Assembly: GCA_029571125.1 (NCBI GenBank)
Contig: JAKPTH010000283.1
Span: forward strand, 1 to 50,963
Reading direction: 5' to 3'
Length of the DNA stretch: 50,963 nt
DNA from: a bacterium
GTDB taxonomy: Bacteria; Muiribacteriota; UBA9980
Part shown: positions 1 to 50,963 of the stretch, piece by piece
How positions within the stretch are numbered: the first letter of the stretch is position 1
Layout: every line of letters begins with the position of its first letter
Made by a program: the position numbers and the translations under genes
The notes under the pieces: model-generated
Database searches by the model: none
Told to the model about the DNA's origin: nothing
The model's input: the letters and a program-made list of their open reading frames with translations, nothing else

Positions 1-1859
1 TGAGGTTGCTTAATTTCTTCGCGGACAGCGGCGCTTTCTATCAAAGCTCCGGTTTCTCCGGGCGATTTGTCTTCGGCGGCGGCCGGGATTTCACCGGCCT
101 GCCGTACCGCGGAATCCGCCGTTTTATTTTCCGGCAGGTCCTGAACCTGAACCGGCGGTTCTTCTTTTGCGCCTGAGCCTTCCTGCGGCAAGGCTTCTTC
201 AGTCTGCTTCAAAGCCGCCTTGCTTTTAATTTCAGCCCTTATTTCCTCGCCTTTTTTAGGGGAAATTTCAAACTTAAACCAGTCCAGAATATCTTTTTCA
301 AGCCCTACGCTTTCTTTGTCCTTGGTGATGAAATTCACGTAGCATTTTACGAAAAGTTGCTGCAGAGCTGCAAAAGTGAGTTTTTTATTGCACTTAAGCG
401 AGTTGAAAGACCTTTTGAGGTTGCCTTCGTCGTCGCATTCCCAGCGGTACAGCGCCAGGGCGGTTATCACAAGAACGTTATAGTCTTTTATAGGGAACTC
501 CGGAAGAATAAGAGTGTTGGTTTCTACGTTGTAAATTCCGTTTCCGCAGCCCGGAACGAAAAGTATTTCAGGTATCCCTGAGTTTTTGGATATCTTCGAT
601 TTAAAAACCTGCGGATCGGCCTCTAAAAATTTGGCTATCACCTGAAATACCATGTCTGGTATTTTTTTATAGATTTTTTTGGTCATGAATAAAATCGGCT
701 CGATTTCATTTCTTTTAGCCACCTGGTTAAGGATGTTTTTAATATATTCGATTTTCGACACTAAAAAATCTATATTTGATTGCGCGCTCGCGCGTTTTCT
801 GCACAGATCGTACTTTTCTATTTCAGCGAGGCATCTGGCTTTCAAGGAAACGAGCTTCAATAGCTCGCACTCCTTATTTATAAGCTCCGTTTCAAGGCTT
901 ATCAGCTCGGTGTTATATCTTTCGCCGTAAGCTATATTTTTAAGCTCTTCCCTGCGCTCGTTTCTGAGGCTGTTTATCAAAAAATTTTCGATATTCACGA
1001 ATTCGAGAAGCTCTTCTTTCGTCATCGAAAAACCGCTTCCGGTTTTATATTTATAAAAAGAATACGCGTCTATTATCCTTTCGATTTTTTCGCTCGTGGC
1101 CATCATGGCTTTAACCAGAGGCTTTCCGGCGTTCTGTTTGGCTATTTCGTATATAAGCAGCTTGCGCGTTTTAAAGCTGATTTCTTTTTCCATATTCGCC
1201 ATGCTAAGCTTTGAATTAATGCTTTCATACTCGGCGTTAAGCCTTTCCAGAGCGTTGGCGCTCGTGAATTCCTTCAGGCTCGCGCTGAGCCATGAAGTAA
1301 TAGTGTGTATTTTAAAATCGTAATCTTTGATATAACTTTCAGAACCGAGCGCGTCGTTGAGCATGGAGTCGTCGAATCCGCTCGAAGAAAGAACCAGACG
1401 GTCGGACAGATAAGCGAAATCGATAATCTTTTTTTCATCTTCGCTGAAAGTCAGTTCGAAAAGATTATCGCCTTCGTTCCTGAATTTTTTATTTATTATA
1501 TACGTTACTATATCCCAGTACTTTGCGTTAAGAGCGTTTATGGTAAGCGCGTCAAGCGAATTTTCAATGTAGTTATCGATATAATGGTTGGTGAGATTTT
1601 TAAGCGCCACGGCTTCCTGTGAAGCGTCTCCGGCGAATATGGCTTCTATAAGGCGGTTAACTGCTCCGGCCTTCTGGTGAGCGTATTTGGTGGATTTTTT
1701 CGGTTCATGGACAGCCGCCGGTTTCGGACGGGTGAAATATTTAAAATAAACGAATATAGCCAGAATAACGAATATAACGATGGCGAATATCAGTCCGGCG
1801 TTGCTTCTGTTGGCGGCGAAAGCGTCCGACACGCCCTTAAAAAAATCATTTACATGCAT
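1..1859 (-). CDS. N-terminally membrane-anchored member of an unrecognised coiled-coil paralogue family; 3' end truncated by window edge
   Basis: Own translation of minus strand from ATG at 1859: MHVNDFFKGVSDAFAANRSNAGLIFAIVIFVILAIFVYFKYF (one TM segment), open to position 1. Shares 'RNEIEP...FVPGCGNGIYNVETNTLILPEFP...ALALYRWECDD' with the next two genes. Missing from the ORF track because it runs off the window. Confidence 0.85.
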   Translation of the reverse strand, partial: MHVNDFFKGVSDAFAANRSNAGLIFAIVIFVILAIFVYFKYFTRPKPAAVHEPKKSTKYAHQKAGAVNRLIEAIFAGDASQEAVALKNLTNHYIDNYIENSLDALTINALNAKYWDIVTYIINKKFRNEGDNLFELTFSEDEKKIIDFAYLSDRLVLSSSGFDDSMLNDALGSESYIKDYDFKIHTITSWLSASLKEFTSANALERLNAEYESINSKLSMANMEKEISFKTRKLLIYEIAKQNAGKPLVKAMMATSEKIERIIDAYSFYKYKTGSGFSMTKEELLEFVNIENFLINSLRNERREELKNIAYGERYNTELISLETELINKECELLKLVSLKARCLAEIEKYDLCRKRASAQSNIDFLVSKIEYIKNILNQVAKRNEIEPILFMTKKIYKKIPDMVFQVIAKFLEADPQVFKSKISKNSGIPEILFVPGCGNGIYNVETNTLILPEFPIKDYNVLVITALALYRWECDDEGNLKRSFNSLKCNKKLTFAALQQLFVKCYVNFITKDKESVGLEKDILDWFKFEISPKKGEEIRAEIKSKAALKQTEEALPQEGSGAKEEPPVQVQDLPENKTADSAVRQAGEIPAAAEDKSPGETGALIESAAVREEIKQP

Positions 1860-1924
1860 ATTCAATCTTCCGTATACAATCGGCGATTTGACACGCCGTC
1901 GTTAATTAAGGCCGGATAATCCGG

Positions 1925-4027
1925 CTAGCTTATCTCTTCTTCCTTCAATAAAGACGACATAAATTTGTAATACTTGCTCTGAAGCGACATAAGGTTAAGA
2001 AAATGCTTAACCTGATTTGCGTCGAGGTTTGAAATGGTTATATTGACTTTCTGATGGTCTTTTGACGGTTCGACCGTCACGTCGTCCAACTTAAAAACCG
2101 ATTTTATGCGTTTTTTTATTATAGCCGAATTTTCCTTGAGAAGAAGCGATATGGTTTCGCTGACTTCTCTCGCCGCAGGGCTTTCTTTGATAAAAGGCTT
2201 TTCGGCCGGAGAGCCGTTGAACTCGCCCGGAAGTTTTACGGATTTTTTATAATCGTTCAAAGCCTGCGAAACTTGAGGCGCGGCTTCTTCGCCGGGGCTT
2301 TCGCCCTGCGTTTCGTCGGGAGCGAATTCGCCGGGAAGCTTTAGCTGCGATTTTTTTCCGGATTTTAATTCGGCGGATATTATTTCGACCTTCAGGCCTT
2401 TTTCTTTCGGAAGCGTTTTCGGCTGCGGAATTTTTTCGGCTGCGGGCGTATCGGAAGGCTGCGCCGCGATTACGTCCTTTTCCGCTCCGGCGTCCGGGCT
2501 TTCAAGGCCAGTTCCGTCCTCTTCAATTTCGAAAGTCTCTTCCGCGCCCGAAAGGCCAGGCGTCTGCTGGACTTCTTTTTGAGAAATATAGCCGATGAAC
2601 CAGCCTCTTGTTTCGTAATCGAAATCGCTGAGAATGGCAGTTTCCTCGCCTGAAAGGCTTTTTGAAATATACAGACAGTAATTTTTTATGAACGACTGCA
2701 TTAATGTAGTCGTGTTCGTAAAATATTTATTTGATTTTAAAAAAGAGTAGGAGTTTTTGAGCTTATTCTCGTCGTCGCATTCCCATCTGTAAATGGCCAT
2801 GGCATTGAGAAAGGAATCCGTGAAATCTTTAGTAGGGAACTGGGGAACTATAAAGGCGTTCAAATGGTAATCGTAGTCGCCCTTTCCCTTGCCCGGAACG
2901 AGGATTATATCAGGATAGCCGTACATTTTGACTTTCTTGTTGTCGAAAAAATCAGGGTCCAGCTCCATAGTGCCTTCTATAAGCTGAAACATCTGCTGCG
3001 GAATGTTTTTGACTATGCCCTGCGTGAGAAATATCACCGGCTCTATCTTATTGCTCCTGGATATGACTTCAATAATATTTTTTATGGCCGATATTCTTTC
3101 CTTTAAAAAATCGTCTTTTTCTTCGTCTAATATTTCCTTTTTTGAATATATGAACTCTTCGATTTTTTGCCTGCTTTTACCTATTAAAGTTACATTGTCG
3201 AAAATTTCATGCTCTTTCTGTATGATCATATCCTCGAGAAAATAAAGGTTGGCGATATAATCCTGGTTGAGGCCCGGCCTGGACTTGCAGAACCGCTTTC
3301 TTTCTTCGCGGGTTTTATTGATCTGATTTTCCAGATTGACGAATTCCACGCGCTCGTCTTTCTTGAGCAGGAGCTCGTTTTGTATGCGCGATCTGAGCGC
3401 GCCGTATTTTTCGAGCGCCTCGTCCACTTTTACGTTGTAGGCAAGAAGTTTGTCTACATCGGCGCGGGCTATATTTTTAGGAGGATGTTCGGAAAAGCTT
3501 TTATCCAGTTTTTTCTTTGACTCTATAACGACGAGTTTTTCATCCCTTAAATTATTTACAGTCGCCACGAGCGCTTCATATTTTTTTTCGTATTCCTTAA
3601 GCTTATTGACGCCCATAAAATCCTGAAGCTGTTCATAAAGCCAGGAAGATATGGAGAAGCATTTTACCGGGCAGCCGCTTTCGGCGGCGGCGGCGACGCT
3701 TTCGGACAGCGATTCGGGGGTTATAGCGTTATTTTCGCCCAGCAGTTCGTCAGAAATATATCCGAAATCAATCGCCAGTTTTTCACTGTCGCTGAAGTGA
3801 AGCTCGCCCGTAGATAAAAGCCGTTTTTTAACTATAAAAAAGACCATATCCCAGTACTGGCTGTTTAAATACCTTATGTGCGCGATATTCGAAGGGTTGG
3901 CGTTAAAGCTGGCTATCGCTGTTTTAATATTATTTTTAAACGCCACGGCTCTTTCCGAGTGATCGGTGGAAAAAATATCGTCGAAAATTTTATTCGTCGC
4001 CATAGTCAGCTCCATTAACGATTTCAT
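1925..4027 (-). CDS. Second paralogue of the unrecognised coiled-coil family (soluble N-terminus, Pro/Glu-rich linker, C-terminal ~70 aa domain)
   Basis: 700-aa ORF; shares 'RSNKIEP...YGYPDIILVPGKGKGDYDYHLNAFIVPQFP...AMAIYRWECDDE' with neighbours; likely start at internal MATNKIFDD (~4003). Confidence 0.85.
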   Translation of the reverse strand: MKSLMELTMATNKIFDDIFSTDHSERAVAFKNNIKTAIASFNANPSNIAHIRYLNSQYWDMVFFIVKKRLLSTGELHFSDSEKLAIDFGYISDELLGENNAITPESLSESVAAAAESGCPVKCFSISSWLYEQLQDFMGVNKLKEYEKKYEALVATVNNLRDEKLVVIESKKKLDKSFSEHPPKNIARADVDKLLAYNVKVDEALEKYGALRSRIQNELLLKKDERVEFVNLENQINKTREERKRFCKSRPGLNQDYIANLYFLEDMIIQKEHEIFDNVTLIGKSRQKIEEFIYSKKEILDEEKDDFLKERISAIKNIIEVISRSNKIEPVIFLTQGIVKNIPQQMFQLIEGTMELDPDFFDNKKVKMYGYPDIILVPGKGKGDYDYHLNAFIVPQFPTKDFTDSFLNAMAIYRWECDDENKLKNSYSFLKSNKYFTNTTTLMQSFIKNYCLYISKSLSGEETAILSDFDYETRGWFIGYISQKEVQQTPGLSGAEETFEIEEDGTGLESPDAGAEKDVIAAQPSDTPAAEKIPQPKTLPKEKGLKVEIISAELKSGKKSQLKLPGEFAPDETQGESPGEEAAPQVSQALNDYKKSVKLPGEFNGSPAEKPFIKESPAAREVSETISLLLKENSAIIKKRIKSVFKLDDVTVEPSKDHQKVNITISNLDANQVKHFLNLMSLQSKYYKFMSSLLKEEEIS

Positions 4028-4790
4028 CGAATTTATCGCCCACGCGCTTTTGTATAGAGGCGTTTTTATCCCTGACGCCTTTTTCGAATTTATCGAGCGC
4101 TATAGATATTTCTGAAGTGGCGCTTTCATAGGGCGTTTTCGACATCAATACTTTTTTCTGAATATCGAGGGAAGTTAAAAAAGCTTTAAAAAGACCGTCG
4201 AATTTATCTTTGACGCGGCCGGCCTCCAGGCCGTAATAATCTATATGCTCTTTCTTCAAAACCGAGAGCATCGATTTTAAACTCTGCGCTCTTTGCGGAT
4301 CGGAACTTTTGCTTATGCCGCGCTTGATTTCGGCCAGCTCCGACTTGTGGCGGGAGAAAGCCCTGCCGAGGCACTGCGCATACCGGGCGTTGGCTGAATC
4401 CACGGCGTTTTTTAATTCCTTTTTGAATTTATCTATATCGTCAGCCAGAGCCGAATAAATCTGCATATATTCCACTTCGCCAGTCGCGTCTTTAAAAAAA
4501 TTAATGTTTAAAATATCTTTTTCAAAAGCCCTGTCTATAAGCGCGGCTGAAGCGGCCGGGCGGACGGCTGCGGGCCTCTTTTTTTCTTCAGGCGCCGAAG
4601 CCGCATTTACATTGGGACGAACTGCGCCGCGGGCTTTTTGCGGCGCCGCTTTGACGGCGCCCGGCTTTCGGGCCTGCTGCGCTTCGGCCGGAGCTGGCGA
4701 AGCGCAAAAGAAAGCCAGCGCGAAAGGTAAAAAAGCTGCGGCAGATAACCGCGGCAGTTTTCCTGCTTTATTATCGAAGAAAAATCCCAT
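3990..4790 (-). CDS. Secreted or periplasmic coiled-coil protein of unknown function
   Basis: 266-aa ORF with signal peptide-like N-terminus (LPRLSAAAFLPFALAFFCASPAPAEA), overlapping the start of the downstream paralogue. Confidence 0.7.
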   Translation of the reverse strand: MGFFFDNKAGKLPRLSAAAFLPFALAFFCASPAPAEAQQARKPGAVKAAPQKARGAVRPNVNAASAPEEKKRPAAVRPAASAALIDRAFEKDILNINFFKDATGEVEYMQIYSALADDIDKFKKELKNAVDSANARYAQCLGRAFSRHKSELAEIKRGISKSSDPQRAQSLKSMLSVLKKEHIDYYGLEAGRVKDKFDGLFKAFLTSLDIQKKVLMSKTPYESATSEISIALDKFEKGVRDKNASIQKRVGDKFDEIVNGADYGDE

Positions 4791-4836
4791 AAATTCCTCC
4801 GTTTTAAATGAGCGTAAATTAACTAAATCTTAAAAA

Positions 4837-6177
4837 CTATTTAATAAGCTCGCTGAATTTTTGCAATTTCGATTGTATCAGAAGCGTGTTTAATATAAGG
4901 TCGAGTTCTCCGCTGGTAACGTTGATGTTGAGCAAATGTATGTTCACCGCTTCGGCGTTCTTGGGCGACGGCAGAATCGCCAGCTTATCGCCGACGTTTT
5001 CCGATTTTATGATGGCTTTTATCTTGCTGTATATAAGGCTTCTCGCAACGTTAAAGCGTTCCTCAACGGGCACCTGCGAATAGTCGACGGCCGACGGCGC
5101 AGCCGCGCCCGCCTGCGAGGAAGTTTGAGCGGAACCCGGGGAATTTTTAAGCTCCGAATTTTCTTTTTTGAGAGCTTCGATTTCTTCCCGGAGCGCCTTT
5201 AGCTGCTCTTCGAACAAAGCCCGCGTGTCAAAATCGCCGTCGCCGCCTTCCTGAAGCGCCTGCTCGCCTCCCTGAGATTCTATTTTAGAAAAAGCCTCAG
5301 TTTTGAGCTCTTCATAATTTTTAATTTTAAGCAGCTCGGGCCCGTTTAATTTAAGATATCCGTTGACGGCGCTTAAAACTTCAGACGCGGCTTTATAATC
5401 GAGCTCGGCCTTTATGGCTTCGGCGTACTTTTGCTGAAGCTCTCCTTTAACCTTCTCGGCTTCGTTTTTAAGCTTTTCGGCCAGTTCTTTAGCGGTGTTA
5501 GAATCCGCTGCGGCCGTTTTCAGCATTTCGCCGAGCTTCACTTTCGCTTCGGCTATTTTAGCGTCTTCGGCCGCCTTGGCTTCGTTGGCCCGCGCCGCTT
5601 CGTTTTTGGCGAGACTTTTTACGGTTTCGGCTTCGGCCTTGAGCTTTTCAAACTCGGCCTTTTTGCTTTCAAAAGCTATTTTAGCCTCGTTTTCGGCTTT
5701 GGCAGCTTCGGCCGCCTTGACGGTGGCTTCCATCGCTTTTCCAGACGCTTCGGCGGCTTTCACCATAAAGTCGGCCTTCACCGACATATCCGCGCGGGCC
5801 GCCTCCACGGATTTATTGGCCGCCTCTTCCGACAGGCGCGCCGCTTCCGATGCTATCTGGATGGCTGCCTCGTGCGCTTCGTTAAGGGCTTTTTCGGCGT
5901 CCTCCAAGAGTTTTGCGGCTTCGTCCCTTTTCATTTCGGCTTCCGAGGCTTTAGCCATTATTTCGCCGACCCTGTCTTCCGGTTTTTGAGAGCCGAGGCC
6001 GGATTTCTTTTCATGCTTCGCCTCGCCGTGTTTTAAAACCTCGAACTCGACGACCTCGTCTTTTTTGGGCGCCACCTGCCATGTAAACCAGTCTCTTATT
6101 TCTTTGTCGAAAAGCTTATAGCCCTTGAGCTCCTTGGTGATATATATGGTGAAATCCTTAATGAGAGCGCGCTGCAA
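4837..6177 (-). pseudogene. 3' fragment of the third paralogue: Ala/Glu/Lys-rich coiled coil plus C-terminal domain, separated from its 5' part by a frameshifting tandem duplication
   Basis: Track ORF starts on an internal TTG inside duplicated sequence (MQRALIKDFTIYITKELKGYKLFDKEIRDWF...). C-terminal domain resembles the C-terminus of the 1925-4027 product. Deleting one 311-bp duplicate makes 4837-7805 exactly 2658 bp (886 codons). Confidence 0.75.
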
Positions 6178-6229
6178 ATCGACGAACGATAATTTTTTAT
6201 AAGGCTTGAGGCTGTTATAAGCTTCGCGG
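5915..6229. repeat. Imperfect direct tandem repeat, copy 1
   Basis: Begins gcggcttcgtcccttttcatttcggc and ends gctgttataagcttcgcgg; about 22 mismatches over 315 bp against 6226-6540. Confidence 0.95.
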
Positions 6230-7805
6230 CTTCGTCCCTTTTCATTTCGGCCTCGGAGGCCTTCGCCATTATTTCGCCGACCCTGTCTTCCGGTTTTTGA
6301 GAGCCGAGGCCGGATTTTTTTTCGTGTTTCGCCTCGCCGTGTTTTAAGACCTCGAATTCGACGACCTCGTCTTTTTTAGGCGCCACCTGCCAGTTGAACC
6401 AGTCCCTTATTTCCTTGTCGAAAAGTTTATAGCCTTTGAGCTCTTTAGTGATGTATATGGTAAAATCCTTAATGAGAGCGCGCTGTAAATCGACGAACGA
6501 TAATTTTTTATAAGGCTTGAGGCTGTTATAAGCTTCGCGGAATTCCTTGTCTTCGTCGCAATCCCAGCGATATAGCACCATGGCCGAAATCACGGATTCC
6601 TTGAAATTGGTGAGCGGAAAAACAGGCACTATGAAAGAATTATAATCGTAACTGTAAATGGCGTTTCCGCAGCCGGGAACGAAAATGACCGACGGATAGC
6701 CGAACCTCTTGAATTTTTTAGTTTTAAAAACGCGGGGATCGGCTTTTAAATATTCACAAAGCGCTTCTATTATCATATCGGGGATGCGCGGCGATATTTT
6801 TTCGCTCAGGCAGGGCGTGGGCTCGATCTTATTTCTTTTAGAAACCAGCTCGAACATATTTTTTATATAAGTTACGCGGTCGTTTATGAAATCTTCTTTT
6901 TTAGAAGCCGGAGTTTCGTTTTTAGCGACTATGAAGCTTTCCAGGTCCGCTTTAGCCTTCGCCAGACCGGAAACCAATCCCAGCAATTCTATTTCGTTTT
7001 CTATAACGTTGTCTTCATATTTGCAAAGATCGTTATTGAGCCCGGCAAACGATTTTATGAGCTCTTTTCTTTCGTTGCGCGAAGTGTTTATCTCGTTTTC
7101 AATGTTTATAAGCTCGAGGCGCTCCTCTTTGGAAAGGGCCATTCCCGAATTGCCCTTAAATTTAAAGAGGGAATATTTATTGGTATTCTGGTTGATCTTT
7201 TCGGAAAGGTTATAAATCCTCAAAAAAAGCTGGGGGTTGTTCAGCTGCCTTCCGATGCTCGCCAAGACCTGTTTTTTAAGCATCACGTTGTCTTCGATGC
7301 TCTTCTTGTATTCCTGGGTTTTATTTACCTTGGCGTCGTATTCCGTGCGCAGCTTCTCTATTTCATATATGCCCATGAATTCTTTGAGCTGCTCGTTGAG
7401 CCAGTCTGTAATGCTGTAAAATTTTATTTCGATATCGTTGATGCGTGTGGATGAATCGAAAACATCGTCTATGCCTTCAAGAGAGAATTTTTCACTCGAT
7501 TTCGCCACCATATCGGAAACGTATCCGTAATTTACGGCCAGAAGCTCGTCGTTCGAAAAAGTCATCGGCGAGGCGCCTTTAGTGGCCGCCACCTTTTTTT
7601 TCAAAACGTACGTGATTAAATTCCAGTATGCGTAATTAAGCGAGCGCTTCGCGAAAGGATCGCGAGTATTAGCCAGATGCTTGGATATATTGGAAATCAT
7701 ATCGTTTTTGATTTCCGCGCACTTATTGTCAGAACCTTCGTTTTCCAACAGCTTGTCAAGGATTATGTCGTTAATTTCACTGCCCATATCACTCACGTCT
7801 TTCAT
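6096..7805 (-). CDS. 5' part of the third paralogue, truncated by frameshift after the duplicated segment
   Basis: Family core 'KRNKIEP...FGYPSVIFVPGCGNAIYSYDYNSFIVPVFP...AMVLYRWDCDED'; after 'DEAAKL' the frame becomes ITASSLIKNYRSS..., an out-of-frame reading of the repeat. Confidence 0.75.
   Translation of the reverse strand: MKDVSDMGSEINDIILDKLLENEGSDNKCAEIKNDMISNISKHLANTRDPFAKRSLNYAYWNLITYVLKKKVAATKGASPMTFSNDELLAVNYGYVSDMVAKSSEKFSLEGIDDVFDSSTRINDIEIKFYSITDWLNEQLKEFMGIYEIEKLRTEYDAKVNKTQEYKKSIEDNVMLKKQVLASIGRQLNNPQLFLRIYNLSEKINQNTNKYSLFKFKGNSGMALSKEERLELINIENEINTSRNERKELIKSFAGLNNDLCKYEDNVIENEIELLGLVSGLAKAKADLESFIVAKNETPASKKEDFINDRVTYIKNMFELVSKRNKIEPTPCLSEKISPRIPDMIIEALCEYLKADPRVFKTKKFKRFGYPSVIFVPGCGNAIYSYDYNSFIVPVFPLTNFKESVISAMVLYRWDCDEDKEFREAYNSLKPYKKLSFVDLQRALIKDFTIYITKELKGYKLFDKEIRDWFNWQVAPKKDEVVEFEVLKHGEAKHEKKSGLGSQKPEDRVGEIMAKASEAEMKRDEAAKLITASSLIKNYRSSICSALSLRISPYISPRSSRAISFSTKK
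6226..6540. repeat. Imperfect direct tandem repeat, copy 2 (offset 311 bp; 4-bp gcgg overlap at the junction)
   Basis: Hand alignment to 5915-6229; outer 26 bp and 54 bp identical, interior diverged. Confidence 0.95.
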
Positions 7806-7898
7806 TATATTTCTTTAAAGCTGGTTTATAAACGCCTTATATATTTATGGCTTTCCGATGCGATTTCTCGATGCTACTGAAACCTATGAATAATTTAT

Positions 7899-9257
7899 CT
7901 ACCTCTTCGATTCCGAAGCGAAAGCTTCGAATTTTTTGGCCATTTCGTCCAGCGTTTCGTCAAAGCCTTTCTGCCCGCTGAGAAGCTTTTCGAGCGCTTT
8001 ATTGAGTTCGTCCAGATAGCGGGGCTCGGGTATGTTATAAGCATGAAGCGCGGCCAGTTTCATCTGTTCGAATAACACCTTTCTTATAGAAGCCGCGCTT
8101 TTGCCCGGATCGGCCTGAAGATGATCCATGACGGATTTTCTGGTCGGTATTATATAATTATCGCGGGCGAATCTGGCCTGCGCGTCTTTGGAATTGATGA
8201 AATTTATGAAGTCGTAGGCCTTCTCAGGGTGTCGGCACGCCGAAGATATGCACAGATACTGTCCGCCGACGGGAGAAGCCGAATCGTGCTTGCGGGGAAT
8301 TACTGCTACGCCGAGGTTTTCAGGATTTTTAAAAGCCTGGCCCTTCATTATCTTTTTTATATTCCACGGGCCGTCGATTATCATCGAAACCCTGCCGTCC
8401 ATAAATTCCATCAAAGTGAAGTCATGGCCGAACTTAGGGTCTATTTTCGAAGGAACTACGTTATATTTGCTTTTTAAATCGTATATGAACTTTAACGCGG
8501 ATTTCGTCTTTTCGGATTTGATAAGCGGAGCGCCCGATTCGTCGCAGAGGTTTCCGCCGTAGCTGAATATGAACGGAAGCAGATAATAAGATTCAAAATG
8601 ATACGAAAAACCGTATCTGGATATTTTATACTGGTTAAAAAGCGTTGTGTCGGCCGAATTTCCATCTTCATCGACGGTCAGTTTGCGAGAGTACGATAAA
8701 AATTCCTCCATGGTTTTCGGAGCGTCGTTGATTTTAGCGTCTTTAAAATGCGACTTGTTGTAGAAAAGGACCAGGCAGTCGGTGACCTGAGGTATGCCGT
8801 AAAGCTCTTTGGCGTTCAAAACGCTGAACTTATACAAATAAGGGAAGTAATCGACGTAATCCGCCGTAGCTATGTAAGGATCGAGCGCCATAAACATTTT
8901 CTGCCTGGCGTAAGGAAGGATAAGCCTTATTTCGACCCTCATTATATCCGGCAGATTTTTCTGCCTGAATTTTTCTTCGAGATAGTTTTTGGCGTCGTAA
9001 AAAGACACGTTTTCAATCTGAATTTTGACGTCGGGATTTTTGGCGCCGTATTCTTTTATGAGCTCGAAAAGCGTTTCGTTTTCCTCGTCGTTCATGGTGT
9101 TCATGAAGCTGAGCACCGTTTCTTCGGCCGTTCCCGCTGACTTTTTATCGGCGGCGGCCGCCGGCGCGGCGTATGAAAAGAGTTCAAAACAAGCGATTAT
9201 ATTAACAATTACAATCAAAATGAGCGCGTTTTTTCTACTCATGGATTGACCTCTCAA
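7899..9257 (-). CDS. ABC transporter extracellular sugar-binding protein (SBP_bac_1-type)
   Basis: Signal peptide; NPDVKIQIENVSF, LYGIPQVTDCLVLFYNKSHF, MIIDGPWNI, GVAVIPRK, PVGGQYLCISSACRHPEKAYDFINFINSKDAQ. Likely start at 9242 (MSRKNALIL), preceded by gagaggt. Confidence 0.9.
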   Translation of the reverse strand: MRGQSMSRKNALILIVIVNIIACFELFSYAAPAAAADKKSAGTAEETVLSFMNTMNDEENETLFELIKEYGAKNPDVKIQIENVSFYDAKNYLEEKFRQKNLPDIMRVEIRLILPYARQKMFMALDPYIATADYVDYFPYLYKFSVLNAKELYGIPQVTDCLVLFYNKSHFKDAKINDAPKTMEEFLSYSRKLTVDEDGNSADTTLFNQYKISRYGFSYHFESYYLLPFIFSYGGNLCDESGAPLIKSEKTKSALKFIYDLKSKYNVVPSKIDPKFGHDFTLMEFMDGRVSMIIDGPWNIKKIMKGQAFKNPENLGVAVIPRKHDSASPVGGQYLCISSACRHPEKAYDFINFINSKDAQARFARDNYIIPTRKSVMDHLQADPGKSAASIRKVLFEQMKLAALHAYNIPEPRYLDELNKALEKLLSGQKGFDETLDEMAKKFEAFASESKR

Positions 9258-9301
9258 TTATATCGAAAATTTTAAGCCATGATTATTATGATAACGGAAT
9301 G

Positions 9302-9330
9302 ATTATAATTGTTTTTATTATAATTGTCAA
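9302..9330 (-). promoter_or_regulatory. Sigma70-type promoter of the sugar-binding protein gene (TTGACA-N17-TATAAT)
   Basis: Reverse complement reads TTGACA attataataaaaacaat TATAAT. Confidence 0.85.
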
Positions 9331-9354
9331 CCTTTAGTTTGACTTTGGCCGACT

Positions 9355-12300
9355 TTATTTTTTGGAATCGGATACCCCCGAAGAGCTTAAAAGTTTGAGC
9401 GCCGATATTATCGTCTGGACAAGGTTATCGCCTTTCATATCCGCCTTCACCAGATACAGGATAGTTATTTCCTCCTCGTGGGCGAAACTGACGCTCGAAC
9501 CGAATTTTTTGCGCAGCGTTTCGACTGAGGCCGGCTCTATCTGCCCGGCGTTTTGAAACTTGATGATTATGTGCTTCTTTTCCTCCTTGACCGAAATCGC
9601 TTTAAGCGCGCGGCCGAGGATTTTTATTTTAACTATCTGGAAAAGGTTGTACACCTGTTCGGGATATTTTCCGAACCGGTCGATCAGCTCGTCGTTCAAC
9701 TCGCTGAGTTCTTCAAAACCCGCCGCCGCGACCATTCTTTTATACACGTCTATTTTTTGATAAGTGGAAGTGATATAATTGGTCGGAATATAAGCGTTGG
9801 TATTTATCTCTATTTCGCAGTCGGATTCGACCTTCTGATCTATCGATTCGCCTTTTATCTTTTTGATTTCCTCTTCTAAGAGCCTGCAGTAAAGCTCGAA
9901 GCCTATGGTGCAGATATGGCCGTGCTGCTCATGGCCGAGAAGATTTCCCGCGCCCCTTATTTCAAGGTCGCGCATGGCGATTTTATAACCCGAACCGAGT
10001 TCCGAAAATTCCTTCATAGCCTGGAGGCGCTTTTTAGCTATATGGCTCAATATAGATTCATGCGGGAAGAAAAAATACGCGTACGCCTGATTTTTAGCCC
10101 TTCCCACGCGGCCCCTCAGCTGATAAAGCTGGGAAAGTCCGAAGGTGTCCGCGCGCTCTATAATTATCGTGTTTACGTTAGATATGTCGAGGCCGTTTTC
10201 TATAATGGTCGTCGAAACGAGCACGTCGAACTCGCGGTCGTAGAAATCCACCATTATCTTTTCTAGCTGCTTTTCGTCCATCTGGCCGTGCGCGAACCTC
10301 ACGCGGGCGCCCGGCACAAGGGCCGAAATCTTGCTCACTACGCTGCTTATGGTATCGATGCGGTTATGCACGTAATACACCTGGCCGCGCCTCATCAGTT
10401 CTCTGGTTATAGCCTCGCGCACCACGTCTTCGGAATATCTTAAAACGAAAGTTTTTACTGGAAGGCGTTCCGCCGGCGGCGTGTTTATAGTTGAAATATC
10501 GCGCGAACCGACGAGCGACATGTAAAGCGTGCGGGGAATCGGCGTAGCCGTTAATGTAAGCACGTCCACGTGGTTTTTAAGTTCCTTAAGCCTTTCCTTG
10601 TGTTTCACGCCGAAACGCTGTTCTTCGTCAACTATAAGAAGCCCGAGGTCCTTAAAACCCATATCTTTCTGTATAATGCGGTGCGTGCCAACGACCACGT
10701 CCACCTTGCCCTCTTTCAGTTTTTCGACGGTCTCCTTCTGCTCGGCCTTGCTTCTGAAACGCGACAGAAGCTCGACAGTGACGGGATACGACGCGAACCG
10801 CGAAGTGAGCGTGTTATAATGCTGCATGGCAAGTATGGTTGTCGGCGCAAGAAAGGCGACCTGTTTTCCGTCCATGCACGCTTTAAAAGCGGCCCTGATG
10901 GCGACTTCCGTTTTGCCGAAGCCCACGTCGCCGCATATAAGGCGGTCCATTGGTTTTTCGCTCTCCATGTCGCATTTGACCTCGATGATGGAATTCTGCT
11001 GGTCCGAAGTTTCCTTATACGGGAAAGACTCTTCGAACTGACGCATCAGATCGTTGTCGAGATTGAACTTATGCCCTTGGGCTATGGAGCGGCGCGCGTA
11101 AAGCGTAACCAGATAAGCGGCCAGTTTTTCGATGGACTTACGGGCGGTGGCCTTCTGGCGCTTCCATGAAGACTCGTCGAGCTTTCCTATTTTAGGCTCG
11201 GCTCCGTCGAGGGCTATATATTTATGGAGCATCGAAAGCGCGTCCACGGGGACGTATAGCTTATCGGTGTCGGCGTATTCCAGCAGCAGATAGTCGGCCT
11301 CGCGTCCTCCGGCCGAAAGGAGCGTGATGCCCCGGTAAACGCCTATTCCGTAATTTACGTGCACCACGTAATCGCCGTCGGAAAGTTCGAGATGCGAAGA
11401 AATTTTGCGGTAGCGGTTTTTCGCCTTCGCTTTGACGTCGAGCTCCACCTGTTTGTCGTAGATCGGCTGGTGCTCGCCGTAGGCTTCGTAACTGGAAAAA
11501 AACGCTATGTTTTCGTCGTTATATATAAACCCTTCGTGAAGGTAGCCTTCGTTGACATAAACGGTTTTGCGCGCGGGCGGCGACGAAAGGAAATCGTCGT
11601 TTACCACGACGGCGAGCTTCATCGACGATAAAACCTCCACCATACGACCTATCTGGCCGGCGGTAGGCAGCATCATCACGACGGTGTTCGCCCTTTCTAT
11701 AAGTTCGCCGACCTTACTCATGAACTGGTTGAATTTCCCCTGAAACCTCGGAAGCGCCGAGACGTTGAAATCGAATATCAAATGCCCCGGCTCTTTAAGG
11801 TCTATCGCGTCATAGGCGCTCATATCGATTTTAACGGTCGCATTGTTATGTTCGATGTCTTTAATTATTATATCGGGATGTTTGTAATAATGATCGGGCG
11901 CGAGCGAATAAATATCTTCGGCTTTATTTTCTTCGTAAAGCTTTTCGACTTTCTTCAAAAATTCCGCGCCTTCGTTCACCGCGTCTTCTTTTGAATAATA
12001 AAATACGCAGTATTTATGGACATACTTATTAAGGTAGTCCACCAGGGTCGGCATCGAATAATCGTACATGAAAGGCGCGTATCGCTCTATATTGGCCACC
12101 CTGACGCCGTCGGCGATCTGGCCGGCCTCGTGCGACTGGGGAACGCGCGATATCTTATTCATGTTGGCGTACATGGATTCGATCTCTTTTTTACCGAAAA
12201 TATATTCGCTGGCCGGAAGCACGTATACTTCGCTTATCTGCTCTATAGCGCGCTGGTCTTCTATATTGAAGGTTTTGATCGAATCCACCGTGTCGCCGAA

Positions 12301-12984
12301 AAAATCCAGCCTCACCGGGTTTCGGTGCCCCGGAACGAATATGTCCAGTATTCCGCCCCTCACAGCGAACTGTGCGAGGTCAATAACCGGGTCTTCGGCC
12401 GTGTAGCCGGCTTCGGACAGGCAGTTGACCAGTTTTTCTATATCGAGCGTATCGTTTTTAGATATTTTGATTCCGGCGTTCTCTATGGCCGTGTAAGGCC
12501 CGCATTTCTGCATGAGGCCCGTAACGGGGGCCACTATGAATAATTTTTTAGGCGTCGGGCCTTTATTTTTTCCGGCGGCCGCTCCGCCGTAATCCACGAC
12601 GCTTTTGAGAGTGGATATCCTGTCCGACATGAGGTTTTGAGATGGGGAAAGAAATTCGTATGCCGACCATTCGAGAGACGAAAAAAGGCAGACCTTATAA
12701 TCAGGAGCCTGCGAGCCGTTGCGCGCGGAGGCGGAAAGGCGGCTTTTCATAAGAGTTTCGATCTGATAGCACGCCCGTTCCGCGCTGTCCTGACAAGGAG
12801 TAACTATCAGAAAAACTTGATAATTGGAAAATTCAGGGCCGTTTAATTCCGCCGCCAGCCGGTTGATTATGAACGCGCCCATATTTTCGCCGGCGCCCGT
12901 GAGAGTGATTTTACCGGCTTTGGTCTGCTTTATCTTTCCTATGAGACCGTCGAATAATTTATTACCTATTTTTTCCCCAGCCAT
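9355..12984 (-). CDS. mfd: Transcription-repair coupling factor
   Basis: DYVVHVNYGIGVYRG, DKLYVPVDAL, RLICGDVGFGKTEVAIRAAFKA, VVGTHRIIQKD, VDEEQRFGVKHKE, TATPIPRTLYMSL, LRGRVGRAKNQAYAY. Track ORF extends to 13080; start placed at MAGEKIGNKL. Confidence 0.97.
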   Translation of the reverse strand: MAGEKIGNKLFDGLIGKIKQTKAGKITLTGAGENMGAFIINRLAAELNGPEFSNYQVFLIVTPCQDSAERACYQIETLMKSRLSASARNGSQAPDYKVCLFSSLEWSAYEFLSPSQNLMSDRISTLKSVVDYGGAAAGKNKGPTPKKLFIVAPVTGLMQKCGPYTAIENAGIKISKNDTLDIEKLVNCLSEAGYTAEDPVIDLAQFAVRGGILDIFVPGHRNPVRLDFFGDTVDSIKTFNIEDQRAIEQISEVYVLPASEYIFGKKEIESMYANMNKISRVPQSHEAGQIADGVRVANIERYAPFMYDYSMPTLVDYLNKYVHKYCVFYYSKEDAVNEGAEFLKKVEKLYEENKAEDIYSLAPDHYYKHPDIIIKDIEHNNATVKIDMSAYDAIDLKEPGHLIFDFNVSALPRFQGKFNQFMSKVGELIERANTVVMMLPTAGQIGRMVEVLSSMKLAVVVNDDFLSSPPARKTVYVNEGYLHEGFIYNDENIAFFSSYEAYGEHQPIYDKQVELDVKAKAKNRYRKISSHLELSDGDYVVHVNYGIGVYRGITLLSAGGREADYLLLEYADTDKLYVPVDALSMLHKYIALDGAEPKIGKLDESSWKRQKATARKSIEKLAAYLVTLYARRSIAQGHKFNLDNDLMRQFEESFPYKETSDQQNSIIEVKCDMESEKPMDRLICGDVGFGKTEVAIRAAFKACMDGKQVAFLAPTTILAMQHYNTLTSRFASYPVTVELLSRFRSKAEQKETVEKLKEGKVDVVVGTHRIIQKDMGFKDLGLLIVDEEQRFGVKHKERLKELKNHVDVLTLTATPIPRTLYMSLVGSRDISTINTPPAERLPVKTFVLRYSEDVVREAITRELMRRGQVYYVHNRIDTISSVVSKISALVPGARVRFAHGQMDEKQLEKIMVDFYDREFDVLVSTTIIENGLDISNVNTIIIERADTFGLSQLYQLRGRVGRAKNQAYAYFFFPHESILSHIAKKRLQAMKEFSELGSGYKIAMRDLEIRGAGNLLGHEQHGHICTIGFELYCRLLEEEIKKIKGESIDQKVESDCEIEINTNAYIPTNYITSTYQKIDVYKRMVAAAGFEELSELNDELIDRFGKYPEQVYNLFQIVKIKILGRALKAISVKEEKKHIIIKFQNAGQIEPASVETLRKKFGSSVSFAHEEEITILYLVKADMKGDNLVQTIISALKLLSSSGVSDSKK

Positions 12985-13766
12985 TTTAACGCCTCGCTGA
13001 ATAAAACGTAAACTATATATTTTGGTATATTTAACATCCTCGATATTCTCGAAGGCTGCTGCATAAGCCTGTAAAGCCATTCGAGATATAACTTCTGCAT
13101 AAAAACGGGGGCGCGCTTGAGAGCGCCCGACAATACGTCGAAAGTGCCTCCTACGCCCATCAAAACGCAGCCTTTTACGAACGGTTTCAAATCTTCGATG
13201 AACTTTTCCTGCGCGGGATTTCCGAGAGCGATAAGCGCTATGTCGGGTTTGAATCCGGAAAGCTTTTCGATGATGGAAACGCGCTGCGCCGCGGTAAAAT
13301 ATCCGTGATGAAAAAAAGTTTCGCCTATCCCCCGGTAATCAGATAAAACCGACGTTTCGAGCTTCGATATGACTTCGGGGCGGGCCCCTATGAAAGCCGC
13401 TCTATATCCGCGCGCCGCCGCTTCCTTCAAAAGCCTCGCGCTCAGATCGACCCCGCTGACCTTGTTTTTAACGGCGCGCCCGCCCTTGATCTTAGAAAGC
13501 ATTTTAAGCCCCGCGCCGTCGCATGTGATAATTTCCGCGCCCGAGATGATCGAGCTGTAACGCTCGTCGAAAATACTGTTATACGCGCCGAGTATGTCGA
13601 GCGTAACTATGAAAAGGTTTCCTTTTTTTTCATTTATTATGATATTTGAATATTCGATTATTTCTTCGAACGAAAGATCGTCGAGCTCTATATTGGCGAT
13701 AGCGAGCCTGGGGCGGCCGAAGTAATCGCGCGGCGCCGCCGGGCCCGAGATGGCGTTTGCGTTCAT
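12966..13766 (-). CDS. WecG/TagA/CpsF-family glycosyltransferase
   Basis: LFIVTLDILGAYNS, AEIITCDGAGLKMLSK, ALIALGNPAQEKFIED, GVGGTFDVLSGALKRAP, LYLEWLYRLMQQPSRISRML. Confidence 0.93.
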   Translation of the reverse strand: MNANAISGPAAPRDYFGRPRLAIANIELDDLSFEEIIEYSNIIINEKKGNLFIVTLDILGAYNSIFDERYSSIISGAEIITCDGAGLKMLSKIKGGRAVKNKVSGVDLSARLLKEAAARGYRAAFIGARPEVISKLETSVLSDYRGIGETFFHHGYFTAAQRVSIIEKLSGFKPDIALIALGNPAQEKFIEDLKPFVKGCVLMGVGGTFDVLSGALKRAPVFMQKLYLEWLYRLMQQPSRISRMLNIPKYIVYVLFSEALKWLGKK

Positions 13767-13775
13767 AAGCCGCGC

Positions 13776-14429
13776 CTACCTTAAAGCGCCTATAGCGCTC
13801 TTGTAATCGGGCTTTGAAAACACCGACGAACCGGCCACCAGAACGTCCGCGCCGGCCGCGATGACGATATCCTTATTTTCGGCCGTTATGCCGCCGTCCA
13901 CCTGTATGTGTATATCGCGCTTATGTTCGAAGGCAATTCGCTTTACGCGCCTGATTTTTTCCGCGGCCGATTCTATGAATTTCTGCCCGCCGAAACCCGG
14001 ATTCACGCTCATTATTAAAACTAGATCGACGGCATGCATTATATATTCGAGTGGCTCAAGGCCGCTATGCGGATTGAAAGAAATTCCGGCTTTTTTGCCG
14101 AGCGAACGGATATGCGAAAGGAGCCGTTCGAGATGAAAACTCGCCTCGGCGTGCACCGTTATTATATCGGCGCCTGCAGCGGCGAATTTATCCACGAACT
14201 GCTCGGGATTCGTTATCATCAAATGACAATCGATAGGTATTTTAGTTATTTTCGATATTGAATTTAAAACGGGAAGCCCGAAAGATATATTCGGCACGAA
14301 GTGGCCGTCCATGACGTCGAGATGGATCCAGTCCGCCCCGGCTTTCGTAACGCTTTCTATTTCGGCGCCAAGTTTATTGAAGTCGGCCGACAGTATCGAC
14401 GGCGCTATTAATACGCTCTTTTCAGGCAT
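13776..14429 (-). CDS. rpe: Ribulose-phosphate 3-epimerase
   Basis: IAPSILSADFNKLGAEI, DWIHLDVMDGHFVPNISFG, DCHLMITNPEQ, LIMSVNPGFGGQKFI, QVDGGI. Confidence 0.98.
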   Translation of the reverse strand: MPEKSVLIAPSILSADFNKLGAEIESVTKAGADWIHLDVMDGHFVPNISFGLPVLNSISKITKIPIDCHLMITNPEQFVDKFAAAGADIITVHAEASFHLERLLSHIRSLGKKAGISFNPHSGLEPLEYIMHAVDLVLIMSVNPGFGGQKFIESAAEKIRRVKRIAFEHKRDIHIQVDGGITAENKDIVIAAGADVLVAGSSVFSKPDYKSAIGALR

Positions 14430-14578
14430 TTTTCCGCTCCGTTCATTTTTTTCTTTTCAGCCGGCGAGGCTTAAGGGCCGGCCGGATAAAAAAACGAAAT
14501 AGCGGATAAAGCCCGCAGACCGATTCAGCCGCCGCGCTAAAGCGAGGATGAAAAGCCCGCTAAAAAGCCGATTTTATT

Positions 14579-15847
14579 TTACCAGAAAACGTAAAGAAGA
14601 AAACTTAAAAATCCCGCTATTACGAATAACATACTATACCAGAAATTAGCTATTTTTGCAAGTACGCTTTTCGCCCCCGCGGTTTTTTTATTGTTCCACA
14701 TCTCGCCGGCTTCTTTTCTGCCGGAAGCTTTAGTATTAAAGTTTTTCAAGCCTGTTTCGGATACCTGATTTTCAGCCGCGTTAATTTCGCCATCCGCCGC
14801 CGCGCTTTTCTTTCCGAATAAAATGGCGTAAGCGTCGCCGTCGTTTTCGGCCTGAAACCTGGTTGCGGCGCCCGGAGCGTTATTGGCAGAATCGGACGCG
14901 GCCGGCTTTTTTTCCGGGCCTCCGAAGGAAGGTATTTTAATATCTATGAAATTTTCGCCGGCCTTATTTTTAGCGCCGTCGGCTTTGCGCGGCGCGTGAG
15001 GCGTTTCTTCTGCCTGTTTCATGAATTTAGAAGGATCGACCTGCATGGAAGACAGGACGTCGGTTTTGTTTATCTGGTCCGAAACGAATTTTACGAGAGC
15101 GTCGAGAAGCTCGTCTATGGACTGATACCTCGAGGAAATATCGCTGGTGACGCATTTGAATATTATATTTTTAATAGCTTCGAGCTGCTGCGGCCCTATA
15201 TTTTTAACGTTGTCCGAATCGAGCCTGAAATCCTTCACCACTCTCATATTTCTAACGCTCAGCCCGTCCGCCTCGAACAGGGGCTTATGGGTAAGAAGCT
15301 CGTAAAAAAGGCATCCCGTAAAGAAAATATCGGAGCCCACGGAGGAAATTTTATTTTCAAAATCCTTGTTGGATATGACGTCGCGCGGTATGTGGAACTG
15401 AAGTATCTTTATCTTGCCGCTAGCCTGATAAATTATATCGGAATATGTAAGCGAACGGTATTTCACGTTTTCGCGCAGCGCCTGCCCGAAAGCTCTGGTG
15501 AGCTGGGTTATGATATTGATTATCTGGGCCAGAGAAAGCTTTTCGCGTTCCTTTAAAATGGCGTGCAGGCTCTTTCCTTCGACATGCTCGGAGGCCACGA
15601 AGAAAACGTCCTGGTAAAAATCTATGTCGTATATTTTCAAAAACAGCGGCGAATCGAGCGCGGCCATAGTCTGGAACTCCTGAGTATAGCGCTGGACGAA
15701 ATCGGGATTTTTAAGGCGCCTCTGCTTTAAAGTCCTTATATTGATGTTCACTACCGGCTCTTTCACTGTCTGCGCGAGAAAAAGCATCACTTTTTCGTCT
15801 TCGTCTATCTTTTCGAGCAGTTTATATTTATCTTTCAGCAGTTTCAT
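14579..15847 (-). CDS. Protein kinase-fold protein with degenerate active site (predicted pseudokinase), C-terminal TM anchor
   Basis: Kinase-like layout (YKLLEKI..., ASEHVEGKSLHAIL, SVGSDIFFTGCLFYELLTHKPLF) but no Gly loop (IDEDEKVMLFLA), VAIK Lys replaced (INIRTL), HRDLKPxN -> YRSLTYSD, DFG -> QFH. C-terminal FWYSMLFVIAGFLSFLLYVFW. Confidence 0.85.
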   Translation of the reverse strand: MKLLKDKYKLLEKIDEDEKVMLFLAQTVKEPVVNINIRTLKQRRLKNPDFVQRYTQEFQTMAALDSPLFLKIYDIDFYQDVFFVASEHVEGKSLHAILKEREKLSLAQIINIITQLTRAFGQALRENVKYRSLTYSDIIYQASGKIKILQFHIPRDVISNKDFENKISSVGSDIFFTGCLFYELLTHKPLFEADGLSVRNMRVVKDFRLDSDNVKNIGPQQLEAIKNIIFKCVTSDISSRYQSIDELLDALVKFVSDQINKTDVLSSMQVDPSKFMKQAEETPHAPRKADGAKNKAGENFIDIKIPSFGGPEKKPAASDSANNAPGAATRFQAENDGDAYAILFGKKSAAADGEINAAENQVSETGLKNFNTKASGRKEAGEMWNNKKTAGAKSVLAKIANFWYSMLFVIAGFLSFLLYVFW

Positions 15848-17052
15848 CTTTTAACACCTACCTCTATATCTTTAAAGAAAACGTTGTCCAGATAAACGAG
15901 CACTTTCATCGCTCCGTAACCGTTGACGCTCAGGTCTATCTCTTCGCCGGGGTAATGAGGGTTCTTATAAATCTCGCGCGGCCCCATGTCGTCAAGCAGA
16001 ACCATCTTGACTTCACGGCTTTTCTGGCCGGGAGGGACTATGAATTTGATGATTTCGACTTTTTTTACCGCGTCGCCGCTTCCGGCTTCGACCAGGGGTT
16101 TAGCCGCGGCGGCCGGGGCTTCGGCGGTCTTTTCGCCGCGGGTTTCGATCAATGGAAGCGGAGCTTCCTTGCTGCCGGCGTCTATTTTAATCACGTTGCT
16201 TTCGCTGGATTCCATTTTAACGCCGTCCGTTTTTATTATTACCGCGTCCTTGTTTTCTTCGGGCTTCGCGGCGTCGGAATTTTCGCATACTATGAAATTG
16301 ACCGGAGTTTTATCGGCGACGCCGCTTCCTGCGGCGGGTTCCTGGGCCAGAACGATTCCCGAAGCAGTGCCTTCTTTTTTCTCGTATCCTATCTTGCCGA
16401 GGTCGAGGTTAATTTTGCTCAAAACGATCTTTACGGCCTCGATGCGCCTGCCTATGAAATTAGGCATTTTAACGGTCGAATTGGCCTTGCCCTGCGATAC
16501 CAGAAGGTCTATCTGGGCGCCTTTCGGCGCGGGCTTGCCGCCTTCGGGCGTCTGTGAAATTACCGTATCCACCGCAACGCTTTCCGAAAATATATACGAT
16601 TTTTTGCCTATCAAAAAGCCTTCTTTTTGTATAATGAACGCCACGTCGCGCAGGTCTTTTCCCGTGATATCCGGGCAGTCTATGGTTTTAGCGCCGAGCG
16701 AAAGTATTACTTCCATCACGCGGTTGGCTTTTACTATGGTGTCGGGAGGCGGATCCTGGGTTATGATGCAGCCTTCGGGAATGTTGTTGTCGTGCTTTTT
16801 ATCCTTTATGTCCAGCTGCAGCTTGCACTGCTTGCAAAGCTCGAACGCGTCCTCGATGCGCACCGGCATTCCGTCCTGCGAAACCAGGTTCGGCACCTTG
16901 GTCTCCTCCTTGTTGAAAAAGGAGTTCATCATTTTAATCGAATACATTTTAGCGAACTGGAAAAGTATCACGAAAAATATTATGAATATCAAAAATTTTA
17001 ATAACGCGATAAGAATATTTCCTTTTACCGCTCTGGATTGTGTGAATCGCAT
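15844..17052 (-). CDS. Membrane-anchored PASTA-domain protein (about three PASTA repeats)
   Basis: N-terminal TM (ILIALLKFLIFIIFFVILFQFA); repeats KVPNLVSQDG..., DCPDITGKDLRDVAFIIQKEGF...VISQTPEGGKPAPKGAQIDLLVSQG, KMPNFIGRRIEAVKIVLSKINLDLG...VLAQEPAAGSGV. ATGA overlap with the kinase-like gene. Confidence 0.92.
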   Translation of the reverse strand: MRFTQSRAVKGNILIALLKFLIFIIFFVILFQFAKMYSIKMMNSFFNKEETKVPNLVSQDGMPVRIEDAFELCKQCKLQLDIKDKKHDNNIPEGCIITQDPPPDTIVKANRVMEVILSLGAKTIDCPDITGKDLRDVAFIIQKEGFLIGKKSYIFSESVAVDTVISQTPEGGKPAPKGAQIDLLVSQGKANSTVKMPNFIGRRIEAVKIVLSKINLDLGKIGYEKKEGTASGIVLAQEPAAGSGVADKTPVNFIVCENSDAAKPEENKDAVIIKTDGVKMESSESNVIKIDAGSKEAPLPLIETRGEKTAEAPAAAAKPLVEAGSGDAVKKVEIIKFIVPPGQKSREVKMVLLDDMGPREIYKNPHYPGEEIDLSVNGYGAMKVLVYLDNVFFKDIEVGVKR

Positions 17053-17147
17053 CGTATATATCCTCCCGATTATTTCGCGTTCGATAAATTTATTATTACT
17101 CTATACTTTTTAAAACAGTCGTTTAAATAATTAAGCGCAGCGGCCCG

Positions 17148-18227
17148 TCAAATGTTTTCGCCGTCGGCGCGGGCTCTTTTCATTTCCCTGTACAGCATTC
17201 CGCAGGCCGCGTTGATGTCCTGCCCGCGTGAACTTCTTACAGTGGCGTTGATTCCCGATCTTACCAGGATGTTTTTGAATTCGGATATTTTGCTTTTCAA
17301 AGGAGCCGAAAATCCGCCTTCGGTCTTATTCATGGGTATCAAATTAACATGGCACAATGTGTTTTTCAATAATTCAGCCAGTTTAACGGCGTCCGATTTT
17401 TTATCGTTGACATTATCTATGAGCACGTATTCTATGGTAACCCGCCTTCCGGTCGTCCTCGCGTAAGTCTTAACCGCATCCATAAGGCATTTTATATTAT
17501 ACTTGCGGTTGAGGGGAACGAGCTTATCCCTGAGCGCGTCCGCAGGAGCATGCAATGAAAGGGCCAGCGTTATGGGCATATTTTCGTTCATGAGCTTTTT
17601 AATCATCGGCGCCACGCCTGCCGTCGAAACCGTTATTTTACGCATGGATACGTTGAAAGCTTTCGGGCAGTTGATTATTTTAACCGATTTTACGACGTTG
17701 TCATAGTTTAAAAGCGGCTCGCCCATGCCCATATATACTACGTTAGAAAGACCTTCCGCGGATCCTTCCGCGTCGAAAGCCGCCGCGAGAACCTGCCCCG
17801 TTATTTCGGCGGCGCTTAAATTTCTTATGAACCCCATTTTAGCCGTCTGGCAGAACGCGCAATTTACGGGACATCCAACCTGGGTTGAAACGCAAACTGT
17901 ATATTTGTCGAGTTTTTCCGAATCATATATTTTAACGGCTTCTATAACGTTTCCATCGGCAAGAGAAAGAGCATATTTTACGGCCATTTTATCGCCGGCA
18001 ACCGATTTGCGCTCCACGCGGCACGTTTCGGCGCTAAAACGCACGGCCAGCCTGGCCCTCAATTGGGAAGGTATATCCGTCATGCCCGCAAAATCGCGAA
18101 CGCCCGCATTAAAAACCCATCCGTAAATCTGCCTGGCGCGGAAAGCTTTTTCTCCCATCTCCTCGATAAGACTTTCGAACTCGTTCAACTCCAGGCCGCA
18201 TATATCTATTTTCTTTTCTTCGTTCAT
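17148..18227 (-). CDS. rlmN: 23S rRNA (adenine2503-C2)/tRNA A37 methyltransferase, radical SAM
   Basis: CVSTQVGCPVNCAFCQTAKMGFIRNLSAAEITGQV, VVYMGMGEPLLNYDNV, ITVSTAGV, LALSLHAP. Track ORF extends to 18293; start placed at MNEEKKIDI. Confidence 0.97.
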   Translation of the reverse strand: MNEEKKIDICGLELNEFESLIEEMGEKAFRARQIYGWVFNAGVRDFAGMTDIPSQLRARLAVRFSAETCRVERKSVAGDKMAVKYALSLADGNVIEAVKIYDSEKLDKYTVCVSTQVGCPVNCAFCQTAKMGFIRNLSAAEITGQVLAAAFDAEGSAEGLSNVVYMGMGEPLLNYDNVVKSVKIINCPKAFNVSMRKITVSTAGVAPMIKKLMNENMPITLALSLHAPADALRDKLVPLNRKYNIKCLMDAVKTYARTTGRRVTIEYVLIDNVNDKKSDAVKLAELLKNTLCHVNLIPMNKTEGGFSAPLKSKISEFKNILVRSGINATVRSSRGQDINAACGMLYREMKRARADGENI

Positions 18228-18267
18228 AAATTTCTTTCCGCCGCTACGGCCTCTAAAAATAAATATT

Positions 18268-19629
18268 TCACTTTCTCGGCCCGTTTTTAACAAGTCGCGC
18301 TATAAAGAATCCGTCCATGCCGCACGTGTACGGGAAAAATGTCTGGTAGCCGCTTTCGATCGTTTCCGTATCGACCCCGGCCTTTTTGAACCATTCAACG
18401 ACGTGCGCCGGGAAGGGCGAAAGCTCGAATTCCGAATTGTTTTTAATGAATTTCTTTACCAGGTTTATCGTTTCGTTCGGCTCGAACGTGCATACCGAAT
18501 AAACTACCACGCCGCCCGGGACCACGTGCGAAGCGGCAACTTCGAGAAGCTGGTATTGTATCTTAGCGAGAGAATCGATATTCTTTTCCTCGAGCCTCCA
18601 TTTCAGCTCAGGATGACGCCTGATTATGCCCATGCACGAGCACGGCGCGTCGATAAGCACCCTGTGGGCCATTCTGCTCTCGTTCATCTTCAAGACGTCC
18701 TGTAATTTGGGCGTAATGCATGTAATGCCGAGGCGCTTCGCGTTATCTTTAATCTTTTGTATCTTGTGCGAGAACCTGTCGTATGCCAGTATCAGCGACT
18801 GGTTGTTGGACAGCTGGGCGAGGTGCGTGCTTTTTCCGCCGGGGCTGGCGCAGAAATCGAAAACCACTTCCATGGGCTGGGGATCGACGACGTGCGCCAC
18901 GAGCATCGAGGCTTCGTCCTGTATGTAAAAATATCCTTCTTTAAAATAATTGGTCGACGTGAGTTCCGAAAAATTCTTCAATATTATGCCGTCGGGCACC
19001 AGCGCCGAAGGCTCCGGCTGGAAAGCCGAAAGCGCCGTCATCATGGCGTCCGTGGTTGTTTTTAAAGTGTTCACGCGGATAGAGATTCTCGGGGCGTTGT
19101 TGTTCGCCTCGCATATTTTAATGGCGTTGAGTTTGCCGAATTGCGCTATCAGGCGTTCTATGAGCCATACGGGATGGGAAAGGTGAAGCGCGAGCTTGAC
19201 GTTTTCGGCTTCGTTTTCGAATTTTATAAGCCTTTCCGAATGTTCGCAGACGTTTCTGAGCACCGCGTTCACGAAGCTCGACGAGCCAACCGGGCCGTAA
19301 GATTTGGCGAGCTTTACCGACTCGTCCACGGCGCTGTAATTAGGCACCTTATCGAGATAAATTATCTGATATACGCCCAGGCGAAGCGCGAGCAAAAGCC
19401 ACTTATTGAGGCGCGCGAATTTTTCCTTATGCTCTATGAACTGTAGTATGATATAGTCGAGGGTGTTCTGGTGGCGGATAACTCCATACACCAATTGAAT
19501 GGCGAAGTTTTTGTCGAGCGTATTGAATACGTTCTTCTGGATTATGTCGTCGATCACTATATTGGAGTATGCGAGCTGGGTTTCGACCTGATACAATATG
19601 CGTATTGCGCACTCTCGGGCATTAATCAT
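18268..19629 (-). CDS. rsmB: 16S rRNA cytosine967-C5 methyltransferase
   Basis: NusB-like N-terminus plus VFDFCASPGGKSTHLAQL, VLIDAPCSCMGIIRRHPELKWR, VVYSVCTFEPNE. Confidence 0.95.
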   Translation of the reverse strand: MINARECAIRILYQVETQLAYSNIVIDDIIQKNVFNTLDKNFAIQLVYGVIRHQNTLDYIILQFIEHKEKFARLNKWLLLALRLGVYQIIYLDKVPNYSAVDESVKLAKSYGPVGSSSFVNAVLRNVCEHSERLIKFENEAENVKLALHLSHPVWLIERLIAQFGKLNAIKICEANNNAPRISIRVNTLKTTTDAMMTALSAFQPEPSALVPDGIILKNFSELTSTNYFKEGYFYIQDEASMLVAHVVDPQPMEVVFDFCASPGGKSTHLAQLSNNQSLILAYDRFSHKIQKIKDNAKRLGITCITPKLQDVLKMNESRMAHRVLIDAPCSCMGIIRRHPELKWRLEEKNIDSLAKIQYQLLEVAASHVVPGGVVVYSVCTFEPNETINLVKKFIKNNSEFELSPFPAHVVEWFKKAGVDTETIESGYQTFFPYTCGMDGFFIARLVKNGPRK

Positions 19630-19779
19630 AAATTAATCAACCTCATTATAAAACGTTCACTATATGAGAGCCCCGTTCTATCCGTGCTTCGTGCGATTCG
19701 CGGCGAAAGCGGCGCGCCTTTTCGAGCGGGCGCGGATAAAACTAAAACAACTCAAGTTTTATATCGGCTGATATTTTAA

Positions 19780-20724
19780 TTAGTTTAATATTATCCCTGC
19801 GTTAATTTTATTTCCTCTTAAAAAAGAGTCGAAACTCTGGATATTGCGCGAAGCGAGCTGAAGGGTCTTTACGCTGAGGGCGCCTTTTTCTCCGCAGGCT
19901 ATTATAAATCCTTTTTTTTCATCGGCCGTAATGACCGTGCCGGGCGCCAAATCGTGGCCGGAAAATCCGGATACGGGTTCCGCCTCGTGGATTTTAATCA
20001 TTTCGGAATTGAAAAAAGCGTAGGCGGACGGCCAGCTGTAAAGGCCGCGGACGAGATCGGCAATCGCTTTCGGTGACCGGCTCCAGTCGATCTTTCCCAT
20101 AGCTTTGTCGATTTTCTTAAAATAAGTGGCGGCGTTATCGTCCTGCGGGGTTCTTCGAACCGTTCCGCAGTCTATCATTCCCGCGGCGCGGCATAAAAGG
20201 TCCGCGCCCATAAAGGATAATTTGTCATGGAGGGTTTTGGCGTTATCGGAAGGCAGTATATCGCATTTTTCCTGTAATATGATATCGCCCGCGTCGAGTT
20301 TTTTGACCAGATATATTATGCTGACGCCGGTAACGGTTTCGCCGTTTAAGAGGGCCCACTGGTAAGGGGCCACGCCTCTATATGCCGGAAGCAGTGAAGG
20401 GTGGACGTTAACGATGCGGTCTTTAAATTCCGCAAGTATTTTATCGCCGATTATCTTGCCGTAAGCTACGACCGCGAGCAGGTCGGCGCCTGAAGATTTT
20501 AGTATTTCTAAAGTTTCTTCGGAGTTGAATTTTTCGGGCTGATAAACAGGCAAACCGAGTTCCAGCGCGGCCGATTTGACGGGAGACGGCTTAAGCTTAA
20601 GCTGGCGCCCGGAAGGCTGGTCGGGGTTCGTTATTACCGCGCACACCTTATGCTCCGGCGAGGCCGCGAGCGCTTTGAGCGACGGCACGGCGAATTCGGG
20701 CGTTCCAAGGAAAAATATCTTCAT
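19780..20724 (-). CDS. fmt: Methionyl-tRNA formyltransferase
   Basis: MKIFFLGTPEFAVPSLKAL, VITNPDQPSGR, VNVHPSLLPAYRGVAPYQWALLNGETVTGVSIIYLVKKLDAGDI. Confidence 0.98.
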   Translation of the reverse strand: MKIFFLGTPEFAVPSLKALAASPEHKVCAVITNPDQPSGRQLKLKPSPVKSAALELGLPVYQPEKFNSEETLEILKSSGADLLAVVAYGKIIGDKILAEFKDRIVNVHPSLLPAYRGVAPYQWALLNGETVTGVSIIYLVKKLDAGDIILQEKCDILPSDNAKTLHDKLSFMGADLLCRAAGMIDCGTVRRTPQDDNAATYFKKIDKAMGKIDWSRSPKAIADLVRGLYSWPSAYAFFNSEMIKIHEAEPVSGFSGHDLAPGTVITADEKKGFIIACGEKGALSVKTLQLASRNIQSFDSFLRGNKINAGIILN

Positions 20725-21233
20725 CTGGCCTTCTGCACCGCTACTTTCATTCCGGCTTTTTTAAGGAGCTTTTCGACGGCCGGTTTGTCTTTGGGCTGGA
20801 GCCTGTCTATGAACAGAACGCCCGAAAGATGGTCGAGCTCGTGCTGAACCACGCGGGCTTCCATGCCGGTGACTTCTTTTTCGTACTTATAGCCGTCGAG
20901 ATCGAAAGCTTTAAACTTTACCGAGGCGGGTCTTATAATTTCAGCAGTTATGTCGGGGACGGAAAGGCATCCTTCTTCGTAAGCGGACATCTGCTCCGAA
21001 CATGATAATATTTCCGGATTTATGAGAACAACCGGGCCGTTTCCCGCGTCGTAAACGACGAGCTTCAATGATACGCCTATCTGCGGAGCGGCCAGACCCA
21101 CGCCGGGAGCTTTATACATCGTCTGGATCATATTTTCGGCCAGCGCCTTATACTGCGAATAAGGCTTAGCGCAGTCGGCCGCTTTCTGCCGGAGCACTTT
21201 GTCGGTGCATACGTATATCGGTAATATGGTCAT
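20721..21233 (-). CDS. def: Peptide deformylase
   Basis: APGVGLAAPQIGV, EEGCLSVPDI, VVQHELDHLSGVLFIDRL. Confidence 0.98.
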   Translation of the reverse strand: MTILPIYVCTDKVLRQKAADCAKPYSQYKALAENMIQTMYKAPGVGLAAPQIGVSLKLVVYDAGNGPVVLINPEILSCSEQMSAYEEGCLSVPDITAEIIRPASVKFKAFDLDGYKYEKEVTGMEARVVQHELDHLSGVLFIDRLQPKDKPAVEKLLKKAGMKVAVQKAR

Positions 21234-21288
21234 TAATAATCTCCTCTTTGAACGGATAATTTATAATTTCAACCAGATTAATCAGCTT

Positions 21289-23556
21289 TCAAAAAGTGTT
21301 ATTCGGCGAAACGTCAACCGATATTTTAACACATTGTTTTTTATTTGTAAAACTATATTTTTTGAGAATATCCAGCAGGCTGTCCCTTATTATTTCTTCG
21401 GAACCGGCGTATATGAAGATATTATACCTGTAAATATTTTGGATTTTAGCCACCAGAGAAGGCGCCGGACCTGTAAGCCTTATCCCGCCCTCGCCCGCCG
21501 ATTTTATTCTCTCGTTTATTTCTCCGGCGAGCGCGGCGGCCGTCTCCAGTATGAGCGTTTCCTCAGGATGGGCGAAGCTTATTTTTATCATTTTGCTGAA
21601 CGGCGGATAAAAAAGCCCTTTCCTTACGGCCGCTTCGTTCTGGTAAAAAGAGGTAAAATCGCTCGCGGCGGCGCATGTTATGGCGTAATTATCGGGGTTA
21701 TAGGTCTGTATAACGCATTCGCCTTCGGTTTCGCCGCGGCCCGTCCGGCCGATTACCTGGCATAGTATCTGGAACGTGCGTTCGGAGGCGAACATGTCGG
21801 GCATGTTCAGCATCGTGTCGGCAGATATTACGCCTACCAGGGTGATGTTATGGAAATCGAATCCCTTGGCTATCATTTGCGTGCCGATAAGAACGTCGAT
21901 TTTTTTCTTGGCGAAGTCGTCGAGTATTTTAGAGCTTATCTTCTTGCTGGTCAGTATATCCGAATCAAGGCGCGCCACGCGCGCGTCCGGAAATTTTATC
22001 CTGAATTCCTCTTCCACTTTTTCGGTTCCGGCCCCGAAAAACCTTATATACTGGCTGTCGCATTGCGGGCATCTGGACGGGGCCTTTTTCACCGCCGAGC
22101 AGTAATGGCATAAAAGCGTCTGCTGCTGCATGTGAAAGGTCATGGACACCGAGCAGTCGTCGCATTTTACGACATATCCGCAGGCCCGGCATAAAACGAA
22201 AGTGCTGTGGCCGCGCCTGTTTAAAAACAGGAGGCTCTGCTGGCGCTTCTGAAGCCTGTCGTTAATTTTTTCGCTCAATAGAGCCGAAAACATCGATTTG
22301 TTTTTATTGTCTATAAATTCCCGGCCCATATCCACGATATGGCATTCGGGCATCGGACGGTTCTCGACGCGTTTTTCGAGTTTAATTAAAGACGGAAATT
22401 CCCCGCAACGGCCGTTCTGGACGGCATCGTGATAGCTGTCTATCGAAGGCGTAGCCGTTCCAGAAACCAGGACGCCGTTACTTATTTTAAGGCGCATCTT
22501 AGCCACTTCGCGGGCGTCGTATTTTATCGCCGAATCCTGCTTATACGACGAATCGTGCTCTTCGTCGATTATAACGCAGCCGAGCTGATCGAAAGGCGCG
22601 AAAACGGCCGAGCGCGCCCCCAGAAGTATCTTGATCTTCCCGTCGGCGATCTGAGAATATATGGCGTCTTTCTGCGCCTTCGTGACGAGCGAATGCCATA
22701 TGGCGAGCCTGTCGTCGAAGGCCTTCTGGTAGCGGTGCTTCAAATGCTCGGTAAGAGCTATTTCCGGCACCAGCACTATCGCCGTTTTTCCGGCGTTTAA
22801 AATTTCCTTAATGATTTCGATATATACTTCTGTTTTTCCCGAGCCCGTGACGCCGAATATCAGGCTTTCGTGATATTCGCCTTTATTTATATAATGCGTC
22901 ACGTTAGCTATGGCCGCCTTCTGTTCGGGCGTAAACTCTATTCCCCTGTCGTCGCCGAGCTTATAAACCAGAGGGCCGGCCGCCCCGTAGTCGAACTTGC
23001 GCGGATCTAAAGATTTTGCGGCGTATTTAAGGCCTATCAGCTTGGAAAGCGAGTTCTTAACGGTAACTCGGGTTGAAAGCAGGCTTTTTTCGATATTTTT
23101 AATATCCGAAGCGCCGTGGTTATATAAAAATTGTATTACGAGCCTGTCGGTTTTATTCAGCGAGCGGTCTTTTATAGCCTCGAAAACGTCGGCTTTTCGG
23201 TTAAAATCGTAAAAAGGCTCGATCTTTTCATTCTGGTACGAAAGCGAGGGCGGGAATATCATTTCAAGCGCCATTCCCTGGGCGCAAAGATATTTTTCGG
23301 AAATCATTTCGGAAAGGCGCATCAGGTCTTCGGGCAGCGGAGCGCCTTCGACTATATCGTAAACGGGCTTCACCAGGGAAGGATCGTAATCGCATGTTTC
23401 GCAGCACGAAATCACGTAGGCCGCGACGGGGTCGGCCTGGTTTTTTATATTAACTAAAACCCTGCTGCCGCGGGTTACGAGCCCTGAGTATTTGTCGGGA
23501 ATTTTATAGGTATAAAGCTGGTCTACCGGAATGGAAACTGCTACTTTACAATACAT
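21289..23556 (-). CDS. priA: Primosomal replication protein N' (helicase)
   Basis: FGVTGSGKTEVYIEII, LVPEIALTEHL, VIIDEEHDSSYKQD, zinc-binding Cys pairs (CRACGYVVKCDDCSV, LLCHYCSAVKKAPSRCPQCDS). Confidence 0.97.
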   Translation of the reverse strand: MYCKVAVSIPVDQLYTYKIPDKYSGLVTRGSRVLVNIKNQADPVAAYVISCCETCDYDPSLVKPVYDIVEGAPLPEDLMRLSEMISEKYLCAQGMALEMIFPPSLSYQNEKIEPFYDFNRKADVFEAIKDRSLNKTDRLVIQFLYNHGASDIKNIEKSLLSTRVTVKNSLSKLIGLKYAAKSLDPRKFDYGAAGPLVYKLGDDRGIEFTPEQKAAIANVTHYINKGEYHESLIFGVTGSGKTEVYIEIIKEILNAGKTAIVLVPEIALTEHLKHRYQKAFDDRLAIWHSLVTKAQKDAIYSQIADGKIKILLGARSAVFAPFDQLGCVIIDEEHDSSYKQDSAIKYDAREVAKMRLKISNGVLVSGTATPSIDSYHDAVQNGRCGEFPSLIKLEKRVENRPMPECHIVDMGREFIDNKNKSMFSALLSEKINDRLQKRQQSLLFLNRRGHSTFVLCRACGYVVKCDDCSVSMTFHMQQQTLLCHYCSAVKKAPSRCPQCDSQYIRFFGAGTEKVEEEFRIKFPDARVARLDSDILTSKKISSKILDDFAKKKIDVLIGTQMIAKGFDFHNITLVGVISADTMLNMPDMFASERTFQILCQVIGRTGRGETEGECVIQTYNPDNYAITCAAASDFTSFYQNEAAVRKGLFYPPFSKMIKISFAHPEETLILETAAALAGEINERIKSAGEGGIRLTGPAPSLVAKIQNIYRYNIFIYAGSEEIIRDSLLDILKKYSFTNKKQCVKISVDVSPNNTF

Positions 23557-24775
23557 CTGGCTTTTTTCTTTTCTCTTTTTTCATGAGCGCCTCTATATTT
23601 TCTAAAATTATTTCGGCGCACTCGAGCTTGGTGGCTTTTTCGAAATCGGCCGGAGAATTTTCCAGGCCTTTTTTTATTATGGTTATCTTATTGAAATCAG
23701 ATGCGAAGCCCGTTTCCTTTGTTGACACGTCGTTTAGAACTATCATGTCCATGGATTTAGCCTTCATCTTCCGAACTGCGTTTTCGAGATGGTTGTTATC
23801 TTCGGCTGCGAAGCCCACGACGATCTGCTTTTTCTTCTTTTTTGCCGCCGCTTTTAAAATATCTTCGGTCGCGGCTAATTTTAAACCGCCGTTATTTATT
23901 ATATCGATCTTGGCCGCTTTTTTAGAAAGTTTCCCGCTGAACGTAAAATCGCAGGGCGCGGCGGCGGAAATCAGAACGTGCGCGCCGTCGAAGTTGCCGA
24001 TGACCGCGTCGAGCATTTCTTTTGTAGTTACCACGTTTATTATTTCGCCGATTCCGGCTGGGGGCTTTATGCTTACCGGGCCGCTTATCAGGGTTACCCG
24101 CGCGCCGGCTTTTACCGAAGCTTCCGCGAGGGCGTATCCCATGCGGCCCGTGGAAGGATTGCTCAAAAATCTTACGGTGTCTATGTATTCACGGGTAGGC
24201 CCTGCCGTGATGATTATATTTTTACCGGCGAGCGGCGATTTTTTAACGGGCGCCGCCAGCGCTTCTATGCGCCCTATAATTTCTTCTACCGGCGCCATGC
24301 GGCCGCGGCCGCTCACGCCGCACGCGAGATATCCTTCGGCCGGCTCTATTATATCGTAATTTTTTAATTTTCTGAGCTTATCCAGGTTTTCTATTAAAAC
24401 GGGGTTTTCATACATCCTGGTATTCATAGCCGGAGCTATCAGAACTGGTTTTCTGCACGCGGCCGCGAGGGTGGTCACGGCGTCGTCGGCGATGCCGCAG
24501 GCTATTTTAGATATGAGGTTATAGCTCGCCGGGGCCGCCACCAGAACGTCGCACCACTCCGTAAGAGCGATATGGGCGATAACGGCGTCATCCGCAAATA
24601 AATCGGTAACCACTTCGTTTCGCGACAGCGACTTGAACGGCACCCTGGTGACTATTTTCTGAGCGTTACCGGTCATGGCGACCACTATCTCGTGGCCGGC
24701 CTGCTTGAGTTTCGAAACCAGGTCGAGTGATTTATAAGCCGCTATTGAAGAAGAAACGCAAAGCAGTACGTTCAA
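23546..24775 (-). CDS. coaBC: Bifunctional phosphopantothenoylcysteine decarboxylase/phosphopantothenate-cysteine ligase
   Basis: VLLCVSSSIAAYKSLDLVSKLK, APAMNTRMYENP, ITAGPTREYIDTVRFLSNPSTGRMGYALAEA, VGFAAED. Confidence 0.97.
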   Translation of the reverse strand: MNVLLCVSSSIAAYKSLDLVSKLKQAGHEIVVAMTGNAQKIVTRVPFKSLSRNEVVTDLFADDAVIAHIALTEWCDVLVAAPASYNLISKIACGIADDAVTTLAAACRKPVLIAPAMNTRMYENPVLIENLDKLRKLKNYDIIEPAEGYLACGVSGRGRMAPVEEIIGRIEALAAPVKKSPLAGKNIIITAGPTREYIDTVRFLSNPSTGRMGYALAEASVKAGARVTLISGPVSIKPPAGIGEIINVVTTKEMLDAVIGNFDGAHVLISAAAPCDFTFSGKLSKKAAKIDIINNGGLKLAATEDILKAAAKKKKKQIVVGFAAEDNNHLENAVRKMKAKSMDMIVLNDVSTKETGFASDFNKITIIKKGLENSPADFEKATKLECAEIILENIEALMKKEKRKKPDVL

Positions 24776-24782
24776 AACTATA

Positions 24783-25349
24783 TCATCCTTTTTTCATATT
24801 CTCTTCGATGATGCTTTCGCATTCGTCGACCGCCTGCGCGAGGTCGGTATTTTTAACGATATAATCGTATTTCGAGGACATTTCGATTTCCTGTATGGCG
24901 TTATGTATGCGCCTTTCGATTACGTCCTCGGAATCGGTATGACGTTTAAAGAGCCTCTGCCTGAGTTCTTCTATGGAAGGAGGGGCTATGAAAATCAAAA
25001 CTGCGTCCGGATAATTTTTTTTGATATTCTGAGCGCCGCGCGTGTCTATATCCAGCAGCACGTTTATTCCTCTGGCAACGGCGTTTTCTATCTGCTCCCT
25101 GGGAGTGCCGTAATAATTGTCATGCACTTTCGCATGTTCTACGAAAGCGTTTTGCCCTATAAGTTTTTCGAACTCCTCGACCGTCGTGAATTTATATTCG
25201 CGCCCGTCAAGCTCGCCGCAGCGGATGGGCCTGGTGGTCATGGATATTGAATATACGATGCTGTCCTTGAATTTGTCGAGTATCGCATGCGCTATGGTGC
25301 TTTTGCCGACGCCTGAAGGCCCCGATATAACGTAAAGTCTCGCGCCCAT
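24783..25349 (-). CDS. gmk: Guanylate kinase
   Basis: LYVISGPSGVGKSTI, SISMTTRPIRCGELDGREYKF, LLDIDTRGAQNIKK. Confidence 0.97.
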   Translation of the reverse strand: MGARLYVISGPSGVGKSTIAHAILDKFKDSIVYSISMTTRPIRCGELDGREYKFTTVEEFEKLIGQNAFVEHAKVHDNYYGTPREQIENAVARGINVLLDIDTRGAQNIKKNYPDAVLIFIAPPSIEELRQRLFKRHTDSEDVIERRIHNAIQEIEMSSKYDYIVKNTDLAQAVDECESIIEENMKKG

Positions 25350-25675
25350 TACTCATCGTCCTCTTCTTGAGCCGCGCCGTCGGAATCGTCTTCGGCGGCT
25401 TCTTCGAAAGCTTCTTCTTTTTCGAATTTAACTTCCTTATCCAGCAGCCTGCCCGCTGAAGTTTCAGGCTGAACGGCGGAAAGCACCACATGATTCGAGT
25501 CGGTAATTATTATAGCGCGAGTGCGCCTGCCGTGAGTGGCGTCGATAAGCATTCCGCGTTCGCGGGCGTCTTCTTTGAGTCTTTTCATCGGAGCGGAATC
25601 GGGGCTGACTATCGCTATAATTCTGTTCGCCAGCACTACGTTTCCGAAACCTACATTGAGCAACTTGATATTCAA
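25349..25675 (-). CDS. remA: RemA-like (DUF370) regulatory protein with acidic C-terminal tail
   Basis: [72 protein letters not shown]; tail [18 protein letters not shown]. Confidence 0.92.
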
Positions 25676-25752
25676 ATTAATTCTCCTTAAACCGAATACA
25701 CTGACTATCCTATATCCGAAAATCCCGGAATACCGGAAAACATCATATATTC

Positions 25753-25781
25753 ATAATATTTGTTATTTTTTCGTTCTTCAA
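25753..25781 (-). promoter_or_regulatory. Sigma70-type promoter for the remA...mfd run (TTGAAG-N17-TATTAT)
   Basis: Reverse complement reads TTGAAG aacgaaaaaataacaaa TATTAT. Confidence 0.65.
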
Positions 25782-25828
25782 TACTTTAAAAAGATTCTGC
25801 GGCTGTTATGCTAAATATTGCGCTTGCT

Positions 25829-27181
25829 TTATTTTTTCGTTTCAGCGCCTGCCGATAGAATATTGACGAGCCCCTGGGCGACCACCCTTACGAATTCATG
25901 GAGCATTTCGGGGTTCAGGTTTTCGAGATGGTCGGTCGTTTTGTGATAATGAGGGTTCGCGCCGTATTCGTCTTCTATGAAAAGAAAAGCCGGAACGCCC
26001 GCGTTTATAAACGAAACGTGATCGCTGCCCCATACGTTGTACGACATGGTTATCTTAAGTTTTCCGCTCGCCTTCGCGACCGCCAGAAAATTTGATACGA
26101 AAGGATCGTAAGTCTGCCTGGTCTGCCACAGCGAAGATATGGGGGCGGTTTTATCGAAGCCTATCATATCGAGATTGACCATGCCGAGGACTTTAGTAAT
26201 TTCGCCGCCGGCTTTAAGCTGGCTCACATAAGCCTTGCTGCCGCGGAGGCCGAGCTCTTCTCCAGCGAAAAGGACGAATCTGACTTTATGCGCGAAAGGA
26301 TATTTAGATATTATATTGGCCACTTCCATAGCGCCCGCGGAACCGCTGGCGTTGTCGTCGGCGCCGGGAGCTTCGACCGACGGGTTCGGCGCCATGGCGT
26401 CGAGATGGCCGCCTACGACATAGAACCCTTCATTTTTTTGCGGAGCGGGAGATTTTTTCTGCGCGACAACGTTGTACTGTTTTTTTCCGCCGTCGAGGTA
26501 TTCTACGAGCCGGGCTTCGAATCCGAGTTTTTTAAATTCTTCGACCGCGAAGTTGGCGGCGTCGAGGTAGCCCTGCGAATAAGAATATCTGGTTTTATAA
26601 TTTTCGAAAGTTTTGATATAGTTTTTTATCCTGTTAAGATCGACGCTTACCGTTTCGGCGTCTTTGATTTCGGGGATATCGATATATCTTTCGTTAACGG
26701 CAGCGCGTATATTCTGCCTGAGCGATTCGAGCTTGAAGTGGTTGCTTTCTTTTTTCGCGATCTGATTTAAAACGCTGGGCGGCGCCTGGAATATAATATG
26801 GGCGCCCGACTCGTAAATCACTTTTACGTCTTCGGCGAATTCGTCAAGCGGCGAATCCATTCCGCGTTTGATGGCGAGCATGGGTTCGCTTAACTTATTA
26901 TCTGTAAGAGCGGATTTTTTTACGACGGCCTGAGCCGGAATGCGGGGCATTTTGCCGCTTTCGTACGATATGAAAAAGTCGTTATCCAGTTCGCACCAGT
27001 AGCTCATGTTTTTATCGTCTTTAAATCTTGAAAGATCTGCCGTTTCGACCTGGCTGATATCGAGCACCATATGCCTCAAAGCGGTTTTAACGCCTAAATT
27101 ACCGATTTCATCGGCCGCGAAAGCCGGCGCTAAATTTAAAATAATGGCAACCAGAGCTAATAACAAAGATAAACGACGCAT
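25829..27181 (-). CDS. Secreted M28-family zinc aminopeptidase
   Basis: Signal peptide; VVGGHLDAMAPNP...APGADDNASGSAGAMEVANII, RFVLFAGEELGLRGSKAYV, NLDMIGF, SDHVSFINAGVPAFLFIEDE. Confidence 0.93.
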   Translation of the reverse strand: MRRLSLLLALVAIILNLAPAFAADEIGNLGVKTALRHMVLDISQVETADLSRFKDDKNMSYWCELDNDFFISYESGKMPRIPAQAVVKKSALTDNKLSEPMLAIKRGMDSPLDEFAEDVKVIYESGAHIIFQAPPSVLNQIAKKESNHFKLESLRQNIRAAVNERYIDIPEIKDAETVSVDLNRIKNYIKTFENYKTRYSYSQGYLDAANFAVEEFKKLGFEARLVEYLDGGKKQYNVVAQKKSPAPQKNEGFYVVGGHLDAMAPNPSVEAPGADDNASGSAGAMEVANIISKYPFAHKVRFVLFAGEELGLRGSKAYVSQLKAGGEITKVLGMVNLDMIGFDKTAPISSLWQTRQTYDPFVSNFLAVAKASGKLKITMSYNVWGSDHVSFINAGVPAFLFIEDEYGANPHYHKTTDHLENLNPEMLHEFVRVVAQGLVNILSAGAETKK

Positions 27182-27274
27182 ATTCCGCTCCTTTAATATT
27201 TGATTATTTAATAAATCGATTCCGACGCCGGTGATGTATTTATGATCTATATATACTATACAACGGGCGAGTTA

Positions 27275-27303
27275 ATTATACATTAAAAAGGCGGACTTGT
27301 CAA
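27275..27303 (-). promoter_or_regulatory. Perfect consensus sigma70 promoter of the M28 peptidase gene (TTGACA-N17-TATAAT)
   Basis: Reverse complement reads TTGACA agtccgcctttttaatg TATAAT. Confidence 0.9.
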
Positions 27304-27333
27304 TTTCAATTCGGCTTTTCGATGCGGCTTTTT

Positions 27334-28080
27334 TTAAAGCCGCCGGGCGGCCGCCAGGTCTTTAAAATCATTGATTTCTTTATAAAGCGAACCGCATTTT
27401 AGCTTCAAATTATCCTGATCGAACCGGCCGTCGTAAGTCAGGGACCCGTTTTCCATATAAATAAGCCTTTCGGAAACAGCCAGGGCGAAGTGGATATCCT
27501 GAGTCACTATTATTTTCGACTTCTTATAACCCGCAAGTGTTTCGATTAATTTGAGCTTGCTTACGTAATCGAGATTGGACGAAGGCTCGTCCAGCATTAA
27601 AACTTCGGGTTCTATAACCATCACAGAAGCAAGGGCCAGCCGTTTTTTCTGGCCGAAGCTCAGATGCTGCGGCTCTAATTTCATGAACTTTTCAAGGCCG
27701 AGCGAGACTGAATAAAAGTTTAATTTTTCCTCGGCCCCGGCGCGAGAGACGCCTAAATTTTTAAGGGCGAATAAAATTTCCTCTTCGACGGTATCGCAGA
27801 ACAGCTGATTTTCAGGGTTTTGAAAAACCAGATTTACCTTTTTATAAAGCGTACTATCGTCGAATTCTTTAAGAGGCAGGCCGGAAATTTTTATATCGCC
27901 GGAATAATTCTTTAAAACTCCTGCAATCGCAAGTAAAAGTGTGGACTTTCCCGCGCCGTTAGGCCCCATTATAGAAACGGTTTCGCCTTCGTTTATTTCA
28001 AAGGAAACGCCGTCGATTATAAGTGCGCCGCCTGCGTCATAAGACAATTTTAAATTTTCGATTTCGATTATCTTCTTCAT
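27334..28080 (-). CDS. cbiO: Energy-coupling factor ABC transporter ATPase (Co/Ni type)
   Basis: Walker A GPNGAGKSTLL, Q-loop FQNPENQLF, signature LSFGQKKRLALASV, Walker B VLMLDEPSSNLD. Confidence 0.95.
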   Translation of the reverse strand: MKKIIEIENLKLSYDAGGALIIDGVSFEINEGETVSIMGPNGAGKSTLLLAIAGVLKNYSGDIKISGLPLKEFDDSTLYKKVNLVFQNPENQLFCDTVEEEILFALKNLGVSRAGAEEKLNFYSVSLGLEKFMKLEPQHLSFGQKKRLALASVMVIEPEVLMLDEPSSNLDYVSKLKLIETLAGYKKSKIIVTQDIHFALAVSERLIYMENGSLTYDGRFDQDNLKLKCGSLYKEINDFKDLAAARRL

Positions 28081-28118
28081 ATCTTTAAATCAATTCCATT
28101 TAGACGAACGGTTTCAAG

Positions 28119-28940
28119 CTATATGTAAAAGCAAAATGCCGTAAAGGCAAAAAAAATGGCCGTAAATTTATAATCGCCGGAATTTAAAGCGGGAGCCGGA
28201 TAAAATTCTTCTTTAAATGCCGCGTTAAAACCGCCGCCCCTGAGTTTCATGGCCAGATTGTTGTTTTCGGCGCGGTCGAAGCTTTTTATAAAAAGAGCCG
28301 AAAACATCATCGCAAAAGTCTTAATGCTCATCATGTTTTTGGGTTTAAAAAATCTCAGCCTGGAAGAAAATTCCATAATCAAAAGCTCGTTTATAAAATC
28401 CTGAAGGTAACGCCAGGTATTTTTAAAAAGCCTCACGAATACGGCCGGAAATTTAAAAACGTAAAGGGCGCCCGAAAGATCGTTAAACGAAGTGGCCGCG
28501 CTGAAAACGATCACCGAATTAAGGCCGATAAATATCTTGAGCATAAGAGCGAGTGCGAATATCTGCTCGTAGGTCTTTATTTTTAGAAAATCGATATATA
28601 TGAAACCCAGCGCGGAATCTTTCAGAACGTCATCCGGCCTGAGGCCGGAATCCATAAAAAGGCTTCCGCCCGAAATCATGCCGTAAAAAAAAACCGCGGC
28701 CGCATACAATACGAAAGGCGCCGCAGGAAGCGAGCGGCCGATAAAAGCCTTGAACGGTATTTTAGAAACGGCCGCCAGAGCGAGCGTAAAAAAAAATATA
28801 AGCAGCAGGCGTTCGGGCTTTTGGGGGGCCGCGGCGGAAGCCATTACCGGAAAAGCTATAATAAGGCCAAGTTTAAGCGCCGGATTTAACTTTTGTATCA
28901 CGCCGTCGGCGCCGTGATATTCGTCGATCTTAAAATGCAT
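28119..28940 (-). CDS. cbiQ: Energy-coupling factor transporter transmembrane protein (CbiQ/EcfT)
   Basis: HGADGVIQKLNPALKLGL, later SFDRAENNNLAMKLRGGG; multi-TM; next to cbiO. Confidence 0.9.
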   Translation of the reverse strand: MHFKIDEYHGADGVIQKLNPALKLGLIIAFPVMASAAAPQKPERLLLIFFFTLALAAVSKIPFKAFIGRSLPAAPFVLYAAAVFFYGMISGGSLFMDSGLRPDDVLKDSALGFIYIDFLKIKTYEQIFALALMLKIFIGLNSVIVFSAATSFNDLSGALYVFKFPAVFVRLFKNTWRYLQDFINELLIMEFSSRLRFFKPKNMMSIKTFAMMFSALFIKSFDRAENNNLAMKLRGGGFNAAFKEEFYPAPALNSGDYKFTAIFFAFTAFCFYI

Positions 28941-28991
28941 GGCTATTCAGCCGCCGGGCGGCACGCAGACGTCAAAAAGATTGCAGCCCTC

Positions 28992-29435
28992 TTATTTTTC
29001 ACTGAAATGCTCCTCGTAAAGCAGTTTGAGCTCAAGAGCGCGTTTTTTGACGACCTCCAGACGCGCGCCCGCAGCAATAACACGGTACATGGTGCCTTCC
29101 TTTTTAGAATAAGCGGCCGCTATCAGCGCAAATTCAGCGTCGCGAAAAGCGATCCATGCGAGCTGCGCTTTTTTGAGCGCCGCCCTGGTCTCTTTATCAA
29201 AATTTTCGCTCAGAAGCCTGTAATATTTATTCAACTCCGCGTCCCATTTTTTTTCGCCTTCCTCCGCTGCCGCTATCATTCCCGCGGTGGAAGGATCTTT
29301 GTCCATCATGGCGTCCACCAGCTTATCTATTTCATGCTTCGCAGTTTCGGCGTTAACCTCAACAGCGGACATGCAGGTTAAAACTATTAAGGCGACAGCC
29401 GTGAAAGAAGCCCGAATAAAAAATGATATTTTCAT
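28992..29435 (-). CDS. LprI-like (DUF1311) secreted protein
   Basis: Signal peptide; EKKWDAELNKYYRLLSENFDKETRAALKKAQLAWIAFRDAEFALIAAAY. Confidence 0.85.
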   Translation of the reverse strand: MKISFFIRASFTAVALIVLTCMSAVEVNAETAKHEIDKLVDAMMDKDPSTAGMIAAAEEGEKKWDAELNKYYRLLSENFDKETRAALKKAQLAWIAFRDAEFALIAAAYSKKEGTMYRVIAAGARLEVVKKRALELKLLYEEHFSEK

Positions 29436-29666
29436 ATATTCTCCTTATTGAATATTAAAACGTTTCAATACTTAATCCGGACGGCCGGAATGGCCGCCGC
29501 CGCGGTCCGGCGAGGCCGGATCGGATGACGAATAGCTCATAGTTTGATAAGAGGATAATTTTACTGACGGCTTGACGCCGTACGAATTGAATTCGAAGCA
29601 AAATCTCCCGCCGTAGACTTTATCCGTGAGTTTTATCGTATATATTAAGCATCCCATAAAAGACGG

Positions 29667-30053
29667 CTACCGGCATAAGTTATCGCCGGCTCCCGGCCTT
29701 GAGGACGATGCGTTTTTCCTGGCCGCCAACGGATAAAATTTAAAAAATATCAATATGAGCACGATTCCGGCAAAGCCTGAAAAAACCGTTGAAACTGATT
29801 CATTTTTAATGAAAGGGGTTTTATAATCGCCGAATATAAAATAACCCGGTTCGCCGCCTTCTTCCGTTTTAGATTTTTCGGCATCGCCCGCAGAAGAGTT
29901 TTCCGGGCCGGCCGGCGAATGTTTTTCGATAGTCCAGTCCAGCCCGTCGGGATTTTGCGAAGCCAGCGGCGAAAACATCGCAGCCACGAATGCGGCCGCA
30001 ATAATTATATAAAAAGAGTTTTTTATGACGGAACTTTTAATCGCAAAATTCAT
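29667..30053 (-). CDS. PDGLE-domain/CbiN-like accessory subunit of the Co/Ni ECF transporter
   Basis: Two TM segments flanking 'SQNPDGLDWTIEK', directly downstream of cbiM. Confidence 0.8.
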   Translation of the reverse strand: MNFAIKSSVIKNSFYIIIAAAFVAAMFSPLASQNPDGLDWTIEKHSPAGPENSSAGDAEKSKTEEGGEPGYFIFGDYKTPFIKNESVSTVFSGFAGIVLILIFFKFYPLAARKNASSSRPGAGDNLCR

Positions 30054-30736
30054 CGGTTCGCCGCCGCCGTTTCAGCCGGTTTATCTTCAAAGGATTTATA
30101 ATATTTTTCGAACAACCCGGGCCGGACCGCCGTTAAAAAATTAAGAAGAACGAATACTATGGCGGCTTCTGCGCACGCAATAAAGCAGTGTATAAACACT
30201 ATCGTGGACAATATGGTCTTGACGCCGGCCACGCCGGAAAATCCGAGCTGAAGGCCGCACGAGAGAGAGGCCGAAAAAACCGAAATCCAGGCGCACGCGG
30301 CCGCCAGTATAGAAAAACCCGCCCTGGTTTTAAATGCGCCCACCGCGCCGTTAAGGCCGGAGAAAATGAAAAAAGGGACCAGGCCGCCCATGACGCCCAT
30401 ATTAAAAATATTGCTGCCGAGAGCGGTAATTCCGCCGTCGGCGAAAAAAAGAGACTGTATTACAAGGATGACGCTCATAGAAATAAAGCCGAGCGGCGCG
30501 CCCAGGGCAATCATGAGCAGCGATGCGCCGAGGAAATGTCCCGACGCGCCGAAACCGACGGGAAAATTTATCATCTGCGCCGCGAATACGAAAGCGGTAA
30601 GCGCGCCGGCAATATTGAGCCCCGCGTCGTCTATGGTTTTAGCCAGCCTGCCGTTGAAATAATAAAACAGGCCGCCGGAAACCGCGGCTGAAGCTATATT
30701 TATATTATTCGATAAGAGGCCGTCAGGTATATGCAT
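30050..30736 (-). CDS. cbiM: Co/Ni ECF transporter S component
   Basis: MHIPDGLLS..., ALTAFVFAAQMINFPVGFGASGHFLGASLLMIALGAPLGFISMSVILVIQSLFFADGGITALGSNIFNMGV. Confidence 0.97.
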   Translation of the reverse strand: MHIPDGLLSNNINIASAAVSGGLFYYFNGRLAKTIDDAGLNIAGALTAFVFAAQMINFPVGFGASGHFLGASLLMIALGAPLGFISMSVILVIQSLFFADGGITALGSNIFNMGVMGGLVPFFIFSGLNGAVGAFKTRAGFSILAAACAWISVFSASLSCGLQLGFSGVAGVKTILSTIVFIHCFIACAEAAIVFVLLNFLTAVRPGLFEKYYKSFEDKPAETAAANR

Positions 30737-30745
30737 AACGACGCT

Positions 30746-30774
30746 ATCTTATCATACGTAAAAATTTTTGTCAA
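30746..30774 (-). promoter_or_regulatory. Sigma70-type promoter of cbiM (TTGACA-N17-TAAGAT), -10 box ending 9 nt before ATG
   Basis: Reverse complement reads TTGACA aaaatttttacgtatga TAAGAT agcgtcgtt ATG. Confidence 0.75.
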
Positions 30775-30852
30775 CCGCAAAACGAAAAATCGGTGATATA
30801 AAAACGGTGATTTTTTTACGCCGGTTTGCATAATTCAATAAGGCCGAACGCC

Positions 30853-31251
30853 CTATTTTTCGATTTCAAATCCGCAGCCGTACCAGCCGCTCATTCCGCC
30901 CGACACGTTCACGGCCGTTATTTCAGGGCAAAGCTTTGATATTATTTTACATGCGGACGAAGAACGCGCCCCGCTGTAGCATATTACGTATATTTTTTTA
31001 AATCCCTTAAGCTCCGCGGCCCGCTTTGAAATTTCGCCGAGAGGTATATGGATTGCGCCTTTAATATGGCCTTCGCCGAACTCGTCCTTTTCGCGGACAT
31101 CTAAAACCGCGGCCCCGGAGCCGGCAAATCCGGCGTCGCTCATTATCTTCTTAAGCCCCTTCGCATCCACGCTTTCGCCGGCGTATGTCATCGAAGCTTT
31201 TAATACGGTTATAACAACAAGAGCGGCAGCGGCCCACATCAATATCTTCAT
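30853..31251 (-). CDS. Secreted rhodanese-like domain protein
   Basis: Signal peptide; VLDVREKDEFGEGHIKGAIHIPLGEI, active-site loop CYSGARSS, VSGGMSGW. Confidence 0.92.
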   Translation of the reverse strand: MKILMWAAAALVVITVLKASMTYAGESVDAKGLKKIMSDAGFAGSGAAVLDVREKDEFGEGHIKGAIHIPLGEISKRAAELKGFKKIYVICYSGARSSSACKIISKLCPEITAVNVSGGMSGWYGCGFEIEK

Positions 31252-31343
31252 GCAATTACTCCTTCATAAAATTAATTTTCCAGCGCCTCGCCTCGCGAAT
31301 GCGTTTAAAGGGTGCGGCGAAATATATCATGTATTAGTTATAT

Positions 31344-31372
31344 ATTATACATTAATTTTTAATATTTGGCAA
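31344..31372 (-). promoter_or_regulatory. Sigma70-type promoter of the rhodanese gene (TTGCCA-N17-TATAAT)
   Basis: Reverse complement reads TTGCCA aatattaaaaattaatg TATAAT. Confidence 0.75.
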
Positions 31373-31503
31373 GAACTTTTATGAAGGACTTTTTGAAGTT
31401 TTGAAAGTAAAGCTCGCGGGGCGAGCCCCGGCCTTAACTATTCAATGTCCGCTCTACACTATCCACTAATACCCGCCCGCATAAAATGATAATGAGCCAC
31501 TTT

Positions 31504-32508
31504 TTACTTACTCCACGGGCTTTTTTTCACGATCTTCTCCTGCGTGCTCGCGGAGAGGTTTTCGACTAAATCCGGGGTGTCGTCCAATAAAGAAGGTCTT
31601 TTGACGTCGTAAAAAGAGAAGGGGCGCATATCGCCCGACGCGCGGAGCTTATCGAATTCTCTTTCCCATTTTATGTGCCAGAGATATAGTTCGGCCACGA
31701 ACATCTGTTCGAGGTATATAGTGTAGCTCCACGCGAACGCTATGTAAACCATGGCAAGATACCATGCCTGCTCGGGGAATACGATTATCGGCGGCCTGCC
31801 TTTCTTAGCGCTTCCAAGCGCGAACATCAGCGCCACCGGGAAAAAAATTATAAAAGACGCCAGTTCCGTCAGCACGAAACCGGAAGTGAATTCGTATAAA
31901 TGGAGCCGGAAAACGCTCAGCCCTTTTTTAACGGCGTCGAAGCAGCTTCGGTTTTCCCAGGCGATTCCAGGCAGAATAAGAAAAACTATCATTCTGACGC
32001 CTTTTTTAAGCGCGTCTATAAAATAAGAGCTGAAAGAGAATTCGCCGTCGGCTCCTGCGAGGGTTTTGGCTGCATTTTCAGCGTTGAACTCGGAATCGTC
32101 TTCTTCGTTTTTCCGTCTTATAAGGGCGCTTATAATAGTGAGCAAAACCCATAAAACAGTCCACACTATAACTATAGGTATCATTTTAATAAGGTTTAAA
32201 GCGAAGGTTTCAAAAAAAGCTTTTAAAAGATTGACTTCCTTTCCCGATTCTATCTGCTGGATGAGTTCCAGAAGCACCGAGCAGGACACGGCCAGTAAAA
32301 AAGCGAATGCGAATATGAAAGCGGTCACTATCAAAATAGACTCGCCGCCGGAAAATTTTTCCCACTTCAAGCCGTATTTCATGTATAGTATCATGGGAGC
32401 GTAAACGCACCAGACCAGCAAAAGCGGAAATATCATCACGGGATATTTCATAAAAACCTTTATGGACTCCTTAAACATATCCCAGCCGTTTGAAATGCCT
32501 TCGAACAT
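31504..32508 (-). CDS. Polytopic membrane protein, possibly DUF6159-like
   Basis: 334-aa ORF with about six hydrophobic segments starting MFEGISNGWDMFKESIKVFMKYPVMIFPLLLV; own promoter. Confidence 0.75.
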   Translation of the reverse strand: MFEGISNGWDMFKESIKVFMKYPVMIFPLLLVWCVYAPMILYMKYGLKWEKFSGGESILIVTAFIFAFAFLLAVSCSVLLELIQQIESGKEVNLLKAFFETFALNLIKMIPIVIVWTVLWVLLTIISALIRRKNEEDDSEFNAENAAKTLAGADGEFSFSSYFIDALKKGVRMIVFLILPGIAWENRSCFDAVKKGLSVFRLHLYEFTSGFVLTELASFIIFFPVALMFALGSAKKGRPPIIVFPEQAWYLAMVYIAFAWSYTIYLEQMFVAELYLWHIKWEREFDKLRASGDMRPFSFYDVKRPSLLDDTPDLVENLSASTQEKIVKKSPWSK

Positions 32509-32554
32509 TTATCGAGCTCCTTTTTGCGGTATTATAAATTTAAAGCGTAGTTAT

Positions 32555-32583
32555 ATTATAATTCTTTTTTATTAAAAAATCAA
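32555..32583 (-). promoter_or_regulatory. Sigma70-type promoter of the 31504-32508 gene (TTGATT-N17-TATAAT)
   Basis: Reverse complement reads TTGATT ttttaataaaaaagaat TATAAT. Confidence 0.7.
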
Positions 32584-32709
32584 ATTTTTGCGGACGCACT
32601 TTCCGGATCAACACGACTAAAACCGTTATGTTGATTGAATTATGAGCGGCATTCGGGGTTTAATTAATTAACCGCAAAACCTATAAAAAGCATGCCGGAC
32701 GGCGTATGC

Positions 32710-32752
32710 AAAAAAGGCCGTTCGAAAATAAATTTCGAACGGCCTTTTTTTA
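32710..32752 (-). terminator. Intrinsic terminator downstream of the DEAD-box helicase gene (likely bidirectional)
   Basis: aaaaaaggccgttcgaaa ataaa tttcgaacggccttttttt: perfect stem with A- and T-tracts. Confidence 0.92.
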
Positions 32753-32776
32753 TTTAGATTGCGGTATAGTTTTTAA

Positions 32777-33922
32777 TTAAGCGTGAGCCTGTCTGGCATG
32801 GGACTGCGGAATGGCGATCCTGTCTATTTTGACCCCTTCGGCGCGCTGGATGCGCATTAAATCATAAAGCTGTTTCCCGACTACGAAAGTGAAGGCTTTT
32901 CCGCTTTTACCGGCTCTTCCGGTTCTGCCGATGCGATGTATATAATCTTCGTCAGCCTGCGGAAGATCGTAATTGATTACCGCGTCGATATTCTTGACGT
33001 CGATGCCTCTTCCGGCGACGTCTGTCGCCACGAGTATTCTGACCGCGCCTCCCCTGAAGGAGTTCATAACTCTCTCGCGGCGTCTCTGGTCTAATCCGCC
33101 GTGAAGGGCTTCGGCGGGATATCCCTCGTTTTTAAGTTTTTTAGCTATGCGCTCCACTTTAGATTTCGTATTCGAAAATACGAGAGCTACGTTAAGGTTA
33201 TGTTGATCGATGATATTGGTTAACGCATCCGGCTTTTCGCCTTCGAGCATATCGCAGTAAGCCTGCTCTATTTTTGGAACGCTTATTTTGTGCTGCGTGG
33301 TGTCTATATGAACGGGATTGTTCTGATAGCGGTTCATAAGCCTCATTATCTCGCGGTTCATCGTAGCCGAAAACATGGCGGTCTGACGCGTTTTCGGAGT
33401 CTGGCCGAGAATGGTTTCCATATCGTCGCGGAACCCCATATTAAGCATTTCATCGGCTTCGTCGAGCACCACGAATTTAATCGTATCGAGCTTTATGGTG
33501 CGGCGTCTCATATGGTCCATTATCCTGCCGGGGGTGCCGACTATTATCTGAGGCCTTTTATAAAGCGCCGATATCTGGCGGCTTATTTCCTGGCCGCCGT
33601 AAACGCATACGACCGAAAGGCCGTAATAATACTTATAAAGCTTGCGGAATTCCTCGGTAACCTGCATGGCGAGCTCTCTGGTGGGACACATTACAAGCGC
33701 CTGTAGGCTTTTGTCGGCGGTATCGACGCGTTCTATAATGGGTATTGCGAACGCCGCCGTTTTTCCGGTGCCGGTGCGCGCCTGGCCGATCATATCGCGG
33801 CCTTTTAAAAGCTGGGGTATCGTTTCCGCCTGTATCGGAGTGGCTTCGGTAAAGCCCATTTCCGTTACGGCCTTTCTCAAATTGCTGGACAGATTAAGTT
33901 CTTCGAATGTGGTTTTTTTCAA
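32777..33922 (-). CDS. DEAD-box ATP-dependent RNA helicase (TTG start)
   Basis: ARTGTGKTAAFAIPI, PTRELAMQV, GTPGRIMDHM, VLDEADEML, SATM, HGGLDQRRRERVM, VATDVAGRGIDV, YIHRIGRTGRAGKSG. Confidence 0.97.
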   Translation of the reverse strand: MKKTTFEELNLSSNLRKAVTEMGFTEATPIQAETIPQLLKGRDMIGQARTGTGKTAAFAIPIIERVDTADKSLQALVMCPTRELAMQVTEEFRKLYKYYYGLSVVCVYGGQEISRQISALYKRPQIIVGTPGRIMDHMRRRTIKLDTIKFVVLDEADEMLNMGFRDDMETILGQTPKTRQTAMFSATMNREIMRLMNRYQNNPVHIDTTQHKISVPKIEQAYCDMLEGEKPDALTNIIDQHNLNVALVFSNTKSKVERIAKKLKNEGYPAEALHGGLDQRRRERVMNSFRGGAVRILVATDVAGRGIDVKNIDAVINYDLPQADEDYIHRIGRTGRAGKSGKAFTFVVGKQLYDLMRIQRAEGVKIDRIAIPQSHARQAHA

Positions 33923-34287
33923 AATATTTCACCTTTTTAAATAAAATCTTCACCAGCCCGGTTCCGTTAAACCGGCGAAGGTGTTTCATGTACTTTATGC
34001 CCGACGCCCATGAAGGCGGTCGAGGTCAATATTTTCTGAAATAATGGAAAAGGGTCGGAAGGATTTGCTAACGAACCAGTTCGTCTCAACGGAGAGACAT
34101 AAAATTTCATAACCCGATTTAATACGAAAGCGATAAAGCTGCCTGCGCGCATTACACGCAAAGCGGCCACCGGGTTTTTTAAATTAAAACGAAATATTTT
34201 ATAAACGGACCGAATAAAAAACAATTCGGATAAATAAATTGGATTTTAAAAGCTTTACAAATAAGTAGTTTTAATAATTAATGACCT
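33923..34287 (-). promoter_or_regulatory. Long 5' leader of the DEAD-box helicase mRNA (predicted structured UTR)
   Basis: ~360 nt between consensus promoter and start codon; stem-loops including CCGGTT/AACCGG within CACC/GGTG (33951-33983) and GTCTC/GAGAC (near 34083-34098). Confidence 0.55.
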
Positions 34288-34293
34288 GAGCTA

Positions 34294-34322
34294 ATAATAA
34301 CATAAAAAAACGCGTATGTCAA
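34294..34322 (-). promoter_or_regulatory. Sigma70 promoter of the DEAD-box helicase transcript (TTGACA-N17-TATTAT), overlapping the upstream gene's stop codon
   Basis: Reverse complement reads TTGACA tacgcgtttttttatgt TATTAT. Confidence 0.88.
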
Positions 34323-35413
34323 CATATTTGATATTCAACCGCTTTTTCCCTTAAGCGGCGGTACTTATAAACGAGTTCGGCGCGGTCCAGCTTTTCATCG
34401 CCCCATGAAAGCGCAGGAATGCCCGACAACGCCGCGGCGCCCGATTCGAAAGCGGATATGACCCTGTCGGCTTTTTTTAAAGTTTCAAGCGTGCAGCTGC
34501 GGCCGCCCACATCGTCGTGTATATCGAGGATATATGAGCGCAACGATTCGAGCGCATATAATTTTTCAAGCGCGGCGTGGTTTTCCAGCCCATTTTCCCA
34601 CAGCCCGATAATGCCGGTCTTCCAGTTTATTATGCCCTGATCGGCGCGGTTCGATCTCAGCCAGCTCAAAGTTCTGTGATAATATTCGACGGCCAGCTCT
34701 TTTTCCATGCGGTATTCTTCAAGCGCCGCAGCGCGCCCTTTTTCATCTTCGATATCCATGAGGTACTGCATGAAACTGCGCGTCTCGAACCTTTCTACCG
34801 GATGAAAGAGCGGCAGCTCCATTCCGTCGGCGTTATATTCGCCAAGCGGCGAAAAAGGATACATATATCCGAAATCAAAGAGCTTCACCGTCCCGTCTTT
34901 TTGCGCAAGTATATTGCCGGGGCAAAGGTCGTACTCGAACAGTCCGGCGGTTTCTATATGAAACAGCGTATCAAAAAGATTCGAAATTATCTGCGGCGTG
35001 TACTTTTTAACGGTTCCGCCCTCGATCCACGGTGAAACTATTATGCCGTGCTTAAGGCTCGCGTACACGGTATCGACGACTCCCGCAAAAGCCGCGGGGT
35101 TTTTCTTTTTAAGCGTTTCAAAATCACGTCTGCGCTGGACTTCGTTTAAAAACGAAGTCTGGCCGTCGGCGTTTTTAACCAGTATTTCTGCGCGCTTCTT
35201 TTTAAGGTTCCAGCGGCGGCCGCCGGCGGCGATCATGAAAGTATCGGCCGTCAATCCGCTGCCGATACGCTTTTCGACGCAAGACGAACGTTCGTTCACT
35301 TCGAGAAGTTCCGGCAGGCTTATCGGAAGCAGCGAAGCGTCTCCGGCTTCTATATCGCTTCCGGAGGCTAAAAATTCGAGCTGCTTATTTCTTCTAATAT
35401 CGGCATGTCCCAT
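34319..35413 (-). CDS. Protein-kinase-fold phosphotransferase (APH/RIO-like), catalytic motifs retained
   Basis: RIGSGLTADTFMI, FEYDLCPGNILAQKDGTVKLFDFGYMYPF. Confidence 0.7.
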   Translation of the reverse strand: MGHADIRRNKQLEFLASGSDIEAGDASLLPISLPELLEVNERSSCVEKRIGSGLTADTFMIAAGGRRWNLKKKRAEILVKNADGQTSFLNEVQRRRDFETLKKKNPAAFAGVVDTVYASLKHGIIVSPWIEGGTVKKYTPQIISNLFDTLFHIETAGLFEYDLCPGNILAQKDGTVKLFDFGYMYPFSPLGEYNADGMELPLFHPVERFETRSFMQYLMDIEDEKGRAAALEEYRMEKELAVEYYHRTLSWLRSNRADQGIINWKTGIIGLWENGLENHAALEKLYALESLRSYILDIHDDVGGRSCTLETLKKADRVISAFESGAAALSGIPALSWGDEKLDRAELVYKYRRLREKAVEYQIC

Positions 35414-35426
35414 AAAAATCCCTTTT

Positions 35427-35996
35427 TTATATATTAGTCAATTCAAACGAATTGAAGAACTCGCGCACCTTTTTGTGGTTTCGGTCTTCCGGAAAGCAGT
35501 TGACGATCATCTGGTAGGCCGTGCCTTTTACAATGAACAGCTTGACTTTAATGCGCTTATCGTCCGAAGTTTTGATCTCGCATTCCCTGCCCGGATAGCT
35601 TTTAAATTGCACATTTTGCTTATTTACGATCTTTCCGCCGCTATCCTGCACCATGCCGTTTATGGTGTTGTCGAAAAATAAATCAGCTCCGTCCGTTTGC
35701 ATGCGGCTTTTCAAGGCTTCGGGCAGTTTGAAATAAGAAACGCCGAATTCGATGCCCAGGTTTTTGTCGCGCGCAAGCTGAAAAAATACATTGATAGGTC
35801 CGGCCGGCGTGTTGAGGGTTTTCACTTCCGACTTATTCAGAGTGGGTATCGTAACGCGATAACCGCCGTCTTCCGATTTGAAGGTCTTGTAATGCGTTCC
35901 TGTTATAAAATATTGCGAAAACAGCTTTCCGGCTATCATGGCTATTATTATTAAAACGATCTTTAAAAATTTTTGTCCGTCCATTGATTTAACCAA
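35427..35996 (-). CDS. Membrane-anchored protein of unknown function
   Basis: 189-aa ORF with one N-terminal TM helix; between the OMP-like and kinase-fold genes, same strand. Confidence 0.65.
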   Translation of the reverse strand: MVKSMDGQKFLKIVLIIIAMIAGKLFSQYFITGTHYKTFKSEDGGYRVTIPTLNKSEVKTLNTPAGPINVFFQLARDKNLGIEFGVSYFKLPEALKSRMQTDGADLFFDNTINGMVQDSGGKIVNKQNVQFKSYPGRECEIKTSDDKRIKVKLFIVKGTAYQMIVNCFPEDRNHKKVREFFNSFELTNI

Positions 35997-36020
35997 CCTT
36001 TCGCTACTTTAATATGCCTT

Positions 36021-36794
36021 TTATCTCAACGGCATGGAATAAGTCAAACCAAGCCAGTGCTGCTTCGGCGATTCAGTCTGCGAAAGGGGCATTGGATCGT
36101 GAACCGGTTTATAAAAGCAATAAAACCACGAAACCCTCGAATTCAACGGCTGGGAAATTCCGACGCCGTAAGTGGCCAGAGGGCCGCCTGCGTAATCTAA
36201 CATCAAAGAAACGGGGCGTACGGGGTGTTTCCATACGACTCCGTCTATGGCCGCGATCAAGCCGCGGCTGTTTTTATTATCCAGATCGGCCCGTTTGAAC
36301 CCGAGAATATTATTTTGATAACCGAGATGAAGCCTGACGCTTTTGAAAGCCTTTGAAAAAACCACGTAAGGCGACGGATAGTAGTATTGGCCGCCCGTAT
36401 ATTTTTCGGACCCCAGGTACATCGCGCCGACCGCCATCGAGATTTCATCGGACCCCTGGGTAAGGATTCTCCATTTGAAATTAAAATTAGAGCGTCCCGG
36501 ATAATTGCCGTTATCCACGAAAGAACGGCTTGCGATAAAATCGCCGCCGAGTTCCAGCTTTTTATAACCGTACTCGACGCCGTACATCATCGAAGCCGTA
36601 TCGGCGGCCTGCTGGGTCTTATAAGCGTATTTATAATAATTAAACATCAATACGAGAGTGTTATTGCCCGTGACATCCGTTGACGGCACATTGTTGAAAA
36701 CGGTCGGAATCGCATAAACGTTTACCGTTAATAAAAATAATACCGCCGCCGTTAATGTGACTATCCCCATAGAACGATTTACAAAACGCTTCAT
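36021..36794 (-). CDS. Secreted outer-membrane beta-barrel-like protein
   Basis: Signal peptide (MKRFVNRSMGIVTLTAAVLFLLTVNVYA); alternating aromatic/polar strands; ends ...HWLGLTYSMPLR. Track ORF extends to 36875. Confidence 0.65.
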   Translation of the reverse strand: MKRFVNRSMGIVTLTAAVLFLLTVNVYAIPTVFNNVPSTDVTGNNTLVLMFNYYKYAYKTQQAADTASMMYGVEYGYKKLELGGDFIASRSFVDNGNYPGRSNFNFKWRILTQGSDEISMAVGAMYLGSEKYTGGQYYYPSPYVVFSKAFKSVRLHLGYQNNILGFKRADLDNKNSRGLIAAIDGVVWKHPVRPVSLMLDYAGGPLATYGVGISQPLNSRVSWFYCFYKPVHDPMPLSQTESPKQHWLGLTYSMPLR

Positions 36795-36843
36795 AATTAT
36801 AAATTTCCCCCATCTATTTCCGATCGCTTCATTAAACCCGGAT

Positions 36844-36872
36844 AATGTATCAAAAATAAGAATTTTAGTCAA
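36844..36872 (-). promoter_or_regulatory. Sigma70-type promoter of the OMP-like operon (TTGACT-N17-TACATT)
   Basis: Reverse complement reads TTGACT aaaattcttatttttga TACATT. Confidence 0.65.
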
Positions 36873-36900
36873 CAACCTGGATAAAATTTAAAAGAAAAAT

Positions 36901-36929
36901 TTTACATCTATTTAATTTTATGTTATCAT
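36901..36929 (+). promoter_or_regulatory. Divergent sigma70-type promoter of the LamG protein gene (TTTACA-N17-TATCAT)
   Basis: tttaca tctatttaattttatgt tatcat. Confidence 0.65.
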
Positions 36930-37018
36930 TGAAAAGCGATTAATGATATATCTTTTACTTTTTGCTGTTTGAGCGATAAAGGCCAATATTTTTCGAATTT
37001 ACTTTCGGGAGCTGTCTA

Positions 37019-38602
37019 ATGAAAAGAATTATCTTTATGGCTTTTGTTTTTATATCGTTTTCATCAGGTGCGGCCTTCGCCTCGGCGTCGCAGGAAATTA
37101 ACCTGAAAGCCGGTTTTAATTTCATTGCGTTCACGCTGAAACCTTCGCTTTATCCTTCGCAATTTATCCAGCAATACTCTTCAGTAGAGGACATATATTC
37201 ATTTAATGCGGCGTCGGGCAGTTTCATGAGCGTGTCAGAAGGCACTATCGCGGCGCTTAACGCCGGCAGGGGATATATAATTAAATCAAAGACTGCCGAC
37301 GCGATAAAAGTAGAAGGTGCCGACGCCGGTCCGGCCGGCGATATACCCATGAAAGCCGGTTTCAATCTTATCGGAATTTCCAGGCCCGTCGCCGATCTCA
37401 CATTTTACGCTCTGATGGCCGCTAATGCCTCGCTCAGAGGGCTATACAAATTCCACGCGCCCTCCGGCTCGTTCATTCAGGTCGTCAGAAACGCGTCCGG
37501 CGCGGTGGAATTGCTCGACGGAGCAAACCCGGTTTTTACCGCCGGGCAATCATATTTTTTCAACATGGTTTCCGATAATACTATAAACTGTGATTCAGGG
37601 GAGATAAAGCTCGGCCCCGGTTACAATATGCTTTCGTCGATAGCCCTGAGCGTGAATTCGGGCGCGGTGAAATCTTCGTCCGATTTCGAGCTGAGCAACG
37701 TCATAGTCACCGCAAGCTATAGCGACATCGAAGCTAAAACGGTTACGCCGGTATGGACGGTCAAATCGGGCGGCGGCGTTGTCAGCGCGACAAAATACAC
37801 TCCTTCCGGGGCCGCAGAAACGGTCGTTTTAACCGCGGCATATACCGAAGGCCCGTTTACGGCGTACGCCGACTTCACTCTGACGGTAAATTCGAATCCG
37901 GGCCTGACCGGCTGGTGGAAGTTCGAAGAAGGCGCGGGAACGCTCATCAACGATTCGAGCGGAAATTATAATTTCGGCTTTTCGGACGGCGGCGCAACAT
38001 TCGTAGCCGGGGTCGCCGGCAAGGCTATAAAGCTCGACGGCAGCGGCTCCGTACTGTTTCAGACGACGCCTTCCATAGATATGGTCAACGATATGACCGT
38101 TTCGTTGTGGGCGAAGATCGATCCGGCATCCGCTCCTATGGGGACCATCATATCGAAAGGCCATACCGCCGCCAATGGAAACCACGGCTGGGTTTTTCGC
38201 GTATATTCCGACACGCTGAAGGGCGAGGCCGAATTTTTCGGCGGCATCGACGGCAAATGGCAGTCGGTCACTTTCGCCGGCATGAACCCGCCCGACAATT
38301 CCTGGCATCTTCTAACAGGCGTCAAGAGCCGTTCGGGAATGTTCGCTTATGTGGACGGGGCACTGCGCGGCTCGAACCCTTCCGCCGTAAACGATTTTAC
38401 CAGCGTTTCGGATTTCTTCCTGGTTGTCGGGGCCGATTCGGCCAACGGCGGAAGGTTCATAAAAGGCGTCTTTGACGAGGTCAGAGTCTATAACTACGCT
38501 CTTTCCGCCGGAGAGATACAGCAATATTACAACGCCACAAAGCCGGCCGGCACGGCGACTTATGCGCCAGCGTTCAACGATGCTCCCGCCTCTGCCCGTT
38601 AG
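37019..38602 (+). CDS. Secreted surface protein: duplicated N-terminal module, Ig-like region, C-terminal LamG/concanavalin A-like domain
   Basis: Signal peptide; two 'KAGFNxI...Y.F.A.SGSF' units; TGWWKFEEGAGTLINDSSGN..., DEVRVYNYALSAGEIQQYY. Confidence 0.85.
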   Translation: MKRIIFMAFVFISFSSGAAFASASQEINLKAGFNFIAFTLKPSLYPSQFIQQYSSVEDIYSFNAASGSFMSVSEGTIAALNAGRGYIIKSKTADAIKVEGADAGPAGDIPMKAGFNLIGISRPVADLTFYALMAANASLRGLYKFHAPSGSFIQVVRNASGAVELLDGANPVFTAGQSYFFNMVSDNTINCDSGEIKLGPGYNMLSSIALSVNSGAVKSSSDFELSNVIVTASYSDIEAKTVTPVWTVKSGGGVVSATKYTPSGAAETVVLTAAYTEGPFTAYADFTLTVNSNPGLTGWWKFEEGAGTLINDSSGNYNFGFSDGGATFVAGVAGKAIKLDGSGSVLFQTTPSIDMVNDMTVSLWAKIDPASAPMGTIISKGHTAANGNHGWVFRVYSDTLKGEAEFFGGIDGKWQSVTFAGMNPPDNSWHLLTGVKSRSGMFAYVDGALRGSNPSAVNDFTSVSDFFLVVGADSANGGRFIKGVFDEVRVYNYALSAGEIQQYYNATKPAGTATYAPAFNDAPASAR

Positions 38603-38745
38603 CGCGTCATCGCCGGCACTCGCGGACTTATTCTCTTAACTCAAGGCACTTTCGCAGCAGCGCGCAATTCCGAATTATGATTCATCATCATTGAGAAGAT
38701 AATTCAAATGCTTTGAATCCGGGCTATTATCCGTTCAAAATTTAA

Positions 38746-38774
38746 TTGACATTAAAGTGAAAAAGTTATATTAT
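38746..38774 (+). promoter_or_regulatory. Sigma70 promoter (TTGACA-N17-TATTAT)
   Basis: ttgaca ttaaagtgaaaaagtta tattat. Confidence 0.8.
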
Positions 38775-38859
38775 TTGCGAAATGAAAATCAGTTTTTGCG
38801 TGTATGTAGAAATCGCTATAGCTCTGACTGAATTGAAATAATATTATCAGGAGAAAACG

Positions 38860-40062
38860 ATGAAAAAATTATTATGGCTGGCGGTATTCATTTCATTGAT
38901 TATGGCGTCCCCGGCGTTCGCCGAAAACATGTTCGAAAAAATGAAAAGCTCCGCTGAGGCGGGAGACGCGGTTGCTCAATACAAGCTGGCAATGGAATAT
39001 TATAACGGCGATTACTTTCCTAAGGACCTGAAAAAATGCGCCGAATGGTGTGAAAAATCCGCGGCGCAGGGCTATGCCGGGGCCCTTATGCAGCTCGGAG
39101 TCCTTTATACTTATGGCGAGGGCGTACCGAAAGACCTTAAAAAAGCTTTCGAACTGGAGGAAAAGGCCGCCGTACAGGGTTATGACGTCGCCCAGTTCGG
39201 TCTCGGCGGCAAGTACATAAGAGGCGAAGGAGTGGCCAGAGATCCGAAGAAGGCCGTGGAGTGGCTCGAAAAAGCCGCCGCGCAGGGAAATCTCGGCGCG
39301 CTGAACGGCCTGGCGCTCGCATATTACGAGGGCAAAACCGCGGGCATCCCTAAAGACGCGGTCAGAGCTTACGCATATTTTGAGCTTTCAATCAAAAACG
39401 GGGACAAAAAAGAGCAAACAGCCGCTTCCATGAACGGTCTGCTTAAAACAATGAGCAAAACCCAGGCCGATGAAGCCCGGAAGATGAGCAAAGACATTCT
39501 CGATAAAATTGAAAATAACAGGAAAAATCACATAAAAGCCACGCCGGCGCGCAAAGTTCCGGCAAATGTTCCGCCTCCGCCAATAGTCGAGACTCGCGGC
39601 AATGATAATCAGATGAAAAAGGATATCGGCGCGAGCGTGCCGGCAGGCGCTAATTTCACGTGGAAGCCTTTTAAAATGGCTTTATCGAATAAAAAAATCG
39701 AAGACCTCAAGCTGCTTCTCGAAAAAGGCGTCGATCTGAAATTCACAAACCAGAACGGCGAGAACTGCATTTTCCAGTTGACGGCCGGAGTCATAGGCGG
39801 GGATAACGATGAAAAATCCGCGGTAATGGCCGGAATGCTCGTGGAAAAAGGAGCGGAAGTGAACGTCAAAAATAAATTCGGCCAGACTGCATTAATGATG
39901 GCCGCCAAATACGGAAACGTGCCTCTCATGAAGTTCCTGGTGGAAAAAGGCGCCGAGGTGAACGCCAGAAGCGATAAAGGCATGACGGCGCTGGGCTACG
40001 CGAAAAATGCCGGGCAGGAAGAGTCCGTCAAATATCTGGTTTCCGTGAATGCCGCAGAGTAG
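38860..40062 (+). CDS. Secreted Sel1-like repeat plus ankyrin repeat protein
   Basis: Signal peptide; AQYKLAMEYYNGDYFPKDLKKCAEWCEKSAAQGYAGALMQLGVLYTYGEGVPKD...; C-terminal GQTALMMAAKYGNVPLMKFLVEKGAEVNARSDKGMTALGYA. Confidence 0.92.
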   Translation: MKKLLWLAVFISLIMASPAFAENMFEKMKSSAEAGDAVAQYKLAMEYYNGDYFPKDLKKCAEWCEKSAAQGYAGALMQLGVLYTYGEGVPKDLKKAFELEEKAAVQGYDVAQFGLGGKYIRGEGVARDPKKAVEWLEKAAAQGNLGALNGLALAYYEGKTAGIPKDAVRAYAYFELSIKNGDKKEQTAASMNGLLKTMSKTQADEARKMSKDILDKIENNRKNHIKATPARKVPANVPPPPIVETRGNDNQMKKDIGASVPAGANFTWKPFKMALSNKKIEDLKLLLEKGVDLKFTNQNGENCIFQLTAGVIGGDNDEKSAVMAGMLVEKGAEVNVKNKFGQTALMMAAKYGNVPLMKFLVEKGAEVNARSDKGMTALGYAKNAGQEESVKYLVSVNAAE

Positions 40063-40131
40063 TATAGGCGCCATTCGCATTTCGGGCAGTTAAAAATAGG
40101 CAGTAACAATTTCTTATATCAGAGGAGACAT

Positions 40132-40617
40132 ATGGAGCAATACCACCCCAAAAGAAAGCGGAATGAAATTATCGGCGAAGACGAGAAGAAGGCGCTTATC
40201 GCGCGTGGAACCTATATAACCATAGCCCTCTGCGACGATAAAGTCCCTTACGTCGTCACGATGAGCTATGGCTATGATCGCGAGCGTTCATGCCTTTATT
40301 TTCATTGCGCTAACAGCGGCGACAAGATAGATTTTATCAGCCGCAATCAAAACGCCTGCGGGACTATCATAAAAGACAACGGTTATATTGAAACGAAATG
40401 CGATCACGATTATGAATCGCTGGTAATACGCGGCAAGATGAATATAGTGAGCGAACTTGACGAAAAAAAGCACGGATTGCAGATTTTACTCAACCATCTC
40501 GAAAAAGACCCGAAGCCTATATTCGAAAGAAATATTAAAAGCGACCGCTCTTATGATTCGGTGACGATATTAAGGTTCGATATGGAATCTATAATAGGAA
40601 AAAAGCATATAGATTGA
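40132..40617 (+). CDS. Pyridoxamine 5'-phosphate oxidase-like flavin-binding protein (NimA-like)
   Basis: GTYITIALCDDKVPYVVTMSYGYDRERSCLYFHCANSGDKIDFI...; SD gaggag. Confidence 0.85.
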   Translation: MEQYHPKRKRNEIIGEDEKKALIARGTYITIALCDDKVPYVVTMSYGYDRERSCLYFHCANSGDKIDFISRNQNACGTIIKDNGYIETKCDHDYESLVIRGKMNIVSELDEKKHGLQILLNHLEKDPKPIFERNIKSDRSYDSVTILRFDMESIIGKKHID

Positions 40618-40618
40618 T

Positions 40619-41146
40619 ATGTTTAAAACGATACTCACAGCTATTTTTCTTGCAATAAATCTGGCGCTTCAGATCATCGGCCTTCCAAAACTGGCGACCG
40701 GAATTATCGTGAACGCGATTTATATATTTCTTTATCATTCATGCGGCCTCAGGCATGTTTTTATGCTGGCCGCCTTTACGCCGCTGCTCGCTTTTTTTAC
40801 GGGGCACCTTCCGCCGCCGCTTATTGCGATGGCGCCGTTCATAGCTATCGGCAATATCTTAATGGCGCTGTGCTATCATATAACGAAAAACAGGAAAACC
40901 GCCGTCAGAGCAGCGGTTCCGGCCATGGTCAAAGCGCTCGCCATAGCCGTTCCAGGCGTTTTTATCGCCGATAAGATCGGCCTGAATAATGCGGCGCTGC
41001 TTGCCGTTCACATTGTAATATCCATTCAATTTTTTACGGCCGTCCCCGGAATTCTGATCGGAGAATATATTTTCTTAAGATTGGCGCCGGCGCTCAGCCG
41101 GTATAAGGGCGCGGCAAAATCAATACCGCCTGAAGACACTCTTTAG
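40619..41146 (+). CDS. Small polytopic membrane protein, possible ECF-type S component
   Basis: 175-aa, about 5-6 TM segments; starts 2 nt after the NimA-like gene. Confidence 0.6.
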   Translation: MFKTILTAIFLAINLALQIIGLPKLATGIIVNAIYIFLYHSCGLRHVFMLAAFTPLLAFFTGHLPPPLIAMAPFIAIGNILMALCYHITKNRKTAVRAAVPAMVKALAIAVPGVFIADKIGLNNAALLAVHIVISIQFFTAVPGILIGEYIFLRLAPALSRYKGAAKSIPPEDTL

Positions 41147-41302
41147 TTTCCCTTAAACATCTTTAACTTCCTTTAACTTTTTTAACGTTCTTAAACTTTT
41201 ATTTTTTCGCTTTAAACCCGCATTCGTCTTAACTAAACCGTCTCCACAAAACCTGTTAAAAACCCGCTTTAAATTTATAATCATAAATTTTTTTATATAA
41301 AC

Positions 41303-41331
41303 TTGACATCCAAGGTACTATGTGCTACAAT
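41303..41331 (+). promoter_or_regulatory. Sigma70 promoter of the padR-like operon (TTGACA-N17-TACAAT)
   Basis: ttgaca tccaaggtactatgtgc tacaat. Confidence 0.88.
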
Positions 41332-41346
41332 GTACTATAGAGTACA
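41331..41346. promoter_or_regulatory. Putative PadR operator (perfect inverted repeat), overlapping the end of the -10 box
   Basis: TGTACT-ATAG-AGTACA; a degraded copy GGTACTATGTGCTACA lies 17 bp upstream at 41314-41329. Confidence 0.7.
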
Positions 41347-41370
41347 CACAACCTTGAGGTGCATAGTAAC

Positions 41371-41715
41371 ATGAGCGACAACGAAAGCCTGGTTAAAAAC
41401 AAGATAAAAGAGCTTAGGAAAGGCGTTTTGGAGCTGGCCGTGCTCAAGATAATTTCGGACAGCGAGCGCTACGGGTACGATATTATAGAAGTTTTAAAGG
41501 ACGGTTCGCTCGCGACTTCCGAAGGAACTATTTATCCGCTTCTGACCAGACTGAAAAACGAAGGCCTTATAGTTTATAAATGGGAAGAATCCGACAAAGG
41601 CCCGCCCCGCAAGTACTACACAATCAGCGATAAAGGCCGGGATTTAATGGACGAACTTTTAGAGGAATGGCGCAAGATCGATTCAGGCTTGCGTAAAATC
41701 ATAGGAGGCAGATAA
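41371..41715 (+). CDS. PadR-family transcriptional regulator
   Basis: LRKGVLELAVLKIISDSERYGYDIIEVL...TSEGTIYPLLTRLKNEGLIVYKWEESDKGPPRKYYTISDKGRDLM. Track ORF starts at GTG 41359. Confidence 0.95.
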   Translation: MSDNESLVKNKIKELRKGVLELAVLKIISDSERYGYDIIEVLKDGSLATSEGTIYPLLTRLKNEGLIVYKWEESDKGPPRKYYTISDKGRDLMDELLEEWRKIDSGLRKIIGGR

Positions 41716-43592
41716 TGAGAAATCTGATGGACTATTACACATTTACTAACGAAGCGCGAAAAGCCCTTGAAAATTTTTATGAAAGCATTAAGAGAGAAGG
41801 AAAGAATTATCCGGCGGAGGATATCGCGGAGCTTCTCGAATCGTTGAATGAGCATATTGAAATAGCAATAAAAGAAAAATTGAAATACTCGGGATCGCAG
41901 CGCATCGATGCGCAGATGGTTCTTGAAATATTATATTCTCTCGGCGATCCGGCCGAGATAGTTTCCGAGCTTGGCGGCTCATCCGAAGAGCGCGCCGAAA
42001 AAACCACCGAGAGGATAACCATAAAATATAAATATATACCTATCCAGAAAACGCTCTGCCGCTCTTCAAGAGACCGCTGGTTTTTCGGCGTTTGCGGCGG
42101 CTTCGCCGAATATTTCGGCGTTTCATCCCTGCTGATGCGTCTTCTGTTCATATTCAGCGGCGTCGGCATATTGTTTTATATACTGCTCGCTCTTCTGATT
42201 CCTGATGAAGCGCAGGCCAAAGCCGGCGGAAGAAGCGCAGGAGTAGATCTTATAGTTTCGGCCGTACGCGGGCTTTTCTTATTGTTCATGTGCATTATTT
42301 ATATTCCGGTGCTGTTCGGTTTTGCCGTGGCGGCCCTGGTATCGTTCAATACGCTGATCGGCGTCAATGCATTTTTCAAGGCGCCCTTCACCACGTTTAT
42401 ATTCGGAACCACATCGAGTTTCCTGCTCGGCTTTTTCGGGCTCATCCTGAGCGTTTCGGTTCTGGCTCTTTTGATCAATTTCATAATGCAGGCGCATTTC
42501 AGCGGCGGCTTTCTCAAGATAGGCTCCCGCAACGTTTACGCCTTCGCCATAGTCGCCTCGATCATCGGCATATCGATGGTATTCGGGCAGTTCAACAGAT
42601 ACAACAGATTTGCTGGCGAGTCTATCGAGCATTTCGAATTTGCTGCGCCCGCCCAATCGGTCAACATGGTATTCAACGAAAAAGAAACGGGCGCGCCCAT
42701 ATTCGATAAAAGCATCGAAATAGCCGGCGCAGAAGACGGAAGCGACACGATCCAGGTGGACGTGATAAAGACCGCATACGGCCCCAACGAAGACGCCGCG
42801 CGCGAGCATTCGAAAGACATGGACGTTAAAATCGAAATGCTGTCCGGCGACAAAATGTCGTTTCTGGTTTCGTCCAGAGACGCCGGCAGGAGCTACTACA
42901 CCTTTCCGAAGATGAAAATGAAAATCAGGGTTCCGTCCAGGCTCGCCTGCCGCGTTGAAGCCGACAATATAGAAAAAGACTGGCACAGCCAACTGCACTG
43001 GATGAATATCCGCGGCGAAAACGATCTGAGCGTTTCCAAACGCAAAGCCACTACCGAAATCGAAGTCAAAAACACCAACGTATCCGTCGAAGACATCGAT
43101 AGCGGCAAATTTTCGCTTACCGGCGCCAGCGGCAACCTCGTCGCCAGCAATGTCAAATCGGCCGAATTCGCCGTAGAGGTCACCAACGGCAACGTAAACG
43201 CCGAAAAGATCGAATCGAATAACTGCACGATCAAAAGCACCACCGGAAACATTAAAACAAGCGTAGTCAAGGCGGACGTCATCAAATGCGAATCTAACGT
43301 AGGCAACGTTTCGCTCTACAAAGCGTCGGTAAGCAGGGAATCGGTAATAAATTCCAATATCGGCAACATAAAAGTAAATTTCGACGCCCTGAAAAATAAA
43401 TCCACGCATCGTATATCCAGCGATGTAGGCAACGTCAGCCTGACGATACCCGAATCGGCGTCGCCGAAAATCGTCGCCAAAAGCTCCATCGGCAACACCA
43501 CCAACGCCTTCGACGACGCCAAATTCACCGACGAATCGCCCGTAGTTACAGTCAGCACCAACGTAGGCAATATCAGGATCAAAAAAGACTGA
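41715..43592 (+). CDS. HAAS/DUF1700-like + PspC + DUF4097-like beta-helix membrane protein
   Basis: IAELLESLNEHIEIA...SLGDPAEIVSEL; RDRWFFGVCGGFAEYFGVSSLLMRLLFIFSGVGILFYILLALLIPDE; C-terminal repeated GN[VI] strands. Confidence 0.9.
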   Translation: MRNLMDYYTFTNEARKALENFYESIKREGKNYPAEDIAELLESLNEHIEIAIKEKLKYSGSQRIDAQMVLEILYSLGDPAEIVSELGGSSEERAEKTTERITIKYKYIPIQKTLCRSSRDRWFFGVCGGFAEYFGVSSLLMRLLFIFSGVGILFYILLALLIPDEAQAKAGGRSAGVDLIVSAVRGLFLLFMCIIYIPVLFGFAVAALVSFNTLIGVNAFFKAPFTTFIFGTTSSFLLGFFGLILSVSVLALLINFIMQAHFSGGFLKIGSRNVYAFAIVASIIGISMVFGQFNRYNRFAGESIEHFEFAAPAQSVNMVFNEKETGAPIFDKSIEIAGAEDGSDTIQVDVIKTAYGPNEDAAREHSKDMDVKIEMLSGDKMSFLVSSRDAGRSYYTFPKMKMKIRVPSRLACRVEADNIEKDWHSQLHWMNIRGENDLSVSKRKATTEIEVKNTNVSVEDIDSGKFSLTGASGNLVASNVKSAEFAVEVTNGNVNAEKIESNNCTIKSTTGNIKTSVVKADVIKCESNVGNVSLYKASVSRESVINSNIGNIKVNFDALKNKSTHRISSDVGNVSLTIPESASPKIVAKSSIGNTTNAFDDAKFTDESPVVTVSTNVGNIRIKKD

Positions 43593-43635
43593 CGCGCGAA
43601 AATATAAAGCGATAAAATAAATATCTAATAAATTA

Positions 43636-43676
43636 AACCGCATTCCAGTTGGTGCAAGCCACGGGATGCGGTTTTT
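43636..43676 (+). terminator. Intrinsic terminator after the padR-pspC operon
   Basis: aaaccgcattcc ... gggatgcggtttttt stem with T-tract. Confidence 0.8.
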
Positions 43677-43698
43677 TAAACTTTGTTTTTGGAGTTAG

Positions 43699-43729
43699 TG
43701 CCGGCAAATCGCTTAGCGATTTGCCGGCA
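43699..43729. repeat. 31-bp perfect palindrome (15-bp arms, 1-nt centre)
   Basis: tgccggcaaatcgct t agcgatttgccggca. Confidence 0.95.
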
Positions 43730-44035
43730 GCGAAAGCGCCAGAGTGAATTAACATGATGGTATTTGAAAAAGATAAAACAAATCAAAATAAATTGATGAA
43801 AAAATTCAAAAAAAACAAAATTAGTCACTACTGTCCAAAATAAGTTAAAAGTCTCCAATCGAATCAAAGTTTAATATATTTTTCGAGTTTAAAAATAGAT
43901 CTTTGAAAAATCCCACACCCTGTTTTTAATCGTTCTAAATTTGATTTCCCGGTCCGACAGTGTGCTGTTTGGACGCCTTAAGCTTCCTAAATAATAATAG
44001 ATACCGCATTTATTGTTATTCCTAAATTCCTTTTC

Positions 44036-44064
44036 TTTACATTCTCACTCGAATCGGTTATAAT
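44036..44064 (+). promoter_or_regulatory. Sigma70-type promoter (TTTACA-N17-TATAAT), -10 box ending 9 nt before the radical SAM ATG
   Basis: tttaca ttctcactcgaatcggt tataat tgaattaag ATG. Confidence 0.82.
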
Positions 44065-44073
44065 TGAATTAAG

Positions 44074-45468
44074 ATGAGCATCATAAGTAAAATTCTCAAT
44101 TACAGGCTCAACCGGTCGGTATTCAAATTCCGGCGGCCCGACCTCGTCGATGAACGGCGCGGCCGGACTTTGATGGTATGGAACGCGCAGGCGTACTGGA
44201 ATGTGATCGACAACGAGCTGAAGGAATTCGTCGGAGCGTTTGACGGCAGGCGGACGCTTCTCGAGATCGTCGAGTCGGCGCCGGCGTGGGCCGCGCAGTA
44301 CGATGCGATCGTCGGATGCGTTAAAGCTCTGGCCGGTAAAGGCGTTCTGTATTCGTCGGACGGCGCCGTTAAAAACGCCGCACCCGCGAGCGCGATCGAG
44401 AACGTGACCGTCAACGTCACCGGACGGTGCAACCTGAAATGCACTCACTGTTATTATAACGAAAAACTCAACCGCGGCGGGCACGAGATCGGCGGCGCCG
44501 ACGTCGCGCGCTTTCTGCGCGCCGTCAGGAAACACTGCGCCGAAAAGCCGGCGCTTTTCCTGCTGGGCGGCGAGCCCCTGATGGCGCGCGACAGACTCGA
44601 GCAGATTCTCGCCGAGGCCGCCGTGTCCGGATTCAGGACGAGCGTATCGACCAACGGAACGCTTGTCGACGACATATTTATCGACCTTGCGCTGAAGTAT
44701 AAATTTTCCGTCCAGGTCTCGCTGGACGGCCCCGACGCCGAAACCAACGACCAGGTGCGCGGAAGCGGCGCGTTCGCGCGGGCCGTCGCCGGGGTAAGGC
44801 GCCTCGCCGATAAGGGCGTCGAAACGATCCTTTGCATGACCTGCCACGGCGGCAATATCGAGCGCATCGAAGATTATTACAAACTCGCGCTCGGCCTTAA
44901 CGCCGCCGAAGCCAGGGTCATCCCGCTTAAGATGATCGGCAACGCCATGCATAAGAACATGACGCCCGCCGGCGTGTCGGCGATCGTCGAAAAATGCGCC
45001 GAATTGCTGGTTCGCCGCCCCGAATACCGCAGGCTGTCCAGGACCGACGCCCTGTCGATCATGCTCGAAACATGCCGCTACTCGCAGTCACGTGCGTCGT
45101 GCGGCTCCGGCACGCAGACCGTGCTGCTCGACGCCGATGGAAGCGTATATCCCTGCCTGAACACCAACTTCGATTTCCTGCGGATAGGAGGCGTCGGCGA
45201 CGCGGATTTTTCCTTCGACCGCGAATGGGCCGGCTCGAAGCCGCTGAACGAGTTCCGGCAAGATATTTCCTCGGACTGCGAGGCTTCCGAATGCCGCGGA
45301 TGCGGCGTGTGGAACTGGTGCCTGGGCGGCTGCCACGGCGAAACCTACATAATGAAAGAGTCTTTTGCGGCCAGGCCTTACAACTGCGAAGATCTGAAAC
45401 GCGCCATCGTAAATTGTTTCTGGCTGATATCGGAACACCCCTGCCTGACCGCAACCGAAAAGGATTAA
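44074..45468 (+). CDS. Radical SAM/SPASM peptide maturase-like protein with N-terminal PqqD-like region
   Basis: VTGRCNLKCTHCYY; LLGGEPLM; STNGTLVDD; VSLDGPDAETND; SPASM CGSGTQTVLLDADGSVYPCLN...CEASECRGCGVWNWCLGGCHGE; N-terminal WNVIDNELKEFVGAFDGRRTLLEIVES...VKALAGKGVLY. Confidence 0.9.
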   Translation: MSIISKILNYRLNRSVFKFRRPDLVDERRGRTLMVWNAQAYWNVIDNELKEFVGAFDGRRTLLEIVESAPAWAAQYDAIVGCVKALAGKGVLYSSDGAVKNAAPASAIENVTVNVTGRCNLKCTHCYYNEKLNRGGHEIGGADVARFLRAVRKHCAEKPALFLLGGEPLMARDRLEQILAEAAVSGFRTSVSTNGTLVDDIFIDLALKYKFSVQVSLDGPDAETNDQVRGSGAFARAVAGVRRLADKGVETILCMTCHGGNIERIEDYYKLALGLNAAEARVIPLKMIGNAMHKNMTPAGVSAIVEKCAELLVRRPEYRRLSRTDALSIMLETCRYSQSRASCGSGTQTVLLDADGSVYPCLNTNFDFLRIGGVGDADFSFDREWAGSKPLNEFRQDISSDCEASECRGCGVWNWCLGGCHGETYIMKESFAARPYNCEDLKRAIVNCFWLISEHPCLTATEKD

Positions 45469-45471
45469 ATT

Positions 45472-45963
45472 ATGAAAATAATCACTCAAAGCTCCACGCC
45501 GAAATTCCCGTTTTATTTGCACCTGGGCTACGTTTCCGCTTCGGAGAGGACGCCGGAGTATTTCGTCGCCGGCATGGCGGCGTTTATAGTGATGACGGTA
45601 TTTTTTCTTGTGCTCAAAGCGATAATGAAGGCTGTAAAAGCCGTCGGCCCGATGTTCGAGGTCGAACTCAACCGCCGCGGCAATCGGCTCTTCGACGCCG
45701 GAAAATACGGCGAAGCGCTCGAATGTTTCGATAAGGCCATCGCCAGAAATCCGCATTACGCCGACAGCTACTTCAATAAGGGCCACACGCTCGTCAAGAT
45801 GAGCATGAAAAACGAGGCGCTCGAAGCTTTTAACCGCTACCTCTCGCTGGCTGAAGACTCCGGCGCGATCGAGGCGGTCAAAGAGATCGTCGCCAGCCTG
45901 AGCGGCGCGGAGCCTGCCGAACGGACCGGCGGGACGGAGCCGGAAGGATCGCAAAAAAATTAA
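45472..45963 (+). CDS. Membrane-anchored TPR protein
   Basis: One TM (VAGMAAFIVMTVFFLVLKAI) then TPRs (RGNRLFDAGKYGEALECFDKAIARNPHYADSYFNKGHTLVKM). Confidence 0.85.
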   Translation: MKIITQSSTPKFPFYLHLGYVSASERTPEYFVAGMAAFIVMTVFFLVLKAIMKAVKAVGPMFEVELNRRGNRLFDAGKYGEALECFDKAIARNPHYADSYFNKGHTLVKMSMKNEALEAFNRYLSLAEDSGAIEAVKEIVASLSGAEPAERTGGTEPEGSQKN

Positions 45964-46001
45964 TTTCATTATTAACGCTGGATATCGAAAGGAGAAGTTT
46001 T

Positions 46002-46601
46002 ATGAAGAAGGGTTTTATCGCGTCGATCATGGTTTCAATTATTGCGGTTGCTTTCTGCTGCGCGCCGGCCGCGCAGGCCACCGAGGAAACCGCCTTCTCT
46101 AAAAGTCTTGGAAAAGCCTCTGCCGGAGACGCCGAAGCGCAGTTTTACGCCGGCGTTTCTTATCTGACCGGCTCCGACGGAAACGCAAAAGATTCCGTCA
46201 AGGCGCGCGAATGGTTCGAAAAAGCGGCCGCGCAGAGCCATACTCAGGCCATGGCGCAGCTTGCAAAGTTATACGAGAACGGCGAGGGCGTGGAACAAGA
46301 TTATAAGAAGGCGTTCGAACTTTACGAAAAATCCGCCATGCTTGGTGAAGAGATAGCGCAGTCGGGCATCGGGAAACTTTACTTTTTCGGCCGTGGATGC
46401 GAGAAAAACCTTGTGAAGTCATACGCCTATGCGACCATGTCGGGATCGACCGACGAGGCGGCTCTGGAAAGCATTAAATTCCTCTTCGACGGCAAATTGA
46501 GCGACGCCGAACTCGCCGAGGCGAAAAACCTGGCCGGTAAATTGCGCGCCGAAGCAGCGAAGAACAAGTCAGGCGCCGGCAATAAAAATGTAAAGAAATA
46601 A
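46002..46601 (+). CDS. Secreted Sel1-like repeat protein
   Basis: Signal peptide; AQFYAGVSYLTG...KAREWFEKAAAQSHTQAMAQLAKLYENGEGVEQDYKKAFELYEKSAMLGEEIAQ; SD aaggag. Confidence 0.9.
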   Translation: MKKGFIASIMVSIIAVAFCCAPAAQATEETAFSKSLGKASAGDAEAQFYAGVSYLTGSDGNAKDSVKAREWFEKAAAQSHTQAMAQLAKLYENGEGVEQDYKKAFELYEKSAMLGEEIAQSGIGKLYFFGRGCEKNLVKSYAYATMSGSTDEAALESIKFLFDGKLSDAELAEAKNLAGKLRAEAAKNKSGAGNKNVKK

Positions 46602-46772
46602 AGAATTCGAAGATAATGAACTACAATAATTGTTAATTTTGCCAAAATATCCCCGAAGAAATTTCATTCGACGGGCTCGCCGCAGGAGGACTCCCGCCCA
46701 AAGCTTTCAAGCTAAGGGACGCGCGGGGCAAACCTCCCGAACCCGGCCGTGACGTCGAAACTAAACTGAGTA

Positions 46773-47117
46773 TTAAAGGTCGATCCTGTCGCCGTTTTTT
46801 TTTGGCGCAGTTATAACTAAAAATTTAACCTGTGCATCATATATATTCTTAAATTGATGTTTTTTTCCGGGTTCGACGGTGATTCCCTGCCCGGCTGCTA
46901 TTTCATAATCGATGCCTTCTATTTCCATAACCGCTTTTCCACTCAGAATATAGAAAAATTGTCTGCCTTCGATATGGTAATGGCGCCTTTCAAATTTTCC
47001 TGCCGAAACCTCTTCCTCAATAACGCACAGTTCTTCACGGTTCAGAAGCTTCCAGCCCAGACAGCCGTCTCCCCAGCAATATTTTTCTGAATTGCTTTTA
47101 TCCGATATATTTATCAT
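46773..47117 (-). CDS. Cupin-domain protein
   Basis: HYHIEGRQFFYILSGKAVMEIEGIDYEIAAGQGITVEPGKKHQFKN. Confidence 0.9.
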   Translation of the reverse strand: MINISDKSNSEKYCWGDGCLGWKLLNREELCVIEEEVSAGKFERRHYHIEGRQFFYILSGKAVMEIEGIDYEIAAGQGITVEPGKKHQFKNIYDAQVKFLVITAPKKNGDRIDL

Positions 47118-47139
47118 AACCCCAATATAAGCCTTTTCG

Positions 47140-47640
47140 TTATTTTAAAAGTGTTTTAATTAGTGATTGAAGCGCCGCCGCCTGGAACCCGAGTATGGCT
47201 ATAATAATAAGAAGATTCGTCTGGCAGAACGCTCTTAAATGCTCGATGACTATTCGCTGCGCGATCAGTCCCGATACTATCGCGAGAATCGAACCGGCAG
47301 GAGCGTGGTTTACGTCCATACACAGCAGCGCCGGAATAATTAAAAAGCATGCGTAAGGATACGCAAGCACGAGCCATGACGGAAGAAAAGCCAGTGCACG
47401 GTTCCACATGCTCGCAGGGCGGACGTCTTCTATTTCGCCGGGCGAAAAATCCAGAGGGTATTCGAGGGTTTTGCGGTCGCATCTGATTCCGACGCATAGG
47501 CGCCGTTCATCGAATACGAGTATTCCTTCCCATCTACCGTTAACTTTGACGTCTACAAAAATAAAGCCGTCGCGCGACGGTTTCGGAAGTTTTGCTTCGA
47601 GTCCGGGCGTAAGACTGAACGGATATATTTTTTCACTCAC
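47140..47640 (-). CDS. Membrane protein of unknown function
   Basis: 166-aa ORF with hydrophobic C-terminal half. Confidence 0.6.
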   Translation of the reverse strand: MSEKIYPFSLTPGLEAKLPKPSRDGFIFVDVKVNGRWEGILVFDERRLCVGIRCDRKTLEYPLDFSPGEIEDVRPASMWNRALAFLPSWLVLAYPYACFLIIPALLCMDVNHAPAGSILAIVSGLIAQRIVIEHLRAFCQTNLLIIIAILGFQAAALQSLIKTLLK

Positions 47641-47817
47641 GATAAGCCTCGTTATTTATTTTGATATAGATTCTCTGCAGCAGGCTATTTCAGGCTCAAG
47701 CCCGCGGATATGGCGCCTGAATTTTTTCAAATCATTTTACCGATCATAGCCGTTTCTACTTGATTATAATTTTATTATACAACCATACGCAGCGTCAAGT
47801 TTAATCTTAAAATAAAG

Positions 47818-47846
47818 TTGTATAAAATTCTGACGTATAGTATAAT
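47818..47846 (+). promoter_or_regulatory. Sigma70-type promoter (TTGTAT-N17-TATAAT)
   Basis: ttgtat aaaattctgacgtatag tataat. Confidence 0.6.
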
Positions 47847-47874
47847 GAAAGCTAAAGAATAAATAAAAATTTGA

Positions 47875-47982
47875 ATGATCGGCACGCGTAATTTCGGAAA
47901 AATTTTGATGCCAAAAGACTTTCAAAAAAATAAAAGAAAAAAGTTCACCATTAATCGACCTGATGCGGACATTTTCGAATGA
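47875..47982 (+). CDS. Candidate 35-aa small ORF, ATGA-overlapping the B12-radical SAM gene (possible leader or precursor peptide)
   Basis: Own translation: [38 protein letters not shown] at 47980-47982 overlaps ATG at 47979. Below the track's size cut-off. Confidence 0.4.
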   Translation: MIGTRNFGKILMPKDFQKNKRKKFTINRPDADIFE

Positions 47983-49325
47983 AAATAAAATTAATCTCCC
48001 CCAAAATGAGCCTTAGGCCTATGGATTCCGAATATAAGAGGCGGATGTCGCCCTCGTTATCTCTGGCGACCCTGGCATCGTTGATAGGGGCCGAACATGC
48101 CGTTTACATCGAAGACGAAAATGTTCAAAATTTGAATTTTAACGACGGACCTGATCTGGTCGGCATTACCGTAAACGTCGATACGTCGAGGCGGGCGTAC
48201 GAAATAGCGTCGGTTTACAGACAAAAAGGAATAAAAGTTATACTTGGCGGAATACATGTAAGCGCCAACCCGAATGAAGCGTTAGAGTATGCCGACTCGG
48301 TATGCGTCGGCGAGGCTGAGCGGCTGATGCAAACCATCATTAACGATGCGCAAAAAGGCGAGCTGAAAAATATTTACTATAATCCGGATCCGACCGATCC
48401 GCAGGATATACCTTTGCCTGACTGGTCGCTTGTCAATAGATCGAAATATTTATACACGAATATCATCTGCTCGAGCAGAGGATGCCCGTTTAAATGCGAA
48501 TTCTGCTATAACAGCAGCGAATATGTGCATCACCGGTATAGAAACCGGCCAATTACAAACGTAATGAACGAAATTAAACGGATGGGCACCAGGCAGGTAA
48601 TGTTCATCGACGATAATTTTATCGGCGACCCCCGGAACGCCATAAAATTAATACATGAATTGAAAAAGCAAAATATCGTATGGCACGCCGCCGTCTCTAC
48701 AAATATCGTTCACATGCCCGAATTGATGGACTTAATGACGGACGGCGGATGCAAAAGCCTGTTTATCGGATTTGAATCTATAAACCGGGAATCGATAAAA
48801 AATTCAAATAAGCTGCAGAACAACATAGATCTTTATGAAAAACTTATAGCCGATCTTCATTGCAGAAACATTATGGTCAACGCCAGCCTGGTTTTTGGCT
48901 TCGATACCGACACATTTGAAATATTTAAAACCACTCTCGACTGGCTGGTTAAAAATAAGGTAGAAACTATGACGGCTCACATCCTAACGCCATACCCCGG
49001 CACGGCCCTGTATAAAAATCTCTTGAATAAAGGCAGAATAATCGATTATAATACAAATAATTACAATACGGCTAACGTCGTCTTCCGGCCTGAAAATATG
49101 TCGGCGGAGGAGCTGAAGAAAGGTTATCTGTGGATTTATGATCAATTTTATTCGTTTAAAAACATTTTAAAAAGACTTCCCGATAATAAAAAACAAAGGA
49201 TACCCTTTTTGTTGTTTAATTTTGGTTATAGAAAATTCGGAAAGCTTACCTCATTATTAGGAAAACTTGGATTTATGAGTTTTATAGGAACTCTGGGAAG
49301 AAAACTGTCTTATAACATCGAATAA
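47979..49325 (+). CDS. Cobalamin-binding-domain radical SAM protein
   Basis: N-terminal B12-like domain ([45 protein letters not shown]), [16 protein letters not shown] cluster motif, FIDDNF, GFESI. Confidence 0.92.
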
Positions 49326-49366
49326 GAATATTCGCCGGAAAATATATTGGATTAAGGAGCATACAA

Positions 49367-50140
49367 ATGGCTAACGATGAAATATTGATTCACGATTTCG
49401 ATCCTGACTTGATTTGCGATTACTTCGGAAGGCTCGAGCGGCAGGGGCCCGGCAGCCCCGAGTCCACAGTCAGGGCGTTAAGTTTTATCGACGATCTTTC
49501 GAATGAATTGAAAATCGCGGATATTGCCTGCGGAACCGGCGGCCAGACGATGGTCCTCGCGCAAAACACCAGAGGAACCATCACCGGTGTTGATATTTGC
49601 CCTGATTTTATCGAAAAATTCAACGTAAACGCTCAAAAGTTCGGCTTTCGGGACAGGGTAAAAGGCGTCGTCGGCTCGATGGATAATTTGCCGTTTCAAA
49701 ACGAAGAGCTCGATGTCATATGGTCCGAAGGGGCTATCGCCAATATAGGTTTTGAAAAGGGCCTGAATTATTTGAAACGCTTTCTAAAAAAAGGCGGCTA
49801 TATAGCTTTAACTTATGAGTCGTGGTTCACCGATGAACGCCCCGCCGAAATTGAAAAATTCTGGGTTAGCGCCGTTCCTGAAATGAGTACGATAGCCCAT
49901 AATATTTCAACGATACAGAAAGCCGGCTACAGCCTCGTCGCCGCTTTTACATTACCGGAAAAATGCTGGACCGATACTTTTTTCATTCCGCAAAAAGCCA
50001 TACAAAAAGCGTTTCTTGAAAAAAACGCCGGAAGCAAGGCCGCGGTAACTTTCGTTGAATATATGAAGTATGAAGCTGAGTTGTATTCGAAATACAAACA
50101 ATATTACGGATATGTTTTTTATATTGGTAAAAAAATATGA
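49367..50140 (+). CDS. Class I SAM-dependent methyltransferase
   Basis: [54 protein letters not shown] aaggag. Confidence 0.9.
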
Positions 50141-50199
50141 AAAAATCAATCTCGACGCCGCTTTTTATAACGGCCATTAAAAATCTTTAATGGAGTACT

Positions 50200-50883
50200 A
50201 TGAAAATACACGTCAGCCGAGAAGGCAATGCTTATATTTATAAAGTTTCAAATCGTTCAGGCGTTTCTGAGAGCGAATTAAAATCGATGTATTATGAGTG
50301 TGACGAAAACGGCCTCTACAGAAGAATTTATCCGGCCAGTCTGATGTTCGAACACGACGGGCGATTGCTTGAAAATAATTACAACAACTATCTCATGGAT
50401 AAAGAAAATGAAATTCACACCGACGACAGAAAAATCATCGATAATGCCATTGAATGGATATGTTCCGTTCATGAAAATAACGGAATAAAATGGTGGCTTG
50501 CCGGCAGCGCCGCTTTATATGTCCGCGGAATCGACGTTTGGCCGCACGACATCGATGTAATGACCTATAAAACCGAGATCGAAAAACTGCAGCAGGCCGT
50601 CGGAAAATATATTTCCGAGCCTTTTCATCACGTCACAAACTGGGTGGTGAAGGGATTTGGGGTCGTGTACCGGCAATACAAGATCGATTATGCGTTCGAG
50701 CCTGAAGAATGGGTCGATGGAAACGGCCGCGTCGATTTCGGGCCTTACGCGCAAGCGCACCTTGAAAAAATAAAATGGAATGGCCGCACTATATCGGTCC
50801 CGCCTCTCGAACTTCACATCAAATCGAATGCGGCAAGAGGAAGAACCGGAGTGGTCGATAAAATAAAGGCCGCAATCTTATAA
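50200..50883 (+). CDS. Nucleotidyltransferase-fold protein
   Basis: WWLAGSAALYVRGIDVWPHDIDVMT (GS...DxD NTase motif). Confidence 0.75.
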   Translation: MKIHVSREGNAYIYKVSNRSGVSESELKSMYYECDENGLYRRIYPASLMFEHDGRLLENNYNNYLMDKENEIHTDDRKIIDNAIEWICSVHENNGIKWWLAGSAALYVRGIDVWPHDIDVMTYKTEIEKLQQAVGKYISEPFHHVTNWVVKGFGVVYRQYKIDYAFEPEEWVDGNGRVDFGPYAQAHLEKIKWNGRTISVPPLELHIKSNAARGRTGVVDKIKAAIL

Positions 50884-50920
50884 GTATTTTATTTAAAATT
50901 TAATTATCAGGAGCGTCTAT

Positions 50921-50963
50921 ATGGATAAATTTATTGCCTCGTCAGATGAAACTATGATACATT
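50921..50963 (+). CDS. Start of the next gene, truncated by window edge
   Basis: caggagcgtctatATG; MDKFIASSDETMIH..., reminiscent of N-termini of CBS/NDP-sugar nucleotidyltransferases, but only 14 aa visible. Confidence 0.4.
   Translation, partial: MDKFIASSDETMIH

Follow-up and report, generated by a model that had tools for sequence, protein, structure and literature searches.

The rlmN-rpe interval and its two proteins

The window, by which we mean the whole 50,963-nt stretch of DNA analysed, belongs to a genome of 4.87 Mb in 725 contigs that is ~94% complete. We identified the minus-strand gene order coaBC-priA-def-fmt-rsmB-rlmN-PASTA-pseudokinase-rpe-wecG-mfd. The stretch from rsmB to rpe is as described in the original prediction and recurs across the phylum. 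The two central open reading frames (17052-15844 and 15847-14579, both on the minus strand) and their ATGA overlap were also found where they had been placed, and the sensor and kinase-like halves are thus separate polypeptides. The genes and their features are as follows.

15844..17052 (-): PASTA protein gene, 402 aa, with an N-terminal anchor, three PASTA repeats, a linker and a C-terminal Ig-like domain
16948..17022 (-): N-terminal transmembrane anchor of the PASTA protein (residues ~11-35; hydropathy maximum 3.27; model helix 7-46)
16699..16899 (-): PASTA repeat 1 (PF03793, 28.2 bits)
16492..16677 (-): PASTA repeat 2 (PF03793, 47.6 bits)
16288..16473 (-): PASTA repeat 3 (PF03793, 39.6 bits)
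15859..16065 (-): C-terminal Ig-like domain of the PASTA protein (residues 330-398; six strands in the model, pLDDT 60-74)
15844..15847 (-): ATGA stop-start overlap of the PASTA and pseudokinase genes, sequence ...GTTAAAAGATGAAACTG...
14579..15847 (-): tail-anchored pseudokinase gene, 422 aa (open reading frame, Pfam, NCBIfam and profile search)
15062..15847 (-): pseudokinase domain, residues 1-262 (Pfam and alignment; dN 0.025, dS 0.474)
15734..15736 (-): R38 in place of the ATP-binding beta-3 Lys (VAIK) (alignment)
15437..15460 (-): YRSLTYSD in place of the catalytic loop HRDLKPxN (alignment)
15392..15400 (-): QFH in place of DFG; the activation segment after it is shortened (alignment)
15293..15337 (-): helix F motif GSDIFFTGCLFYELL, kept (SDIFFTG) (alignment)
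14672..15061 (-): cytoplasmic linker of low conservation with short conserved motifs (conservation, dN/dS)
14582..14644 (-): C-terminal tail anchor of the pseudokinase, residues 402-422

Pfam identified PASTA in three stretches of the upstream protein (E=1.7e-30). The three PF03793 repeats and the N-terminal hydrophobic helix bear out the earlier description of a membrane-anchored protein with about three repeats. The best NCBIfam family is PknB_PASTA_kin (NF033483), matched at profile positions 336-562, in the second half of the profile. When the sensor profile was compared with PDB sequences, the S. aureus PrkC ectodomain came top (7.6e-31) and the M. tuberculosis PknB ectodomain was weaker. 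The same PrkC ectodomain (3py9) was the top fold match of the AlphaFold model of the sensor (E 9e-3, probability 1.00, 77 columns), a match that rests on the Ig-like domain, the model being confident only near the N-terminal helix and at residues 330-398. In PrkC, the ectodomain combines three PASTA repeats with one Ig-like domain (PMC3601408). The C-terminal beta domain of the PASTA ectodomain is kept across the phylum.

The downstream protein matches Pkinase in Pfam (E=3.5e-15, residues 39-247). Its best NCBIfam family is also PknB_PASTA_kin, matched from profile position 4 on, in the first half. The alignment agrees with the motif state read earlier for this protein (no glycine loop, R38, YRSLTYSD, QFH, and helix F SDIFFTG kept), and the predicted C-terminal membrane segment is present as a hydrophobic tail anchor at residues 402-422.

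The alignment comprised 36 family members, 10 PASTA kinases and 35 further kinase domains from the phylum. None of the 36 pseudokinases has the HRD Asp, the DFG Asp or either glycine-loop glycine, whereas all 45 other domains keep both Asp residues. The spacing from DFG to helix F is 18-25 residues in the pseudokinases versus 38-44 in the 45 domains that keep the HRD and DFG Asp, and the activation segment is halved in the family. The beta-3 Lys is retained in 29 of the 36 pseudokinases and is Arg in the genus of the window. Residues that support the fold are retained (alphaC Glu, 33/36; DFG Phe, 36/36; helix F Asp, 34/36), and the metal-ligand position is Asn or Asp in 35 of the 36. Family-specific residues were also identified: Glu16 within the one-time glycine loop (35/36), a new invariant Asp76 (36/36), Pro154-Arg155 after the one-time DFG (32/36 each) and Phe176 in helix F (36/36). 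The motif set of the family is mostly xxIK / xRxIKxSN / xFxxPR. We conclude that the kinase-fold protein of the window is a pseudokinase, CATALYTICALLY dead as judged from its sequence. The fold may still bind a nucleotide, because the beta-3 Lys, the alphaC Glu and the metal-position Asn or Asp survive in most members. AlphaFold models of both proteins, from 4- and 3-sequence alignments, had pLDDT values of 32 and 38, which are too poor to judge pockets or interfaces and of no use for the kinase domain.

Conservation and relation to PASTA kinases

We compared 40 genomes of the GTDB phylum that holds the Wallbacteria. The pseudokinase was matched in 39, and the sole genome lacking a match is only 70% complete; the best match per genome is typically 350-460 aa long. 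The PASTA gene lies directly upstream on the same strand in all 38 contigs that show both genes, rpe follows the pseudokinase in 33 of the 34 contigs long enough to show it (the exception is G029), and rlmN or rsmB is directly upstream of the pair in 31 contigs. The C-terminal hydrophobic helix of the pseudokinase and the N-terminal one of the PASTA protein are conserved in full-length copies. Repeated in this order throughout the phylum, the pair is not a chance feature.

In comparison with the copy of ADurb.Bin243, from the same genus, dN of the kinase domain (0.025) is far below dS (0.474), which shows purifying selection on the domain; the linker is less constrained (dN 0.18, dS 1.18). Homologues with restored catalytic motifs had been named as a possible sign of sequence error, and none of the 36 aligned members restores them. 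This result and the dN/dS values rule out a sequencing error or a local pseudogene. Homologue search, alignment and locus comparison also correct the view of the split as local: the split and the catalytic loss extend across the phylum and, as far as these comparisons indicate, their presence is old and vertically kept. Physical coupling of the two proteins was not evident from a mirror-tree analysis, in which the distance correlation (0.49, with rpe and rlmN removed) was not clearly above that of control gene pairs (0.42 and 0.44).

When the pseudokinase family profile was compared with PDB sequences, the best matches were the S. aureus PrkC-type kinase, StkP, PknB and PknA (149-121 bits), followed by PknE (87 bits) and the next kinases (78 bits). 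The NCBIfam PknB_PASTA_kin profile matches all 25 pseudokinase members tested. Mean domain-profile scores were 138 bits for PASTA kinases and 108 bits for phylum kinases; converse profiles do not discriminate (18/36). In a tree, the 36 pseudokinases cluster together (SH-aLRT 100), separately from the 35 phylum kinases. This tree has three clean groups and is unrooted, and it does not settle whether PASTA kinases or phylum kinases are the sister group.

The two proteins of the window score 116.6 and 108.5 bits against NF033483, below its curated cut-off of 450 bits. In PASTA kinases the PASTA repeats and the kinase domain occur in one polypeptide; here there are two open reading frames, with three extracytoplasmic PASTA repeats on the separate protein. 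The beta-3 Lys, HRD Asp and DFG Asp of PASTA kinases are replaced by R, S and Q. Together, the results support the proposal that the rlmN-rpe interval holds a PrkC-related module that is probably non-catalytic. Its origin is not explained by simple fission of a PrkC gene, because the sensor gene precedes the kinase gene whereas in PrkC the kinase domain comes first; a lone PASTA protein ahead of rpe is, besides, common in other phyla. A rearrangement, or a duplication with reciprocal loss, would probably be needed.

Signalling genes elsewhere and the locus in other phyla

The original prediction considered stp and rsgA to be missing from the canonical rlmN-rpe position. Both are absent from this locus, but both are present elsewhere in the genome: rsgA on contig C271 (7546-8298; TIGR00157, 170.7 bits) and a PP2C Ser/Thr phosphatase on contig C276 (10134-10730; a 254-aa protein). 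These genes rule out genome-wide loss. We also identified several intact Hanks kinases, all lacking PASTA, and six FHA matches. With the phosphatase, rsgA and intact kinases in the same genome, loss of the phosphatase is not supported as a companion of lost phosphotransfer. Phosphosignalling very likely exists in this cell, though not via the pseudokinase gene, because active Hanks kinases, a PP2C phosphatase and FHA matches are encoded.

A search for a hidden intact PASTA kinase found none over the NCBIfam cut-off (450 bits) in the genome of the window or in the 39 other genomes of the phylum; in a wider sample, 9 of 287 genomes have a PASTA kinase above this cut-off. Apart from the sensor, one PASTA protein was found in the genome: a penicillin-binding protein on contig C699 (L084:4837-6996, plus strand), with a transpeptidase domain, a dimerisation domain and one PASTA repeat.

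Several other features were noted. Genomes G029-G032 have very many Hanks-kinase candidates (81-354 per genome at first look), and genome G001 has, on contig C204 (L083:3107-14096), a near-tandem cluster of three large kinase proteins of 1298, 947 and 865 aa. Within the window, a 364-aa protein (34319-35413, minus strand) has what looks like an intact DFG motif and weakly matches the ABC1 atypical kinase-like family (6.8e-5, slightly short of the cut-off). At 5909-6519 there is a 300-nt tandem direct repeat of 92% identity, where two overlapping open reading frames of 569 and 446 aa have a stretch in common; either a genuine duplication or the assembly may account for it.

The loci examined outside the phylum were those that the sensor profile matched best, a sample biased to loci that resemble the sensor of the Wallbacteria phylum. 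Among 79 such loci, 76 were scored as a PASTA protein with no detected kinase domain, with rpe within 300 nt in 54 of the 76, and 3 as fused kinases. One locus counted as a stand-alone PASTA protein in this tally (L157:4865-6862, minus strand) is, on closer reading, a fused degenerate kinase: its N-terminus is kinase-like but very degenerate (Pkinase E=0.006), and it has three PASTA repeats and ends in an Ig-like domain. A further 20 outside loci yielded one more fused kinase. Locus L164 has the Bacillota-like order rsmB-rlmN-stp-PASTA kinase (655 aa)-rsgA-rpe. Two others (L230:2520-5106; L233:3014-5261, minus strand) have PASTA-rsgA-rpe and no kinase, an arrangement that falls between the Bacillota order and PASTA-rpe. 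The long N-terminal extension at L162 seems to be an artefact of the open frames of GC-rich DNA and was set aside.

Fused PASTA pseudokinases were found in two further phyla. Three (L243, L261 and L262) are from one phylum, with HRD changed to HGQ or HGL and DFG to DFF, DFY or DFQ; L243 has homologues in two further genera. The L243 protein (3110-5179, plus strand; 689 aa; HGQ and DFF) lies in the order fmt-rsmB-[gene]-rpe, and its C-terminal domain aligns with the Ig-like C-terminal domain of the PASTA protein of the window. The only outside genome in the sample with a split pair is G123 (L199:2826-3977, minus strand), the single sampled species of its phylum, in which rsmB-rlmN-PASTA is followed by a tail-anchored degenerate pseudokinase.

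Function and comparison with known systems

The architecture, the lost catalytic residues, the conservation, the co-occurrence and the purifying selection lead us to propose that the pair is an ancient, vertically kept, non-catalytic receptor-scaffold of the PrkC/StkP/PknB type that reports the state of peptidoglycan (probability about 0.6). We infer that the ligand is peptidoglycan, that the two proteins pair physically and that the output is a scaffold. By analogy with other PASTA proteins, the extracellular ectodomain, with its three repeats and Ig-like cap, would bind peptidoglycan precursors, fragments or lipid II. The pseudokinase, held in the same membrane by its C-terminal tail anchor and made in tandem with the sensor, would be the inside half. 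The signal could reach the kinase-fold domain via membrane pairing and ligand-driven clustering of the two anchors, and the kinase fold, with its docking surface and flexible linker, might then serve as a scaffold for cell-wall or division proteins, with no phosphate transfer. It counts against this proposal that, in most other phyla sampled, no kinase partner was detected beside the PASTA protein. The motif losses point to signalling without phosphorylation by the kinase-fold protein of the window.

Phosphorylation of the pseudokinase by another kinase is a serious rival, although we consider it unlikely. A separate active Hanks kinase would phosphorylate the pseudokinase or its linker, an FHA protein would be recruited, and the PASTA protein would set the timing; MviN of M. 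tuberculosis operates in this way (PMC12599244, PMC3601408). The active kinases, the PP2C phosphatase and the six FHA matches of the genome fit such a scheme, but no phosphosite or FHA protein is tied to the window locus, the linker is poorly conserved between genera, and kinase-rich genomes commonly have FHA proteins. The pseudokinase might instead be an allosteric receptor subunit, its N-lobe pairing with a soluble active kinase and activating it, and three proteins would together reconstitute a PASTA kinase. PknB-type kinases are known to dimerise through the kinase fold, and the genome does encode intact Hanks kinases lacking PASTA. MviN also forms dimers (PMC12599244); however, an active kinase gene occurs at the locus in no genome of the phylum, and a conserved partner kinase was not traced across it, which makes this arrangement quite improbable.

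Residual or altered catalysis, in which the fold binds nucleotide and performs other chemistry, is suggested by the surviving beta-3 Lys (29/36), alphaC Glu (33/36) and metal-position Asn or Asp (35/36) and by the invariant Asp76. Such chemistry has precedents, as SelO AMPylates and SidJ glutamylates. Nevertheless, no member has either catalytic Asp or the glycine loop, the activation segment is only half as long, and in the genus of the window the Lys is lost too; we regard this reading as very improbable. It seems hardly credible that only the PASTA protein functions and that the pseudokinase is a decaying relic: kinase-less stand-alone PASTA proteins are common in other phyla, but occurrence in 39 of 40 genomes in a fixed order, family-specific invariant residues and dN far below dS contradict it.

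Beyond the receptor-scaffold proposed for the window, a wider claim seems to us evenly poised. The phylum as a whole would have a non-catalytic PASTA system, with a peptidoglycan-sensing ectodomain and a tail-anchored pseudokinase encoded by separate neighbouring genes (ATGA-coupled here), and elsewhere the system would be fused and active, fused and dead, or a sensor alone. The ectodomain would then be the retained core and kinase activity dispensable. In Gram-positive bacteria, from which they are mainly known, PASTA kinases have a central part in regulating cell-wall growth. A phylum that keeps the sensor and the kinase fold but drops catalysis suggests that selection can act on a receptor-scaffold role by itself; its dead PASTA pair is a natural case of separation of function. 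The locus states (fused active, fused dead, split dead, sensor alone) form a testable evolutionary series.

We found no description of a split non-catalytic PASTA system in the literature searched: the phrase 'PASTA pseudokinase' has zero occurrences among the 5.39 million papers covered, and a search for PASTA pseudokinases or kinase-less PASTA proteins gave nothing on point. A 2025 review of bacterial pseudokinase families covers ActPs1-3, GLW, CP1, DYD, DLHK and the EssB type; it does not list the family described here or mention Wallbacteria, and PASTA appears only in a reference title (PMC12599244).

EssB/YukC of type VII secretion is likewise a membrane-anchored pseudokinase with a degraded glycine loop and a shortened activation loop. 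The pseudokinase of the window differs in its PASTA partner and in its nearest relatives in the profile search, and none of the locus neighbours (fmt, rsmB, rlmN, rpe) is a type VII secretion gene. MviN-FhaA is an example of a bacterial pseudokinase in wall control, phosphorylated by another kinase (PMC12599244). The C-terminal pseudokinase of mycobacterial MviN/MurJ (ActPs3) is tied to peptidoglycan metabolism in the literature and, like the protein of the window, has an activation-loop deletion and is membrane-associated, here by a C-terminal segment. Its motifs are VALT / Lsidhpsr / Y-- (PMC12599244 Table 1), a set that the window family does not have. The protein of the window also lacks fusion to a lipid II flippase (MurJ-type), being 422 aa with one C-terminal anchor, and no PASTA partner is described for MviN in the literature examined.

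The stand-alone PASTA proteins of other phyla, between fmt or rsmB and rpe, have the same ectodomain in the same place before rpe, but no adjoining pseudokinase gene was detected except in G123. The fused PASTA pseudokinases (L243, L261, L262 and L157) share PASTA repeats and a kinase domain lacking the HRD Asp, and L243 and L157 also have the Ig-like end and fmt or rsmB neighbours. They differ in being single polypeptides in PrkC order, with the APE region kept in L243, L261 and L262. Unlike the PASTA kinases (PrkC, StkP, Stk1, PknB), the window pair consists of two polypeptides in reverse order with two anchors instead of one, has no catalytic motif and only half the activation segment, and has stp and rsgA elsewhere. 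Its kinase domain has its best PDB and NCBIfam matches among them, and it shares with them the three PASTA repeats and Ig-like cap seen in S. aureus PrkC, the membrane topology, and the rlmN-rpe interval, as at L164.
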